Origin: a virus
Reading direction: 5' to 3' (one strand)
Virus record (IMG/VR): IMGVR_UViG_3300025141_000210
Coordinates: 1 to 43,271 of that record
DNA length: 43,271 nucleotides
The notes beneath the pieces were generated by a model. The model had not been told where the DNA came from. It saw nothing but the letters and a program-made list of their open reading frames with translations, and searched no databases. A program made the position numbers and the translations under genes. Each line of letters opens with the position of its first letter. Position 1 is the stretch's first letter. Shown piece by piece: positions 1 through 43,271 of the stretch.

Positions 1-1
1 A

Positions 2-499
2 GCCGCAGCTGAAGCAGGCATTCAAGCAGACGTTGACGCTAACGAAGCAGCATCTGACGCAGCTGAGCTTTCTCTGACAACTCGCGTTGCAGCTGAAGAA
101 AGCCGCGCAGCAGCAGCTGAAGCTGTCTTAACGGCTGCCATCGTAGCTGAACAGGCTCGTGCCGAAGGTGCTGAATTAATTCTCACGAACGACCTCCTGG
201 TAGAGGCAAGCGCCCGCGCGGATGGTGACAAAGCAGCTCACATGAACGGCAAGTACGTCCGTGAAGGTCTCGACGTCATGGCCGGCCACGGCCTCGCTAG
301 CTACACTGCTTCGCTCATGATTCACGTTGGCATGCTTGCTGGCTCCGAGTTGGTCATGTGGAATGGTATGATGCTTGAGCAAGGCCTTGACTACAACATG
401 ACAACGGGAGCATCGGGTGAAATCGCAGGTTTCATCTTCAGCCCTGGTGTCATTGGTGAAGAAGGTGGCCGAATCGTTGTTGTAGGTCTTTCAGACTAA
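2..499 (+). CDS. Alanine-rich fibre-like structural protein, 3' end only
   Basis: The reading frame is open from the left edge, so the start lies outside the window. About 165 codons are visible. Roughly the first 75 residues are rich in Ala and Glu with regular spacing (AAEAG, AAEESRAAAAEA), which suggests a coiled-coil or fibrous shaft. The end contains a compact segment with the pattern WNGMMLEQGLDYNM and then FIFSPGV and GGRIVVVGLSD. That resembles the short terminal beta domains of phage tail fibres (a 'NG...G.DY' pattern). Arg is encoded by CGT/CGC and Gly mostly by GGT/GGC, as in the capsid gene and unlike the adjacent DUF2827 genes, which suggests high expression. A strong terminator follows. 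Tail fibre or other fibrous virion protein is an inference; the exact role is unknown. Confidence 0.6.
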   Translation, partial: AAAEAGIQADVDANEAASDAAELSLTTRVAAEESRAAAAEAVLTAAIVAEQARAEGAELILTNDLLVEASARADGDKAAHMNGKYVREGLDVMAGHGLASYTASLMIHVGMLAGSELVMWNGMMLEQGLDYNMTTGASGEIAGFIFSPGVIGEEGGRIVVVGLSD

Positions 500-545
500 T
501 ATTAGCTTAGGTTAGTATTGACAGCTGGTTTCTTTTGAAACCTGG

Positions 546-578
546 GAGGGTCGGTCTTCGGATCGGCCCTCTTTTTTT
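546..578 (+). terminator. Intrinsic terminator with TTCG loop
   Basis: An 11-bp stem (GAGGGTCGGTC pairing with GATCGGCCCTC, two G-T wobbles) encloses a TTCG tetraloop and is followed directly by seven T. This is a textbook Rho-independent terminator. A smaller inverted repeat, GGTTTC-TTTT-GAAACC, lies just upstream at 527-542. It separates the fibre-like gene from the DUF2827 pair. Confidence 0.92.
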
Positions 579-621
579 GTGAGAGAAATAGTTATTCTTG
601 TAAATTCCCGGAGCAGACAAA

Positions 622-1716
622 TTGAAAAAGATTGGTATAACCCTCCCAGCTAACAAGCTTCTTAACTTTTGGACAAATGGGCTTGGACAAAATGCTATAA
701 CTCTTTATAGGCTTCTCGAAAAACAAGGCTATGATGTTTGGTTTTTAACTGACCGAAATGAAAAACTAAAGACTTCAAAGAACTTAAAGGGAATCAAGTG
801 GAAAGTTGTGTGGGATAGCGTAAAATCAGGAGAGCGTTTCGACCTTCTTCTTGAAACAGGCTTCAGTTTCCAGGGAGGTAATGAGAAATACAGACAACAG
901 CTTACAGACAATATGGTTGCGATCAAGTATGGTAACGAGATCATGTGGGATCTAGAATCAATGACCAAGCAAGGGTGCACAAGGGAAATAATTCCAACTT
1001 CCGACGAGCCTATACAGGAGATATGGATCTCACCGCATTTTCAATTTGGAGATCAATATATCAAGACTAAGCACAAGGCAAGTAGCGTTAAAGTCTGTCC
1101 ATATATTTGGTCAACTGAGTTTATAGAAGACGCAATTAAAAAGTCATCAAAAGACCCGAGGTATTCTCCAGATAACAAGAAGGCGATCGGGGTTTTCGAG
1201 CCTAATTTGCAGATTGTTAAATCGTGTTTGATTCCAGTTATGATCTGCGAGGAGGCGTATAATCAAAATATAGCGTTTGACTCTGCTTGGATTTTTGGAA
1301 CTGATCACATCAGAAAAAGCAAAGAAGTTATTGATCTTTTTAAGAATTTAAAGATCTCACGTGCCGGCAAAATATCTTTTGAAGATCGACGTAGTCTTTG
1401 CTATTGCCTGTCTAATTATGTGGATATTATAATCTCTCATCATCACTTTAATTCTTTGAACTATTTGACTCTTGAGGCACTGTACTTAGGTTATCCTATA
1501 ATTCACAATAGCAAGGATTTTAAAGACGCAGGTTATTATTATGAAGATTTCGACATTCAGGGCGCTGTCAATGCTTTAAGAGATGCTATTGAAAATCACG
1601 ACAATAATCTTGAGGAGTATAAGAAAAAAGGTGAAAAATACATCTGGAAGTACTCACCTGAGAATCCTGAAAATATAAAAGGGTACATTGACTTAATTGA
1701 AGGAACTTTCAAGTGA
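622..1716 (+). CDS. DUF2827 family protein, probable glycosyltransferase-like enzyme (copy 1)
   Basis: 364 residues. The C-terminal half carries what I recognise as DUF2827 hallmarks: VCPYIW near residue 158, GVFEPN at about 190-195, IPVMICEE at about 204-211, SHHHF at about 272-276, then EALYLGYPIIHNS and DAGYYY at about 285-307. The arrangement resembles the C-terminal nucleotide-sugar-binding half of GT-B glycosyltransferases, but no reaction is established for the family. There is no signal peptide or membrane segment. The start is TTG with GGAG 8 nt upstream. The gene overlaps the next one (GTGA, 4 nt) and is paralogous to it along its whole length. Codon use is AT-rich (AGA, AAT, TTT), unlike the upstream gene. 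A role in glycosylating virion fibres or host surface sugars is inference. Confidence 0.78.
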   Translation: MKKIGITLPANKLLNFWTNGLGQNAITLYRLLEKQGYDVWFLTDRNEKLKTSKNLKGIKWKVVWDSVKSGERFDLLLETGFSFQGGNEKYRQQLTDNMVAIKYGNEIMWDLESMTKQGCTREIIPTSDEPIQEIWISPHFQFGDQYIKTKHKASSVKVCPYIWSTEFIEDAIKKSSKDPRYSPDNKKAIGVFEPNLQIVKSCLIPVMICEEAYNQNIAFDSAWIFGTDHIRKSKEVIDLFKNLKISRAGKISFEDRRSLCYCLSNYVDIIISHHHFNSLNYLTLEALYLGYPIIHNSKDFKDAGYYYEDFDIQGAVNALRDAIENHDNNLEEYKKKGEKYIWKYSPENPENIKGYIDLIEGTFK

Positions 1717-2807
1717 AAGTAGGAATCACGTGTGAAGTTAGTACGCTAGCCAAAATATGGTCCAACGGACTCTTTCAAAACTTATTGACTTTATACAGCG
1801 TGCTAGAACAAGCACCAGAAATCAATCCTATCCTAATTTGTAAGATAGATGAAGAACAGACTGAATTAACGAGAAAGATGCTGGGCTCTTCGGGAGTAAA
1901 CTCAGTTTTATTAGATGATGAGACATTTAAGATCACCCCGTCTTTTGACGTAGTTTTAGAAGTAGGATTTGCACTTTCTAAAAAAGACTTTAATCATGTT
2001 AGAAAATCTTCTCCCAAGGCTAAGATTGTACATGTTTGCTACGGAAGTCTTTATTTCACCGCAACAGAAAGAATGGTATTTAGTGACATGTCTTTCGACG
2101 TAAGGGGCCAGAGAGACGAAGTGTGGATCTCGCCTCACTTTGAGTATAGCAAAGATTTTATATCTTCTTTTTTCGAGACAGACAGAGTGAAAATTTGCCC
2201 ATATGTTTGGAATCCTACACTATTAGAAAGTGACATTAAAAAAACAGGACCGGTTAGCACAAATATTAAAAGTGTAGCTATTCTTGAGCCAAGCGTCAAT
2301 ATCTTAAAAACTCCTACGATACCCGCGATGATTTGTAATGAAGTTTTTAAGAAGCAGTCTGATCTAATCGATCATTGCTTTGTTTTCGGAGGAGAAAAAC
2401 TAGTACAAAAAACAATCGCTAATAATATTTTCGGGTGCTTAGCAATTGTTAAAGATGGTAAGTTAACTTTTGAGAAGAGAAAAAAGTTTTCTGACATCTT
2501 TGTTAATCACTGCGGTTTAATAGTTTCCCACCAGCATTTTTGTGAATTAAATTATGTTTACTTAGAGGCGCTACATTTAGGGATACCTCTTGTTCATAAT
2601 TCTCCTATGATTAAAGATGCTGGGTATTATTATCCAGACTTTGAAATCAAAAAGGGCGCTAAAGCTCTTCAAAAAGCAATTGAAACTCATGAATCGCGTT
2701 CAAAAGAATACGACGAGATTTCAAAGAAAACAGTCTGGAATTACTCTTCGAAAAATCCTAAGAACATCAAGGGGTATGCCCACCTAATTGAAAGCCTAAT
2801 TAAATGA
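1713..2807 (+). CDS. DUF2827 family protein, probable glycosyltransferase-like enzyme (copy 2)
   Basis: 364 residues, the same length as the upstream gene and colinear with it: N-terminal VGITCEVSTLAKIWSNGLFQ against GITLPANKLLNFWTNGLGQ, then ICPYVWN, AILEPS, IPAMICNE, VSHQHF, EALHLGIPLVHNS and DAGYYYPDF. This points to tandem duplication followed by divergence. The start is GTG, with GAAGGAA at 1699-1705 as ribosome binding site. The 3' end overlaps the ATG of an acyltransferase remnant (ATGA), so the three genes once formed one translationally coupled unit. The family is known only as DUF2827; a glycosyltransferase-like fold is inferred from the pattern, and substrate and product are unknown. 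Confidence 0.76.
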   Translation: MKVGITCEVSTLAKIWSNGLFQNLLTLYSVLEQAPEINPILICKIDEEQTELTRKMLGSSGVNSVLLDDETFKITPSFDVVLEVGFALSKKDFNHVRKSSPKAKIVHVCYGSLYFTATERMVFSDMSFDVRGQRDEVWISPHFEYSKDFISSFFETDRVKICPYVWNPTLLESDIKKTGPVSTNIKSVAILEPSVNILKTPTIPAMICNEVFKKQSDLIDHCFVFGGEKLVQKTIANNIFGCLAIVKDGKLTFEKRKKFSDIFVNHCGLIVSHQHFCELNYVYLEALHLGIPLVHNSPMIKDAGYYYPDFEIKKGAKALQKAIETHESRSKEYDEISKKTVWNYSSKNPKNIKGYAHLIESLIK

Positions 2808-3065
2808 TTATTTACGAGCTTAGAGACTGAAAAAAACTTAACCAAGATCTCGGTCGAAAAAAAGTAAGCGTCGGTGATTTTACTAAAATAACGGAACATT
2901 CTCAGTCCCAAACTCTATGTAAAAAATCGTTTTTCTGATGATGACATTAGCTTTCTTTTAAATTTAAAATGGTGGGAATGGATGCCAGAAAAAATTGAAA
3001 AAAATAAGCACTTGCTTTTTGGTCAAAGATTTACGTCTAGCATCAAAGATAAATTTACACAATAA
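2804..3065 (+). pseudogene. Remnant of hexapeptide-repeat (CatB-like) acyltransferase
   Basis: From ATG 2804 the frame reads MIIYELRD, then TGA at 2828-2830, then KKLNQDLGRKKVSVGDFTKI, which looks like the N-terminus of a left-handed beta-helix acyltransferase. Shifting to the +1 frame near 2900 gives PKLYVKNRFSDDDISFLLN, LKWWEWMPEKIEKNKHLL and a TAA at 3063. The 'K.RF.....L....WW.W..EKI..N' pattern is typical of the C-terminus of CatB/xenobiotic acetyltransferases and related sugar O-acetyltransferases. The whole central hexapeptide-repeat body, about 100-150 residues, is missing. So the gene has a nonsense codon, a frame change and a large internal deletion. The intact ancestor probably acetylated a sugar alongside the DUF2827 enzymes. 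The call rests on short conserved segments. Confidence 0.68.
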
Positions 3066-3073
3066 ATGAGCTT

Positions 3074-3122
3074 GCTAAATATTTATTCCTGAGTCCCTAC
3101 GTGGTAAAATGTGATACAGTAT
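3074..3122 (+). promoter_or_regulatory. Possible late promoter and palindrome before virion gene
   Basis: The 55-bp gap before ATG 3121 contains GCTAAATATTTATT at 3074-3087, which partly resembles the T4-type late -10 element (TATAAATA). It also contains the palindromic word ATACAGTAT at 3114-3122, which overlaps the start codon. The same word occurs before the gene at 22342 and, in its complementary form, before the portal gene. No clear Shine-Dalgarno sequence precedes ATG 3121. Function is speculative. Confidence 0.28.
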
Positions 3123-4071
3123 GTCCGGAATCCTAAACAAAAAACAACGTTTTGTTGACACAGTCATAACCGATGAAGGTCGGAGACAGCTAGCTAGCGG
3201 AGATTTCCAGATTGAATTCGCCACCTTCTCAGATGGTGAGGCGTTCTATCGAGGAGACCTAGCTTCTGGTACGTTTGACATGCAGCAACTGTTAATGCTT
3301 GAAGCCCCAGCTTCTCATCCCACAGATATTATTACGATGGAGTCCAACCCGTTTGGTAACGTGAGTGCTTACGATTTACCCTCCTTGACAACGGGCAGCT
3401 TACTTAATGGTAGATATACACTGTACAGCGGTTCCAACCAGGAGTTCAGGACGATCCTCTCAGGAACCCAATTTGATCGATTGATCTCAAATATCATCTC
3501 TGAAGGTTTTGATAATTTTAGTCGTTTAGATGTTATTGGCACAATTGATTCTAGCCTTGAAGATCAAGAGCTACTTTTAAATAGAGATAAAATTGAATTT
3601 ATAATAGACGATAATAATGTAGATAGAATTGTTGCAAATCAACAGATTAGAGTCGAGGAGGCAGAGAGTCATTATCAAGACCGCCGCCTATCACATCTAC
3701 CTAATTTTCAATATCTACCGCCAAAAAATATGCCAACACCATCAGATCCTAACGGGACTTTACTATTCCAGTATCCCAACAATCAACAAGCGCCAATTAC
3801 TACTTTTGATCAACTTGAAAAAGAATTGAAGTATCTTCCTAGCGAAACTATTGAGTTTATTAATACATCTCGAGAGAACAACATAGTTATGCAACTGCTA
3901 GATGTGAATCAAAATTTCTTATCTAGGCTTTCCGTTGTTGATTTTGGTGAGTTCGTTACCGATGACCCAGATCACCCAGTCAAAAGAGTCTTTTTCGTAG
4001 GGAAGAATTATCCAGCAGATGAAAACGGAACTCAGACATTTGTTAACTTATTTACAATGGTGCTAGACTGA
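3121..4071 (+). CDS. Virion structural protein with the 'TDEGRRQLA' N-terminal domain
   Basis: 316 residues. The N-terminal ~45 residues (FVDTVITDEGRRQLASGDFQI then FATFSDGEAFY) match the start of the protein at 12839 (ILDAVLTNEGRKRLAANNG then FVFGDDEVDY). I recognise this as a recurrent N-terminal module of virion proteins in large T4-like and marine myophages. The rest has no domain I can name; it is Asn/Gln-rich and ends in a beta-rich stretch. The frame has an in-frame stop just upstream (TGA 3112-3114), so ATG 3121 is the first possible ATG even though the ribosome site is poor. It is followed by the next gene with a one-base TGATG overlap. A tail or baseplate location is inferred from neighbours. 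Confidence 0.6.
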   Translation: MSGILNKKQRFVDTVITDEGRRQLASGDFQIEFATFSDGEAFYRGDLASGTFDMQQLLMLEAPASHPTDIITMESNPFGNVSAYDLPSLTTGSLLNGRYTLYSGSNQEFRTILSGTQFDRLISNIISEGFDNFSRLDVIGTIDSSLEDQELLLNRDKIEFIIDDNNVDRIVANQQIRVEEAESHYQDRRLSHLPNFQYLPPKNMPTPSDPNGTLLFQYPNNQQAPITTFDQLEKELKYLPSETIEFINTSRENNIVMQLLDVNQNFLSRLSVVDFGEFVTDDPDHPVKRVFFVGKNYPADENGTQTFVNLFTMVLD

Positions 4072-6407
4072 TGACTTTTACAGCAGGAAAAAACGTAGCA
4101 TACCAGATGCCACCAGACGTACCTAGCGTCGAAAATCTATTTTCTTTTGACAACATTTCTGTTTCAAGAATTACAAATGTTAGAATTGATAAAAATTTAG
4201 AAGAAGTTATAGATTATGAAATTCGATTTGGAGTTAGTACATCTGATTTTATTTCAACTCAAAAAAAATCCAACTTTACCAAAATCTATAATTTTAAAGT
4301 AAAAATTTATGCAGGTAAGATCCTTGCATCCGAATTTGATGTCCCGTCCAGTTCAATAATAGACCGAAAAGACATAATTCAAGAAGTCATGGTTCCACTC
4401 ACCATCAAAAAAGATATCTTAGACGAATCTTCTGGTACTATCGACCTAGTGATATCTTGTGTCGGAAAAAACAAGTCTAACATTCCGGGCCTTAATGTTC
4501 TTCAAAGGCTTGATTATGTAAGCGATAAACAAAGATATTTTATACCGAACAGTGCTGTTAATATCACCGCATCCCCCGCAAGTCGAACGTCTATGCTTGT
4601 TACTATAATAAACTCAAATAGAACAAATGTTGCGGGGGCAAAAATATATCGTAGAGAAGTAAATTCAAAATCAGGATTTACGATGGTGAAATTGATAAAT
4701 TTTCAAAATACGGTTGGCACTAGAATCGGCAGCGGCTGCGAAGTCAGTTTCATCGATGACGGAAATTCATTTGGAGGAGAAGAATCAAATGGCGCAGGCG
4801 TTCTCAATTCTTTTCTTTCTTATGAATATAGATGTGTCTCCTTTGGTTTTGAGGGTGTAGAAGGAGGAAGATATAGTAAATTCATTACTGTTCCTCTGAC
4901 ATCAAATTCAATTTTATTCGGTGAAGATGTCGAGATTTTATCTGTCCCAAACGCTTCAGCTTACGGTCTAGTAGATCATAACATATTTCCTTATGGCAGA
5001 ATTCCAAAAAATTTCGAGAACACGTCTGTTGTCTCTCAAGTTACCCGAGAAGGAATACTAGTTTCTGTTGGAAATATACCTAAAAATTTTATTGGGTCTA
5101 TTGTTAGAAAAAATATTACTGCCGGAGAGAGAAATTTTTCTCGATTAAAAGACGAAAAAGCGTCAGGTTATATCGGAAGCGATCAGCCCGGAAGCTATAA
5201 CTTTGTAGACTCTGCTGTTATTGATGGATCAACATATCAGTATGGATGTGAATTATTTTCACTCGCTGGTTCAACATCATTAGCAGCTGATACATCAACA
5301 ATGACTTATGTAAATCTAAGTCTTAGAGATATTCCGGGCGTTACTACAAAAGCAATGGTAGTCCAGAAAAATGAGTTTGGAATTTCTTTTAATATAAAGA
5401 CGTATATCCCTGTAAATGAGATTGATGCAACTGTAAGAACACTTCAGGACAGAGGACTATTATCTAGTTTTTCTCAAGACTTATCTGCTAATAGAAGTAA
5501 TTTACAGAACTCATTTGGATACAAAGTTATAAAAATGAACCTCACGACAGGCCAGGAAAATACCTTTATTTCAAACGACAATTCTGTGACTAATTTTAGG
5601 GAAAATTCAAGTGATAAAGACAAAGTTTCTGTAGTAAAATCTTTAATGTTTTATGACTCGGATGTTGTTTCTAAAAATGAATATCGGTATATTGTTGTAA
5701 CTTTAATGAGAGATATTGAGCAGATTTTCGAATCGCAAATTTCAATAGTTGATGAAACTAATTCTTATATCTTTTTTCCTGCTAAGTACCGGCATCCCTT
5801 AGTATTAAGAAAAGGAATTCTCCCCCCAACCAAGCCAGGAAAATTTTATGAACTTGGCCTAATTAAGAATGAAAACACCAACCCAGTTCGTCTTTTGTCC
5901 AGAACGACTGCGCTTTCTGAGTTTGAATTAGGCGAAATATCAGCAAGGGCTTTTATACCAGATCAAGCCAGCTCAATAATTCTTCCGGTAGGAAATGGTA
6001 ACAAATTAAACGTCCAGCCAGCAGTCTTGAAGACTAGTTCTCCATCTACTATCGCTAAATGGACAATGATCGGAATAGAAAATATAGACTATTTTATGGT
6101 AAAAATTATTGACACATTTTTTAATAAGTCAAAAAAGAAAATAGCAGAAAGAATCGACTTGCTCCCACCGTTTTCAAATGACGAAAGGAATAAATTTAAG
6201 TCAGAAAATATAATTAATCGATTTAATGACAAAGCCACGAATAATGATGAAATAATTACCTTTAATGATGTAGCTGAAAACCAGATATTATCGTCAACAG
6301 CAAAAGTTTCTAGAATTTATGAAATAACGCCTGTTTACTTTGATGGAAGTTTTGACTTATCGCAGACAACAAAGCCTGTCGATGTGACGAAGGAAGTAAC
6401 TAGATGA
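4071..6407 (+). CDS. Large virion protein with fibronectin-III-like repeats
   Basis: 778 residues, predicted mostly beta. At least two stretches look like fibronectin type III or similar Ig-like sandwiches: about residues 165-285, ending YEYRCVSFGFEGVEGGRYSK, and about 325-420, ending QYGCELFSLAGSTS. Both end in the 'Y.Y....' strand typical of FnIII strand F, with KIYRREV / SIVRKN earlier as the 'V.R' strand. There is no signal peptide and no catalytic motif. Start and stop overlap both neighbours (TGATG at 4071; ATGA at 6404-6407), so expression is coupled. FnIII modules are common on exposed phage tail and capsid proteins and often contact surface glycans. The exact structure this protein belongs to is unknown. 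Confidence 0.55.
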   Translation: MTFTAGKNVAYQMPPDVPSVENLFSFDNISVSRITNVRIDKNLEEVIDYEIRFGVSTSDFISTQKKSNFTKIYNFKVKIYAGKILASEFDVPSSSIIDRKDIIQEVMVPLTIKKDILDESSGTIDLVISCVGKNKSNIPGLNVLQRLDYVSDKQRYFIPNSAVNITASPASRTSMLVTIINSNRTNVAGAKIYRREVNSKSGFTMVKLINFQNTVGTRIGSGCEVSFIDDGNSFGGEESNGAGVLNSFLSYEYRCVSFGFEGVEGGRYSKFITVPLTSNSILFGEDVEILSVPNASAYGLVDHNIFPYGRIPKNFENTSVVSQVTREGILVSVGNIPKNFIGSIVRKNITAGERNFSRLKDEKASGYIGSDQPGSYNFVDSAVIDGSTYQYGCELFSLAGSTSLAADTSTMTYVNLSLRDIPGVTTKAMVVQKNEFGISFNIKTYIPVNEIDATVRTLQDRGLLSSFSQDLSANRSNLQNSFGYKVIKMNLTTGQENTFISNDNSVTNFRENSSDKDKVSVVKSLMFYDSDVVSKNEYRYIVVTLMRDIEQIFESQISIVDETNSYIFFPAKYRHPLVLRKGILPPTKPGKFYELGLIKNENTNPVRLLSRTTALSEFELGEISARAFIPDQASSIILPVGNGNKLNVQPAVLKTSSPSTIAKWTMIGIENIDYFMVKIIDTFFNKSKKKIAERIDLLPPFSNDERNKFKSENIINRFNDKATNNDEIITFNDVAENQILSSTAKVSRIYEITPVYFDGSFDLSQTTKPVDVTKEVTR

Positions 6408-6829
6408 AGAAGTTTAAATATGGAAATTCTCCGTCTTTTGTTGTCAAGGAACCAATTGTAAAAACCGCTAAAACAAACCAGACACAGTCTCAGAAATTGC
6501 TAGATACTGAAGGGCCTACTAATTTAAAAGCTCCAAAAGAAAATATAAATTCTAATTTTAGCATTGTAGATCAAAAAGTGAAGTCTGTTGATGTTAAAAT
6601 TAATTCAAAAAAATCTAATCAAGGTGTTAATCCAGAAGAAGGCGTGAGTAAGCTTTCTAATTTTAAGACGAAGGAGGCTGTTGAACTAGAAAAAAATAAC
6701 GAATATGATAAAAATCCAAGTTCATATACTAAAAAAGCAACTTCCCAGTCAACATCTAGAAAAAAGAAGATTTTAAGAGATCAAGTAAATATGAATATTA
6801 TTAACGGCCCAGGCGGCTGGAAATTATAG
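6404..6829 (+). CDS. Small Lys/Ser/Asn-rich protein, unknown
   Basis: 141 residues and low complexity: rich in Lys, Ser, Asn and Thr, strongly basic in the second half (SRKKKILRD), with little predicted fold. It ends in NIINGPGGWKL. It overlaps the previous gene by ATGA and lies 9 bp before the 1347-residue gene, so it is part of the virion operon. I recognise no family. A disordered linker or chaperone for the neighbouring large proteins is possible, but that is a guess from position only. The uninterrupted frame and coupled start support it as a real gene. Confidence 0.5.
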   Translation: MKKFKYGNSPSFVVKEPIVKTAKTNQTQSQKLLDTEGPTNLKAPKENINSNFSIVDQKVKSVDVKINSKKSNQGVNPEEGVSKLSNFKTKEAVELEKNNEYDKNPSSYTKKATSQSTSRKKKILRDQVNMNIINGPGGWKL

Positions 6830-6838
6830 GTAAGAAAA

Positions 6839-9800
6839 ATGGCTATAGAAGAACCTGAAGTAGAAGAAGGAATAGAAGATCCAATAGATCAGGCAGAAGA
6901 TCAAGGGCCTCCACTCCATGCCTTCGCTTCTCCCAGAGCGGTGGATGGGGTTAGTCACCCATCACATGCAAGAGGTGTATCAGTAATCACGCCTGAGATT
7001 GTGTCTATTTTTGATTTCAAACCTCTTTTTGATATAGACGGCACTGTTACTCCTGCAGGTAATCTTTTTGAAATCCAGAATAATGCGAGAAGAGTAAGAG
7101 TAAATCAAATGAATGAGCTTTTCTCTCTGCTTACAAAGGATCCTAATAAAAATTACGCTAAGATAATCGAAAGACTCAAAGTTGCAATGTCTGAAGAAAT
7201 GTATAAAGCTGACGAAGATTGTGATGATCTTCTGTCGCTATATAATAATTTTTATACTATGCTAATGTCTTTCGATATTAGTGCACCCTGGTCCATGCCC
7301 GCTATTCAAAATATAATGCAAAAAGTTAGGAATAGCAGGATCCAGACATTAGATTCGTCTCTAGTCTATCCCAGCCTTCTAGATGTAGAAGCTTTTACAG
7401 ATATCCTTGAACGAAACCATCGAGTCCCACGCGTAGGAGTTAATTATGAAAACTCTTCAAATACTAAGCTTTTGTATGTCATTGCATGGGATCTGTATTG
7501 GCATATGCGAAATACAACGAGAAAGCCTTGGGAGATTATCGATGCAAATAGAAGGGCCTATCGTGAGGACTGGGATGGAGGTGATTCTTCAAGGTTTCGA
7601 TTTATGCCCCGACCAGGGCTCGGCGTCCCTGAAAACTACCAAGGAATGTCCGCAGCAACAATTTCGCCTCGTGTTGGTGAATCAAACCGGTCCACACCTT
7701 TCCACCCAGGTCGCCTTGGCTTGTCTAGACATATGATGAATACTGTGCATGATGATGTTGAATACGGCGAAAACCTGGGATATTATAGTCATGACGATGT
7801 TTTAGCAACTTTTAAAGCAGGCGACATAGGATCCCCAGCAGAAGATCTCTATGACGCTGCTTTCTTTCTTAAATACGCTTGCAAAGACATGTCACTATCG
7901 ACAGCTCACGAAAATCCCGCATATAAAGAAATTTTAGTTAGTAAGCTCCGTCGCTCACCTGAAAGAACCCAAGTCATTCCTGCCCAAGAGTTGTTCAAAA
8001 ACTCCTTTCCGATGTTCCATACAGGAGAAGATTCTCCATCAAATGCATTAAATTATCCTACAAGCTTTTCTCTTGATGAGCAAGTCCAAAATGACCTTAC
8101 TTTCGCAAGATCGATTAAAAGAGAGCCTGAAAAAGTAACCGCATCTTCACGTCCAACTCCTTTGTTTGATCCTTTGTTACACGGGTTTTCCCCCGCCGGC
8201 ACTAAAATTGAGAATATGCAAATCCTTCTTAGGGACAAAGAATCGTTAGAAAATGTATTAGAAAACGTAAGTGGTTTATCTTCGACTGCAGAAGCTATCG
8301 AAGAAGTGCTTTCTTTGTCTGAGCCAGATCTTCAACCAATAGGAGTTTTTAATAAAGTTCTTGATGCATTCTCTTCTGCTCTTGAGCGGCTTAATCCTAA
8401 GCCCGTTTCATCGCGAAGCGGTCTGCAAGGGTCTTTGTCCGCAGGCACGCACAGCGGCTATTATAACGATGGAGATTTTTTGGATTTTGCAATCCTCTCT
8501 GAATGTATCAAGAACGTCCGCAGAGAAGGGCATTTCTCCGGTGACGCTGGAAACGTATGGACAAGTGTCATTCCTATGATTGATCTTGTTAACATGCTTC
8601 TTTATAAGCTCGGGAGAAGCAGCGGATTTTATTCAAATGTCTCCCTTAGTCCTGGTTCGCCCATCGTTATAGACTCTACTGGCGAAACAGAGGATGCTCC
8701 GAATACTAAGCTTTTACAAAATATTGAGTCAATGATAGCAGGTTATCTTGTTGATGGTTCTTCTCACTGGTCTGAGTTTTATGCTAGAAGAAATGATGAC
8801 AGCATAAATGGTGAAAACGTGGGTGAAGCTGACTATGCCATTTACGGGGGAGTCTATTGGGAAAACCGACTCCGACCTTTCAGGGGAAACGACAAACATC
8901 TCGCAACCACAGAATCAAGGCTGTCAACTATCTCAGTGGACTGCGGTAATGATGGATGGTATAATGCTCGTAATAGCAATGAGCTCTTTGTTCTAGATGG
9001 AAACGGCGGTCAATCTGCAGCAAAGCTTATGGATCAAGCCAAAGTAACCAGGCTTTTAACTGAATTAACGTCAGGGGACCGACCATCTATTTTTCGAGAT
9101 ATTGTTAACATCTTAAATGATATGGACACTGCTGCACTTTCCAGAGGATCTTACTTCCTGGAGAATGAGCATACAGGCATGAATAAAATGAAGAACTCTC
9201 TTGTAGACGTTAGTGTAATTGGATCGTTTGTCTTGCAGGCATTCTCAAAAATATCCCACGCGCTCACAGGAATTACTTTTAATGTCGCAAGATACACCAG
9301 AAACCACTCCGGAAGATTTGTGTGGCTTCGTACGCGTGCAGATGATTACAGGGAAGTTAAGTTTGCTGAAGCTATGAAGAAATATAAAATTCATGGTATC
9401 GAATACTTGTATTCAAGCGAAGGGGCACAAAACTTTGCTGCATCCCTTCTCGCTGACACAATAATAAGCAGTCTTCGATCTGAGCAAAAGAGAATAGTTG
9501 ATTCCGTTGATTTACTAAAATCAATAAAGCTTTATGCAGACAGGAACATTGACAGGTATTTACAATTATTTAATTCCGACAACCGGGCTTCAAGAATTTT
9601 AGAAAATTTAGATGAGAATGACGGTCGTCTTTTAACAGTTTCTAATCCATCTCAAATAGCTTTGGCAAAAAATAAGCTATCGACTCTCTGGGAAAGAATT
9701 ATAGATGAAAAATATTTTGATGATTTTATGATGTCCGCCACCCCAGAAACTGCTGTTCTTTCTACATGTATCAATCCAGAATTCACCAAAGGCATTGCTG

Positions 9801-10882
9801 ATAATTTAAAGATAATGACTGTTGGAATACCAGATGGATTTAGTCGAATTGCGTTAGGTTACGATCGAAAAAGTGCAGATTTGGCAGCATCAAGAACAAA
9901 AGTTACTATAAGAGTTTATCGTCATGATATCATCTTAAATGATACAATTTTAGATTTCACTCTAGGTGCGCAACCAGGAGATGCTAGAGGAGATCTTGTC
10001 CTAAAAATTAAGTTCAAACCACAGGAATTTGAGTTTGACATGAGAACATTTTTTAAAGATCTTTCTCCCTTAGACGCGCCAGCTGATGCTAGAGTAACCC
10101 AGCTAGACAATGAGGGAAACTTATTAGAGAAACCAAAAACAATTGATCAAAGAAGCTATAAAGATATCAGCGATGTAATTAGAAACCACATGATTTTTAG
10201 AAAGTTTAGAGATGACGGCCACAGCAGCCAGATACGCTTCCCTTTTGAGGGAGCAGAACAAGAACAGCAAAGATTTAAAAACCACTGTTTTGATTACATC
10301 GCAAAAACATACGTCAGGGCAATGACAGGTCTCAATCTTGATGAAGAAAGCTTTTTAATCGACAAAGAAAAAGAAAGTATAAAAATAAATTCTGACGAAG
10401 CACTTGAGTTCTTTGAGTTAGTGCAAGGTTATGTTAATGATAAAACAAATACTGAGACTTCTTTAGAGAATTATCTTGCTGGAAGTAGATCAACACGCGA
10501 GCTTCTCAGAAGACTTAAGGGCATGCCACCTGCCGAACCACTTCTAGATGTAATAGACGTCAATGACAATGATTTACCTGAAGAATTAAATGAAATGCTC
10601 ATTCAAGATATTATTAATTTTATTAAAATGATAAATTCTCATAATTTGATTTTTACTGCCAGTACTGATAGACAAAAACTCATCGAGCCAAAGCTTTTTG
10701 AAAGAATATTTTGTATGTTTGTTGATCCTGATTCATTTGAAATCGACGGTAACATGGACGGGATTCTTAAAAACAAGATGATCGAAGCAGGGTTGTTAAA
10801 TCAAGAAGGAACCAAGCTATCTGAAACATACAGGGAATCAGGTGTTCCTCAATTTAACCAGTTTTATGTAGAGGTGGTTTGA
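6839..10882 (+). CDS. Giant virion protein (1347 residues), unknown family
   Basis: This is the longest gene in the window. The first ~25 residues are acidic (EEPEVEEGIEDP). The rest is mixed alpha/beta with no recognised domain, no signal peptide and no repeats. Helical segments such as ELFSLLTKDPNKNYAKIIER and DLLSLYNNFYTMLMSF alternate with polar loops. Near the end, ENYLAGSRSTRELLRRLKG and LIQDIINFIKMINSHNLIFT are helical. The ribosome site is TAGGTAAG before ATG 6839. It is followed one base later by the next gene. Size and position among structural genes suggest a baseplate, tail-hub or internal virion protein, but that is inference. I see no evidence for polymerase or protease motifs. 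Confidence 0.55.
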   Translation: MAIEEPEVEEGIEDPIDQAEDQGPPLHAFASPRAVDGVSHPSHARGVSVITPEIVSIFDFKPLFDIDGTVTPAGNLFEIQNNARRVRVNQMNELFSLLTKDPNKNYAKIIERLKVAMSEEMYKADEDCDDLLSLYNNFYTMLMSFDISAPWSMPAIQNIMQKVRNSRIQTLDSSLVYPSLLDVEAFTDILERNHRVPRVGVNYENSSNTKLLYVIAWDLYWHMRNTTRKPWEIIDANRRAYREDWDGGDSSRFRFMPRPGLGVPENYQGMSAATISPRVGESNRSTPFHPGRLGLSRHMMNTVHDDVEYGENLGYYSHDDVLATFKAGDIGSPAEDLYDAAFFLKYACKDMSLSTAHENPAYKEILVSKLRRSPERTQVIPAQELFKNSFPMFHTGEDSPSNALNYPTSFSLDEQVQNDLTFARSIKREPEKVTASSRPTPLFDPLLHGFSPAGTKIENMQILLRDKESLENVLENVSGLSSTAEAIEEVLSLSEPDLQPIGVFNKVLDAFSSALERLNPKPVSSRSGLQGSLSAGTHSGYYNDGDFLDFAILSECIKNVRREGHFSGDAGNVWTSVIPMIDLVNMLLYKLGRSSGFYSNVSLSPGSPIVIDSTGETEDAPNTKLLQNIESMIAGYLVDGSSHWSEFYARRNDDSINGENVGEADYAIYGGVYWENRLRPFRGNDKHLATTESRLSTISVDCGNDGWYNARNSNELFVLDGNGGQSAAKLMDQAKVTRLLTELTSGDRPSIFRDIVNILNDMDTAALSRGSYFLENEHTGMNKMKNSLVDVSVIGSFVLQAFSKISHALTGITFNVARYTRNHSGRFVWLRTRADDYREVKFAEAMKKYKIHGIEYLYSSEGAQNFAASLLADTIISSLRSEQKRIVDSVDLLKSIKLYADRNIDRYLQLFNSDNRASRILENLDENDGRLLTVSNPSQIALAKNKLSTLWERIIDEKYFDDFMMSATPETAVLSTCINPEFTKGIADNLKIMTVGIPDGFSRIALGYDRKSADLAASRTKVTIRVYRHDIILNDTILDFTLGAQPGDARGDLVLKIKFKPQEFEFDMRTFFKDLSPLDAPADARVTQLDNEGNLLEKPKTIDQRSYKDISDVIRNHMIFRKFRDDGHSSQIRFPFEGAEQEQQRFKNHCFDYIAKTYVRAMTGLNLDEESFLIDKEKESIKINSDEALEFFELVQGYVNDKTNTETSLENYLAGSRSTRELLRRLKGMPPAEPLLDVIDVNDNDLPEELNEMLIQDIINFIKMINSHNLIFTASTDRQKLIEPKLFERIFCMFVDPDSFEIDGNMDGILKNKMIEAGLLNQEGTKLSETYRESGVPQFNQFYVEVV

Positions 10883-10883
10883 T

Positions 10884-12797
10884 ATGACCAGATCAAATAA
10901 GTCAAACAGCGCCTTCATTTTTGACCTTCCTGCAGTAGAAGACATATCAGGGATCTTTAGATATAATTTTTTTACAAAAGATGAATCTATCGATGATCTA
11001 GATGATGTAGCTAAAACTCCATCATTTTGGGCTCGACCGAAACCAAAAAATCGACCTAGATACAATCTGATAGTGTTCCAAGAGCCCAACCTCAGCAGCC
11101 TAGACTCAGAAATCTTAGGTTCAGCCCACCCTTCTTCTCTTGCTGCCATATCTACAATATTCAATTTAACAGGTGGCGAACATGAACTTGATCCTGCGTC
11201 GCTTGTAAAAGCTGCTAAAAATGATTTGCAATTAATTCCAACGTCCAAGTTCTCAGATATAACTTTTCAAGATACAAATGTTGGATCAAAACTGTTTACC
11301 CTTGTCCAAAAAGCAGTAAATAGAATGGTCATTGCAGAGAATGAAAAAGTCCAGAGTGAAATTGACCAAGAAAGATTTGATTTTCTTTCACGTCGACTAG
11401 GTAGTCAAAATGATTATGCCCGGATCCTCGGAAGAGAATTTGAAAATGTAAATGAAGATTTCCTTCTCGCGTCATTGAATCAAACACAGATGCTTAATGA
11501 AGCCTTTATTGATGAGTCAGAAAAGAAAGATCTGACAAAATCTATTTTTGACAAAGTTAAATCTTTGACATTAAATGCAAGAGTAAACGATAAGATTGTA
11601 GGCTCTGCAGTGCGAACAGTTATAAATGAAGGTGTAAGCCTGTATTCTGAGGAGCTTGTTGCGAACGAATCTGCTGCAAGTCAAATTGAAGATCGTGCAG
11701 GAAGCACGGCTAATTTCTTTCCAGATGCTGCTTATTTTACAATTTCTGATATGTACGGACTTCCACCGCATGCTGAACAAGATCAAAGTAAAATATCTTT
11801 AGATATTGTTGGATATGTGATTGACAAATTTCAAGATCTAGGGAATGGAAATGTAGTAGAGAAGGAACCAGTTTTTGTAAGTTCAACTTTTCATAGATGG
11901 CCTTCGTCTAATGTAATGCTAGGATACGATTTCGACATTGCGTATGGAACTACGTACTCCTATTCGGTACGCGCAATCTATTTAATGTCGATGCCTGTAA
12001 AGAACGACGATCAGGTTTCTAGCTCATACTTTTTTGTCTCATCGAAACCTTCAAATATAGTTCATTTACAAACTCATGAGATAGTTCCACCTGAACCACC
12101 CGCTGACTTTATTGTAACATTTGACTATCAAAAGCAAAAACCTCTTCTTATGTGGAGCTTTCCGTTCAATAAGCAAAATGATGTCAAAAGATTCCAGGTG
12201 CTAAGAAGGAGAACAGTTGACGATCCTTTTGAGCTGATTCATGAAATAGATTTTGATGACTCTATTGTCAAGTATGATACTCCTGAGTTTATAAGCCCAC
12301 ATCTCAAAAGAAAGATGAAGAATCCGATAACGTTTTTTATTGATGAAAAATTTGAACGCGATCAAAGCTTCATTTATACGCTCCGGTCAATAGATGCCCA
12401 CGGACAAATGTCAGGTTATGGAGAGCAAATCCATGCGAGATATGATAGATTTACCAATAGGCTAGTAACTAGCTTAATTTCGATCCGAGGCACCCGCACC
12501 GGATGCCCTGTCCAGTACCCTAATTTCTATATAGACAAGAAGGTTCTTCATGAGACTGCAAAGGATTCTAATCATTCAAGAGTTAAACTTTATCTAGATC
12601 CTGAATATTTAAAGGTGTTAACTAGTGATCCAGACGATCCGCAGAGAACCCAAGATCTTCATTTTTTACCGTTCAGTGGTGACAATGAAGATGACTTAAC
12701 GTCTAGGTTTAAGCTGCAGATTTTAAATACGGATTTACAGCAGTCTAAGATTGTGGATATATTTATAAAAGACAGAAGAGCCAGTGAAGATAATTAG
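10884..12797 (+). CDS. Virion protein with C-terminal fibronectin-III-like domains
   Basis: 637 residues. Residues ~1-290 are mainly helical and unrecognised. Residues ~300-395 (ending AYGTTYSYSVRAIYLMS) and ~403-520 (PPEPPADFIVTFD, KPLLMWSFP, VKRFQVLRRR, QSFIYTLRSIDAHGQMSGYG) look like two successive FnIII-like domains. The second has the expected 'L.W..P', 'Y.V.R' and 'Y.Y.....D..G..S.Y' strand pattern. The end (SRFKLQILNTDLQQSKIVDI) is beta-rich. The ribosome site is GAGGTGG before ATG 10884. The domain type links it to the 4071 gene. A tail/baseplate protein is probable; the precise position is unknown. Confidence 0.58.
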   Translation: MTRSNKSNSAFIFDLPAVEDISGIFRYNFFTKDESIDDLDDVAKTPSFWARPKPKNRPRYNLIVFQEPNLSSLDSEILGSAHPSSLAAISTIFNLTGGEHELDPASLVKAAKNDLQLIPTSKFSDITFQDTNVGSKLFTLVQKAVNRMVIAENEKVQSEIDQERFDFLSRRLGSQNDYARILGREFENVNEDFLLASLNQTQMLNEAFIDESEKKDLTKSIFDKVKSLTLNARVNDKIVGSAVRTVINEGVSLYSEELVANESAASQIEDRAGSTANFFPDAAYFTISDMYGLPPHAEQDQSKISLDIVGYVIDKFQDLGNGNVVEKEPVFVSSTFHRWPSSNVMLGYDFDIAYGTTYSYSVRAIYLMSMPVKNDDQVSSSYFFVSSKPSNIVHLQTHEIVPPEPPADFIVTFDYQKQKPLLMWSFPFNKQNDVKRFQVLRRRTVDDPFELIHEIDFDDSIVKYDTPEFISPHLKRKMKNPITFFIDEKFERDQSFIYTLRSIDAHGQMSGYGEQIHARYDRFTNRLVTSLISIRGTRTGCPVQYPNFYIDKKVLHETAKDSNHSRVKLYLDPEYLKVLTSDPDDPQRTQDLHFLPFSGDNEDDLTSRFKLQILNTDLQQSKIVDIFIKDRRASEDN

Positions 12798-12838
12798 TTA
12801 TATCACCACCAAACCGACTAAATACCAGGAGTGAAGAA

Positions 12839-13525
12839 ATGGGATTTCTTGCCAACGACACAAATAACATTATATTAGATGCAGTTCTTACCAATGAAGG
12901 AAGAAAAAGGCTTGCAGCAAACAACGGGTCTTTTCAAATTACGCATTTTGTATTTGGGGATGATGAAGTAGACTACAAGATGATTCAAAAGTATGGGCGA
13001 ACCGTTGGTAAGGAAAAGATTGAGAAAAACACTCCTGTCTTGGAAGCGCTAACTAATTCAAATATTGAAAGAGACAACTTGTTAGTTTCTTTATCAAATG
13101 ATGGCCTCACATCACTTTCCACATATACAGTGAGCAGTGAAGATATTACACTCTCTAATACTGTGTCCCGAGCTGATGCCAGTGGTTTATTTACTGTCCA
13201 GCAGCAACCGCCGTCCGGTCAATCTATTCCTTCTGAAATTCGCGACTCTATGATTATTGTGTCGCTTAATAGTAAGTTTCTAACTTTAGGCAATAATACT
13301 CCATTTATGCAAGATGGAAATACCAAGTATTATTTTGTAGCAACTTCTGCAAAAGGCGACATTCCAACTTTTCAAGTTAACATTCAAAATAAAGTCCTTA
13401 CAACAGCGGACTTTACAACATTTGGCGCAACGTCAGATAAAACAACAATTAAGACAGTAGTAAGAGTACAAGGAAGAATGTCTGGGCTTAACAAAGACAT
13501 ACAAGTGACTCTAAACAAGAATTAG
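12839..13525 (+). CDS. Virion structural protein with the 'TNEGRKRLA' N-terminal domain
   Basis: 228 residues. The N-terminus (IILDAVLTNEGRKRLAANNG, then FQITHFVFGDDEVDYKMI) is the same module as in the 3121 protein. The remainder is Ser/Thr/Asn-rich and beta-like, ending VRVQGRMSGLNKDIQVTLNK. The ribosome site AGGAG lies 7 nt before ATG. The upstream 41-bp gap contains CTAAATAC at 12818-12825, but it is too close to the start to serve as a promoter with a normal leader. The family is recurrent in large myophages as an unassigned structural protein; a tail-tip or baseplate position is inferred. Confidence 0.6.
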   Translation: MGFLANDTNNIILDAVLTNEGRKRLAANNGSFQITHFVFGDDEVDYKMIQKYGRTVGKEKIEKNTPVLEALTNSNIERDNLLVSLSNDGLTSLSTYTVSSEDITLSNTVSRADASGLFTVQQQPPSGQSIPSEIRDSMIIVSLNSKFLTLGNNTPFMQDGNTKYYFVATSAKGDIPTFQVNIQNKVLTTADFTTFGATSDKTTIKTVVRVQGRMSGLNKDIQVTLNKN

Positions 13526-13537
13526 TGAGGTAAGTAA

Positions 13538-14806
13538 ATGCCAACATCAAAAGCGTTCGGACCAGCAGATGTGCAAACAGCGCAGTCATTTTTGACACAG
13601 CTTATTGACATCGTCCAAGAAGATATTTCTGGATCTGTAACCAGAAGAAAATATCAAGTTTTCGTCACCGGCGGAGTGGGGCCAGGTGTAACATCATCTC
13701 TGTTCCAGACTGTATATGATCAAGACTTTTCTTTACAGACATCAAACCCAGTTTTTGATATGTCTGTGGGTATATTCTCTGGGTCTTCAACAGTTAGCAA
13801 CTCTTCTACAGGCATTGAGTCTACAGGAAAGCTTTTATTTCCTTCAACTAGCTTGATGATGAGAGAAAAAGTTGATTCATACCATGAGTTTGCTCAAACT
13901 CTTCTGGGTGATAGAGACAGAGCTTTCTTTTCTCCGTTTACCAATAATAATTCTACTGACAGTCTTACTACGACATCTAATCGAATCAATAATGCAATGT
14001 TCTTGACCTTTAAGCGTCTCTTCCATAGGGATGGAATTAAGAAAGAAACATTCGCGATGAAGTTCTACCAATCAGCATCTCGTGCCCCAATTTCTGGATT
14101 TCTCGGTGATGAAGGTTCCAACTTAAATGTAACATCTGTTTCCGGCTCCTCAATCTTTACAGATGCAGGTTCCGCCGCAACGTATAAAGTTTCAAATGCA
14201 GGTGGCACAGTTGGTGATATTGTTAACTCTTCTAACACAGATGAGTCTGTAGGTTTGATGTTTTATGATAGAGGGGTCGCCGTATTTAATTTAGATTTAA
14301 TACTCTCCGGTAACCAGCATGTGTCAGGTGTGATCGATGCAATGTCTAACGCCTCAACTATTGATGGAGACTCTATTTCTGCAGGTAAGACAGTAATTGG
14401 GTCTGTAGCAGGAAATATTGATGCTAAGTTCATTCCAGACTTAATGGTGTCAGCATCTATTGACAATATAGTCGACCATCTTTCTTCTACAAGATTTAGT
14501 AGCGGTACTCTCACAGCGGCAACATTCCAGAATTTAACAAATATTAATTCTACACTTTACTTCTGCAGAGCTACTGCTGACGAATTTAACTACTCGTCCA
14601 ACCCAACCTACTTGGATCCAGATGGAAACATCAATGTAATCGAAGCGTCAGCAAGGCAAGATGGAACACAGAAATCTTTTACTTTCATAACTAAGGTTGG
14701 GATGACTGATGAACAAGGAAATCTTTTGGCTGTCGCTAAGCTAAGCCGCCCTGTTGAGAAAAATCCTGAAAAGGATGTTACGTTCCGCGTAAGATTAGAC
14801 TTCTGA
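13538..14806 (+). CDS. Virion protein with the shared '-RLDF' C-terminal domain
   Basis: 422 residues. The N-terminal half contains NNAMFLTFKRLFHRDGIKKE (residues ~151-170), a motif I recall from structural proteins of marine myophages. The C-terminal part, from about residue 236 (VGLMFYDRGVAV) through SSNPTYLDPDG to VAKLSRPVEK and the terminal VTFRVRLDF, parallels the end of the 14884 protein. The ribosome site is GAGGTAAG before ATG 13538. The gene ends inside an in-frame 12-bp tandem duplication that repeats the terminal codons. A wedge or tail-associated structural role is likely; there is no enzymatic motif. Confidence 0.6.
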   Translation: MPTSKAFGPADVQTAQSFLTQLIDIVQEDISGSVTRRKYQVFVTGGVGPGVTSSLFQTVYDQDFSLQTSNPVFDMSVGIFSGSSTVSNSSTGIESTGKLLFPSTSLMMREKVDSYHEFAQTLLGDRDRAFFSPFTNNNSTDSLTTTSNRINNAMFLTFKRLFHRDGIKKETFAMKFYQSASRAPISGFLGDEGSNLNVTSVSGSSIFTDAGSAATYKVSNAGGTVGDIVNSSNTDESVGLMFYDRGVAVFNLDLILSGNQHVSGVIDAMSNASTIDGDSISAGKTVIGSVAGNIDAKFIPDLMVSASIDNIVDHLSSTRFSSGTLTAATFQNLTNINSTLYFCRATADEFNYSSNPTYLDPDGNINVIEASARQDGTQKSFTFITKVGMTDEQGNLLAVAKLSRPVEKNPEKDVTFRVRLDF

Positions 14807-14815
14807 TTAGACTTC
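14792..14815 (+). repeat. 12-bp tandem duplication across a stop codon
   Basis: AGATTAGACTTC (14792-14803) is followed directly by TGATTAGACTTC (14804-14815). The second copy begins with TGA, the stop of the 13538 gene, where the first copy has AGA (Arg). It looks like an in-frame duplication of the terminal RLDF codons in which Arg became a stop. A second small direct repeat, ATGACAATAT twice (14873-14882 and 14884-14893), surrounds the start of the next gene. Confidence 0.8.
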
Positions 14816-14883
14816 TTTTTGTGGGAAGGTCCTCTACGATCAATGAACTGAATTTTTTGAAAGTCTTTTGAGATGACAATATC

Positions 14884-17337
14884 ATGACAATATTTAAAAT
14901 CAATAGAGACAATTTCGAAAATACTACGATCCAGGCGACGCCAGGCAGAACCTTCAGTTCAAGCTCTTTAGGAGTAACAGGGTCGATCAATGTTTTTCCT
15001 AGAAGATCGCATATTGAGAAAGAGTTAGGATCACCACCCTCCGTCATGGGCATCCCGATGGCTTTTGATGACAACTTTGTCGGGTTGATGTGGGGCGCAG
15101 CTTCACACCTGTTGGCAGCGGACATAGCAAACCCTGCCATAAATACTGACTACAGCGGTGTTATGGAGCTTGTGCTTGAAGTAATAAACGACATCCCGCC
15201 ATCGCAAATTATTCACAACTCTTCGGGAACAATTAATAGGCTTACAAGGTCTGTTAATGAAAATGCTTCTTTTGAGAAGAAAAGATACATAACTGATAAT
15301 TTATACCCAGCCAATAGAGTTGAGTTTCCATCATCTCATTTTTCTTATACAAACTATCATTCTCTTAATTTTTTTACTGCATCCCAAGTACCAACGCAAG
15401 CGTGCTTACTATACCCCAACTCAGCATCAATCGCGCATGAAACTAAAGCCTCTGGCTCTTATGTAGTAGATGACGGTTTTACTTTTGAATTCCACATTAA
15501 TCCTAAAAATTATTTTGAAGCTAACGATTCTGGATATAGCGCAGGAACTATTTTACATCTAAGTTCTTCTTATGCCATTTCTCTTGTGTCTGGGTCTTCA
15601 AAAGATGAAAGAGGCAATGCTGATAAATTTAGAATTCAACTACAGTTAAGCCACAGCGCTGATGTCACACCAGCTGAAGCAATTCAAGGATCATATCCCA
15701 ACGACTTGATCTTCCTGTCAGATGACAATGTCCTTGATGTTAACTCATGGAATCATGTTGCAATACGGTGGAAAAATAAGAGAAATGCAAATTCTGGATC
15801 TTTTGTTGTCAACAATATTGAAAAAGGATCATTTGTTCTTCCGTCAAGCTCAATTGCGCCAGCCGCGTATGCAGGTGGATCGAACCCAGGCAATCCCGAT
15901 ATTCTTGTAGTAGGAAATTACTATGTTGGTGATAATGCAGGTGTCAACAAGCAAGCTAAGTTCTTTTCTTCGCAGGTCGCCTCGTATTTTGGGTTGGTAA
16001 ATTTAGACCCAGCTGAAACAGAGGTTGTCCCAGAATCATATGACTTTGTCTCACCTCTAAATGCTGAGATGCACGATCTTAAGATATTCACAGGCTATAG
16101 AGACGATGATCAAGTGTATACAGGGTCTATTCAGGGCGCATCGTCTAGAAAAGAAAAAGATCTTGCCTTGCATGTCCCACCATTTTTCTCTAAGGAGTCA
16201 CCCTATAGAAAAGTTAGGAAATCATTAAACGCAGCGTTCGGTTTCCTTGGCAAACCCATGTATCAAAGAACAGAAAATCCGTTTAATGCATGGGTTTCCT
16301 TTAATGTTGGCGGGCACATTCTCAATTTAGAGAATTTTACAAGAGACTTATCTACATTAAATTTCCCAAGACACATGTCTTTAACAGGCGCTATAGATAC
16401 TGAAATACCACTTCCTTCAACTACTGCTACTGCAAATGATGGAATTTTTGATGTTCCCGAACTAAGATATAGAAACTTATTTCTTCTTCCTTGCGATGAC
16501 GGAAATTTTAAACCTAACTTTGCGCTGGTGGAGACAGGAAGCATTCCATCCACACCTGTTAAGTCTGGGTCTTTATTTTATCACTACACAAATGATTTAG
16601 ATTATGTCGATATGAGTATGATCAAATTGAGAGAGCTGATACCCTCACAATCTTTCCCGCAAGTAGGAAATCAAGGATATGAAACCATCCGCGCCCAATC
16701 AAGAATTTTAGATCAATCAGATCAGTACGCCAATCCAGAAAATCCAACAAGGCCCGCATATGTTTTACCAGCAGTTTATGGAAGAACGCTAGACAACAGC
16801 TCTGATGAAGTCATAATATTTGATATTACTAAACTTTATTATGGTGAGAAGATCCGTCCTGGCACGCTCCAAATGACAGATACTTCTCTGACAGGGTCCG
16901 GCGGTCAAATTAGCATGACCCTCAAGGATGATGGATACGGAAATCTGTATAGATCGAGCGCATCTACTACGAATGCAACATGGAACTCAGTTGGCAATGT
17001 TTTTTATGACGAGGGTATTGTTGTTGTTAAATCACCTAACATTCCCCTCTTTGGAAAAGATCAATTTGAGATGTCGTTTAAAGGGCAGCATGAAGTTCAT
17101 GTTCTTAAACTTCATGTTATAGCACCTGCTGCTACTCTTAATTCTTCTTCTAACCCTTCTTATATCCCAGTTTCTGCATCATTGAATGCAAATGAGACTA
17201 ATCCAGAGTTTGTTGCAATCACAGGAATTAATTTTCACGATGACAATTTAAACGTTATAATGAAAACGAAATTCGCGCAACCCGTGATCAAAAGAACAGA
17301 TGATCGCGTGATGTTCCGCAGTAAGCTGGATTTTTAA
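14884..17337 (+). CDS. Virion protein with LamG-like lectin domain and '-KLDF' C-terminal domain
   Basis: 817 residues. The N-terminus includes SSSLGVTGSINVFPRRSHIE, a conserved-looking segment in virion proteins of this type. Residues ~195-410 fit a concanavalin-like LamG/jelly-roll domain: DDGFTFEFHINP, GTILHLSSSYAISLV, VNSWNHVAIRWKN, SFVVNN, LVVGNYYVG and MHDLKIFTG, in that order. LamG-type domains on phage tails usually bind carbohydrate. From ~702 the sequence (VGNVFYDEGIVVV, SSNPSYIPVS, KFAQPVIK, VMFRSKLDF) parallels the end of the 13538 protein. The ATG has only a weak ribosome site, and a ten-base direct repeat surrounds it. It overlaps the next gene by one base. The likely role is tail adhesion or structure. 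Confidence 0.65.
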   Translation: MTIFKINRDNFENTTIQATPGRTFSSSSLGVTGSINVFPRRSHIEKELGSPPSVMGIPMAFDDNFVGLMWGAASHLLAADIANPAINTDYSGVMELVLEVINDIPPSQIIHNSSGTINRLTRSVNENASFEKKRYITDNLYPANRVEFPSSHFSYTNYHSLNFFTASQVPTQACLLYPNSASIAHETKASGSYVVDDGFTFEFHINPKNYFEANDSGYSAGTILHLSSSYAISLVSGSSKDERGNADKFRIQLQLSHSADVTPAEAIQGSYPNDLIFLSDDNVLDVNSWNHVAIRWKNKRNANSGSFVVNNIEKGSFVLPSSSIAPAAYAGGSNPGNPDILVVGNYYVGDNAGVNKQAKFFSSQVASYFGLVNLDPAETEVVPESYDFVSPLNAEMHDLKIFTGYRDDDQVYTGSIQGASSRKEKDLALHVPPFFSKESPYRKVRKSLNAAFGFLGKPMYQRTENPFNAWVSFNVGGHILNLENFTRDLSTLNFPRHMSLTGAIDTEIPLPSTTATANDGIFDVPELRYRNLFLLPCDDGNFKPNFALVETGSIPSTPVKSGSLFYHYTNDLDYVDMSMIKLRELIPSQSFPQVGNQGYETIRAQSRILDQSDQYANPENPTRPAYVLPAVYGRTLDNSSDEVIIFDITKLYYGEKIRPGTLQMTDTSLTGSGGQISMTLKDDGYGNLYRSSASTTNATWNSVGNVFYDEGIVVVKSPNIPLFGKDQFEMSFKGQHEVHVLKLHVIAPAATLNSSSNPSYIPVSASLNANETNPEFVAITGINFHDDNLNVIMKTKFAQPVIKRTDDRVMFRSKLDF

Positions 17338-17885
17338 TGTATGTACTCGGCCTTGATATATCCACATCTTGCACTGGGATTTCAATCCTGGATCATTCTG
17401 GTGATCTTAAGCAGCTAAATTTTATAGACATGACATCCTGCAAATCCTACTGGGATAAAGTAGACCTCTACAGAGAAGAGATGAAGTCTATAGTCAAAGG
17501 TCTGGACGGACCTGTGTCAAGAATCTTTATTGAAGAAAGCTTGCAAAGATTCAGATCAGGAATGTCTTCTGCAAAAACTCTTTCAACACTAACAAAGTTC
17601 AATGGCGTCGCCTCCTTTATCACAAGAGAAATAACAGGTATTGAGCCTGAGTATTTTAATGTGAACACCGCCAGAAAAGCAGTAAATCTGTCAGTTAAAA
17701 GAGGCGAAAACGCAAAGGAGAAAGTTCAAGAGTGGACAGAAGCTCAAATAGACTTTGCGTGGCCTACAAAGATTTTAAAGTCGGGCCCAAGAAAAGGCTC
17801 GGAAGTAAGACTGAAAGCCTGTGAGGATATGGCAGACGCGTATCTGATATCTCGCGCCGGCCTAATAATTGTAAATACTGCTTAG
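17337..17885 (+). CDS. RuvC-like Holliday junction resolvase
   Basis: 182 residues with an RNase H/RuvC fold pattern. The first beta strand carries the acidic residue D7 (VLGLDISTSCTG). IFIEES near 64-68 supplies the second acid. CEDMADAYLISRAGL near 162-176 carries D164 and D167 for the last helix. The family cleaves four-way DNA junctions with two metal ions. In phages it resolves branched replicative DNA before packaging, which fits the position next to recombination genes and just upstream of the terminase. It is joined to the preceding virion gene by a TAATG overlap. Other RNase H-fold nucleases are possible, but size and motif spacing fit RuvC. Confidence 0.8.
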   Translation: MYVLGLDISTSCTGISILDHSGDLKQLNFIDMTSCKSYWDKVDLYREEMKSIVKGLDGPVSRIFIEESLQRFRSGMSSAKTLSTLTKFNGVASFITREITGIEPEYFNVNTARKAVNLSVKRGENAKEKVQEWTEAQIDFAWPTKILKSGPRKGSEVRLKACEDMADAYLISRAGLIIVNTA

Positions 17886-17903
17886 CATTGTTATAATAAA
17901 TTT

Positions 17904-18872
17904 GTGAGTAATATTAATACTACCCATGAGAAGGTTACCTTCTTAAAGGGGATATTCGGTTCCGGCCGATTAATGAACGATGGCATCAATTTCCACGTGA
18001 AGTGCCCGAGTTGTGGCAAAGGAAATAAAAAGAAGTTTGTAATCAGGTTAGACAACGATCTTTGCCACTGCTTTGTCTGCGGTCTCAAGTCTAAAAATTT
18101 AATTCCTGTTCTTAAGAAATTTGGGTCAACTGAAGACCTTCAAAGGTATGTAGCAGAATTTTTCGATGGCGTGATGGCGTCAGGAGAGATTGAAGCAGAT
18201 CAAGAAATCCTCCGGCTCCCAGAGAAGTTTAAGCTTCTAGTTTCATGTTTAGGAACAGATGATCCTGATATTAAAGCTGTGATAAACTATGTTTTTTCAA
18301 GAGGGCTTACAATACGTGACTTATGGTATTTTAAAATTGGTGTTACTACAGTAGGTGCTGACAGAAGGAGAGCTATAATTCCGTCTTTCGATGAAGAGGG
18401 AAAGCTAAATTTTTATACTGGGCGCGATATCGACGGCGATAGATTCCCTAGATATCTAAACTCCGCTGTTGATAAAAAAGAAATTATATTTAATGAGATT
18501 AACATAGACTGGAAGCAAGAACTAACACTTGTTGAGGGTCCATTTGATCTTATAAGGTGCAATAACAATGCAACATGCTTATTAGGCTCAAGCATGGCCA
18601 GAGACTCTCTGCTATTCACTAAGATAGTAGCGAATAAGACACCCATAGTTTTAGCGTTAGATTCAGATATGAAATCAAAGATGATGAATTTAGCTAAAAA
18701 ACTTAATGAGTTTGACATAGAAGTAAGAATTTTGAACACATCTGGCTTTGAAGATGTGGGAGAAATGCCCAGGAAAGAATTCTTAAAAAGGAAAACAGCA
18801 GCACTTTCTTGGCAACCTTTAGACAATTTAAGATTTAAAATATCCAATTTGTCTACAGGCAGTATGATTTAA
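17904..18872 (+). CDS. DNA primase (zinc finger plus Toprim), DnaG-type
   Basis: 322 residues. The N-terminal zinc ribbon is CPSC (C34, C37) with CHCFVC (C54, C56, C59). The Toprim domain is visible as TLVEGPFDLIRC (E211, D215) and VLALDSDMK (D253, D255), followed by DVGEM at ~284-288. These acids bind the metal needed for RNA primer synthesis. There is no helicase domain after Toprim, so it is a stand-alone primase that would need a separate helicase, not seen here. The start is GTG with no convincing ribosome site; the next in-frame ATG (residue 24) would cut close to the zinc finger, so GTG is preferred. It sits between the resolvase and the nuclease-ATPase gene. Confidence 0.83.
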   Translation: MSNINTTHEKVTFLKGIFGSGRLMNDGINFHVKCPSCGKGNKKKFVIRLDNDLCHCFVCGLKSKNLIPVLKKFGSTEDLQRYVAEFFDGVMASGEIEADQEILRLPEKFKLLVSCLGTDDPDIKAVINYVFSRGLTIRDLWYFKIGVTTVGADRRRAIIPSFDEEGKLNFYTGRDIDGDRFPRYLNSAVDKKEIIFNEINIDWKQELTLVEGPFDLIRCNNNATCLLGSSMARDSLLFTKIVANKTPIVLALDSDMKSKMMNLAKKLNEFDIEVRILNTSGFEDVGEMPRKEFLKRKTAALSWQPLDNLRFKISNLSTGSMI

Positions 18873-18884
18873 TAGGAAATTTTT

Positions 18885-21800
18885 ATGAGTATTAGAATTG
18901 CCCATATCGGCGATGTACATTATCGTAGTCTATCTAGGCATAGCGAGTACCGACAAGTATTTGAAGAGTTCTGTCGCAAGACAAAGGAACTTGAAGTGGA
19001 CGCCATTTATGTTGGCGGCGACATTTATCACACTAAGACGCAGGGGATCTCACCTGAAGTTATTGATGAAATGTCCTGGTTTTTTAATTCACTTGCTGAA
19101 GTCGCACCCACACATGTAATCTTAGGAAACCACGATGGAAATTTAGTAAATTCAGATCGACAAGATGCAATTACACCTATCGTCAATGCCCTAAACAATC
19201 CCAACGTCTACCTTTATAAAAAGTCTGGGACATATCCCGTTGGCGTTCCTGGGTTTAACTGGTGTGTCTTTTCCTGCTTTGATGAAGAAGGTTGGGAAAA
19301 TGTAAAGCCAGTCGAGGGTGATATCAATATTGCTCTTTATCACGGCTGTGTTGTCGGTTCTACAACTGATCAAAACTGGGAGCTCGATGGAGAAATAGGA
19401 TTAGACTACTTTGATGATTATGAATTTGTTATGCTTGCAGATATTCATAAGTTTCAATTCTTAAATGAGAAGAAAACCGCTGCATATTCAGGCTCTACAA
19501 TTCAGCAGAACTACGGAGAAGATCCCAACAAAGGATTCCTAGTTTGGGACATTAGGTCTAAAGATGATTTTGATGTCAAGTTTCATAGACTCCCAAACCC
19601 ACACCCATTTGTAACGATTGACTGGGCAGGAAACGTTCCAAACACCATCAGCGAAGCTAAGAAGCACAAAGCAGGCTGCCGCTTTAGAATAAGAACGACT
19701 GAGACAATCCCGCAAATTGAAATAAAGCAGTTTCACAATGAATTAAAGATCCAGTTAAGCCCAAAAGAAGTTGTGTGGAAATTTGATCAAGACCCTGATG
19801 AGACTAATGTCATTGACAACGACAGTAATCTTGTAAAAGAAGACCTGCGAGATCCTAAGATTCAAACTCAAATACTGAAGGATTATGTTTTTGATGGTAA
19901 GTTCAATGAAGACGAGTGGGAAGATATTGAAAAGCTGGTTAACAGGTATATCACTCTGGCTACACAAAACGAAGATGTAACTAGACATACTAAATGGTCG
20001 ATTAAATCCCTAGAATTTGATAATGCATTTTCTTACGGCAAGAATAATAAAATAGACTTTACAAAGCTTAATGGCATCACAGGAATTTTAGGAAGAAATA
20101 GAGCTGGTAAATCTTCTATTGTGGGAACTATGGTCTACACTTTGTTCAACGGAACTGATAGAGGATCTATTAAGAATCTTCATGTAATCAATTCCAGGAA
20201 AGGCCATTGCAAGTCTAAGATGCTTGTAAAGATAGGAAACTCAGATCACTTGATTGAAAGACAGTCAGTAAGATATGAGGACAAAAAAGGAAAACAGTCT
20301 GCTGTTACCACACTTAATTTTCAAAAAGTAGATTCTGAAGGTAATGTAATCCAGGATCTAAATGGTGAGCAAAGAACTCAAACAGAAAAAGTAGTTAGAA
20401 AGATGCTGGGCTCAGCTGACGATTTCCTTTTGACATCTCTTGCAACGCAAGGAAATATGAATGCGTTTATCAATCAAGGATCTTCACATAGAAAATATGT
20501 ACTCTCTAAGTTTCTTGATTTAGATATCTTTGAAAAGATGTCAACTTTGGTAAAATATGACTCTTCTGAAATAAAAGGTAAGCTATCTTCGTATCCCGAA
20601 AGAGATTGGAATGCTGCAATTGTTGCTCTTCGAGGAAAGAAAAAGGAACATGACGCAGAGATGTCAGATCTTGAAAGTGAGCTGATCGATCTTCGAGAAG
20701 AAGCACAAAAAACCCAGGCAGAATTATCGGGCTTCTCTGAAGAGGATTTAGTTTCTGAGAAAGAGATTGAAGACCAAAAAGATGAAGTCAATAGACTTGA
20801 GGAAAAGTATAGTGAGATTCAAGTTAGACTACAAGCCTGCAACAATAGAATCGATGCAATCCAAGAGAGGACGTCTAAGATAGAAGACGTAAAGAAGAAG
20901 TTTCCGATTAACGATCTGAGGCACCGACGTGAAGTTTATCAAGATCTAGAAAGACAATTGTCCTCGCTTTCCCACCAACATGAGCTATCGAAACAAAGCC
21001 TTGAAAGTAAAAAGAAGCTAGCTAAAAAGCTTAAACCTTGCGATTGTTTCGAGCATCTTCCAAGCTGCAAATATGTTAAAGAGTCGCAAAAGACCAACAA
21101 AGTAGTCGAAGAACAAAAAGAGATTACTGATGGCTTTTCTAAAGACCTCCGGGCAATGAAAAGATCTTTCAAAAAGCTCGAATCAGAAAATTTAGAAGAA
21201 AAAATAGAGAAGTACGAAACTTTAATCAATAAGCTTACAAGATTTACAGTAGATCTCTCTAAGCGTGAAAGCGAAAGAGAAGTTTTGTCTCGCGATCATC
21301 GAGATGTTTCTGAAGAATTAGAAAAATCTATGAGGCAACTCGCAGACATGCAGTTACGAGCAGAAACCTCAGATGTCTCTGATGTAACACGTCAACTTAA
21401 TGAAAAGTTTAAGGAGATGAAAGCTGAGGTCCAGCAAAAGGATGCAAGAAGAATATCGCTAGCTGAGCTTAAAGGAAATATTGATAGTCAAATCAAAAAA
21501 CTTCAAACTGAGCGAGATGAGTATACTAAGCTCAAGAGAATCTGGAAGATATATGACTTTTTAATGAAGGCATGGTCTAAAAAAGGTGTCCCGACGCAAA
21601 TTATAAGATCTCAGCTTCCTGCTATTAACAAAGAGATTGAAAAGATTTTAAATGGTGCTGTAAACTTTACTGTTAAGCTAGAAACAGATCCCGAATCTAA
21701 TTCAGCAGAGATTTACCTTGACTATGGCGACAGCCGAAGAATTATTGAGCTAGCGTCTGGAATGGAAAAGATGATATCATCCCTAGCAATTAGAGTTGCT

Positions 21801-22028
21801 CTTCTTAATATTTCTTCCTTGCCAAAAACAGATATGCTTATTATTGATGAAGGGTTCGGGAGTTTAGATGAGGCCCAGGTGGCAGCCTGCAACAGCCTAC
21901 TTGTCTCGCTTAAGAAATGGTTTAAGAATATTTTAGTTATAACGCATGTTGATTCAGTCAAGGATGTTGTTGACAACACTCTTGAGATTGAACTAAAAGG
22001 AATGGATTCACACGTTATTCATGTCTAA
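18885..22028 (+). CDS. Fused Mre11-Rad50 (SbcD-SbcC; T4 gp47-gp46) recombination nuclease
   Basis: 1047 residues in one open frame. Residues 1-~330 are an Mre11/SbcD phosphoesterase: IGDVH (D10, H12), GGD (D46), GNHD (81-84), LYHG (H153) and DIH (D186, H188) are the metal ligands. From ~370 the chain is Rad50/SbcC: Walker A GRNRAGKSS (403-411), Q-loop TQGN (521-524), a long Glu/Lys-rich coiled coil (~575-930), signature ELASGMEK (955-962), Walker B MLIIDEG (984-990) and ITHVD. Mid-coil, CDC...C (C719, C721, C728) sits where the zinc hook is expected. In T4 and bacteria these are two genes forming a complex that processes DNA ends. AGGAAA precedes the ATG. Confidence 0.9.
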   Translation: MSIRIAHIGDVHYRSLSRHSEYRQVFEEFCRKTKELEVDAIYVGGDIYHTKTQGISPEVIDEMSWFFNSLAEVAPTHVILGNHDGNLVNSDRQDAITPIVNALNNPNVYLYKKSGTYPVGVPGFNWCVFSCFDEEGWENVKPVEGDINIALYHGCVVGSTTDQNWELDGEIGLDYFDDYEFVMLADIHKFQFLNEKKTAAYSGSTIQQNYGEDPNKGFLVWDIRSKDDFDVKFHRLPNPHPFVTIDWAGNVPNTISEAKKHKAGCRFRIRTTETIPQIEIKQFHNELKIQLSPKEVVWKFDQDPDETNVIDNDSNLVKEDLRDPKIQTQILKDYVFDGKFNEDEWEDIEKLVNRYITLATQNEDVTRHTKWSIKSLEFDNAFSYGKNNKIDFTKLNGITGILGRNRAGKSSIVGTMVYTLFNGTDRGSIKNLHVINSRKGHCKSKMLVKIGNSDHLIERQSVRYEDKKGKQSAVTTLNFQKVDSEGNVIQDLNGEQRTQTEKVVRKMLGSADDFLLTSLATQGNMNAFINQGSSHRKYVLSKFLDLDIFEKMSTLVKYDSSEIKGKLSSYPERDWNAAIVALRGKKKEHDAEMSDLESELIDLREEAQKTQAELSGFSEEDLVSEKEIEDQKDEVNRLEEKYSEIQVRLQACNNRIDAIQERTSKIEDVKKKFPINDLRHRREVYQDLERQLSSLSHQHELSKQSLESKKKLAKKLKPCDCFEHLPSCKYVKESQKTNKVVEEQKEITDGFSKDLRAMKRSFKKLESENLEEKIEKYETLINKLTRFTVDLSKRESEREVLSRDHRDVSEELEKSMRQLADMQLRAETSDVSDVTRQLNEKFKEMKAEVQQKDARRISLAELKGNIDSQIKKLQTERDEYTKLKRIWKIYDFLMKAWSKKGVPTQIIRSQLPAINKEIEKILNGAVNFTVKLETDPESNSAEIYLDYGDSRRIIELASGMEKMISSLAIRVALLNISSLPKTDMLIIDEGFGSLDEAQVAACNSLLVSLKKWFKNILVITHVDSVKDVVDNTLEIELKGMDSHVIHV

Positions 22029-22302
22029 AATAATAAAAAAATTTGATGAAGGCTTTACTTTAATTAAAGATGAGATTGAGAATGACATTCCTCTTACGTG
22101 TCCTGTTTGTGAGTATTTTATTAGAACTGATCAGGATGTTTTTTACTACTCACAGCATAAGTGTTGTTTTGAATGCGCTGTTAAGTGGGCTGAAGGTTCA
22201 AACCGAATAAAGTGGAAAGAAGGCTGGCGCCCGGATTCAAGTATAATCGAAGAAGAGAAAAAAATAAGGCGTAAATTGGTTACGCCGATAAGGTTTACTT
22301 GA
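22021..22302 (+). CDS. Small zinc-finger protein
   Basis: 93 residues. CPVC (residues ~28-31) and a second pair in KCCFEC (~48-53) form a plausible four-Cys zinc site, followed by WAEGSNRIKWKEGW and a basic tail (KKIRRKLVTPIRF). The ATG lies 8 bp inside the 3' end of the Mre11-Rad50 gene, indicating coupled translation and perhaps a linked role. It is too short for a known enzyme. A DNA- or protein-binding accessory factor is plausible but unproven. Confidence 0.6.
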   Translation: MSKIIKKFDEGFTLIKDEIENDIPLTCPVCEYFIRTDQDVFYYSQHKCCFECAVKWAEGSNRIKWKEGWRPDSSIIEEEKKIRRKLVTPIRFT

Positions 22303-22317
22303 TACAGTATATTTATA
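22300..22317 (+). promoter_or_regulatory. Possible regulatory element before the 22342 gene
   Basis: TGATACAGTAT (22300-22310) runs into TATATTTATA (22308-22317), an AT-rich element in the 39-bp gap between the zinc-finger gene and the next gene. TGATACAGTAT is identical, 11 of 11 bases, to 3112-3122. It could be a promoter or operator at the entrance to the packaging and head operon. No functional evidence. Confidence 0.25.
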
Positions 22318-22341
22318 TGTGAGTTTATGCGGAGTTATACT

Positions 22342-22773
22342 ATGATTTCTTTTGAAGATGTTAACGTTCTAGGACAATTGATTGAGACTACATGGGGCCA
22401 GTCTTCTACTGGTTCCAAGAAGTACAAAGTGCCAGCTGGCCGATCTATTAAGTCAAACATATTTTCGGGTGAAGAAGATGAGACCCGACTTATGGTTAAG
22501 TTTGTAACCATTGTCAATCTTCACGGCCACGAAACCATGTTAGCGAACCCCAACCACCCAGGTGCCAAAGCTGTTAAAGAAGAATCGCTTAAGCTCACCA
22601 AGGATTACGTAGACAATTTAAAGAAAGAGTTTAAGGAAGCCACAGGTAAAACCTTGACTCTCAAAGAGGCATGCCCTTCTACAGATAGCATTGAGTTAAT
22701 TAACTATAATATTTTCAATCCTAACAGAACTGTTTACTATAGAAGGAATTCAATTTTCTCTATAAAGGCCTAA
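22342..22773 (+). CDS. Unknown protein immediately upstream of terminase
   Basis: 143 residues from ATG 22342, chosen because GGAG (22331-22334) lies 7 nt before it; an in-frame ATG at 22327 would have no ribosome site. The sequence begins MISFEDVNVLGQLIETTWGQ and ends YYRRNSIFSIKA. It has a central helix (VKEESLKLTKDYVDNLKKEF) flanked by beta-like stretches. Position directly before the large terminase could suggest a small terminase subunit, but I see neither the coiled-coil ring pattern nor an HTH of known small terminases. A virion or packaging accessory protein is the safer description. Confidence 0.5.
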   Translation: MISFEDVNVLGQLIETTWGQSSTGSKKYKVPAGRSIKSNIFSGEEDETRLMVKFVTIVNLHGHETMLANPNHPGAKAVKEESLKLTKDYVDNLKKEFKEATGKTLTLKEACPSTDSIELINYNIFNPNRTVYYRRNSIFSIKA

Positions 22774-22774
22774 A

Positions 22775-24373
22775 ATGGCTATTGTTAATAAGCAAAAACA
22801 AGTAAAAGAAATTATTAGATGTGGCAAAGACCCCATCTATTTCATGAAAAAGTACGTAAAGATCCAGCATCCAACTCGGGGTCTGATTTCTTTTGACACG
22901 TACCCATTTCAAGAAGATTGCGTGGGACACTTTGAAGAGAATAGATTTAATGTAATCTTAAAATCACGCCAGCTAGGGCTTTCCACCCTTACAGCTTCAT
23001 ATGCCCTGTGGATGGGAATATTCCAGAGAGATAAAAATATTCTAGTCATCGCAACCAAGCTCGGTGTTGCAATGAACTTTATCCGAAAAGTAAAGACCAT
23101 GCTTCGCTCTCTCCCGAAGTGGCTTGTTTTACCAGAAGTCGTTGCGGATAATAAGCAGACAATAGAATTCAGTCATGGCTCAATAATTAAAGCAATCCCC
23201 ACGTCAGATGATGCGGGTAGATCAGAAGCACTTTCACTTTTAATTGTGGATGAGGCAGCATTTGTTAAGAATTTTGATATGCTGTGGATGGGTCTGTACC
23301 CTACACTATCTACTGGGGGGCGAGCAATCGTATTGTCAACCCCAAATGGAGTTGGCGGTCAATACTATAAGCTTTATACCGACGGTGTACAGGGTGAGAA
23401 TGAGTTCTTTCCAATTAATTTACCCTGGGATGTTCATCCTGAGCATGATCAAGAGTGGTTTGACAAAGAAACTCGTAATATGTCAAAGCGCCAAATTGCC
23501 CAAGAGCTTTTATGCGATTTCGTGGCATCAGGAGAGACGTTTCTTACAAACGATCATTTAGAGTGGATTAGAGAGATTATCAAAGATCCGAGGGAAAGAC
23601 AGCACGAAGATAGAAATCTATGGGTCTGGGAGTATCCGCTAACAGGCCACAACTATATTGTTTCTGCGGATGTCGCCCGAGGCGACTCAAAGGATTATTC
23701 AACCTGCCACGTCATCGACATTGATGTCGGTGAAATAGTTGCAGAATATAGGGGTAAAATCCCACCTGACCGGTTCGGTGAACTCTTAGACAGTCTGGGA
23801 AGGCGATATAATAATGCGCTCCTCGCCCCCGAGAACAATACTTTTGGGTATACGACAGTTATGAAGCTAAAAGAATTGCAGTATCCAAACGTGTACTACG
23901 CTAAAAACAAAGCAGTTTATTTAGCTAACTACTCACCTGAAAGAAATGATCAAGTAGGTGGATTTAGCACGCAAGGTCAATCAAGAATCCAGATTCTTTC
24001 AAAGCTTGAAGAAAACATTAGGAATAAATCTTTAAAAATATATTCTTCAAGACTTTACGAAGAGCTTAAGTCTTTTGTTTGGAAAGGTCAAAAAGCCCAG
24101 GCAATGAAAGGGCATAATGATGATCTTGTCATGAGTCTTGCAATTGGTGCGTGGCTATTTGATGGATCTAATGGCGGCTCTTCTGCAAACTCTGATCTCA
24201 ACAATGCTATGATCGCAGGAATGTCTATGTCCTCACGAGACAAAGATGACATTGTCCACTCACCTTCTAAAAGAATGCCCCAAAACCCTTTCGCACCCAT
24301 AAAACAAGAACAGTGGGAAAGAGGAAAAAAATCCAATGATAAGAAAAAGGATTATGGCTGGTTATTAGATTGA
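22775..24373 (+). CDS. terL: Terminase large subunit (T4 gp17-like)
   Basis: 532 residues, close to T4 gp17. ATPase domain: LKSRQLGLST (62-71) is a non-canonical Walker A in which the Lys precedes the loop; LLIVDEAAF (155-163) is Walker B with catalytic E160; STP (188-190) is the coupling motif. Nuclease domain (RNase H fold): SADVARGDS with D299, APENN with E353, and HNDD with D449/D450. The enzyme cuts concatemeric DNA and pumps it through the portal using ATP. The ATG follows the stop of the preceding gene by one base. The portal gene follows after a 93-bp gap with a possible late promoter. Confidence 0.95.
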   Translation: MAIVNKQKQVKEIIRCGKDPIYFMKKYVKIQHPTRGLISFDTYPFQEDCVGHFEENRFNVILKSRQLGLSTLTASYALWMGIFQRDKNILVIATKLGVAMNFIRKVKTMLRSLPKWLVLPEVVADNKQTIEFSHGSIIKAIPTSDDAGRSEALSLLIVDEAAFVKNFDMLWMGLYPTLSTGGRAIVLSTPNGVGGQYYKLYTDGVQGENEFFPINLPWDVHPEHDQEWFDKETRNMSKRQIAQELLCDFVASGETFLTNDHLEWIREIIKDPRERQHEDRNLWVWEYPLTGHNYIVSADVARGDSKDYSTCHVIDIDVGEIVAEYRGKIPPDRFGELLDSLGRRYNNALLAPENNTFGYTTVMKLKELQYPNVYYAKNKAVYLANYSPERNDQVGGFSTQGQSRIQILSKLEENIRNKSLKIYSSRLYEELKSFVWKGQKAQAMKGHNDDLVMSLAIGAWLFDGSNGGSSANSDLNNAMIAGMSMSSRDKDDIVHSPSKRMPQNPFAPIKQEQWERGKKSNDKKKDYGWLLD

Positions 24374-24389
24374 ATTATTTACTGCAGAT

Positions 24390-24403
24390 GATAAATACTG
24401 TAT
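24390..24403 (+). promoter_or_regulatory. Candidate T4-type late promoter before portal gene
   Basis: GATAAATACTG (24390-24400) matches most of the T4 late -10 consensus TATAAATACT and lies about 65 bp before the portal ATG, inside the only sizeable gap in this stretch. It overlaps ATACTGTAT (24395-24403), the complementary form of the palindrome seen at 3114 and 22302. A late sigma factor for this phage is not known from the window. Confidence 0.38.
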
Positions 24404-24466
24404 GTTATGGATAGTTATTGACAGCGCTAATTCAAAAGTGCTCTCTACCCGAATGTAGGAGCTTCG

Positions 24467-26380
24467 ATGGCAGACGAACCAAGTTTCTTTAATAGACTAA
24501 CGCGACTTTTCAGATCCGGTCCAATAGTAAAAAGAAAAGTAAGGGCTTATAGAGAGCCCACCACTGGAACTGCAATACAACAGTTTCAAAGATCACAAAG
24601 CCATGTTTATGCCAATGCAATAAGCGCGTATGGTATGTATGATCGAATGAGTCGCTATGCAGATTTCCAAGAAATGGAAGCAACTCCTGAGATCGCCTCT
24701 GCTTTAGACATATACTCAGATGAAACAGTTGCACAAGATGAGGTCGGCCAAACACTTCATATCTATTCAGAAAATGAGAAGATTAGAAAGATTCTTGAAG
24801 AGCTTTTCTATGATAATCTTAATATTGATTTTAATTTAAACCCATGGGTCAGAAATCTTTGCAAGTATGGCGATTTCTTCTTGTTTCTTGATATCAGCCC
24901 TGAGTACGGTGTTTTAAGTGCATTTCCTGTTCCTGTAAATGAGATTGAGCGTGAGGAAGGATTTGATCCTGAAGATCCTCTTGCTACAAGATTTAGATGG
25001 GTGACACAGGGAAATAAGATTCTTGAAAATTGGCAAATCGGACACTTTAGGCTTTTAGGGAACGACGCGTTCCTTCCTTATGGTTCCTCCGTGATTGAAC
25101 CCGCACGTAGAATTTGGCGACAATTGATCATGATCGAGGACGCTATGCTTGTTTATAGAGTTATTCGATCCCCTGAACGCAGAGTCTTTAAGATTGATGT
25201 GGGTAACGTTCCGCCTGAAGAGGTAGAAAACTACATGCAACAAGCCAAAGCAGCTCTAAGGTCCAGCCAGGTAATTGATAAGTCCACCGGACGCGTAGAC
25301 ATGAGATATAATCCCCTATCTGTAGATGAAGATTATTTTCTGCCTGTTCGAGGTCAAGGTGACGGAACTGAGATAAATACGCTAGCAGGCGGACAGAACA
25401 CAACAGCTATTGAAGATGTTGAGTACATACAGAAAAAGCTCTTCTCAGCACTCAAGATTCCGAAGGCGTATCTCGGGTATGATGAGAATTTAAGTTCTAA
25501 GGCTACTCTAGCGCAAGAAGATATTAGATTTTCACGGACGATTGGCAAGATCCAAAAAGTCGTGATATCAGAGCTAAATAAGATCGCTGCAATTCACTTA
25601 TTTGCTAACGGTTTTGAAGATGAAGACCTTGTTGATTTTCAATTAAAGCTTTCTAACCCTTCTACAATTGCCCAGCAGCAGAAGCTTGAACTATACAGAT
25701 CAAAGTTTGAAATCGCAGGTCAAGCCCCTGATGGCGTCTTATCAAGAGACTATATTAGAAAGCAGATCCTAGGTTTGACATCTGAGCAGATTAGAAATAT
25801 TGAAAAAGAAAAAGATGCTGACAAGCTTAGGGACTTAGAAGTCGAGGCTATTACTTTGCCAGCTTCTGACGTTGAGTCAGTCGAAGCTGGAGCCGAGTTC
25901 GAGGCAGGTGAAGAAGAAATAATCGGAGACGAAGAAGAAGAAGCTGAGGGCGGTCTTGAAACCAGCAGCGACAAAACAAATCGTGATGATCTCCTTTTAA
26001 CGTCAGACCCAAATCAGCCTCCCGAAGATACAAAAAAACAAAAGATTACCGTTGCAGCATCGTCTCCTGTTAAGGCAAGCTCAAAGGTTCGAAAACCTCG
26101 ATCTAAGCGTGGGGGTGATGGAAGGACAGACCCAGTCCGTGCGCCCTACTCTACAGGATACACAGGACAAGGTAAAGAGCGTCACACTAATAATCGTGTC
26201 TTCGATCGAGAGATCGTAAAAGGATCAGACTTAAAACTCGAAGAACAAGAAAAATATCAAAACAATATGACGGCAACGTTAAAGAAAACATTAAAAAAGC
26301 TTGAAGGCGACCTAGGTAATAATAGGAAAAAATCGTCCCTAATCACTGAAGGAGAGGGTCATACAGATGGCGAGACATAA
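24467..26380 (+). CDS. Portal protein (T4 gp20-like)
   Basis: 637 residues; T4 gp20 is 524. The gp20-type core is clear: YADFQEMEATPEIASALDIY near residues 64-83, NPWVRNLCKYGDFFLFLD near 125-142, the stem-region pattern DAMLVYRVIRSPERRVFKID near 225-244, and KIPKAYLGYDENLSSKATLA near 333-352. It forms the dodecameric ring at one head vertex, nucleates the prohead, and is the channel for DNA and the docking site for terminase and neck. The C-terminal ~160 residues are an acidic then Lys/Ser-rich extension (EEEIIGDEEEEAEGG), probably disordered. TAGGAG precedes the ATG. It overlaps the next gene by 14 bp. Confidence 0.92.
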   Translation: MADEPSFFNRLTRLFRSGPIVKRKVRAYREPTTGTAIQQFQRSQSHVYANAISAYGMYDRMSRYADFQEMEATPEIASALDIYSDETVAQDEVGQTLHIYSENEKIRKILEELFYDNLNIDFNLNPWVRNLCKYGDFFLFLDISPEYGVLSAFPVPVNEIEREEGFDPEDPLATRFRWVTQGNKILENWQIGHFRLLGNDAFLPYGSSVIEPARRIWRQLIMIEDAMLVYRVIRSPERRVFKIDVGNVPPEEVENYMQQAKAALRSSQVIDKSTGRVDMRYNPLSVDEDYFLPVRGQGDGTEINTLAGGQNTTAIEDVEYIQKKLFSALKIPKAYLGYDENLSSKATLAQEDIRFSRTIGKIQKVVISELNKIAAIHLFANGFEDEDLVDFQLKLSNPSTIAQQQKLELYRSKFEIAGQAPDGVLSRDYIRKQILGLTSEQIRNIEKEKDADKLRDLEVEAITLPASDVESVEAGAEFEAGEEEIIGDEEEEAEGGLETSSDKTNRDDLLLTSDPNQPPEDTKKQKITVAASSPVKASSKVRKPRSKRGGDGRTDPVRAPYSTGYTGQGKERHTNNRVFDREIVKGSDLKLEEQEKYQNNMTATLKKTLKKLEGDLGNNRKKSSLITEGEGHTDGET

Positions 26381-27200
26381 TAAGAAGCGTAACTCTGGCT
26401 TGCTTTATGAGTTTCTGGTAAGAAGCATCTCAAGAGCAATGGTTGAGAACAATCGTGATAGAGAGGGTATTGCTAGACATCTTGTCCAGAAATACTTTAG
26501 AAAAGGAACTGAGGTTCACAGAGAATTTCGTTTAATTAACGCACTGGTAAATGTTCCCGTGGGTAACGAAGCCTTAGCACACACAGTTCTTCACGAGGCT
26601 CGAGCAGCAGCTCACAAGTTCGACGCAGAAAAACTAAATAAAGAAAAGAATGCTCTGATCAGAGAGATTAATCATAAGCTTGGATCAAACACTGTTTACA
26701 GTGAGGCCATTCCAAACTATAGAGACTATGCAACTGCTGGAACAGTTCTGGGATACTGGAGGGATGAGACAGATCTCGATATCTCCACAGTAATCTCTTA
26801 CGAGTCCCAGCTTATTGAGCAGCTCTCAAGGGAAAAAGCTGAATCTTCCCTAGAAGAAGAATATAACTCTGAGATCGACGGCTTAGTCGTCAAAGTTATG
26901 TCTGAGAAGCTAAACAAGAAATACGGGTCAAAAATTACAACTGACCAGATTTCTCTAATTAAGTCTTATATTTTTTCTGATAATTCAAATGAAACAAGAG
27001 AGTTGGCAGAAAACATTAAAACGAAAACACTGGAATGCCTTGTAGAATACTCAAAGTCTCAAGAAGGAAGTATTCTTACCAAGACAAGTGAAGTTATGTC
27101 CCTTGTTGAGGGTCAAGAAGTTGACAATCTAAATGATGAGACTCTTACTAGATTCTTGCAAATGACACAAGTGGTTGAAGAACTTGGAGGATCCAAATGA
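26367..27200 (+). CDS. Unknown head-module protein between portal and protease
   Basis: 277 residues, largely helical and charged. The N-terminus KKRNSGLLYEFLVRSISRAM and REFRLINALVN look like amphipathic helices. A second helical half contains LSREKAESSLEEEYNSEID and the C-terminal LQMTQVVEELG. It starts inside the portal gene and ends overlapping the protease ATG (ATGA), so it is co-translated with both. In T4 this slot holds the prohead core proteins gp67 and gp68, but I see no convincing similarity to either. A prohead core or head-assembly factor is a positional inference. Confidence 0.5.
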   Translation: MARHNKKRNSGLLYEFLVRSISRAMVENNRDREGIARHLVQKYFRKGTEVHREFRLINALVNVPVGNEALAHTVLHEARAAAHKFDAEKLNKEKNALIREINHKLGSNTVYSEAIPNYRDYATAGTVLGYWRDETDLDISTVISYESQLIEQLSREKAESSLEEEYNSEIDGLVVKVMSEKLNKKYGSKITTDQISLIKSYIFSDNSNETRELAENIKTKTLECLVEYSKSQEGSILTKTSEVMSLVEGQEVDNLNDETLTRFLQMTQVVEELGGSK

Positions 27201-27811
27201 AACTTTTAACTGAGTATATTAACTTTGATTATTCTAGAGACCAGATTAAGGAATCCATCGAAAAAAATGATGGAAAGCTTATAATGTCAGGAATTCTTCA
27301 AAAATCAGAAACTGTAAATCAAAATGGTCGAGTCTATCCCGAAGATGTACTGGATAGAGAGGTCAGAAATTACCAGATGCTGATAAATGAGGGAAGAGCT
27401 CTCGGTGAGCTTGATCACCCAGACACATCTGTTGTTGAATTAAAGAATGTCTCACATGTTGTGAGATCAGCTCACATGGATGACGGAGTCGTCTATGGAA
27501 CAATCGAAGTTCTTAATACGCCTAATGGAAAGATCTTGCAAAGCTTAGTTGAGAGCGGTATTAAGATAGGAATCTCTTCCCGAGGCGTGGGTTCCACCAA
27601 AAACTCAGGCGCGCACGTGATGGTCCAGCCAGATTTTCAATTAATTTGCTGGGATATCGTTTCTGAGCCGTCAACCCCCGGTGCCTTCGTTATGAAGGAA
27701 GGTAGAGACCTAACCGCTGCTGAGATTGAACAAGTAAACCAGTATCTTGGAAAAGATGTTAGAGTTGATAGAATCTTTAATGATATATTACAATGGAAGA
27801 ACGAGGAGTAA
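27197..27811 (+). CDS. Prohead core protease (T4 gp21-like serine protease)
   Basis: 204 residues, matching T4 gp21 in size (212). It has the herpesvirus-assemblin-like fold of phage prohead proteases. Visible features are SETVNQNGRVYP (37-48), GELDHPD with probable catalytic H74, GIKIGISSRGVG with catalytic Ser at 127 or 128, and WDIVSEPSTPGAF (152-164), the conserved block containing the acidic residue. It would cleave scaffold, capsid N-terminus and itself, preferring sites ending in Glu with Leu/Ile two residues earlier, and then be ejected. Position just upstream of scaffold and capsid genes agrees. Confidence 0.9.
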   Translation: MKLLTEYINFDYSRDQIKESIEKNDGKLIMSGILQKSETVNQNGRVYPEDVLDREVRNYQMLINEGRALGELDHPDTSVVELKNVSHVVRSAHMDDGVVYGTIEVLNTPNGKILQSLVESGIKIGISSRGVGSTKNSGAHVMVQPDFQLICWDIVSEPSTPGAFVMKEGRDLTAAEIEQVNQYLGKDVRVDRIFNDILQWKNEE

Positions 27812-27814
27812 GAA

Positions 27815-28255
27815 ATGACATTAAATAATCCGTTTATGGGACCTGGTGACGTACCTTCATATCAAATGTCTGCGATACCTTTTCTCACTTCGTCCGCTGC
27901 AACAGAAGTTCCGCTATCTGGAACTCCAATCAAAGTTACTTTTCCAAACGTAACAAGATTTGTTGTAGTTTCACCCTTGACTGCTAATCCTCTTCGAGTA
28001 GGTGTTACCGCAAAAGGTGTACTAGGAGAAGGCGCCTCAGTATCTGGTTCTGTGCATGAGTCAACTCCAGATCATGCAAATTACTTTGTTGTGACCGCAG
28101 AAACGACTCGATTAGAGATACGAACTAAAGAGCTGTTCTTTATGTCACACGCCGGCGGCACAAACGGCTTTACTCTCCTTGCAGGTATTACTCCAATCAA
28201 GTCCTCTATGTTCCCTACTCTAACAGGTTCTGCTGGCTATATAGGTGTAGGATAA
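27815..28255 (+). CDS. Small beta-rich protein of the head module
   Basis: 146 residues, mostly beta and Gly/Thr/Val-rich: TPIKVTFPNVTRFVVVSP, NPLRVGVTAKG and TTRLEIRTKELFFMSH. This looks like a single beta-sandwich, the type used for capsid decoration or vertex proteins. No specific family is recognised. The ribosome site GAGGAG is strong, implying good expression, and the gene lies 3 bp after the protease stop. A decoration or minor capsid protein is a reasonable hypothesis; the alternative is a connector component. Confidence 0.5.
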   Translation: MTLNNPFMGPGDVPSYQMSAIPFLTSSAATEVPLSGTPIKVTFPNVTRFVVVSPLTANPLRVGVTAKGVLGEGASVSGSVHESTPDHANYFVVTAETTRLEIRTKELFFMSHAGGTNGFTLLAGITPIKSSMFPTLTGSAGYIGVG

Positions 28256-28256
28256 A

Positions 28257-28682
28257 ATGGCCAAGCTGACAAAAAAAGCTTTAAAAAATCTTGTTAAAGA
28301 GTGTCTTATCGAGATCCTCGCTGAAGGCTTATCTTCTGAGTCTTTGAACGAGAGAGTTACTTCTCGAAAAAAGAAACCTTCTCCAGAAAGAGAGTTTCTT
28401 TCTAAGAAAAGATCACTAGGAAATGTTTCTTTTAATGAAACAGCAGATAAACATGCTAAGAATATGACGTCAGATCCTGTTATGCAATCAATATTTGCTG
28501 ATACTGCTAAAACTACTTTACAGGAACAGCTCAAAGCCGGAAAAATGCCTTCCGCACCCCCAGGATCAGATCGAGCAGCTCAAATAGTAAGCCAAGCAAA
28601 ACCTGAGGATCTCTTTGAAGGATCTTCTAACTGGGCGACAATGGCATTTTCTGAATCCACACCAAAACCAGTAGGCGATTGA
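28257..28682 (+). CDS. Small charged head-module protein with amphipathic N-terminus
   Basis: 141 residues. The N-terminus KLTKKALKNLVKECLIEILA is an amphipathic helix of the 'LTK..LK.LVKE.L' type that recurs at the start of many large-phage proteins. The rest is basic then polar (VTSRKKKPSPEREFLSKKRS, PSAPPGSDRAAQIVSQAK) and likely disordered. The ATG follows the previous stop by one base. It may be a core or internal head protein processed by the protease, but no motif proves this. Confidence 0.45.
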   Translation: MAKLTKKALKNLVKECLIEILAEGLSSESLNERVTSRKKKPSPEREFLSKKRSLGNVSFNETADKHAKNMTSDPVMQSIFADTAKTTLQEQLKAGKMPSAPPGSDRAAQIVSQAKPEDLFEGSSNWATMAFSESTPKPVGD

Positions 28683-28692
28683 TTAATTGTTT

Positions 28693-28711
28693 GAATACTT
28701 GATATGTATTC
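28693..28711 (+). other. Inverted repeat before the 28739 gene
   Basis: GAATAC-TTGATAT-GTATTC forms a 6-bp stem with a 7-nt loop in the 56-bp gap after the 28257 gene. Flanking TTGT and ACAA can extend the pairing. No T-run follows, so it is not an obvious terminator; it may be an RNA processing or regulatory hairpin. Confidence 0.35.
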
Positions 28712-28738
28712 GTAGACAACTGCACAAGGAGAGCAGAA

Positions 28739-29227
28739 ATGGCTGAAGTACCCATGGGCAATATTATTGAAGTGAAATTGCCTGACACGCCAGGACTTGC
28801 TGGTAATAGAAATACTGCCACGCTTCAAAAAGCGTTCAGCAACTCACCAATATATAAAGGCCCGCCCTACGCCGGATCTGATCATGCTGTAAGAAAAGAT
28901 TTTGAAAACCTAGTCCTTAACGGCGAAGTTTCAAACGGCTTCGGATTCTCTTCGTATAATAGAGACTTCAAAGGCGCCCCCAATATCCCTGATGTGAAAA
29001 AAGACAATGATGATAAAGCTATAGCATCACCTTACGCTCCAAACATTGCATCTCCCAATGAAGACGGAATTCAAGAAGAAATAGTGAATCCTGTCAAAGG
29101 CGCAGGCAGCCCATTTCAAGGAAATGCTCTAGAGAACCCTGCAACCTCGTCTGAGAAAATAGGCCGCCTTACCTTGGGTTCATTCGGTCTAGGCACTAGT
29201 GATCCACAGGGTAATTCTGGTAGTTAA
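28739..29227 (+). CDS. Small polar protein of the head module, unknown
   Basis: 162 residues, rich in Asn, Gly, Pro and Ser, and probably largely unstructured: NNIS-like turns such as SNGFGFSSYNRDFKGAPNIP and PVKGAGSPFQGNALENPATS. A short N-terminal region (NIIEVKLPDTPG) may be ordered. AAGGAG precedes the ATG. It is followed one base after its stop by the next gene. No family is recognised. Position between protease and scaffold suggests a head-assembly or minor capsid component. Confidence 0.45.
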   Translation: MAEVPMGNIIEVKLPDTPGLAGNRNTATLQKAFSNSPIYKGPPYAGSDHAVRKDFENLVLNGEVSNGFGFSSYNRDFKGAPNIPDVKKDNDDKAIASPYAPNIASPNEDGIQEEIVNPVKGAGSPFQGNALENPATSSEKIGRLTLGSFGLGTSDPQGNSGS

Positions 29228-29228
29228 A

Positions 29229-29801
29229 ATGAAACTTAAAGAGTACGTCAATGGAATACGCCCTGATTCCCGCGGCGGCTCCGGGTACGGAAATACCCAA
29301 AAAGATCTGTCAGGATATGGCAGTCCATACACCAAAAATTCTTATTTCCCCTATGGCGATCCCGTAGAAGAAGTAGAAGATCAAGACGCCATTCACAACT
29401 CCGCTACTGCAAAGAAATTTAACGCAAAGTTAAATAGAAATTATGTTAGTAATAACCCAGCAGCTCGTTCCACTGCAGACAGGGGAGCATATGTTAACGG
29501 CTCAACCAGACTCGACCTATACGAGACAAAGTTTTCCCTTAAGAATATAGATGAGCTATTATTGCTCCATGAATCAACAGGCGGGATCTCCCAGCTCTAT
29601 GCCATGGGCAATGGCGCAGGAATTTTTAAGGTCCACACTGGTAAGACTATTGGAATGAATATTGGCAGCTCTCATAATGTGTTAGCTGTAAAAACAAAAA
29701 AAAGAATTTATAGTCTAAAGGATGTCCTTCTGGGAAGCCTAAATGACGAGGAAGAAAATGAAGAATTACAGAGACAAAAAGAAATTCAACAGCAGGCGTA
29801 G
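29229..29801 (+). CDS. Unknown head-module protein
   Basis: 190 residues from ATG 29229, one base after the upstream stop. A longer in-frame start at 29199 would run 30 bp into the previous gene without a ribosome site. The first ~90 residues are Gly/Tyr/Asn-rich and disordered (GGSGYGNTQKDLSGYGSPY). From about 95 onward it is ordered: LYETKFSLKNIDELLLLHES, GIFKVHTGKTIGMNIGSSHN and KKRIYSLKDVLLGSL. Its 3' end contains the start of the bS21-like gene. No family is recognised. Confidence 0.45.
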   Translation: MKLKEYVNGIRPDSRGGSGYGNTQKDLSGYGSPYTKNSYFPYGDPVEEVEDQDAIHNSATAKKFNAKLNRNYVSNNPAARSTADRGAYVNGSTRLDLYETKFSLKNIDELLLLHESTGGISQLYAMGNGAGIFKVHTGKTIGMNIGSSHNVLAVKTKKRIYSLKDVLLGSLNDEEENEELQRQKEIQQQA

Positions 29802-30018
29802 AGAAGAGCCTGTAAGCTCTGGAACATGCTTGACGGTTCATCTCCGTGATGGAGAGACAGCAGAAAGCTTAGCAGTAAGATTTAAAAGAATGTATAAAAG
29901 AACAGGTCTTCAAGATGAAGTTCGAAATGCCTATCTTGGGTATCATAAAACAAAGTCAGAGAAGAAAAGAGAGAAGCACGTACGTGCTGTAAAAAGATTA
30001 AAGAGAGATCAACGATAA
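29758..30018 (+). CDS. Ribosomal protein bS21-like
   Basis: 86 residues from ATG 29758 (GAGGA spaced 5 nt); an in-frame ATG at 29743 is possible. After ~20 basic residues it reads LTVHLRDGETAESLAVRFKR, MYKRTGLQDEVRNAYLGYHK, TKSEKKREKHVRAVKRLKR. This follows the bS21 pattern seen in Escherichia coli S21: a V.V...E....AL.RFKR strand and helix, G..EVR, Y.K....R..K...AVKR. bS21 is the last small-subunit protein and sits near the anti-Shine-Dalgarno end of 16S rRNA. Phage-encoded bS21 is known in some large and marine phages. It overlaps the upstream gene by 44 bp, in the head operon. The alternative is a basic prohead core protein that mimics it. Confidence 0.7.
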   Translation: MKNYRDKKKFNSRRREEPVSSGTCLTVHLRDGETAESLAVRFKRMYKRTGLQDEVRNAYLGYHKTKSEKKREKHVRAVKRLKRDQR

Positions 30019-30078
30019 TATATTTTTGGGTTTTTTTTTATTTCCGCAAATATTTAACAGTGTAGATGGGTGATTATT

Positions 30079-31686
30079 ATGTCGAATAGCCTTTTTAAAG
30101 ACGCGCTCGCAGACGCAAAGAAACTTCGTGAAGTAGCGGAGCAAAATGCTAAGAATTCGATTATCGAATCCATAGCTCCGAAAATTCGTGAAATGATCGA
30201 AAAACAGATCCTGGGAGATTTCTCTGATCTGTCTAGCGAAGAAGATATCTTTGAGTCTGATGAGAATAACCAAGAACTAGAGCTTACAGCTGAAGCAGCC
30301 CAAGAGCTCCAGAAGATGTTAGGCGATGCTCCTTCCTCTGAAGAAGTTGAATTAGCAGCACGAAGGCTAGAGGAAACAGTTGCTGAAATAGCGCTTTCTT
30401 TAGCAAAAGGTGTAAACGAAGAGGTTCTTACTTCTTTTGCTAATTCTATTGAGTCACTGGAAGAGACTAAGTTGGTCATTTCTGAAGATGCCAGAGAAGA
30501 TGAATATCAATCTCGCTACTCTGAGTCTTGGAATAAGGTCGATGAATGCAAAGCTCAAATCGAAGGTGCACATAAAGCAACTGTTCAGGTTGAAGCCCTT
30601 CAAGAAGTATTTGAAGAGATTGTTGGAAAAGATGCAGCGGAGCTTCAAGAATCTGATCTTAACAATTATATTACGCTTGTTGGAATCGCCGATACAGCTT
30701 CCAAGACATTAAAAGAAAGTTTAACCAATTTTGAGGCATGTGTTATGCTTCAAGAGACATTTACCAATTTATTAGAGACAGTTAATAATAACAATGAGGA
30801 GCTTAAAGCCATGAAGAGATCTCTACGTGACCTTCTTTCTGAAGAAAAGATAACCATCGAGTTAGATCTCGGTGAAGATGTTGAAGTTGATGCCAGCCAG
30901 GTAGTCGCTTCCGTCGTCGATGAAGACGAACTTGAACTCGAAGGCGAACCAGCCGATGAAGACGAAGCCGATGAAGGCGAAGTCGAAGGCGGCGAGGTTG
31001 AAGTCGAAGAGGAAGAGGAAGAGGAAGTCGAAGCTGAAGGCGAACTCGAAGAAGAGGTCGTTCTAGAAGTAGACGAAAATGACCTTGAAGAAGCATTAGC
31101 AGAAATGGTCAGCGAAATGGCTGAAGGAACAGAGGAAACTGAAGATCTTACAGAAGACGCTGAAGTTGAACTTACAGACGACACAGTCATTGAGATCTCT
31201 GAGTCCATGCTCCGCGATGAACTCGCAAAACTCCGTACTCTTAACGAGGAAGAGGAAGTCGAGGAAGAAACATTAAATGAAACCGAAGAAGCCCAAGAGA
31301 TGGTCGCCGAAGAGCAAAATGACCAACTCAACGAAAAATTAGAAGCATACCAAGGGGCGATCGAAGAGCTGAAGGGCCAGCTCGGAGAAGTGAACCTCTT
31401 TAACGCAAAACTACTCTACACTAATAAGCTGCTGATGAATAGCGATTTGACACAGGCACAACGCGCACGTGCCATCGAATCACTCGACGAAGCAAGAAGC
31501 TTGAGAGAAGTGAAGCTGCTTTTTAAGACTCTATCTGAGTCTTTCAACAAGCGTAGCAAGGAATCAGTTAATGAATCCAAGCGCGTTGTTGGAACTGCAA
31601 GTCGTGCAACACGTCCGGCAGGTGCTTCCCTGAATGAATCATCTGAATCCAACCGCTGGGCACTTTTGGCAGGAATCAACAAGTAG
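30079..31686 (+). CDS. Prohead scaffold/core protein (T4 gp22-like)
   Basis: 535 residues, about twice T4 gp22 (269). The C-terminus is diagnostic: LGEVNLFNAKLLYTNKLLMN, then LTQAQRARAIESLDEA and REVKLLFKTLSESF, the conserved gp22 core. The N-terminus (SLFKDALADAKKLREVAEQN) is helical. The middle (~280-345) is extremely Glu/Asp-rich and followed by more acidic helix, consistent with a core that is cut up by the protease and expelled. ATG 30079 is chosen; GTG 30070 is in frame but less likely. It sits immediately before the capsid gene, as in T4. Confidence 0.85.
   Translation: MSNSLFKDALADAKKLREVAEQNAKNSIIESIAPKIREMIEKQILGDFSDLSSEEDIFESDENNQELELTAEAAQELQKMLGDAPSSEEVELAARRLEETVAEIALSLAKGVNEEVLTSFANSIESLEETKLVISEDAREDEYQSRYSESWNKVDECKAQIEGAHKATVQVEALQEVFEEIVGKDAAELQESDLNNYITLVGIADTASKTLKESLTNFEACVMLQETFTNLLETVNNNNEELKAMKRSLRDLLSEEKITIELDLGEDVEVDASQVVASVVDEDELELEGEPADEDEADEGEVEGGEVEVEEEEEEEVEAEGELEEEVVLEVDENDLEEALAEMVSEMAEGTEETEDLTEDAEVELTDDTVIEISESMLRDELAKLRTLNEEEEVEEETLNETEEAQEMVAEEQNDQLNEKLEAYQGAIEELKGQLGEVNLFNAKLLYTNKLLMNSDLTQAQRARAIESLDEARSLREVKLLFKTLSESFNKRSKESVNESKRVVGTASRATRPAGASLNESSESNRWALLAGINK
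30916..31059 (+). repeat. Low-complexity GAA/GAC repeat tract in scaffold gene
   Basis: The coding strand is a run of degenerate GATGAAGACGAA / GTCGAAGGCGAA units. The clearest tandem pair is GCCGATGAAGACGAA (30952-30966) and GCCGATGAAGGCGAA (30967-30981). It encodes the poly-acidic segment of the scaffold and probably expanded by slippage. The complementary strand shows a spurious Ser-rich open frame for the same reason. Confidence 0.7.
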
Positions 31687-31742
31687 TTTATTTCTTTTAA
31701 ACAAATTTTAACACATAACATAAATCTTTAAGGAGATTTAAA

Positions 31743-33641
31743 ATGAATAAGTTTTCTCTCGAGTCTTTGACTGAGGGGATCCGCTCTCGTCATCTGGGTG
31801 AAGAAAATGCCCGCCTGACAGAGAAGTGGGGTCGCACAGGTCTTCTGCGTGGTCTTGATGGTACATCCCGTGAAAATATGGGACGTCTCCTCGAGAACCA
31901 AGCTGCAGAATTACTTCGTGAGCAGTCCTCCGTCTCTACAGGTGGTGGTTCTCTCGCATCTTCTGGCGATCTCCGCGGTTTCTCTAACATCGCATTCCCA
32001 ATCGTCCGCCGCGTTTTCGGTGGTCTGGTTGCTAACGAGCTGGTTTCTATCCAGCCAATGAGCCTTCCTTCTGGTCTGCTCTTCTATCTTGATTACACCT
32101 ACGGTTCCAACGTCGGTGGTGATGCATCCCTGACTACAGGTGACGCAGGTACCCTCAACCAGGAAACATATAGTCGTGGTCAATCTATCTACAACAACCC
32201 AGCAGGCAAGGGCATTCGCTCTGGTTCACTGGCAGTAGGTGGTATGTATGATCTCGCAGGTTCAACCTACTCCAAGGTTCACAGTTCCTCTTTGATCCAC
32301 TCACTCGTTGCTTCCGGTGCATTCGCCGGCGGCAGTACTTTGACCGCAGGCGCAAATTGCTTTGCAACTGGAACTGATGGCCGCATGCTCGGTTTCGATC
32401 CTCAAGTTACTACTAACATCGAAGATCAAGCCAGCGCATTTGGTGTCTTAGGTGCAGCCGGCAAATGGCAGCTGCTGTTTGTCGCACTTAGCGATCTTGC
32501 TGATACAGTTGATCTTTCTAATGCGAAAGACATCTCTTTGTTCTCAAATCAAGACTCCAACATGGCTGTCCTGAGTGATTCATGGCAGGGTGGACAAAAT
32601 GTTGTCAACCTTCGTCGTTTGAACCAGCTTGGTACATTCGCTGGTGGGCAATTCACAGCAAACGCTTTGGTTACACGATCCACATCTGACGCAGTTCTTC
32701 TCGCAGTTGTTTCTGGTACGCACGTTGGCGTTGGCGATCTAGCTAACCTTACAGCATCCTTCGCAATTGCTGATTCTCTGAATGTTGGTGACAGTGGTTC
32801 TACCCTCACCATTCCTTCCTTCGAATCTGATTTCGGTGCAACTCCTTCCCCAGTCATTCCTGAGATTGACATCAAGGTTGAGTCCATCGCAGTTACCGCA
32901 GCAACACGCAAGCTGCGCGCTCGCTGGTCTCCAGAGCTTGCACAGGATCTTAATGCTTACCACAGCCTTGACGCTGAGGTTGAGTTGACCCAGATCCTTT
33001 CTGAGCAAGTTGCTCTTGAGATCGATCGTGAGATTCTTAATGACCTTCTTACAGAAGCTAACGGCGCCAACCTTTACTGGTCCCGCGCTCCTGGTAAGTT
33101 CGTTAACAAGGAAACAGGTGGCGAAGTCCTCATGGGCAGCGCTCTTTCCGCAGGACCTCGCTTTACTGGTACAGTTCGCGAATGGTACGAGACACTGACT
33201 GAGACAATCATCGATGTCGCAAATACCATTCACCGTAAGACACTTCGTGGATCTGCAAACTTTGTCGTTACATCCCCTGACGTCTGCACAATGCTTGAGG
33301 CATCTGTCCTCTACCGTGCAAACTACAGCTTGGACGGCGAAGGTCAGGTCAGCTCCCCATTCACATTGGGCGCTGAGAAGGTCGGTACGTTGAGCAACCG
33401 TTTCACAGTCTACAAAGACCCCTACTTCCCACGCAACAAGATTCTTGTTGGTTACAAGGGCGGTAGCTACCTTGAGACTGGTTACGTCTATGCTCCTTAC
33501 GTGCCACTGATCGTCACACCTACCATTTTCGCACCAGAAGACTTCACACCTCGCAAGGGCGTGATGACTCGCTACGGTAAGAAGATGGTTCGTTCTGACT
33601 TCTACGGTACTGTAACGGTTATGGATCTTAACGTAATCTAA
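31743..33641 (+). CDS. Major capsid protein (T4 gp23-like)
   Basis: 632 residues; T4 gp23 is 521. The N-terminal ~60 residues are a charged propeptide (SLTEGIRSRHLGEENARLTE) with candidate gp21-type cleavage sites after E51 (LLE) or E60 (LRE). The HK97-like body is seen in GFSNIAFPIVRRVFGGLVAN, LVSIQPMSLPSGLLFYLDYT, the E-loop region and the end: YVYAPYVPLIVTP, FTPRKGVMTRYGKKMVRSDF. A middle insertion (~170-360) of Ser/Thr/Ala-rich sequence may be a surface domain. AAGGAGAT gives a very strong ribosome site. Codons are strikingly biased to CGT/CGC, AAC, TTC and GGT, fitting extreme expression. A hairpin terminator follows. Confidence 0.94.
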   Translation: MNKFSLESLTEGIRSRHLGEENARLTEKWGRTGLLRGLDGTSRENMGRLLENQAAELLREQSSVSTGGGSLASSGDLRGFSNIAFPIVRRVFGGLVANELVSIQPMSLPSGLLFYLDYTYGSNVGGDASLTTGDAGTLNQETYSRGQSIYNNPAGKGIRSGSLAVGGMYDLAGSTYSKVHSSSLIHSLVASGAFAGGSTLTAGANCFATGTDGRMLGFDPQVTTNIEDQASAFGVLGAAGKWQLLFVALSDLADTVDLSNAKDISLFSNQDSNMAVLSDSWQGGQNVVNLRRLNQLGTFAGGQFTANALVTRSTSDAVLLAVVSGTHVGVGDLANLTASFAIADSLNVGDSGSTLTIPSFESDFGATPSPVIPEIDIKVESIAVTAATRKLRARWSPELAQDLNAYHSLDAEVELTQILSEQVALEIDREILNDLLTEANGANLYWSRAPGKFVNKETGGEVLMGSALSAGPRFTGTVREWYETLTETIIDVANTIHRKTLRGSANFVVTSPDVCTMLEASVLYRANYSLDGEGQVSSPFTLGAEKVGTLSNRFTVYKDPYFPRNKILVGYKGGSYLETGYVYAPYVPLIVTPTIFAPEDFTPRKGVMTRYGKKMVRSDFYGTVTVMDLNVI

Positions 33642-33676
33642 GCGATTATAAAGATCTAGACGGTTTACAACCTAGG

Positions 33677-33703
33677 GAAAGGGGCTCCTTGTGGGCCCCT
33701 TTC
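33677..33703 (+). terminator. Terminator-like hairpin after capsid gene
   Basis: GAAAGGGGCTC and GGGCCCCTTTC form an 11-bp stem with one G-T wobble and a 5-nt loop, 36 bp after the capsid stop. It is followed by TTGTCTTT, a weak T-run. It would end or attenuate the head transcript after the most highly expressed gene, or protect its 3' end. Confidence 0.75.
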
Positions 33704-33746
33704 TTGTCTTTGCTTGAAGAGTATCATTTTTTAAAACTGGAAAGTG

Positions 33747-33769
33747 CTTGAAGGGAAAATAACTTCAAG
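33747..33769 (+). other. Inverted repeat in the capsid-neck gap
   Basis: CTTGAAG (33747-33753) and CTTCAAG (33763-33769) are inverted about a 9-nt spacer within the 209-bp gap between the capsid and neck genes. A further GTATC...GATAC pair lies at about 33792-33812. The gap holds no gene; it is a likely site for a promoter or RNA processing, but no clear -10/-35 pair is visible. Confidence 0.35.
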
Positions 33770-33850
33770 TAGTAATCAAAGTTACAGTAAGGTATCTTCT
33801 TTTCGTTGATACTTAGTTATGTCCATTTGGGCACTTAAGGAGAGATGCAC

Positions 33851-35023
33851 GTGGCAACATTTGCAAATACATTAAGTCCGACACCATTTGGTGCTTTTGA
33901 TTCTGATACAGTCTTTCAAACAGAAGCTGACAACATGGTCACTTTTGTTAAAAGAAAGCTCGGTGATGACATATTGTCTGTTGAGCTTACCAAAAAACAG
34001 GTCTGGGCCTGCTTCGAGGAATCTTTCTTCCAGTATGGTCAAATTGTAAATGAGTACCAAGCCAGATCACAGATATCAACTTTTCTTGGAACTGCAACAG
34101 GTTCAATGTCGGGATCAGAACAAAAATACCCAAGAGATACTCTAGAGTTCTTGGCAAGGCAAGCAGAACCCTACGCGTTCGAAGCTTCAGTTGGAGGAAG
34201 CTATAATTCATTATCTGGATCCATTTCGCTTATCGCAGGGCAACAAGACTATGACTTATATGACAACTTGAAACAAGACGATGGCTCTCTTTTGTTTGAT
34301 TCCCCGCTTAATGTATACAGTACAAGAATGAAGATACAAGAAGTATTTCACTTCAACCCGCAGGCAGCCTATCGATTCTTTGACACAACGTCAGCTATTA
34401 ATTACCTTAATAATGAATTCTCTTTTGAATCATTTACTCCTGAAACAATGTTTTATGTTCTACCAGTTTTCGAAGACATACTTCGTGCTGGTCAAATGAA
34501 TGTTTCTCATAGGGTTCGAAGATCTAATTACTATTACAAGGTAATTGGAACCAAGATTAGGATCTTTCCAATGCCCACCGGTGATCAAACAAATAGAAAG
34601 CTTTGGGTCCGTGTAGGTTTTGCACCTGATCCTTTAAATCCACCTTTTGCTGACGGAACTATTGAGGGTGTCTCAAATCTATCTAACATTCCTTTCGGCG
34701 ACTTGCAGTATGAAAGAGTGAATAGCATCGGCCGCCAATGGGTAAGACAATATACACTTGCTTTATCAACTGAGCTCCTCGGCCATGTAAGGTCGAAATT
34801 TGGAACAGTGCCTGTCCCTAACTCTAGTGTGACATTAGACGGTTCAGCCCTAGTAACACAAGGCAGAGAAGATAAGAAAGATTTAGTAACTAAACTTAGA
34901 GAAATGCTTGATTCTCTTACTTACGATAAAATCATTGAAATGAATGCTACAAAATCAGAGAATATTCAAAAACAGCTCAAAACAATTCCGGTTCCAAACG
35001 GAAGAGCAATTACAATGGGGTAG
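33851..35023 (+). CDS. Neck/head-completion protein (T4 gp13-like)
   Basis: 390 residues from GTG 33851. GGAG (33839-33842) is 8 nt before this GTG but only 2 nt before the in-frame ATG 33845, so GTG is the better start. The N-terminus reads FVKRKLGDDILSVELTKKQV, a pattern common to phage head-tail adaptors. The C-terminal part reads LALSTELLGHVRSKFGTVPV, SSVTLDGSALVTQGREDKKD, which I associate with gp13-type neck proteins. These close the portal after packaging and receive the tail. T4 gp13 is 309 residues, so this one is longer. It is first in the connector group, ahead of gp14- and gp15-like genes. Confidence 0.65.
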   Translation: MATFANTLSPTPFGAFDSDTVFQTEADNMVTFVKRKLGDDILSVELTKKQVWACFEESFFQYGQIVNEYQARSQISTFLGTATGSMSGSEQKYPRDTLEFLARQAEPYAFEASVGGSYNSLSGSISLIAGQQDYDLYDNLKQDDGSLLFDSPLNVYSTRMKIQEVFHFNPQAAYRFFDTTSAINYLNNEFSFESFTPETMFYVLPVFEDILRAGQMNVSHRVRRSNYYYKVIGTKIRIFPMPTGDQTNRKLWVRVGFAPDPLNPPFADGTIEGVSNLSNIPFGDLQYERVNSIGRQWVRQYTLALSTELLGHVRSKFGTVPVPNSSVTLDGSALVTQGREDKKDLVTKLREMLDSLTYDKIIEMNATKSENIQKQLKTIPVPNGRAITMG

Positions 35024-35031
35024 GTTAAAAA

Positions 35032-35694
35032 TTGGCAAGGCTTTTCATTACACCTAGAGAGATAGACTTGGTCAATGACTTGACCAAAGAGCTCATAAAA
35101 GATGTTGTAGGTCAGAAGATCTATTACTACTCTATTTCTTTGTCAAAGACTAAGATAAATGAACTTTATGACGAAGCACCTGAGAAAATATTTGACAACC
35201 CAGTCGAAATAAATTGCTTTGTTAGCTATAAAGAACCCACGTATAAGTCAGGTAAGTTCGGAATCGATGAGATGGCAAATATCGAGGCTTATATACAAAA
35301 AAGAGATTTGATTGACAAGGGAATCGTGATTGACGTGGGAGATTTCTTCTCTTACGGCGAAGTTTTCTTTGAGATAACCTCAGCTACAACAATGAAGAAT
35401 TTGTTCGGTCAAATCGAGCACGGTGAAGGCTTTAGGATTCTTGGTAAGCAGGCACGTAAAGAGCAGTTTCTTACACATGTTATCGGACCAACAGATGAAA
35501 AATACAGTGATCCTGATGCTGTTCAAAAAACATTCGTTCAACAGCGAGGGTTTAAGGCTAATGAAGAGGGCGTCACTGGAGATGTTCGTGCGCTCCAAGA
35601 AAAAGGTGTTCTTGAGAAAAATACTTCAGGTCCTCATCAAGTTTCGCCCAAGGGTGATGACTCCGGTGCAGGCTCTGCTTTTTATGATGAGTGA
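35032..35694 (+). CDS. Neck protein (probable T4 gp14-like)
   Basis: 220 residues. The start is TTG 35032 with TAGGTT upstream. It reads VGQKIYYYSISLSKTKINEL, EKIFDNPVEINCFVSY, DVGDFFSYGEVFFEITSATT, NLFGQIEHGEGFRILGKQAR. The beta-rich body resembles head-closure proteins, and its order (gp13-like, this gene, gp15-like, sheath) parallels the T4 neck set. The C-terminal ~50 residues are polar and flexible (SPKGDDSGAGSAFYDE). It overlaps the next gene by GTGA. Assignment to gp14 leans on gene order and general pattern more than on a diagnostic motif. Confidence 0.55.
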   Translation: MARLFITPREIDLVNDLTKELIKDVVGQKIYYYSISLSKTKINELYDEAPEKIFDNPVEINCFVSYKEPTYKSGKFGIDEMANIEAYIQKRDLIDKGIVIDVGDFFSYGEVFFEITSATTMKNLFGQIEHGEGFRILGKQARKEQFLTHVIGPTDEKYSDPDAVQKTFVQQRGFKANEEGVTGDVRALQEKGVLEKNTSGPHQVSPKGDDSGAGSAFYDE

Positions 35695-36908
35695 GTAAGA
35701 AGATGTCAACTAGAGATAGCTTAAAAAAACCAGACGGCGCCAACCAATTTATCCCTTCAGGCTTAGAGGGTAATAATATCCCGACTGATTTTCATCTACC
35801 TCCTTGCGGGTTAGAAGATATTGACAAAGCATTCTTTAATCTTTTCGACCAGCAGCTTAATTTCAATGTTGAAAATAAAAGCAAAACGCTTACAGTCCCT
35901 GTTGTTTTTGCCACAGGTGAAAGATTTGCAATTGTAAAAAGACGAAAACCAATTCGGGACTCCGCAGGTGCCCTGATTTTACCAGTAATCTCTATTCGAC
36001 GAACAGGAATCGATCAAGCTCCGTCAACAGAAAGATTGGCAGACGTCGGCGACTTGGTTATCAAGAAAAGATTAAGTAGCAAAGATCCGAGATACCAAAA
36101 CTTGCTGAATAAGCCCAGTTTTAAAAATCAGGATAACGTCGCTGATGCTTCACATAATCTTAACAGCGCTAATCCAAAATCTTCAGACCCAGGAACAGTT
36201 AGTTCTCGCCGCCCCCGATCTCAAGAAACTGTAGATGTTCAAACCGGAAAATTGCTTGCTCCGGACTTAGGTAACAATATTTTTGAGATCTTAACCATAC
36301 CTTTCCCTCATTTTATATCTGTGAGTTACGAGGTTACATTCTGGACACAATACATGTCTCATATGAACCAACTTATAGAAAAGTTCGTTAGTTCATACAC
36401 AGGGAACAGGAATCAATTTAGAATCGAGACAGATAAAGGGTACTGGTTTGTAGCTTATCCGGCAAATGAAGTTCGAAGCGGAGATAACTTTGATGACTTC
36501 TCTCAAGAAGAGAGAATTGTTAGGTATACGTTTAATATGACAGTACCTGCTTATATTGTCGCCACACAAAATCCAGGCCAAATGTCACCAATAAGAAGTT
36601 ATGTTTCTGCACCAGACGTAAGCTTTGATATGTACACAGCAAATGCTGAAATTGTCAACCACCCCCCGCGATTACCCAATCCTACAGGTGATATCAGCAA
36701 ATTCACACTGTCAGATATTGAACAAATAAATCCAGCCGGCAACGAAGTAGAAGACCCAAGAATGACTTACTTAAAAGCAGTAAACAAGATTAGGAATCCT
36801 TTCTCTGGAAAAGATGAAATTGAGTACTTAAAGGTTCTTACCCGAAATCAACGTCAAGGTGAGACTGTTGTCAGCGCACGAATAATCGATAAGATTGGTG
36901 AGATCTAA
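35691..36908 (+). CDS. Tail-terminator / sheath-stabiliser protein (probable T4 gp15-like)
   Basis: 405 residues from GTG 35691 (overlapping the upstream stop); ATG 35703 is an equally possible start four codons later. Residues ~190-300 carry the recognisable part: EILTIPFPHFISVSYEVTFW, QYMSHMNQLIEKFVSS, DKGYWFVAYPANEVRSGDN and RYTFNMTVPAYIVA. This fits the terminator fold that caps the tail tube and sheath and joins them to the neck. It is longer than T4 gp15 (272 residues), with a polar N-terminal extension and a C-terminal extension ending VVSARIIDKIGEI. Position directly before the sheath genes supports the call. Confidence 0.6.
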   Translation: MSKKMSTRDSLKKPDGANQFIPSGLEGNNIPTDFHLPPCGLEDIDKAFFNLFDQQLNFNVENKSKTLTVPVVFATGERFAIVKRRKPIRDSAGALILPVISIRRTGIDQAPSTERLADVGDLVIKKRLSSKDPRYQNLLNKPSFKNQDNVADASHNLNSANPKSSDPGTVSSRRPRSQETVDVQTGKLLAPDLGNNIFEILTIPFPHFISVSYEVTFWTQYMSHMNQLIEKFVSSYTGNRNQFRIETDKGYWFVAYPANEVRSGDNFDDFSQEERIVRYTFNMTVPAYIVATQNPGQMSPIRSYVSAPDVSFDMYTANAEIVNHPPRLPNPTGDISKFTLSDIEQINPAGNEVEDPRMTYLKAVNKIRNPFSGKDEIEYLKVLTRNQRQGETVVSARIIDKIGEI

Positions 36909-36976
36909 GGACATTTGAGTTCTCCCTCTATAATTATTATGTTAATATAGCGATCGCTGCACAGGAGATTAATCAC

Positions 36977-39900
36977 ATGGCAGAAAAGACTTTTAGATCT
37001 CCCGGGGTATTTCAGCAGGAAGTGGACGCAACTCAACGTGTTAGTCCACCTCTTGGAACACCCGCGGGAATTATTGGACTGTCACAAAAAGGCCCCGCAT
37101 TCGTACCTGTTACTGTGACAGAAGAATCATTCAAAACAAAGCTTGGGTCCTTAGACTCAAAAATGTTCGGCCCATATGCAGTTAATGAATTTTTAAAGCA
37201 TAAAGATGCTGTAACTTATGTGAGAATTCTAGGCGGAGGTTCTAATTCATCTTCGTCGGATATTTCAACAACTGAGAATCAGGGATCTGTGAAAAATGCT
37301 GGTTTTGTTTTATCACCTGTGACAACAGATCCCAGGCAAGTAAAAGGAGCAGTTCAAATTCTCGCTGCAAGACACTATGTGTCGGCTTCTGAGGTTTATT
37401 CTCCAAGGTACTTTACTGACAACGATTCTTTTCCTAGTGGAGGAGCTGATGGATTTGTCAATCTCGTAAGAGCAGTTATCTTTACTACGAATGATTCAGC
37501 AGTAGGTGTGCTCAGCGGCTCAGAATTTGCTAGTGCACTTAATTCTTTAGATCCAGCTGTGGGTGAAACGGCAACTCTTGGATCTGCTGGAACAATGCTG
37601 AATAAGTTTAAATTGTTTGTTTCATCTTCATCTGATTCATTTTCAACAACTGATTCACAGGCAGGTGTTAAGGTATTTACAGCATCACTGGATCCTCGTG
37701 ACAAAGATTATGTTAGAAATATTTTAAATACCAATCCTGATAAATTCGAAGAAGAACAGCATTTGCTCTATGCAGCATATGATGTACCCGCTTCAATTGC
37801 GACTGTTACAAATAATGGCGTGGGTGTTGCAATGCTTTCTGGGTCTTCAAACACCTCAGGAAATAACCCTGCCGGCGACACGTTTTTAAATGCATTCGGA
37901 AGATTTGATACGCGATATACAACGCCAAGAACAACTATGTTCATATCACAACCGTACGGAAACAAAGAATTTGACCTATTTTACTTCGAGGCTTTGGATG
38001 ATGGAATATATGCTAATGATAAAATTAAAATTTCAATTGCTAACGTCAAAGGGTCAACTAACCCATTAGATCCCTACAGTACATTTACGGTTTTTGTTCG
38101 TAAATACGATGATACTGACAAATCTCCTGAGATCCTGGAGCAATATCCTAGGTGCACTCTCAATCCTGACTCTGAGACATTTATTGGTACCATGATTGGA
38201 GATAGAAGGCTCAAGTTTAATTTTGACGCTGTAAATGAAAACGAAAGAAAGCTATACTCTGTCGGAACCTATCCTATCAAGTCTAACTTAGTGAGGGTTG
38301 TCTTAAGTGATGCTCTTAAAAGCGGCGAAGTTCCCAAAGATAGTCTTCCTTTTGGCTTTGAAGGCCTCCCAGTACTTAAGACAAATGATTCTTTGACTGA
38401 TATACCTACAGGATTTTCAAGATTGTATGCAGATGGATTCGAGACAGGAACCCCAGGATCTATGCAGATATCAGGATCTATTCTGCCTCCAGTACCATAT
38501 GTTTTCAAGATAACAAGAGGTAAGGTGGCCGAAAACAGCGCGTTCGCCGGTTACCCAGGAAGCACTGAACAAGTAGAAAATCAGCTTTACTGGGGTGTTA
38601 AGACACACTTGCTAGCCCCTGATACTGAGCTTCACCCAAATGCCAGCGGCAAAGTTGGTTCAGCCCCTTTGCAGTTTAACACATTCAAGGGTTTGGATAG
38701 GGGACTCCTCGATATGCTCAAGTTCTCGGGCATTGAGAAAATGGATGTCCTCGTCACAGGCTCAGGTCAAAATACTTTCAATAATAACAAATTTACTCTT
38801 GGGAGAGTAGCACTTTCTGCCCAGGCCGGAGACTCAGCAACAGGCTTCTATAGTGATGCGGATATTACCGGTTCAGCCGAGTCTTATATGAGAGAAGCAG
38901 CTTACTTAAGAGATGCCAGCCTTGATAATACTTCTTACACAGCAACAGATGGAACTCGCGCTAACAGGATTACATTGGCAACATTAGCTGCACAGACTTC
39001 TTCTGTAACATTTAACAAGTTCACTGATTACGCTAAATTTACTAATGTGTTCTATGGTGGTTTCGATGGATTTAATATTCTTGATAAAAATGCTTCAAGA
39101 ATGAACGATAAGTCAATCTCTGTTGATGAAGGAGCTTCAGCAGCGTTTGTTTCTCCCGGTTTATCTTCAAATGTTGCAGGCACCGGAATAGAAAATAGTG
39201 GAATTAATTCTTATCGAGCAGCAACGCTTGCGATGCTAGATCCCTATAAGACAGATATCAATATACTTGCAATTCCAGGCGTCAGAGAGCCATTTGTTAC
39301 AGATTTCGTTCTTGAGAAGAACACTGACTATGGTATGTCTTTCTATGTCATGGATATTCCGGGCTATGATAGCAGCGGAAACAGGCTTTATGATGACTCA
39401 GTTGCAAGAGTCGACGTTCAAAAAACAGTTGATAAATTCGAAGGGCGCGCCACAAATAATAGTTCTGCCGCTACATACTTTCCTGATGTATCAATTAAAG
39501 ATCTTGATAACAATAGAATCGTGGATGTTCCTTCGTCGGTCATCGCAGTTGGCGCACTCGGAAACAACGATAAAGCCGCAGCTCCCTGGTATGCCCCTGC
39601 TGGATTCAATCGGGGTGCCCTAGAAAATGTAGTTTCTTCTAAATCTCGTTTAAATGCAGCTGACAAAGATGCATTGTATGATGCAAGAATTAATCCGATC
39701 GCAACATTCCCCCGCCTCAGAGGCGGAAATCCCGGGTATGTGATCTTTGGGCAGAAAACGCTCCAGCAAGCACAGTCGGCGCTTGATAGAGTAAATGTTA
39801 GAAGAATGTTACTTGATGTTAAGCGACAAATTATCAACGTCGCAAATAACTTTGTCTTTGAACAAAATACCCCCGCGCTCAGAAAGAAATTTGTTGCGCG

Positions 39901-40102
39901 TGTCGCTCCTCTTCTTGCTGCTGTTCAAGCCCGCAGCGGCATTGAGAAGTTCAGGGTAATCATGGACGACACTAATAATTCACGCCTAGACATTGAAGAA
40001 AATAGATTAAACGGTAAGATTATTCTTGTTCCTACAAGAGCAATTGAGTTTATTTCTCTCGACTTTGTTATTACAGATGCCGGCGCGAGTTTTAAAGACT
40101 AG
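36977..40102 (+). CDS. Tail sheath protein, copy 1 (T4 gp18-like)
   Basis: 1041 residues; T4 gp18 is 659. The N-terminus has the sheath signature: RSPGVFQQEVDAT, TPAGIIGLSQKGPAFVPVTV, FGPYAVNEFLKHKDAVTYVR (residues ~7-85). The C-terminus has the polymerising core: KTLQQAQSALDRVNVRRMLL, DVKRQIINVANNFVFEQNTP, IEKFRVIMDD and ILVPTRAIEFISLDFVI. Between them ~700 residues include large insertions, probably outward-facing domains. It forms the contractile sheath around the tube. The ribosome site is AGGAG before ATG 36977. It is followed after 29 bp by a paralog. In the upstream gap, AGCGATCGCT (36949-36958) is a perfect palindrome of unclear meaning. Confidence 0.92.
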   Translation: MAEKTFRSPGVFQQEVDATQRVSPPLGTPAGIIGLSQKGPAFVPVTVTEESFKTKLGSLDSKMFGPYAVNEFLKHKDAVTYVRILGGGSNSSSSDISTTENQGSVKNAGFVLSPVTTDPRQVKGAVQILAARHYVSASEVYSPRYFTDNDSFPSGGADGFVNLVRAVIFTTNDSAVGVLSGSEFASALNSLDPAVGETATLGSAGTMLNKFKLFVSSSSDSFSTTDSQAGVKVFTASLDPRDKDYVRNILNTNPDKFEEEQHLLYAAYDVPASIATVTNNGVGVAMLSGSSNTSGNNPAGDTFLNAFGRFDTRYTTPRTTMFISQPYGNKEFDLFYFEALDDGIYANDKIKISIANVKGSTNPLDPYSTFTVFVRKYDDTDKSPEILEQYPRCTLNPDSETFIGTMIGDRRLKFNFDAVNENERKLYSVGTYPIKSNLVRVVLSDALKSGEVPKDSLPFGFEGLPVLKTNDSLTDIPTGFSRLYADGFETGTPGSMQISGSILPPVPYVFKITRGKVAENSAFAGYPGSTEQVENQLYWGVKTHLLAPDTELHPNASGKVGSAPLQFNTFKGLDRGLLDMLKFSGIEKMDVLVTGSGQNTFNNNKFTLGRVALSAQAGDSATGFYSDADITGSAESYMREAAYLRDASLDNTSYTATDGTRANRITLATLAAQTSSVTFNKFTDYAKFTNVFYGGFDGFNILDKNASRMNDKSISVDEGASAAFVSPGLSSNVAGTGIENSGINSYRAATLAMLDPYKTDINILAIPGVREPFVTDFVLEKNTDYGMSFYVMDIPGYDSSGNRLYDDSVARVDVQKTVDKFEGRATNNSSAATYFPDVSIKDLDNNRIVDVPSSVIAVGALGNNDKAAAPWYAPAGFNRGALENVVSSKSRLNAADKDALYDARINPIATFPRLRGGNPGYVIFGQKTLQQAQSALDRVNVRRMLLDVKRQIINVANNFVFEQNTPALRKKFVARVAPLLAAVQARSGIEKFRVIMDDTNNSRLDIEENRLNGKIILVPTRAIEFISLDFVITDAGASFKD

Positions 40103-40131
40103 ATATATATGAATGATATTGGAGTTTGAGA

Positions 40132-43100
40132 ATGGCTGAAAACATCCCAGGCGTACGAGCGCAAGAGTATGACGCTTCTAGTTCACCAGCACGTGGTGCT
40201 GATGGAATTCCTGCAGGCGTAATTGGTACTGCTTTAGAAGGTCCCGCATTTGTTCCTGTAACGGTCGGCAATTATGGCGAATTTCAACAGATATTCGGCA
40301 TGACAGATAAAGTCACTGAGAAAAGCTTGTTTGGCCCAGTTGCCGCTGAGCAGTGGCTGAAAAACGCAAATGCCTTGACTTATGTGAGAGTCCTAGGCGC
40401 CGGCGACGGAAAAACAAGAAATGTTAATGACACTGTAACTAATGCAGGATTTGTTGTCGGTGAAGAGCTTCCTTTAGACACAGGATTCTTGGGTAGCAAT
40501 ATTTATGCTAATTCAACTGATCCTAGCGCGTTAGGAAGAACATATTTCTTGGGTTGCTATATGTCAGAGTCTGCTGGCTCAACAATATTTACAGATGCCA
40601 ATATTCAGACCCATCCCACCGAGCTTGCTCATCCAATTCTTAGAGGCGTACTTTTCGCAGCCTCTGGAACATCGCTGACTCTCTCTTGCTCAAACGGGAC
40701 AGCGGTAAATAATGACCCCGGTGCAACTTCTACCACAGAGTCTAGCGTTGGTTTTATAACAGGTACTGTTGATTTTGCAAAAGATAGTGCTGTACCTATG
40801 TTCACTATGATCATCAAGGGCTTAAAGAATACAGATGATAATGTCATCACTGCATCTTTAGATCCTTCAACTGGGAATTATTTCCCAACTAAGTTTAACA
40901 CAGATCCAGCGCTCCTGCAGCAACGCGGTCATCTTCTTTACACACACTATGACGTATTCCCTCAATATGCTGTAGTTACAGGCTCCGGAATTACACAGCA
41001 AGGGCCGAACCTAATAAATAATACTGCTGAGCTATATGTCGGATCATCTGATTGCGTCTTCTTGACAACAGGTTCAACCGCTAGAAATACACTTTCCGGT
41101 GACGTACCAAACTATGAAGGATTCCAGTCTCGATTTGCTCACGCTCGATCTCCGTGGATTGTATCCCAGAAGTTTGGTGGATCTGCAAAAAATCTATTTA
41201 GAATTCATGCCCAAAGCGACGGAGTCCTTAAGTCAAAAGCAAACGACCCTGCAGGAGCGAATACGAAATTTAAAATCTCAATAGCAGATATCGATGCTAG
41301 CAACGAGACGTTCACGCTTATAGTTAGAGACTTTTATGATCAAGATCCACCCTCACAGCAGAATGTCTTAAAGACATATACTTCGCTTAGCTTAAATCCA
41401 AGTTCTGCTCAATATATTGGTCGAATAATTGGAGATAGAAGAGTAAGCTATGATTTTGATCAACCTGCTGGAAGCCAAAAAATAATCATTGAGGGAAAAT
41501 ACGCAAACCCCGCTGACTCTAATCTTATTAGAGTTGAGCTTGCACCAGAGCTAGAGAACGGTGAAATAGATTCTAGTGCTCTACCCGTAGGGTTTAGAGG
41601 GTTAGATCACCTAATCACGTCAGGAAGCTCTCCGATGACTTCACCGCCAGATACAAATTTACAAGCTAATAATACAGATATCTTAAAGAGGGTTGTCGAG
41701 CCACCAACACCGTTCAGGCAAGACTTGTTAATGGCATCTGGTACTATACTAGCTAGGGCCAATGGCGCTCTTTTCTGGGGCGTCCAATTCCAGCGTAAGG
41801 AACAACTAGCCAGACCGAATGCCGATTCTCAAATTGACAACACAGTAGTTAACCTTACTAAGTTTTTCCCTAACTTTTATGGTGCAAACAGCGCTAACAT
41901 GAACGTGATGACAGGGTCCAACCCAGGTCAGACTACTTCTAGTGGAATCATCTTCGACTCAGATGTGTTCAACAATAATGGATTTTCTCTGGAAAATATT
42001 CGAGTCATGACAGGCTCTGGTCCAAATAACGATCTTGTTTTAAGTACTGCTGCCGGAGATAAGGAGTGGCGATACGTACGCGACGGAAACATTGTAACAA
42101 ACGATGTTGCGAAAACCCGCGCATGGCAAGTCTCTGATACAAACAGCCCACATGTTCGCAGCAGGTCTAAGTTCTCTCTGCCAATCCAGGGCGGCTGGGA
42201 CGGAGTTAATATCTTCGATTCTAGCGAAGCAAATCTTACAGAGAAGGCTGCCAAGGGCGACATGGACGACTCAAATAGAGGTCAAAATGATGGTCCTACT
42301 GTTGCTGCATATTACACAGCACTCAATGTAATGGCAGATAAATCTGATGTTGACATTCAACTTCTTGCAATTCCTGGAATTCGCCAAGAAACAATTACAG
42401 ATCGTGCGATAACTAAGGTTGAACAAAGATTTGACGCTCTTTATATCATGGATATCGAAGAAAGGGATAACGTAAACACAGTCGTTACATCGTCGGCCCA
42501 ACTCCCCGTTGTTTCAAATACTGTGACATCTTTCGAAGGAAGATCGTTGGATACCTCATTCGCTGCAGCATACTTTCCAAATGTTTCCTTGAAGGTAACA
42601 CAGAAGAGGCTGAACTCGCAGACAAGAAACATCATTGAAGACCCAACACTTGTGACAGTGCCACCCTCAGCAGTAGTCCTTGGTGCTTTTGCAACAAACG
42701 ACCGCATCGCCTTCCCATGGTTCGCACCCGCTGGTTTTACAAGGGGCGCAATGAGCGATGTAGTTTCCTCTGAAGTTTCTTTGACCAGAGATGATATGGA
42801 GGACCTCGTGGGTGTTGATATTAATCCGATCCAGTCATTCCCAGGATCAGATGGTCCAGTTGTTTACGGCCAAAGAACTCTGCAACAAGCAGCTTCTGCT
42901 CTTGATCGAGTTAATGTCCGGCGTCTACTAATTGACGTAAGAAGATCAGTCCGCGCAGCCGCCAATTCTATCTTGTTTGAACCAAACAGAGAGGCTACGC
43001 TGGCTAAGCTCAGCGCACAAGTTCGACCAATTTTAAAGAATGTCCAGCAAAATGCGGGTATTGACAGATTTAAAGTTCTCATTGATTCTTCTACGACAAC

Positions 43101-43218
43101 GCAGGCAGATATTGAGAACAACACAGTTCGAGGTAAAATTTTCTTACAACCTACTCGAACAGCAGAGTTTATCTCTCTTGACTTTGTTGTTACTAATGCA
43201 GGCGTTAAAGGAATTTAA
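40132..43218 (+). CDS. Tail sheath protein, copy 2 (T4 gp18-like)
   Basis: 1028 residues from ATG 40132 (GGAG at 40121-40124, 7 nt away); a TTG two codons earlier is less likely. It has the same architecture as the preceding sheath: ENIPGVRAQEYDASS, IPAGVIGTALEGPAFVPVTV, FGPVAAEQWLKNANALTYVR at the start and RTLQQAASALDRVNVRRLLI, DVRRSVRAAANSILFEPN and FLQPTRTAEFISLDFVVTN at the end. The middle is alignable in blocks (IGDRRVSYDFDQ against IGDRRLKFNFDA) but much diverged. It could be co-assembled with copy 1, form a distinct sheath zone, or be an alternative form. Confidence 0.9.
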   Translation: MAENIPGVRAQEYDASSSPARGADGIPAGVIGTALEGPAFVPVTVGNYGEFQQIFGMTDKVTEKSLFGPVAAEQWLKNANALTYVRVLGAGDGKTRNVNDTVTNAGFVVGEELPLDTGFLGSNIYANSTDPSALGRTYFLGCYMSESAGSTIFTDANIQTHPTELAHPILRGVLFAASGTSLTLSCSNGTAVNNDPGATSTTESSVGFITGTVDFAKDSAVPMFTMIIKGLKNTDDNVITASLDPSTGNYFPTKFNTDPALLQQRGHLLYTHYDVFPQYAVVTGSGITQQGPNLINNTAELYVGSSDCVFLTTGSTARNTLSGDVPNYEGFQSRFAHARSPWIVSQKFGGSAKNLFRIHAQSDGVLKSKANDPAGANTKFKISIADIDASNETFTLIVRDFYDQDPPSQQNVLKTYTSLSLNPSSAQYIGRIIGDRRVSYDFDQPAGSQKIIIEGKYANPADSNLIRVELAPELENGEIDSSALPVGFRGLDHLITSGSSPMTSPPDTNLQANNTDILKRVVEPPTPFRQDLLMASGTILARANGALFWGVQFQRKEQLARPNADSQIDNTVVNLTKFFPNFYGANSANMNVMTGSNPGQTTSSGIIFDSDVFNNNGFSLENIRVMTGSGPNNDLVLSTAAGDKEWRYVRDGNIVTNDVAKTRAWQVSDTNSPHVRSRSKFSLPIQGGWDGVNIFDSSEANLTEKAAKGDMDDSNRGQNDGPTVAAYYTALNVMADKSDVDIQLLAIPGIRQETITDRAITKVEQRFDALYIMDIEERDNVNTVVTSSAQLPVVSNTVTSFEGRSLDTSFAAAYFPNVSLKVTQKRLNSQTRNIIEDPTLVTVPPSAVVLGAFATNDRIAFPWFAPAGFTRGAMSDVVSSEVSLTRDDMEDLVGVDINPIQSFPGSDGPVVYGQRTLQQAASALDRVNVRRLLIDVRRSVRAAANSILFEPNREATLAKLSAQVRPILKNVQQNAGIDRFKVLIDSSTTTQADIENNTVRGKIFLQPTRTAEFISLDFVVTNAGVKGI

Positions 43219-43223
43219 CAGAC

Positions 43224-43271
43224 ATGAGAATATTTTTACCTGTAGCATATATTTATAATGAGAGAGATGTT
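43224..43271 (+). CDS. Start of a further gene, truncated by window edge
   Basis: Sixteen open codons from ATG 43224, reading MRIFLPVAYIYNERDV to the edge. AAAGGA (43207-43212) lies about 11 nt upstream, and the ATG is 5 bp after the sheath stop, as in the rest of this tight operon. It does not look like the start of a tail tube protein, which follows the sheath in T4. Too short for a call. Confidence 0.42.
   Translation, partial: MRIFLPVAYIYNERDV

Follow-up and report, generated by a model that had tools for sequence, protein, structure and literature searches.

The 43 kb virus contig under study, analysed over its whole length of 43,271 nucleotides (the window), carries a gene for what is, on profile evidence, a homologue of ribosomal protein bS21, placed within a T4-type head-gene cluster directly before the scaffold-like and capsid genes. 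It is moderately probable that this phage bS21 is made late and enters host 30S subunits, where it would support initiation. Both the placement of bS21 next to phage capsid genes and the proposal of late ribosome retuning are already in the literature; the present case adds a family of large aquatic T4-like phages, probably with Shine-Dalgarno-using hosts, to the phages with a head-cluster bS21. Relatives with and without bS21 in a similar neighbourhood provide a natural comparison for the use of a phage bS21, and with Mel-JY01, a distant relative in culture, the question of timing and ribosomes becomes testable.

Identity of the bS21 homologue

The predicted protein consists of MKNYRDKKKFNSRRREEPVSSGTC followed by the bS21-like core LTVHLRDGETAESLAVRFKRMYKRTGLQDEVRNAYLGYHKTKSEKKREKHVRAVKRLKRDQR. 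Residues ~1-24 form a basic N-terminal extension and residues 26-83 the core, in which about 58 residues are similar to bS21, so the earlier reading of a bS21 pattern over some 60 residues holds. An alternative in-frame ATG lies at 29743; the start at 29758 is preferred because both the AGGA upstream of it (Table 1) and the relatives favor that position. The NCBIfam equivalog model for S21p, TIGR00030, scores 30.5 bits on the window protein (E 2.4e-7), above the curated cut-off of 28.95, while PF01165 scores 24.2 bits (E 2.7e-5), below its gathering cut-off of 27. The profile search that had been proposed as a check was thus positive with the first model and fell short with the second. The shortfall marks the window bS21 as divergent; since four relatives do pass the PF01165 cut-off (29.9-33.5 bits), it reflects divergence and not membership of another family.

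Searches of PDB sequences point the same way. With the single protein, phmmer returned 19 matches, all 19 of them bS21 (best E 0.0045). With a profile built from ten phage relatives, all 28 matches at E <= 1 were to bS21 or S21, and the best reached E 1.5e-9; plastid and gammaproteobacterial-type bS21 ranked near the top and Flavobacterium johnsoniae last. All ten phage family members match TIGR00030, again at E <= 1. Across the phage family and the bS21 of E. coli, F. johnsoniae, and plastid, positions E33, R41-F42-K43-R44, G50, K73, and A77 are at least 90% conserved. The window protein shares with these cellular proteins the ~58-residue core, with RFKR and other conserved positions, but is only 25-33% identical to them and has the additional N-terminus of ~24 basic residues. 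In the AF2 model (pLDDT 75) the N-terminus is disordered and helices span residues 35-49, 51-60, and 66-85. The top seven Foldseek matches to this model are E. coli bS21, mitochondrial small-subunit chains, and a Chlamydomonas chloroplast ribosome chain, all with weak E-values (0.09 or above), which is no surprise for a very small protein of two helices; the best, E. coli bS21, has a probability of 0.94 but an E-value of 0.09 and a TM-score of 0.39 by query length. Taken on these profile matches, ORF 29758-30018 is a bS21 gene.

The head-gene cluster

The cluster lies on a single strand in the order TerL, portal, protease, four unknown genes, bS21, scaffold, and gp23 capsid (Table 1), which bears out the placement of bS21 just before the scaffold and capsid genes in the earlier note. 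TerL, portal, protease, and capsid are all within eight genes of bS21. Chen et al. 2022 used a distance of ten genes, and found structural genes that close to bS21 in 388 of 900 phages (PMC9723584).

Table 1. Coordinates of bS21 and of the surrounding features in the window
Feature	Start	End	Strand	Remarks
Terminase large subunit (TerL)	22775	24373	+	phrog_2, E 4.2e-48
Portal protein, gp20 family	24467	26380	+	PF07230, E 4.5e-79
Prohead protease, gp21 / S77 family	27197	27811	+	PF03420, E 6.7e-24
Upstream gene g190, 190 aa	29229	29801	+	3' end overlaps bS21 by 44 nt
Shine-Dalgarno AGGA of bS21 gene	29749	29752	+	within upstream gene; duplex energy -5.9 kcal/mol
bS21 homologue ORF	29758	30018	+	ATG to TAA, 86 aa, pI 10.6
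T-run, nine T	30031	30039	+	right after bS21 stop; T-rich tract kept in close relatives
ATATTTAA, late-promoter-like octamer (ATAWTTAN)	30050	30057	+	22-29 nt before scaffold start
gp22-like head scaffold, acidic, pI 4.1	30079	31686	+	by position and conservation
Major capsid protein (MCP), gp23 family	31743	33641	+	PF07068, E 2e-75

The overlap of bS21 with the gene upstream of it is real, and is shorter (8-23 nt) in ten other phages than in the window. The description of that neighbor, g190, as a head gene follows from its position, as no family match was found for it. The scaffold-like gene likewise had no significant match in Pfam or PHROG, an Rfam search gave no match within the window, and no clear stem was detected at the T-run behind bS21. 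Far upstream, window positions 622-16800 hold a long stretch of large genes, the longest of 1347 codons; those tested had no PHROG match at E 0.01, which is unusual in a T4-like phage.

Distribution and selection

Eighty capsid relatives were retrieved for comparison. The close relatives that span the bS21 stretch all carry the gene in the same slot and orientation and with the overlap, and they make up a single 11-row clade of the MCP tree (support 99/98). Scanning with the family profile also found bS21 in the head-cluster slot of the more distant L059, L063, and L077. Wherever relatives have bS21 there, as in the window, it is co-directional with the structural genes. About 30 other relatives, some of them near-duplicates, have the stretch and no bS21; in L071 and L041, for instance, the scaffold comes immediately after the upstream gene. 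Contig L075 may begin with a truncated bS21, its C-terminal half, at positions 1-171 ahead of the scaffold gene (E 0.52).

When presence and absence are placed on the capsid tree, four changes are required, and in a bS21 tree that includes a few bS21s of cells and of other phages, the phage family forms one group (84/86). Both trees are compatible with one old bS21 gene that has repeatedly been lost, although an alignment this short makes weak evidence. A single gain within the clade is not a safe conclusion, the same slot being occupied in L059, L063, and L077. Because related heads are built from the same cluster, with equally strong Shine-Dalgarno sites, in phages without bS21, the protein is accessory.

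The bS21s of the phage family are 34-76% identical to the window protein with the frame conserved. Outside the overlap, dN/dS is about 0.1 for the pair L006-L007 (0.061/0.603) and about 0.2 for L010-L108 (0.034/0.18), most other pairs being saturated at synonymous sites; judged from these ratios, the gene is under purifying selection. In L003 (IMGVR_UViG_3300002242_000001) several genes have frameshifts, including portal, scaffold, capsid, and the start of bS21. As bS21 is not the only gene disrupted on this contig, faulty assembly is the probable cause of the break near its start. An N-terminally extended bS21 also occurs on a 372-kb phage contig (L004:7935-8198), where it adjoins, by eye, a ClpP-like protease gene and not head genes.

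A promoter-like octamer between bS21 and the scaffold gene

The sequence ATATTTAACAGTGTAGATGGGTGA between bS21 and the scaffold gene is nearly invariant across the clade and contains a match to ATAWTTAN. Of 36 distinct relatives, 26 have this octamer upstream of the start of the scaffold gene, and all but one of these 26 have it between -24 and -31; the background expectation is 0.013 per 55 nt. The site is shared by the window, L002, L006, L007, L010-L012, L041, L104, and others, and occurs in relatives with and without bS21 alike. The octamer is also found before 17 of 41 neck genes, but before only 1 of 66 capsid, 1 of 31 protease, and none of seven upstream-gene copies. Sigma-70 promoters and terminators were no commoner than in shuffled sequences.

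By its position and recurrence, ATAWTTAN looks like the late promoter of the family, comparable to TATAAATA of T4. Because it stands before the scaffold gene in relatives with and without bS21 alike, bS21 more likely closes the unit ahead of it. If the octamer is a promoter, scaffold and capsid would make up a single unit, with bS21 at the end of the one before; both units would be late, but bS21 would not simply be co-expressed with the capsid. The earlier note had envisaged joint expression with the most abundant proteins of the virion; the layout does not point to this, since the octamer separates bS21 from the scaffold-capsid pair. Late expression of a head-cluster bS21 is nevertheless the natural expectation.

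Shine-Dalgarno use and the host

Strong Shine-Dalgarno sites, with a predicted duplex energy no weaker than -5 kcal/mol, precede 20 of 32 window genes versus 11% of 879 internal ATGs, so the host ribosome very probably reads them. Strong AGGAG-type sites had been taken to fit a protein acting near the anti-Shine-Dalgarno region, but a tie between Shine-Dalgarno strength and bS21 was rejected: all 6 relatives with bS21 and all 56 without it have a strong site at the capsid start, and the strength at protease and g162 starts hardly differs between the two groups. Strong sites are thus no indication that a phage bS21 is at work.

In Bacteroidota, Tyr54 of bS21 helps to hide the anti-Shine-Dalgarno (PMC9976891, PMC9723584). 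In an alignment of this short and divergent protein, the position of F. johnsoniae Tyr54 is occupied in the phage family by Lys or Arg, not by an aromatic residue, which is consistent with a host of a kind other than Bacteroidota. The wide use of Shine-Dalgarno sites also argues against a Bacteroidota host. As a clue to the host, the nearest cellular bS21 was sought in scans of genome collections, which gave no confirmed relative.

Comparison with known phage bS21s

The position of bS21 near protease and capsid genes, its late co-transcription, and a model in which it replaces host bS21 and favors phage mRNA were published by Chen et al. 2022 (PMC9723584). The late switch beside the capsid genes is thus not new, and Mel-JY01 has the same neighborhood. 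In the Bacteroidetes jumbo phages of clades a-e (PMC9723584), for which a late takeover of the ribosome was proposed, bS21 lies, as in the window, a few genes from TerL, portal, prohead protease, and capsid. Those bS21 genes are, however, on the strand opposite to the structural genes, whereas that of the window is co-directional and overlaps its upstream gene; the clades infect Bacteroidetes and keep an aromatic residue where F. johnsoniae bS21 has Tyr54, in contrast to the Shine-Dalgarno sites and Lys/Arg found here.

The cultured Microcystis phage Mel-JY01 (PP395634) carries an annotated RpsU that lies, on the same strand, between the protease and capsid genes of a T4-type head cluster, and its MCP, protease, scaffold, and neck proteins are homologous to those of the window. 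Its rpsU differs in being followed by three hypothetical genes before the capsid and in not overlapping the upstream gene. The two bS21s are too divergent for a pairwise BLASTP match, but the family profile finds that of Mel-JY01 at 1.2e-14.

Phage bS21s come mostly from aquatic viruses (Mizuno et al. 2019, PMC6375957). That of the Pelagibacter phage HTVC008M is flanked by cobS and hsp20, away from the head cluster and so unlike the window gene, and falls in another, weakly resolved part of the bS21 tree. An unannotated bS21-like ORF was noticed upstream of scaffold and capsid in the 484-kb uncultured phage LR756508.1 (L114:3774-4049). A tblastn search of INPHARED with the window protein gave no match even at E 1; as Mel-JY01, HTVC008M, and the 484-kb phage all have bS21, a single-sequence search is too weak here.

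Proposed role and alternatives

The phage bS21 would be made late, as the last gene of the unit preceding the scaffold-capsid unit. It would then join the platform of the host 30S subunit near the 3' end of 16S rRNA, where it may replace or supplement host bS21 and support initiation while phage structural mRNAs dominate. Late timing is suggested by the gene's position and by published transcripts of other phages, in which bS21 is transcribed late with capsid genes (PMC9723584). Incorporation is suggested by the retained bS21 core and by the HTVC008M protein, which was incorporated into E. coli 70S ribosomes (PMC6375957). In an in vitro E. coli system, ribosomes with that protein gave only ~5% of normal product (PMC6375957), so incorporation may not stimulate translation. 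The mechanism put forward in the earlier note is reasonable, and already published.

How far this role extends can be read in several ways. The phage may simply top up bS21, or offset loss or autoregulation of the host protein, so that 30S initiation is not limiting and no message is selected. This is a serious possibility, though short of an even chance: the gene is in a late position, the core is retained, wide Shine-Dalgarno use fits ordinary initiation, and autoregulation of host bS21 is known in Flavobacterium (PMC9976891). A plain copy, however, would need neither the N-terminal extension nor a divergent core, and the genome-collection scans did not find a nearest host bS21.

Those two features would instead suit a phage bS21 that makes the 30S subunit prefer late phage messages over those of the host, with the switch timed by the gene's place in the head cluster. 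N-terminal extensions occur on many phage S21 proteins, for which promotion of phage initiation was proposed (Al-Shayeb et al. 2020, PMC7162821); bS21 adjoins the anti-Shine-Dalgarno region, and the selective model has been published (PMC9723584, PMC7162821). This is possible but rather unlikely, as no feature of phage messages tracks bS21, the capsid, protease, and g162 sites being strong with or without it. More doubtful still is the broader proposal that the slot ahead of the scaffold promoter has long housed bS21, kept or lost by lineage, from which an N-extended protein re-programs Shine-Dalgarno-using host ribosomes toward late phage messages, unlike the masking in Bacteroidota.

It is improbable that the former ribosomal protein now serves as a basic internal protein of the prohead core, or travels in the virion and enters the cell at infection. 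Its slot adjoins scaffold and protease, its charge would suit such a role, and Chen et al. raised the idea that phage bS21 may be packaged in the virion (PMC9723584). The (L/I)xE protease site is nevertheless absent from the window bS21 and rare in its orthologues, while scaffold, protease, capsid, and neighboring proteins have it; core bS21 residues are retained, and related heads are built without bS21. A chance or relic ORF of S21-like composition, which weak single-sequence scores and a Lys/Arg-rich composition might suggest, is refuted by family-profile matches to bS21 alone and by dN/dS, with the frame conserved under purifying selection in many phages.
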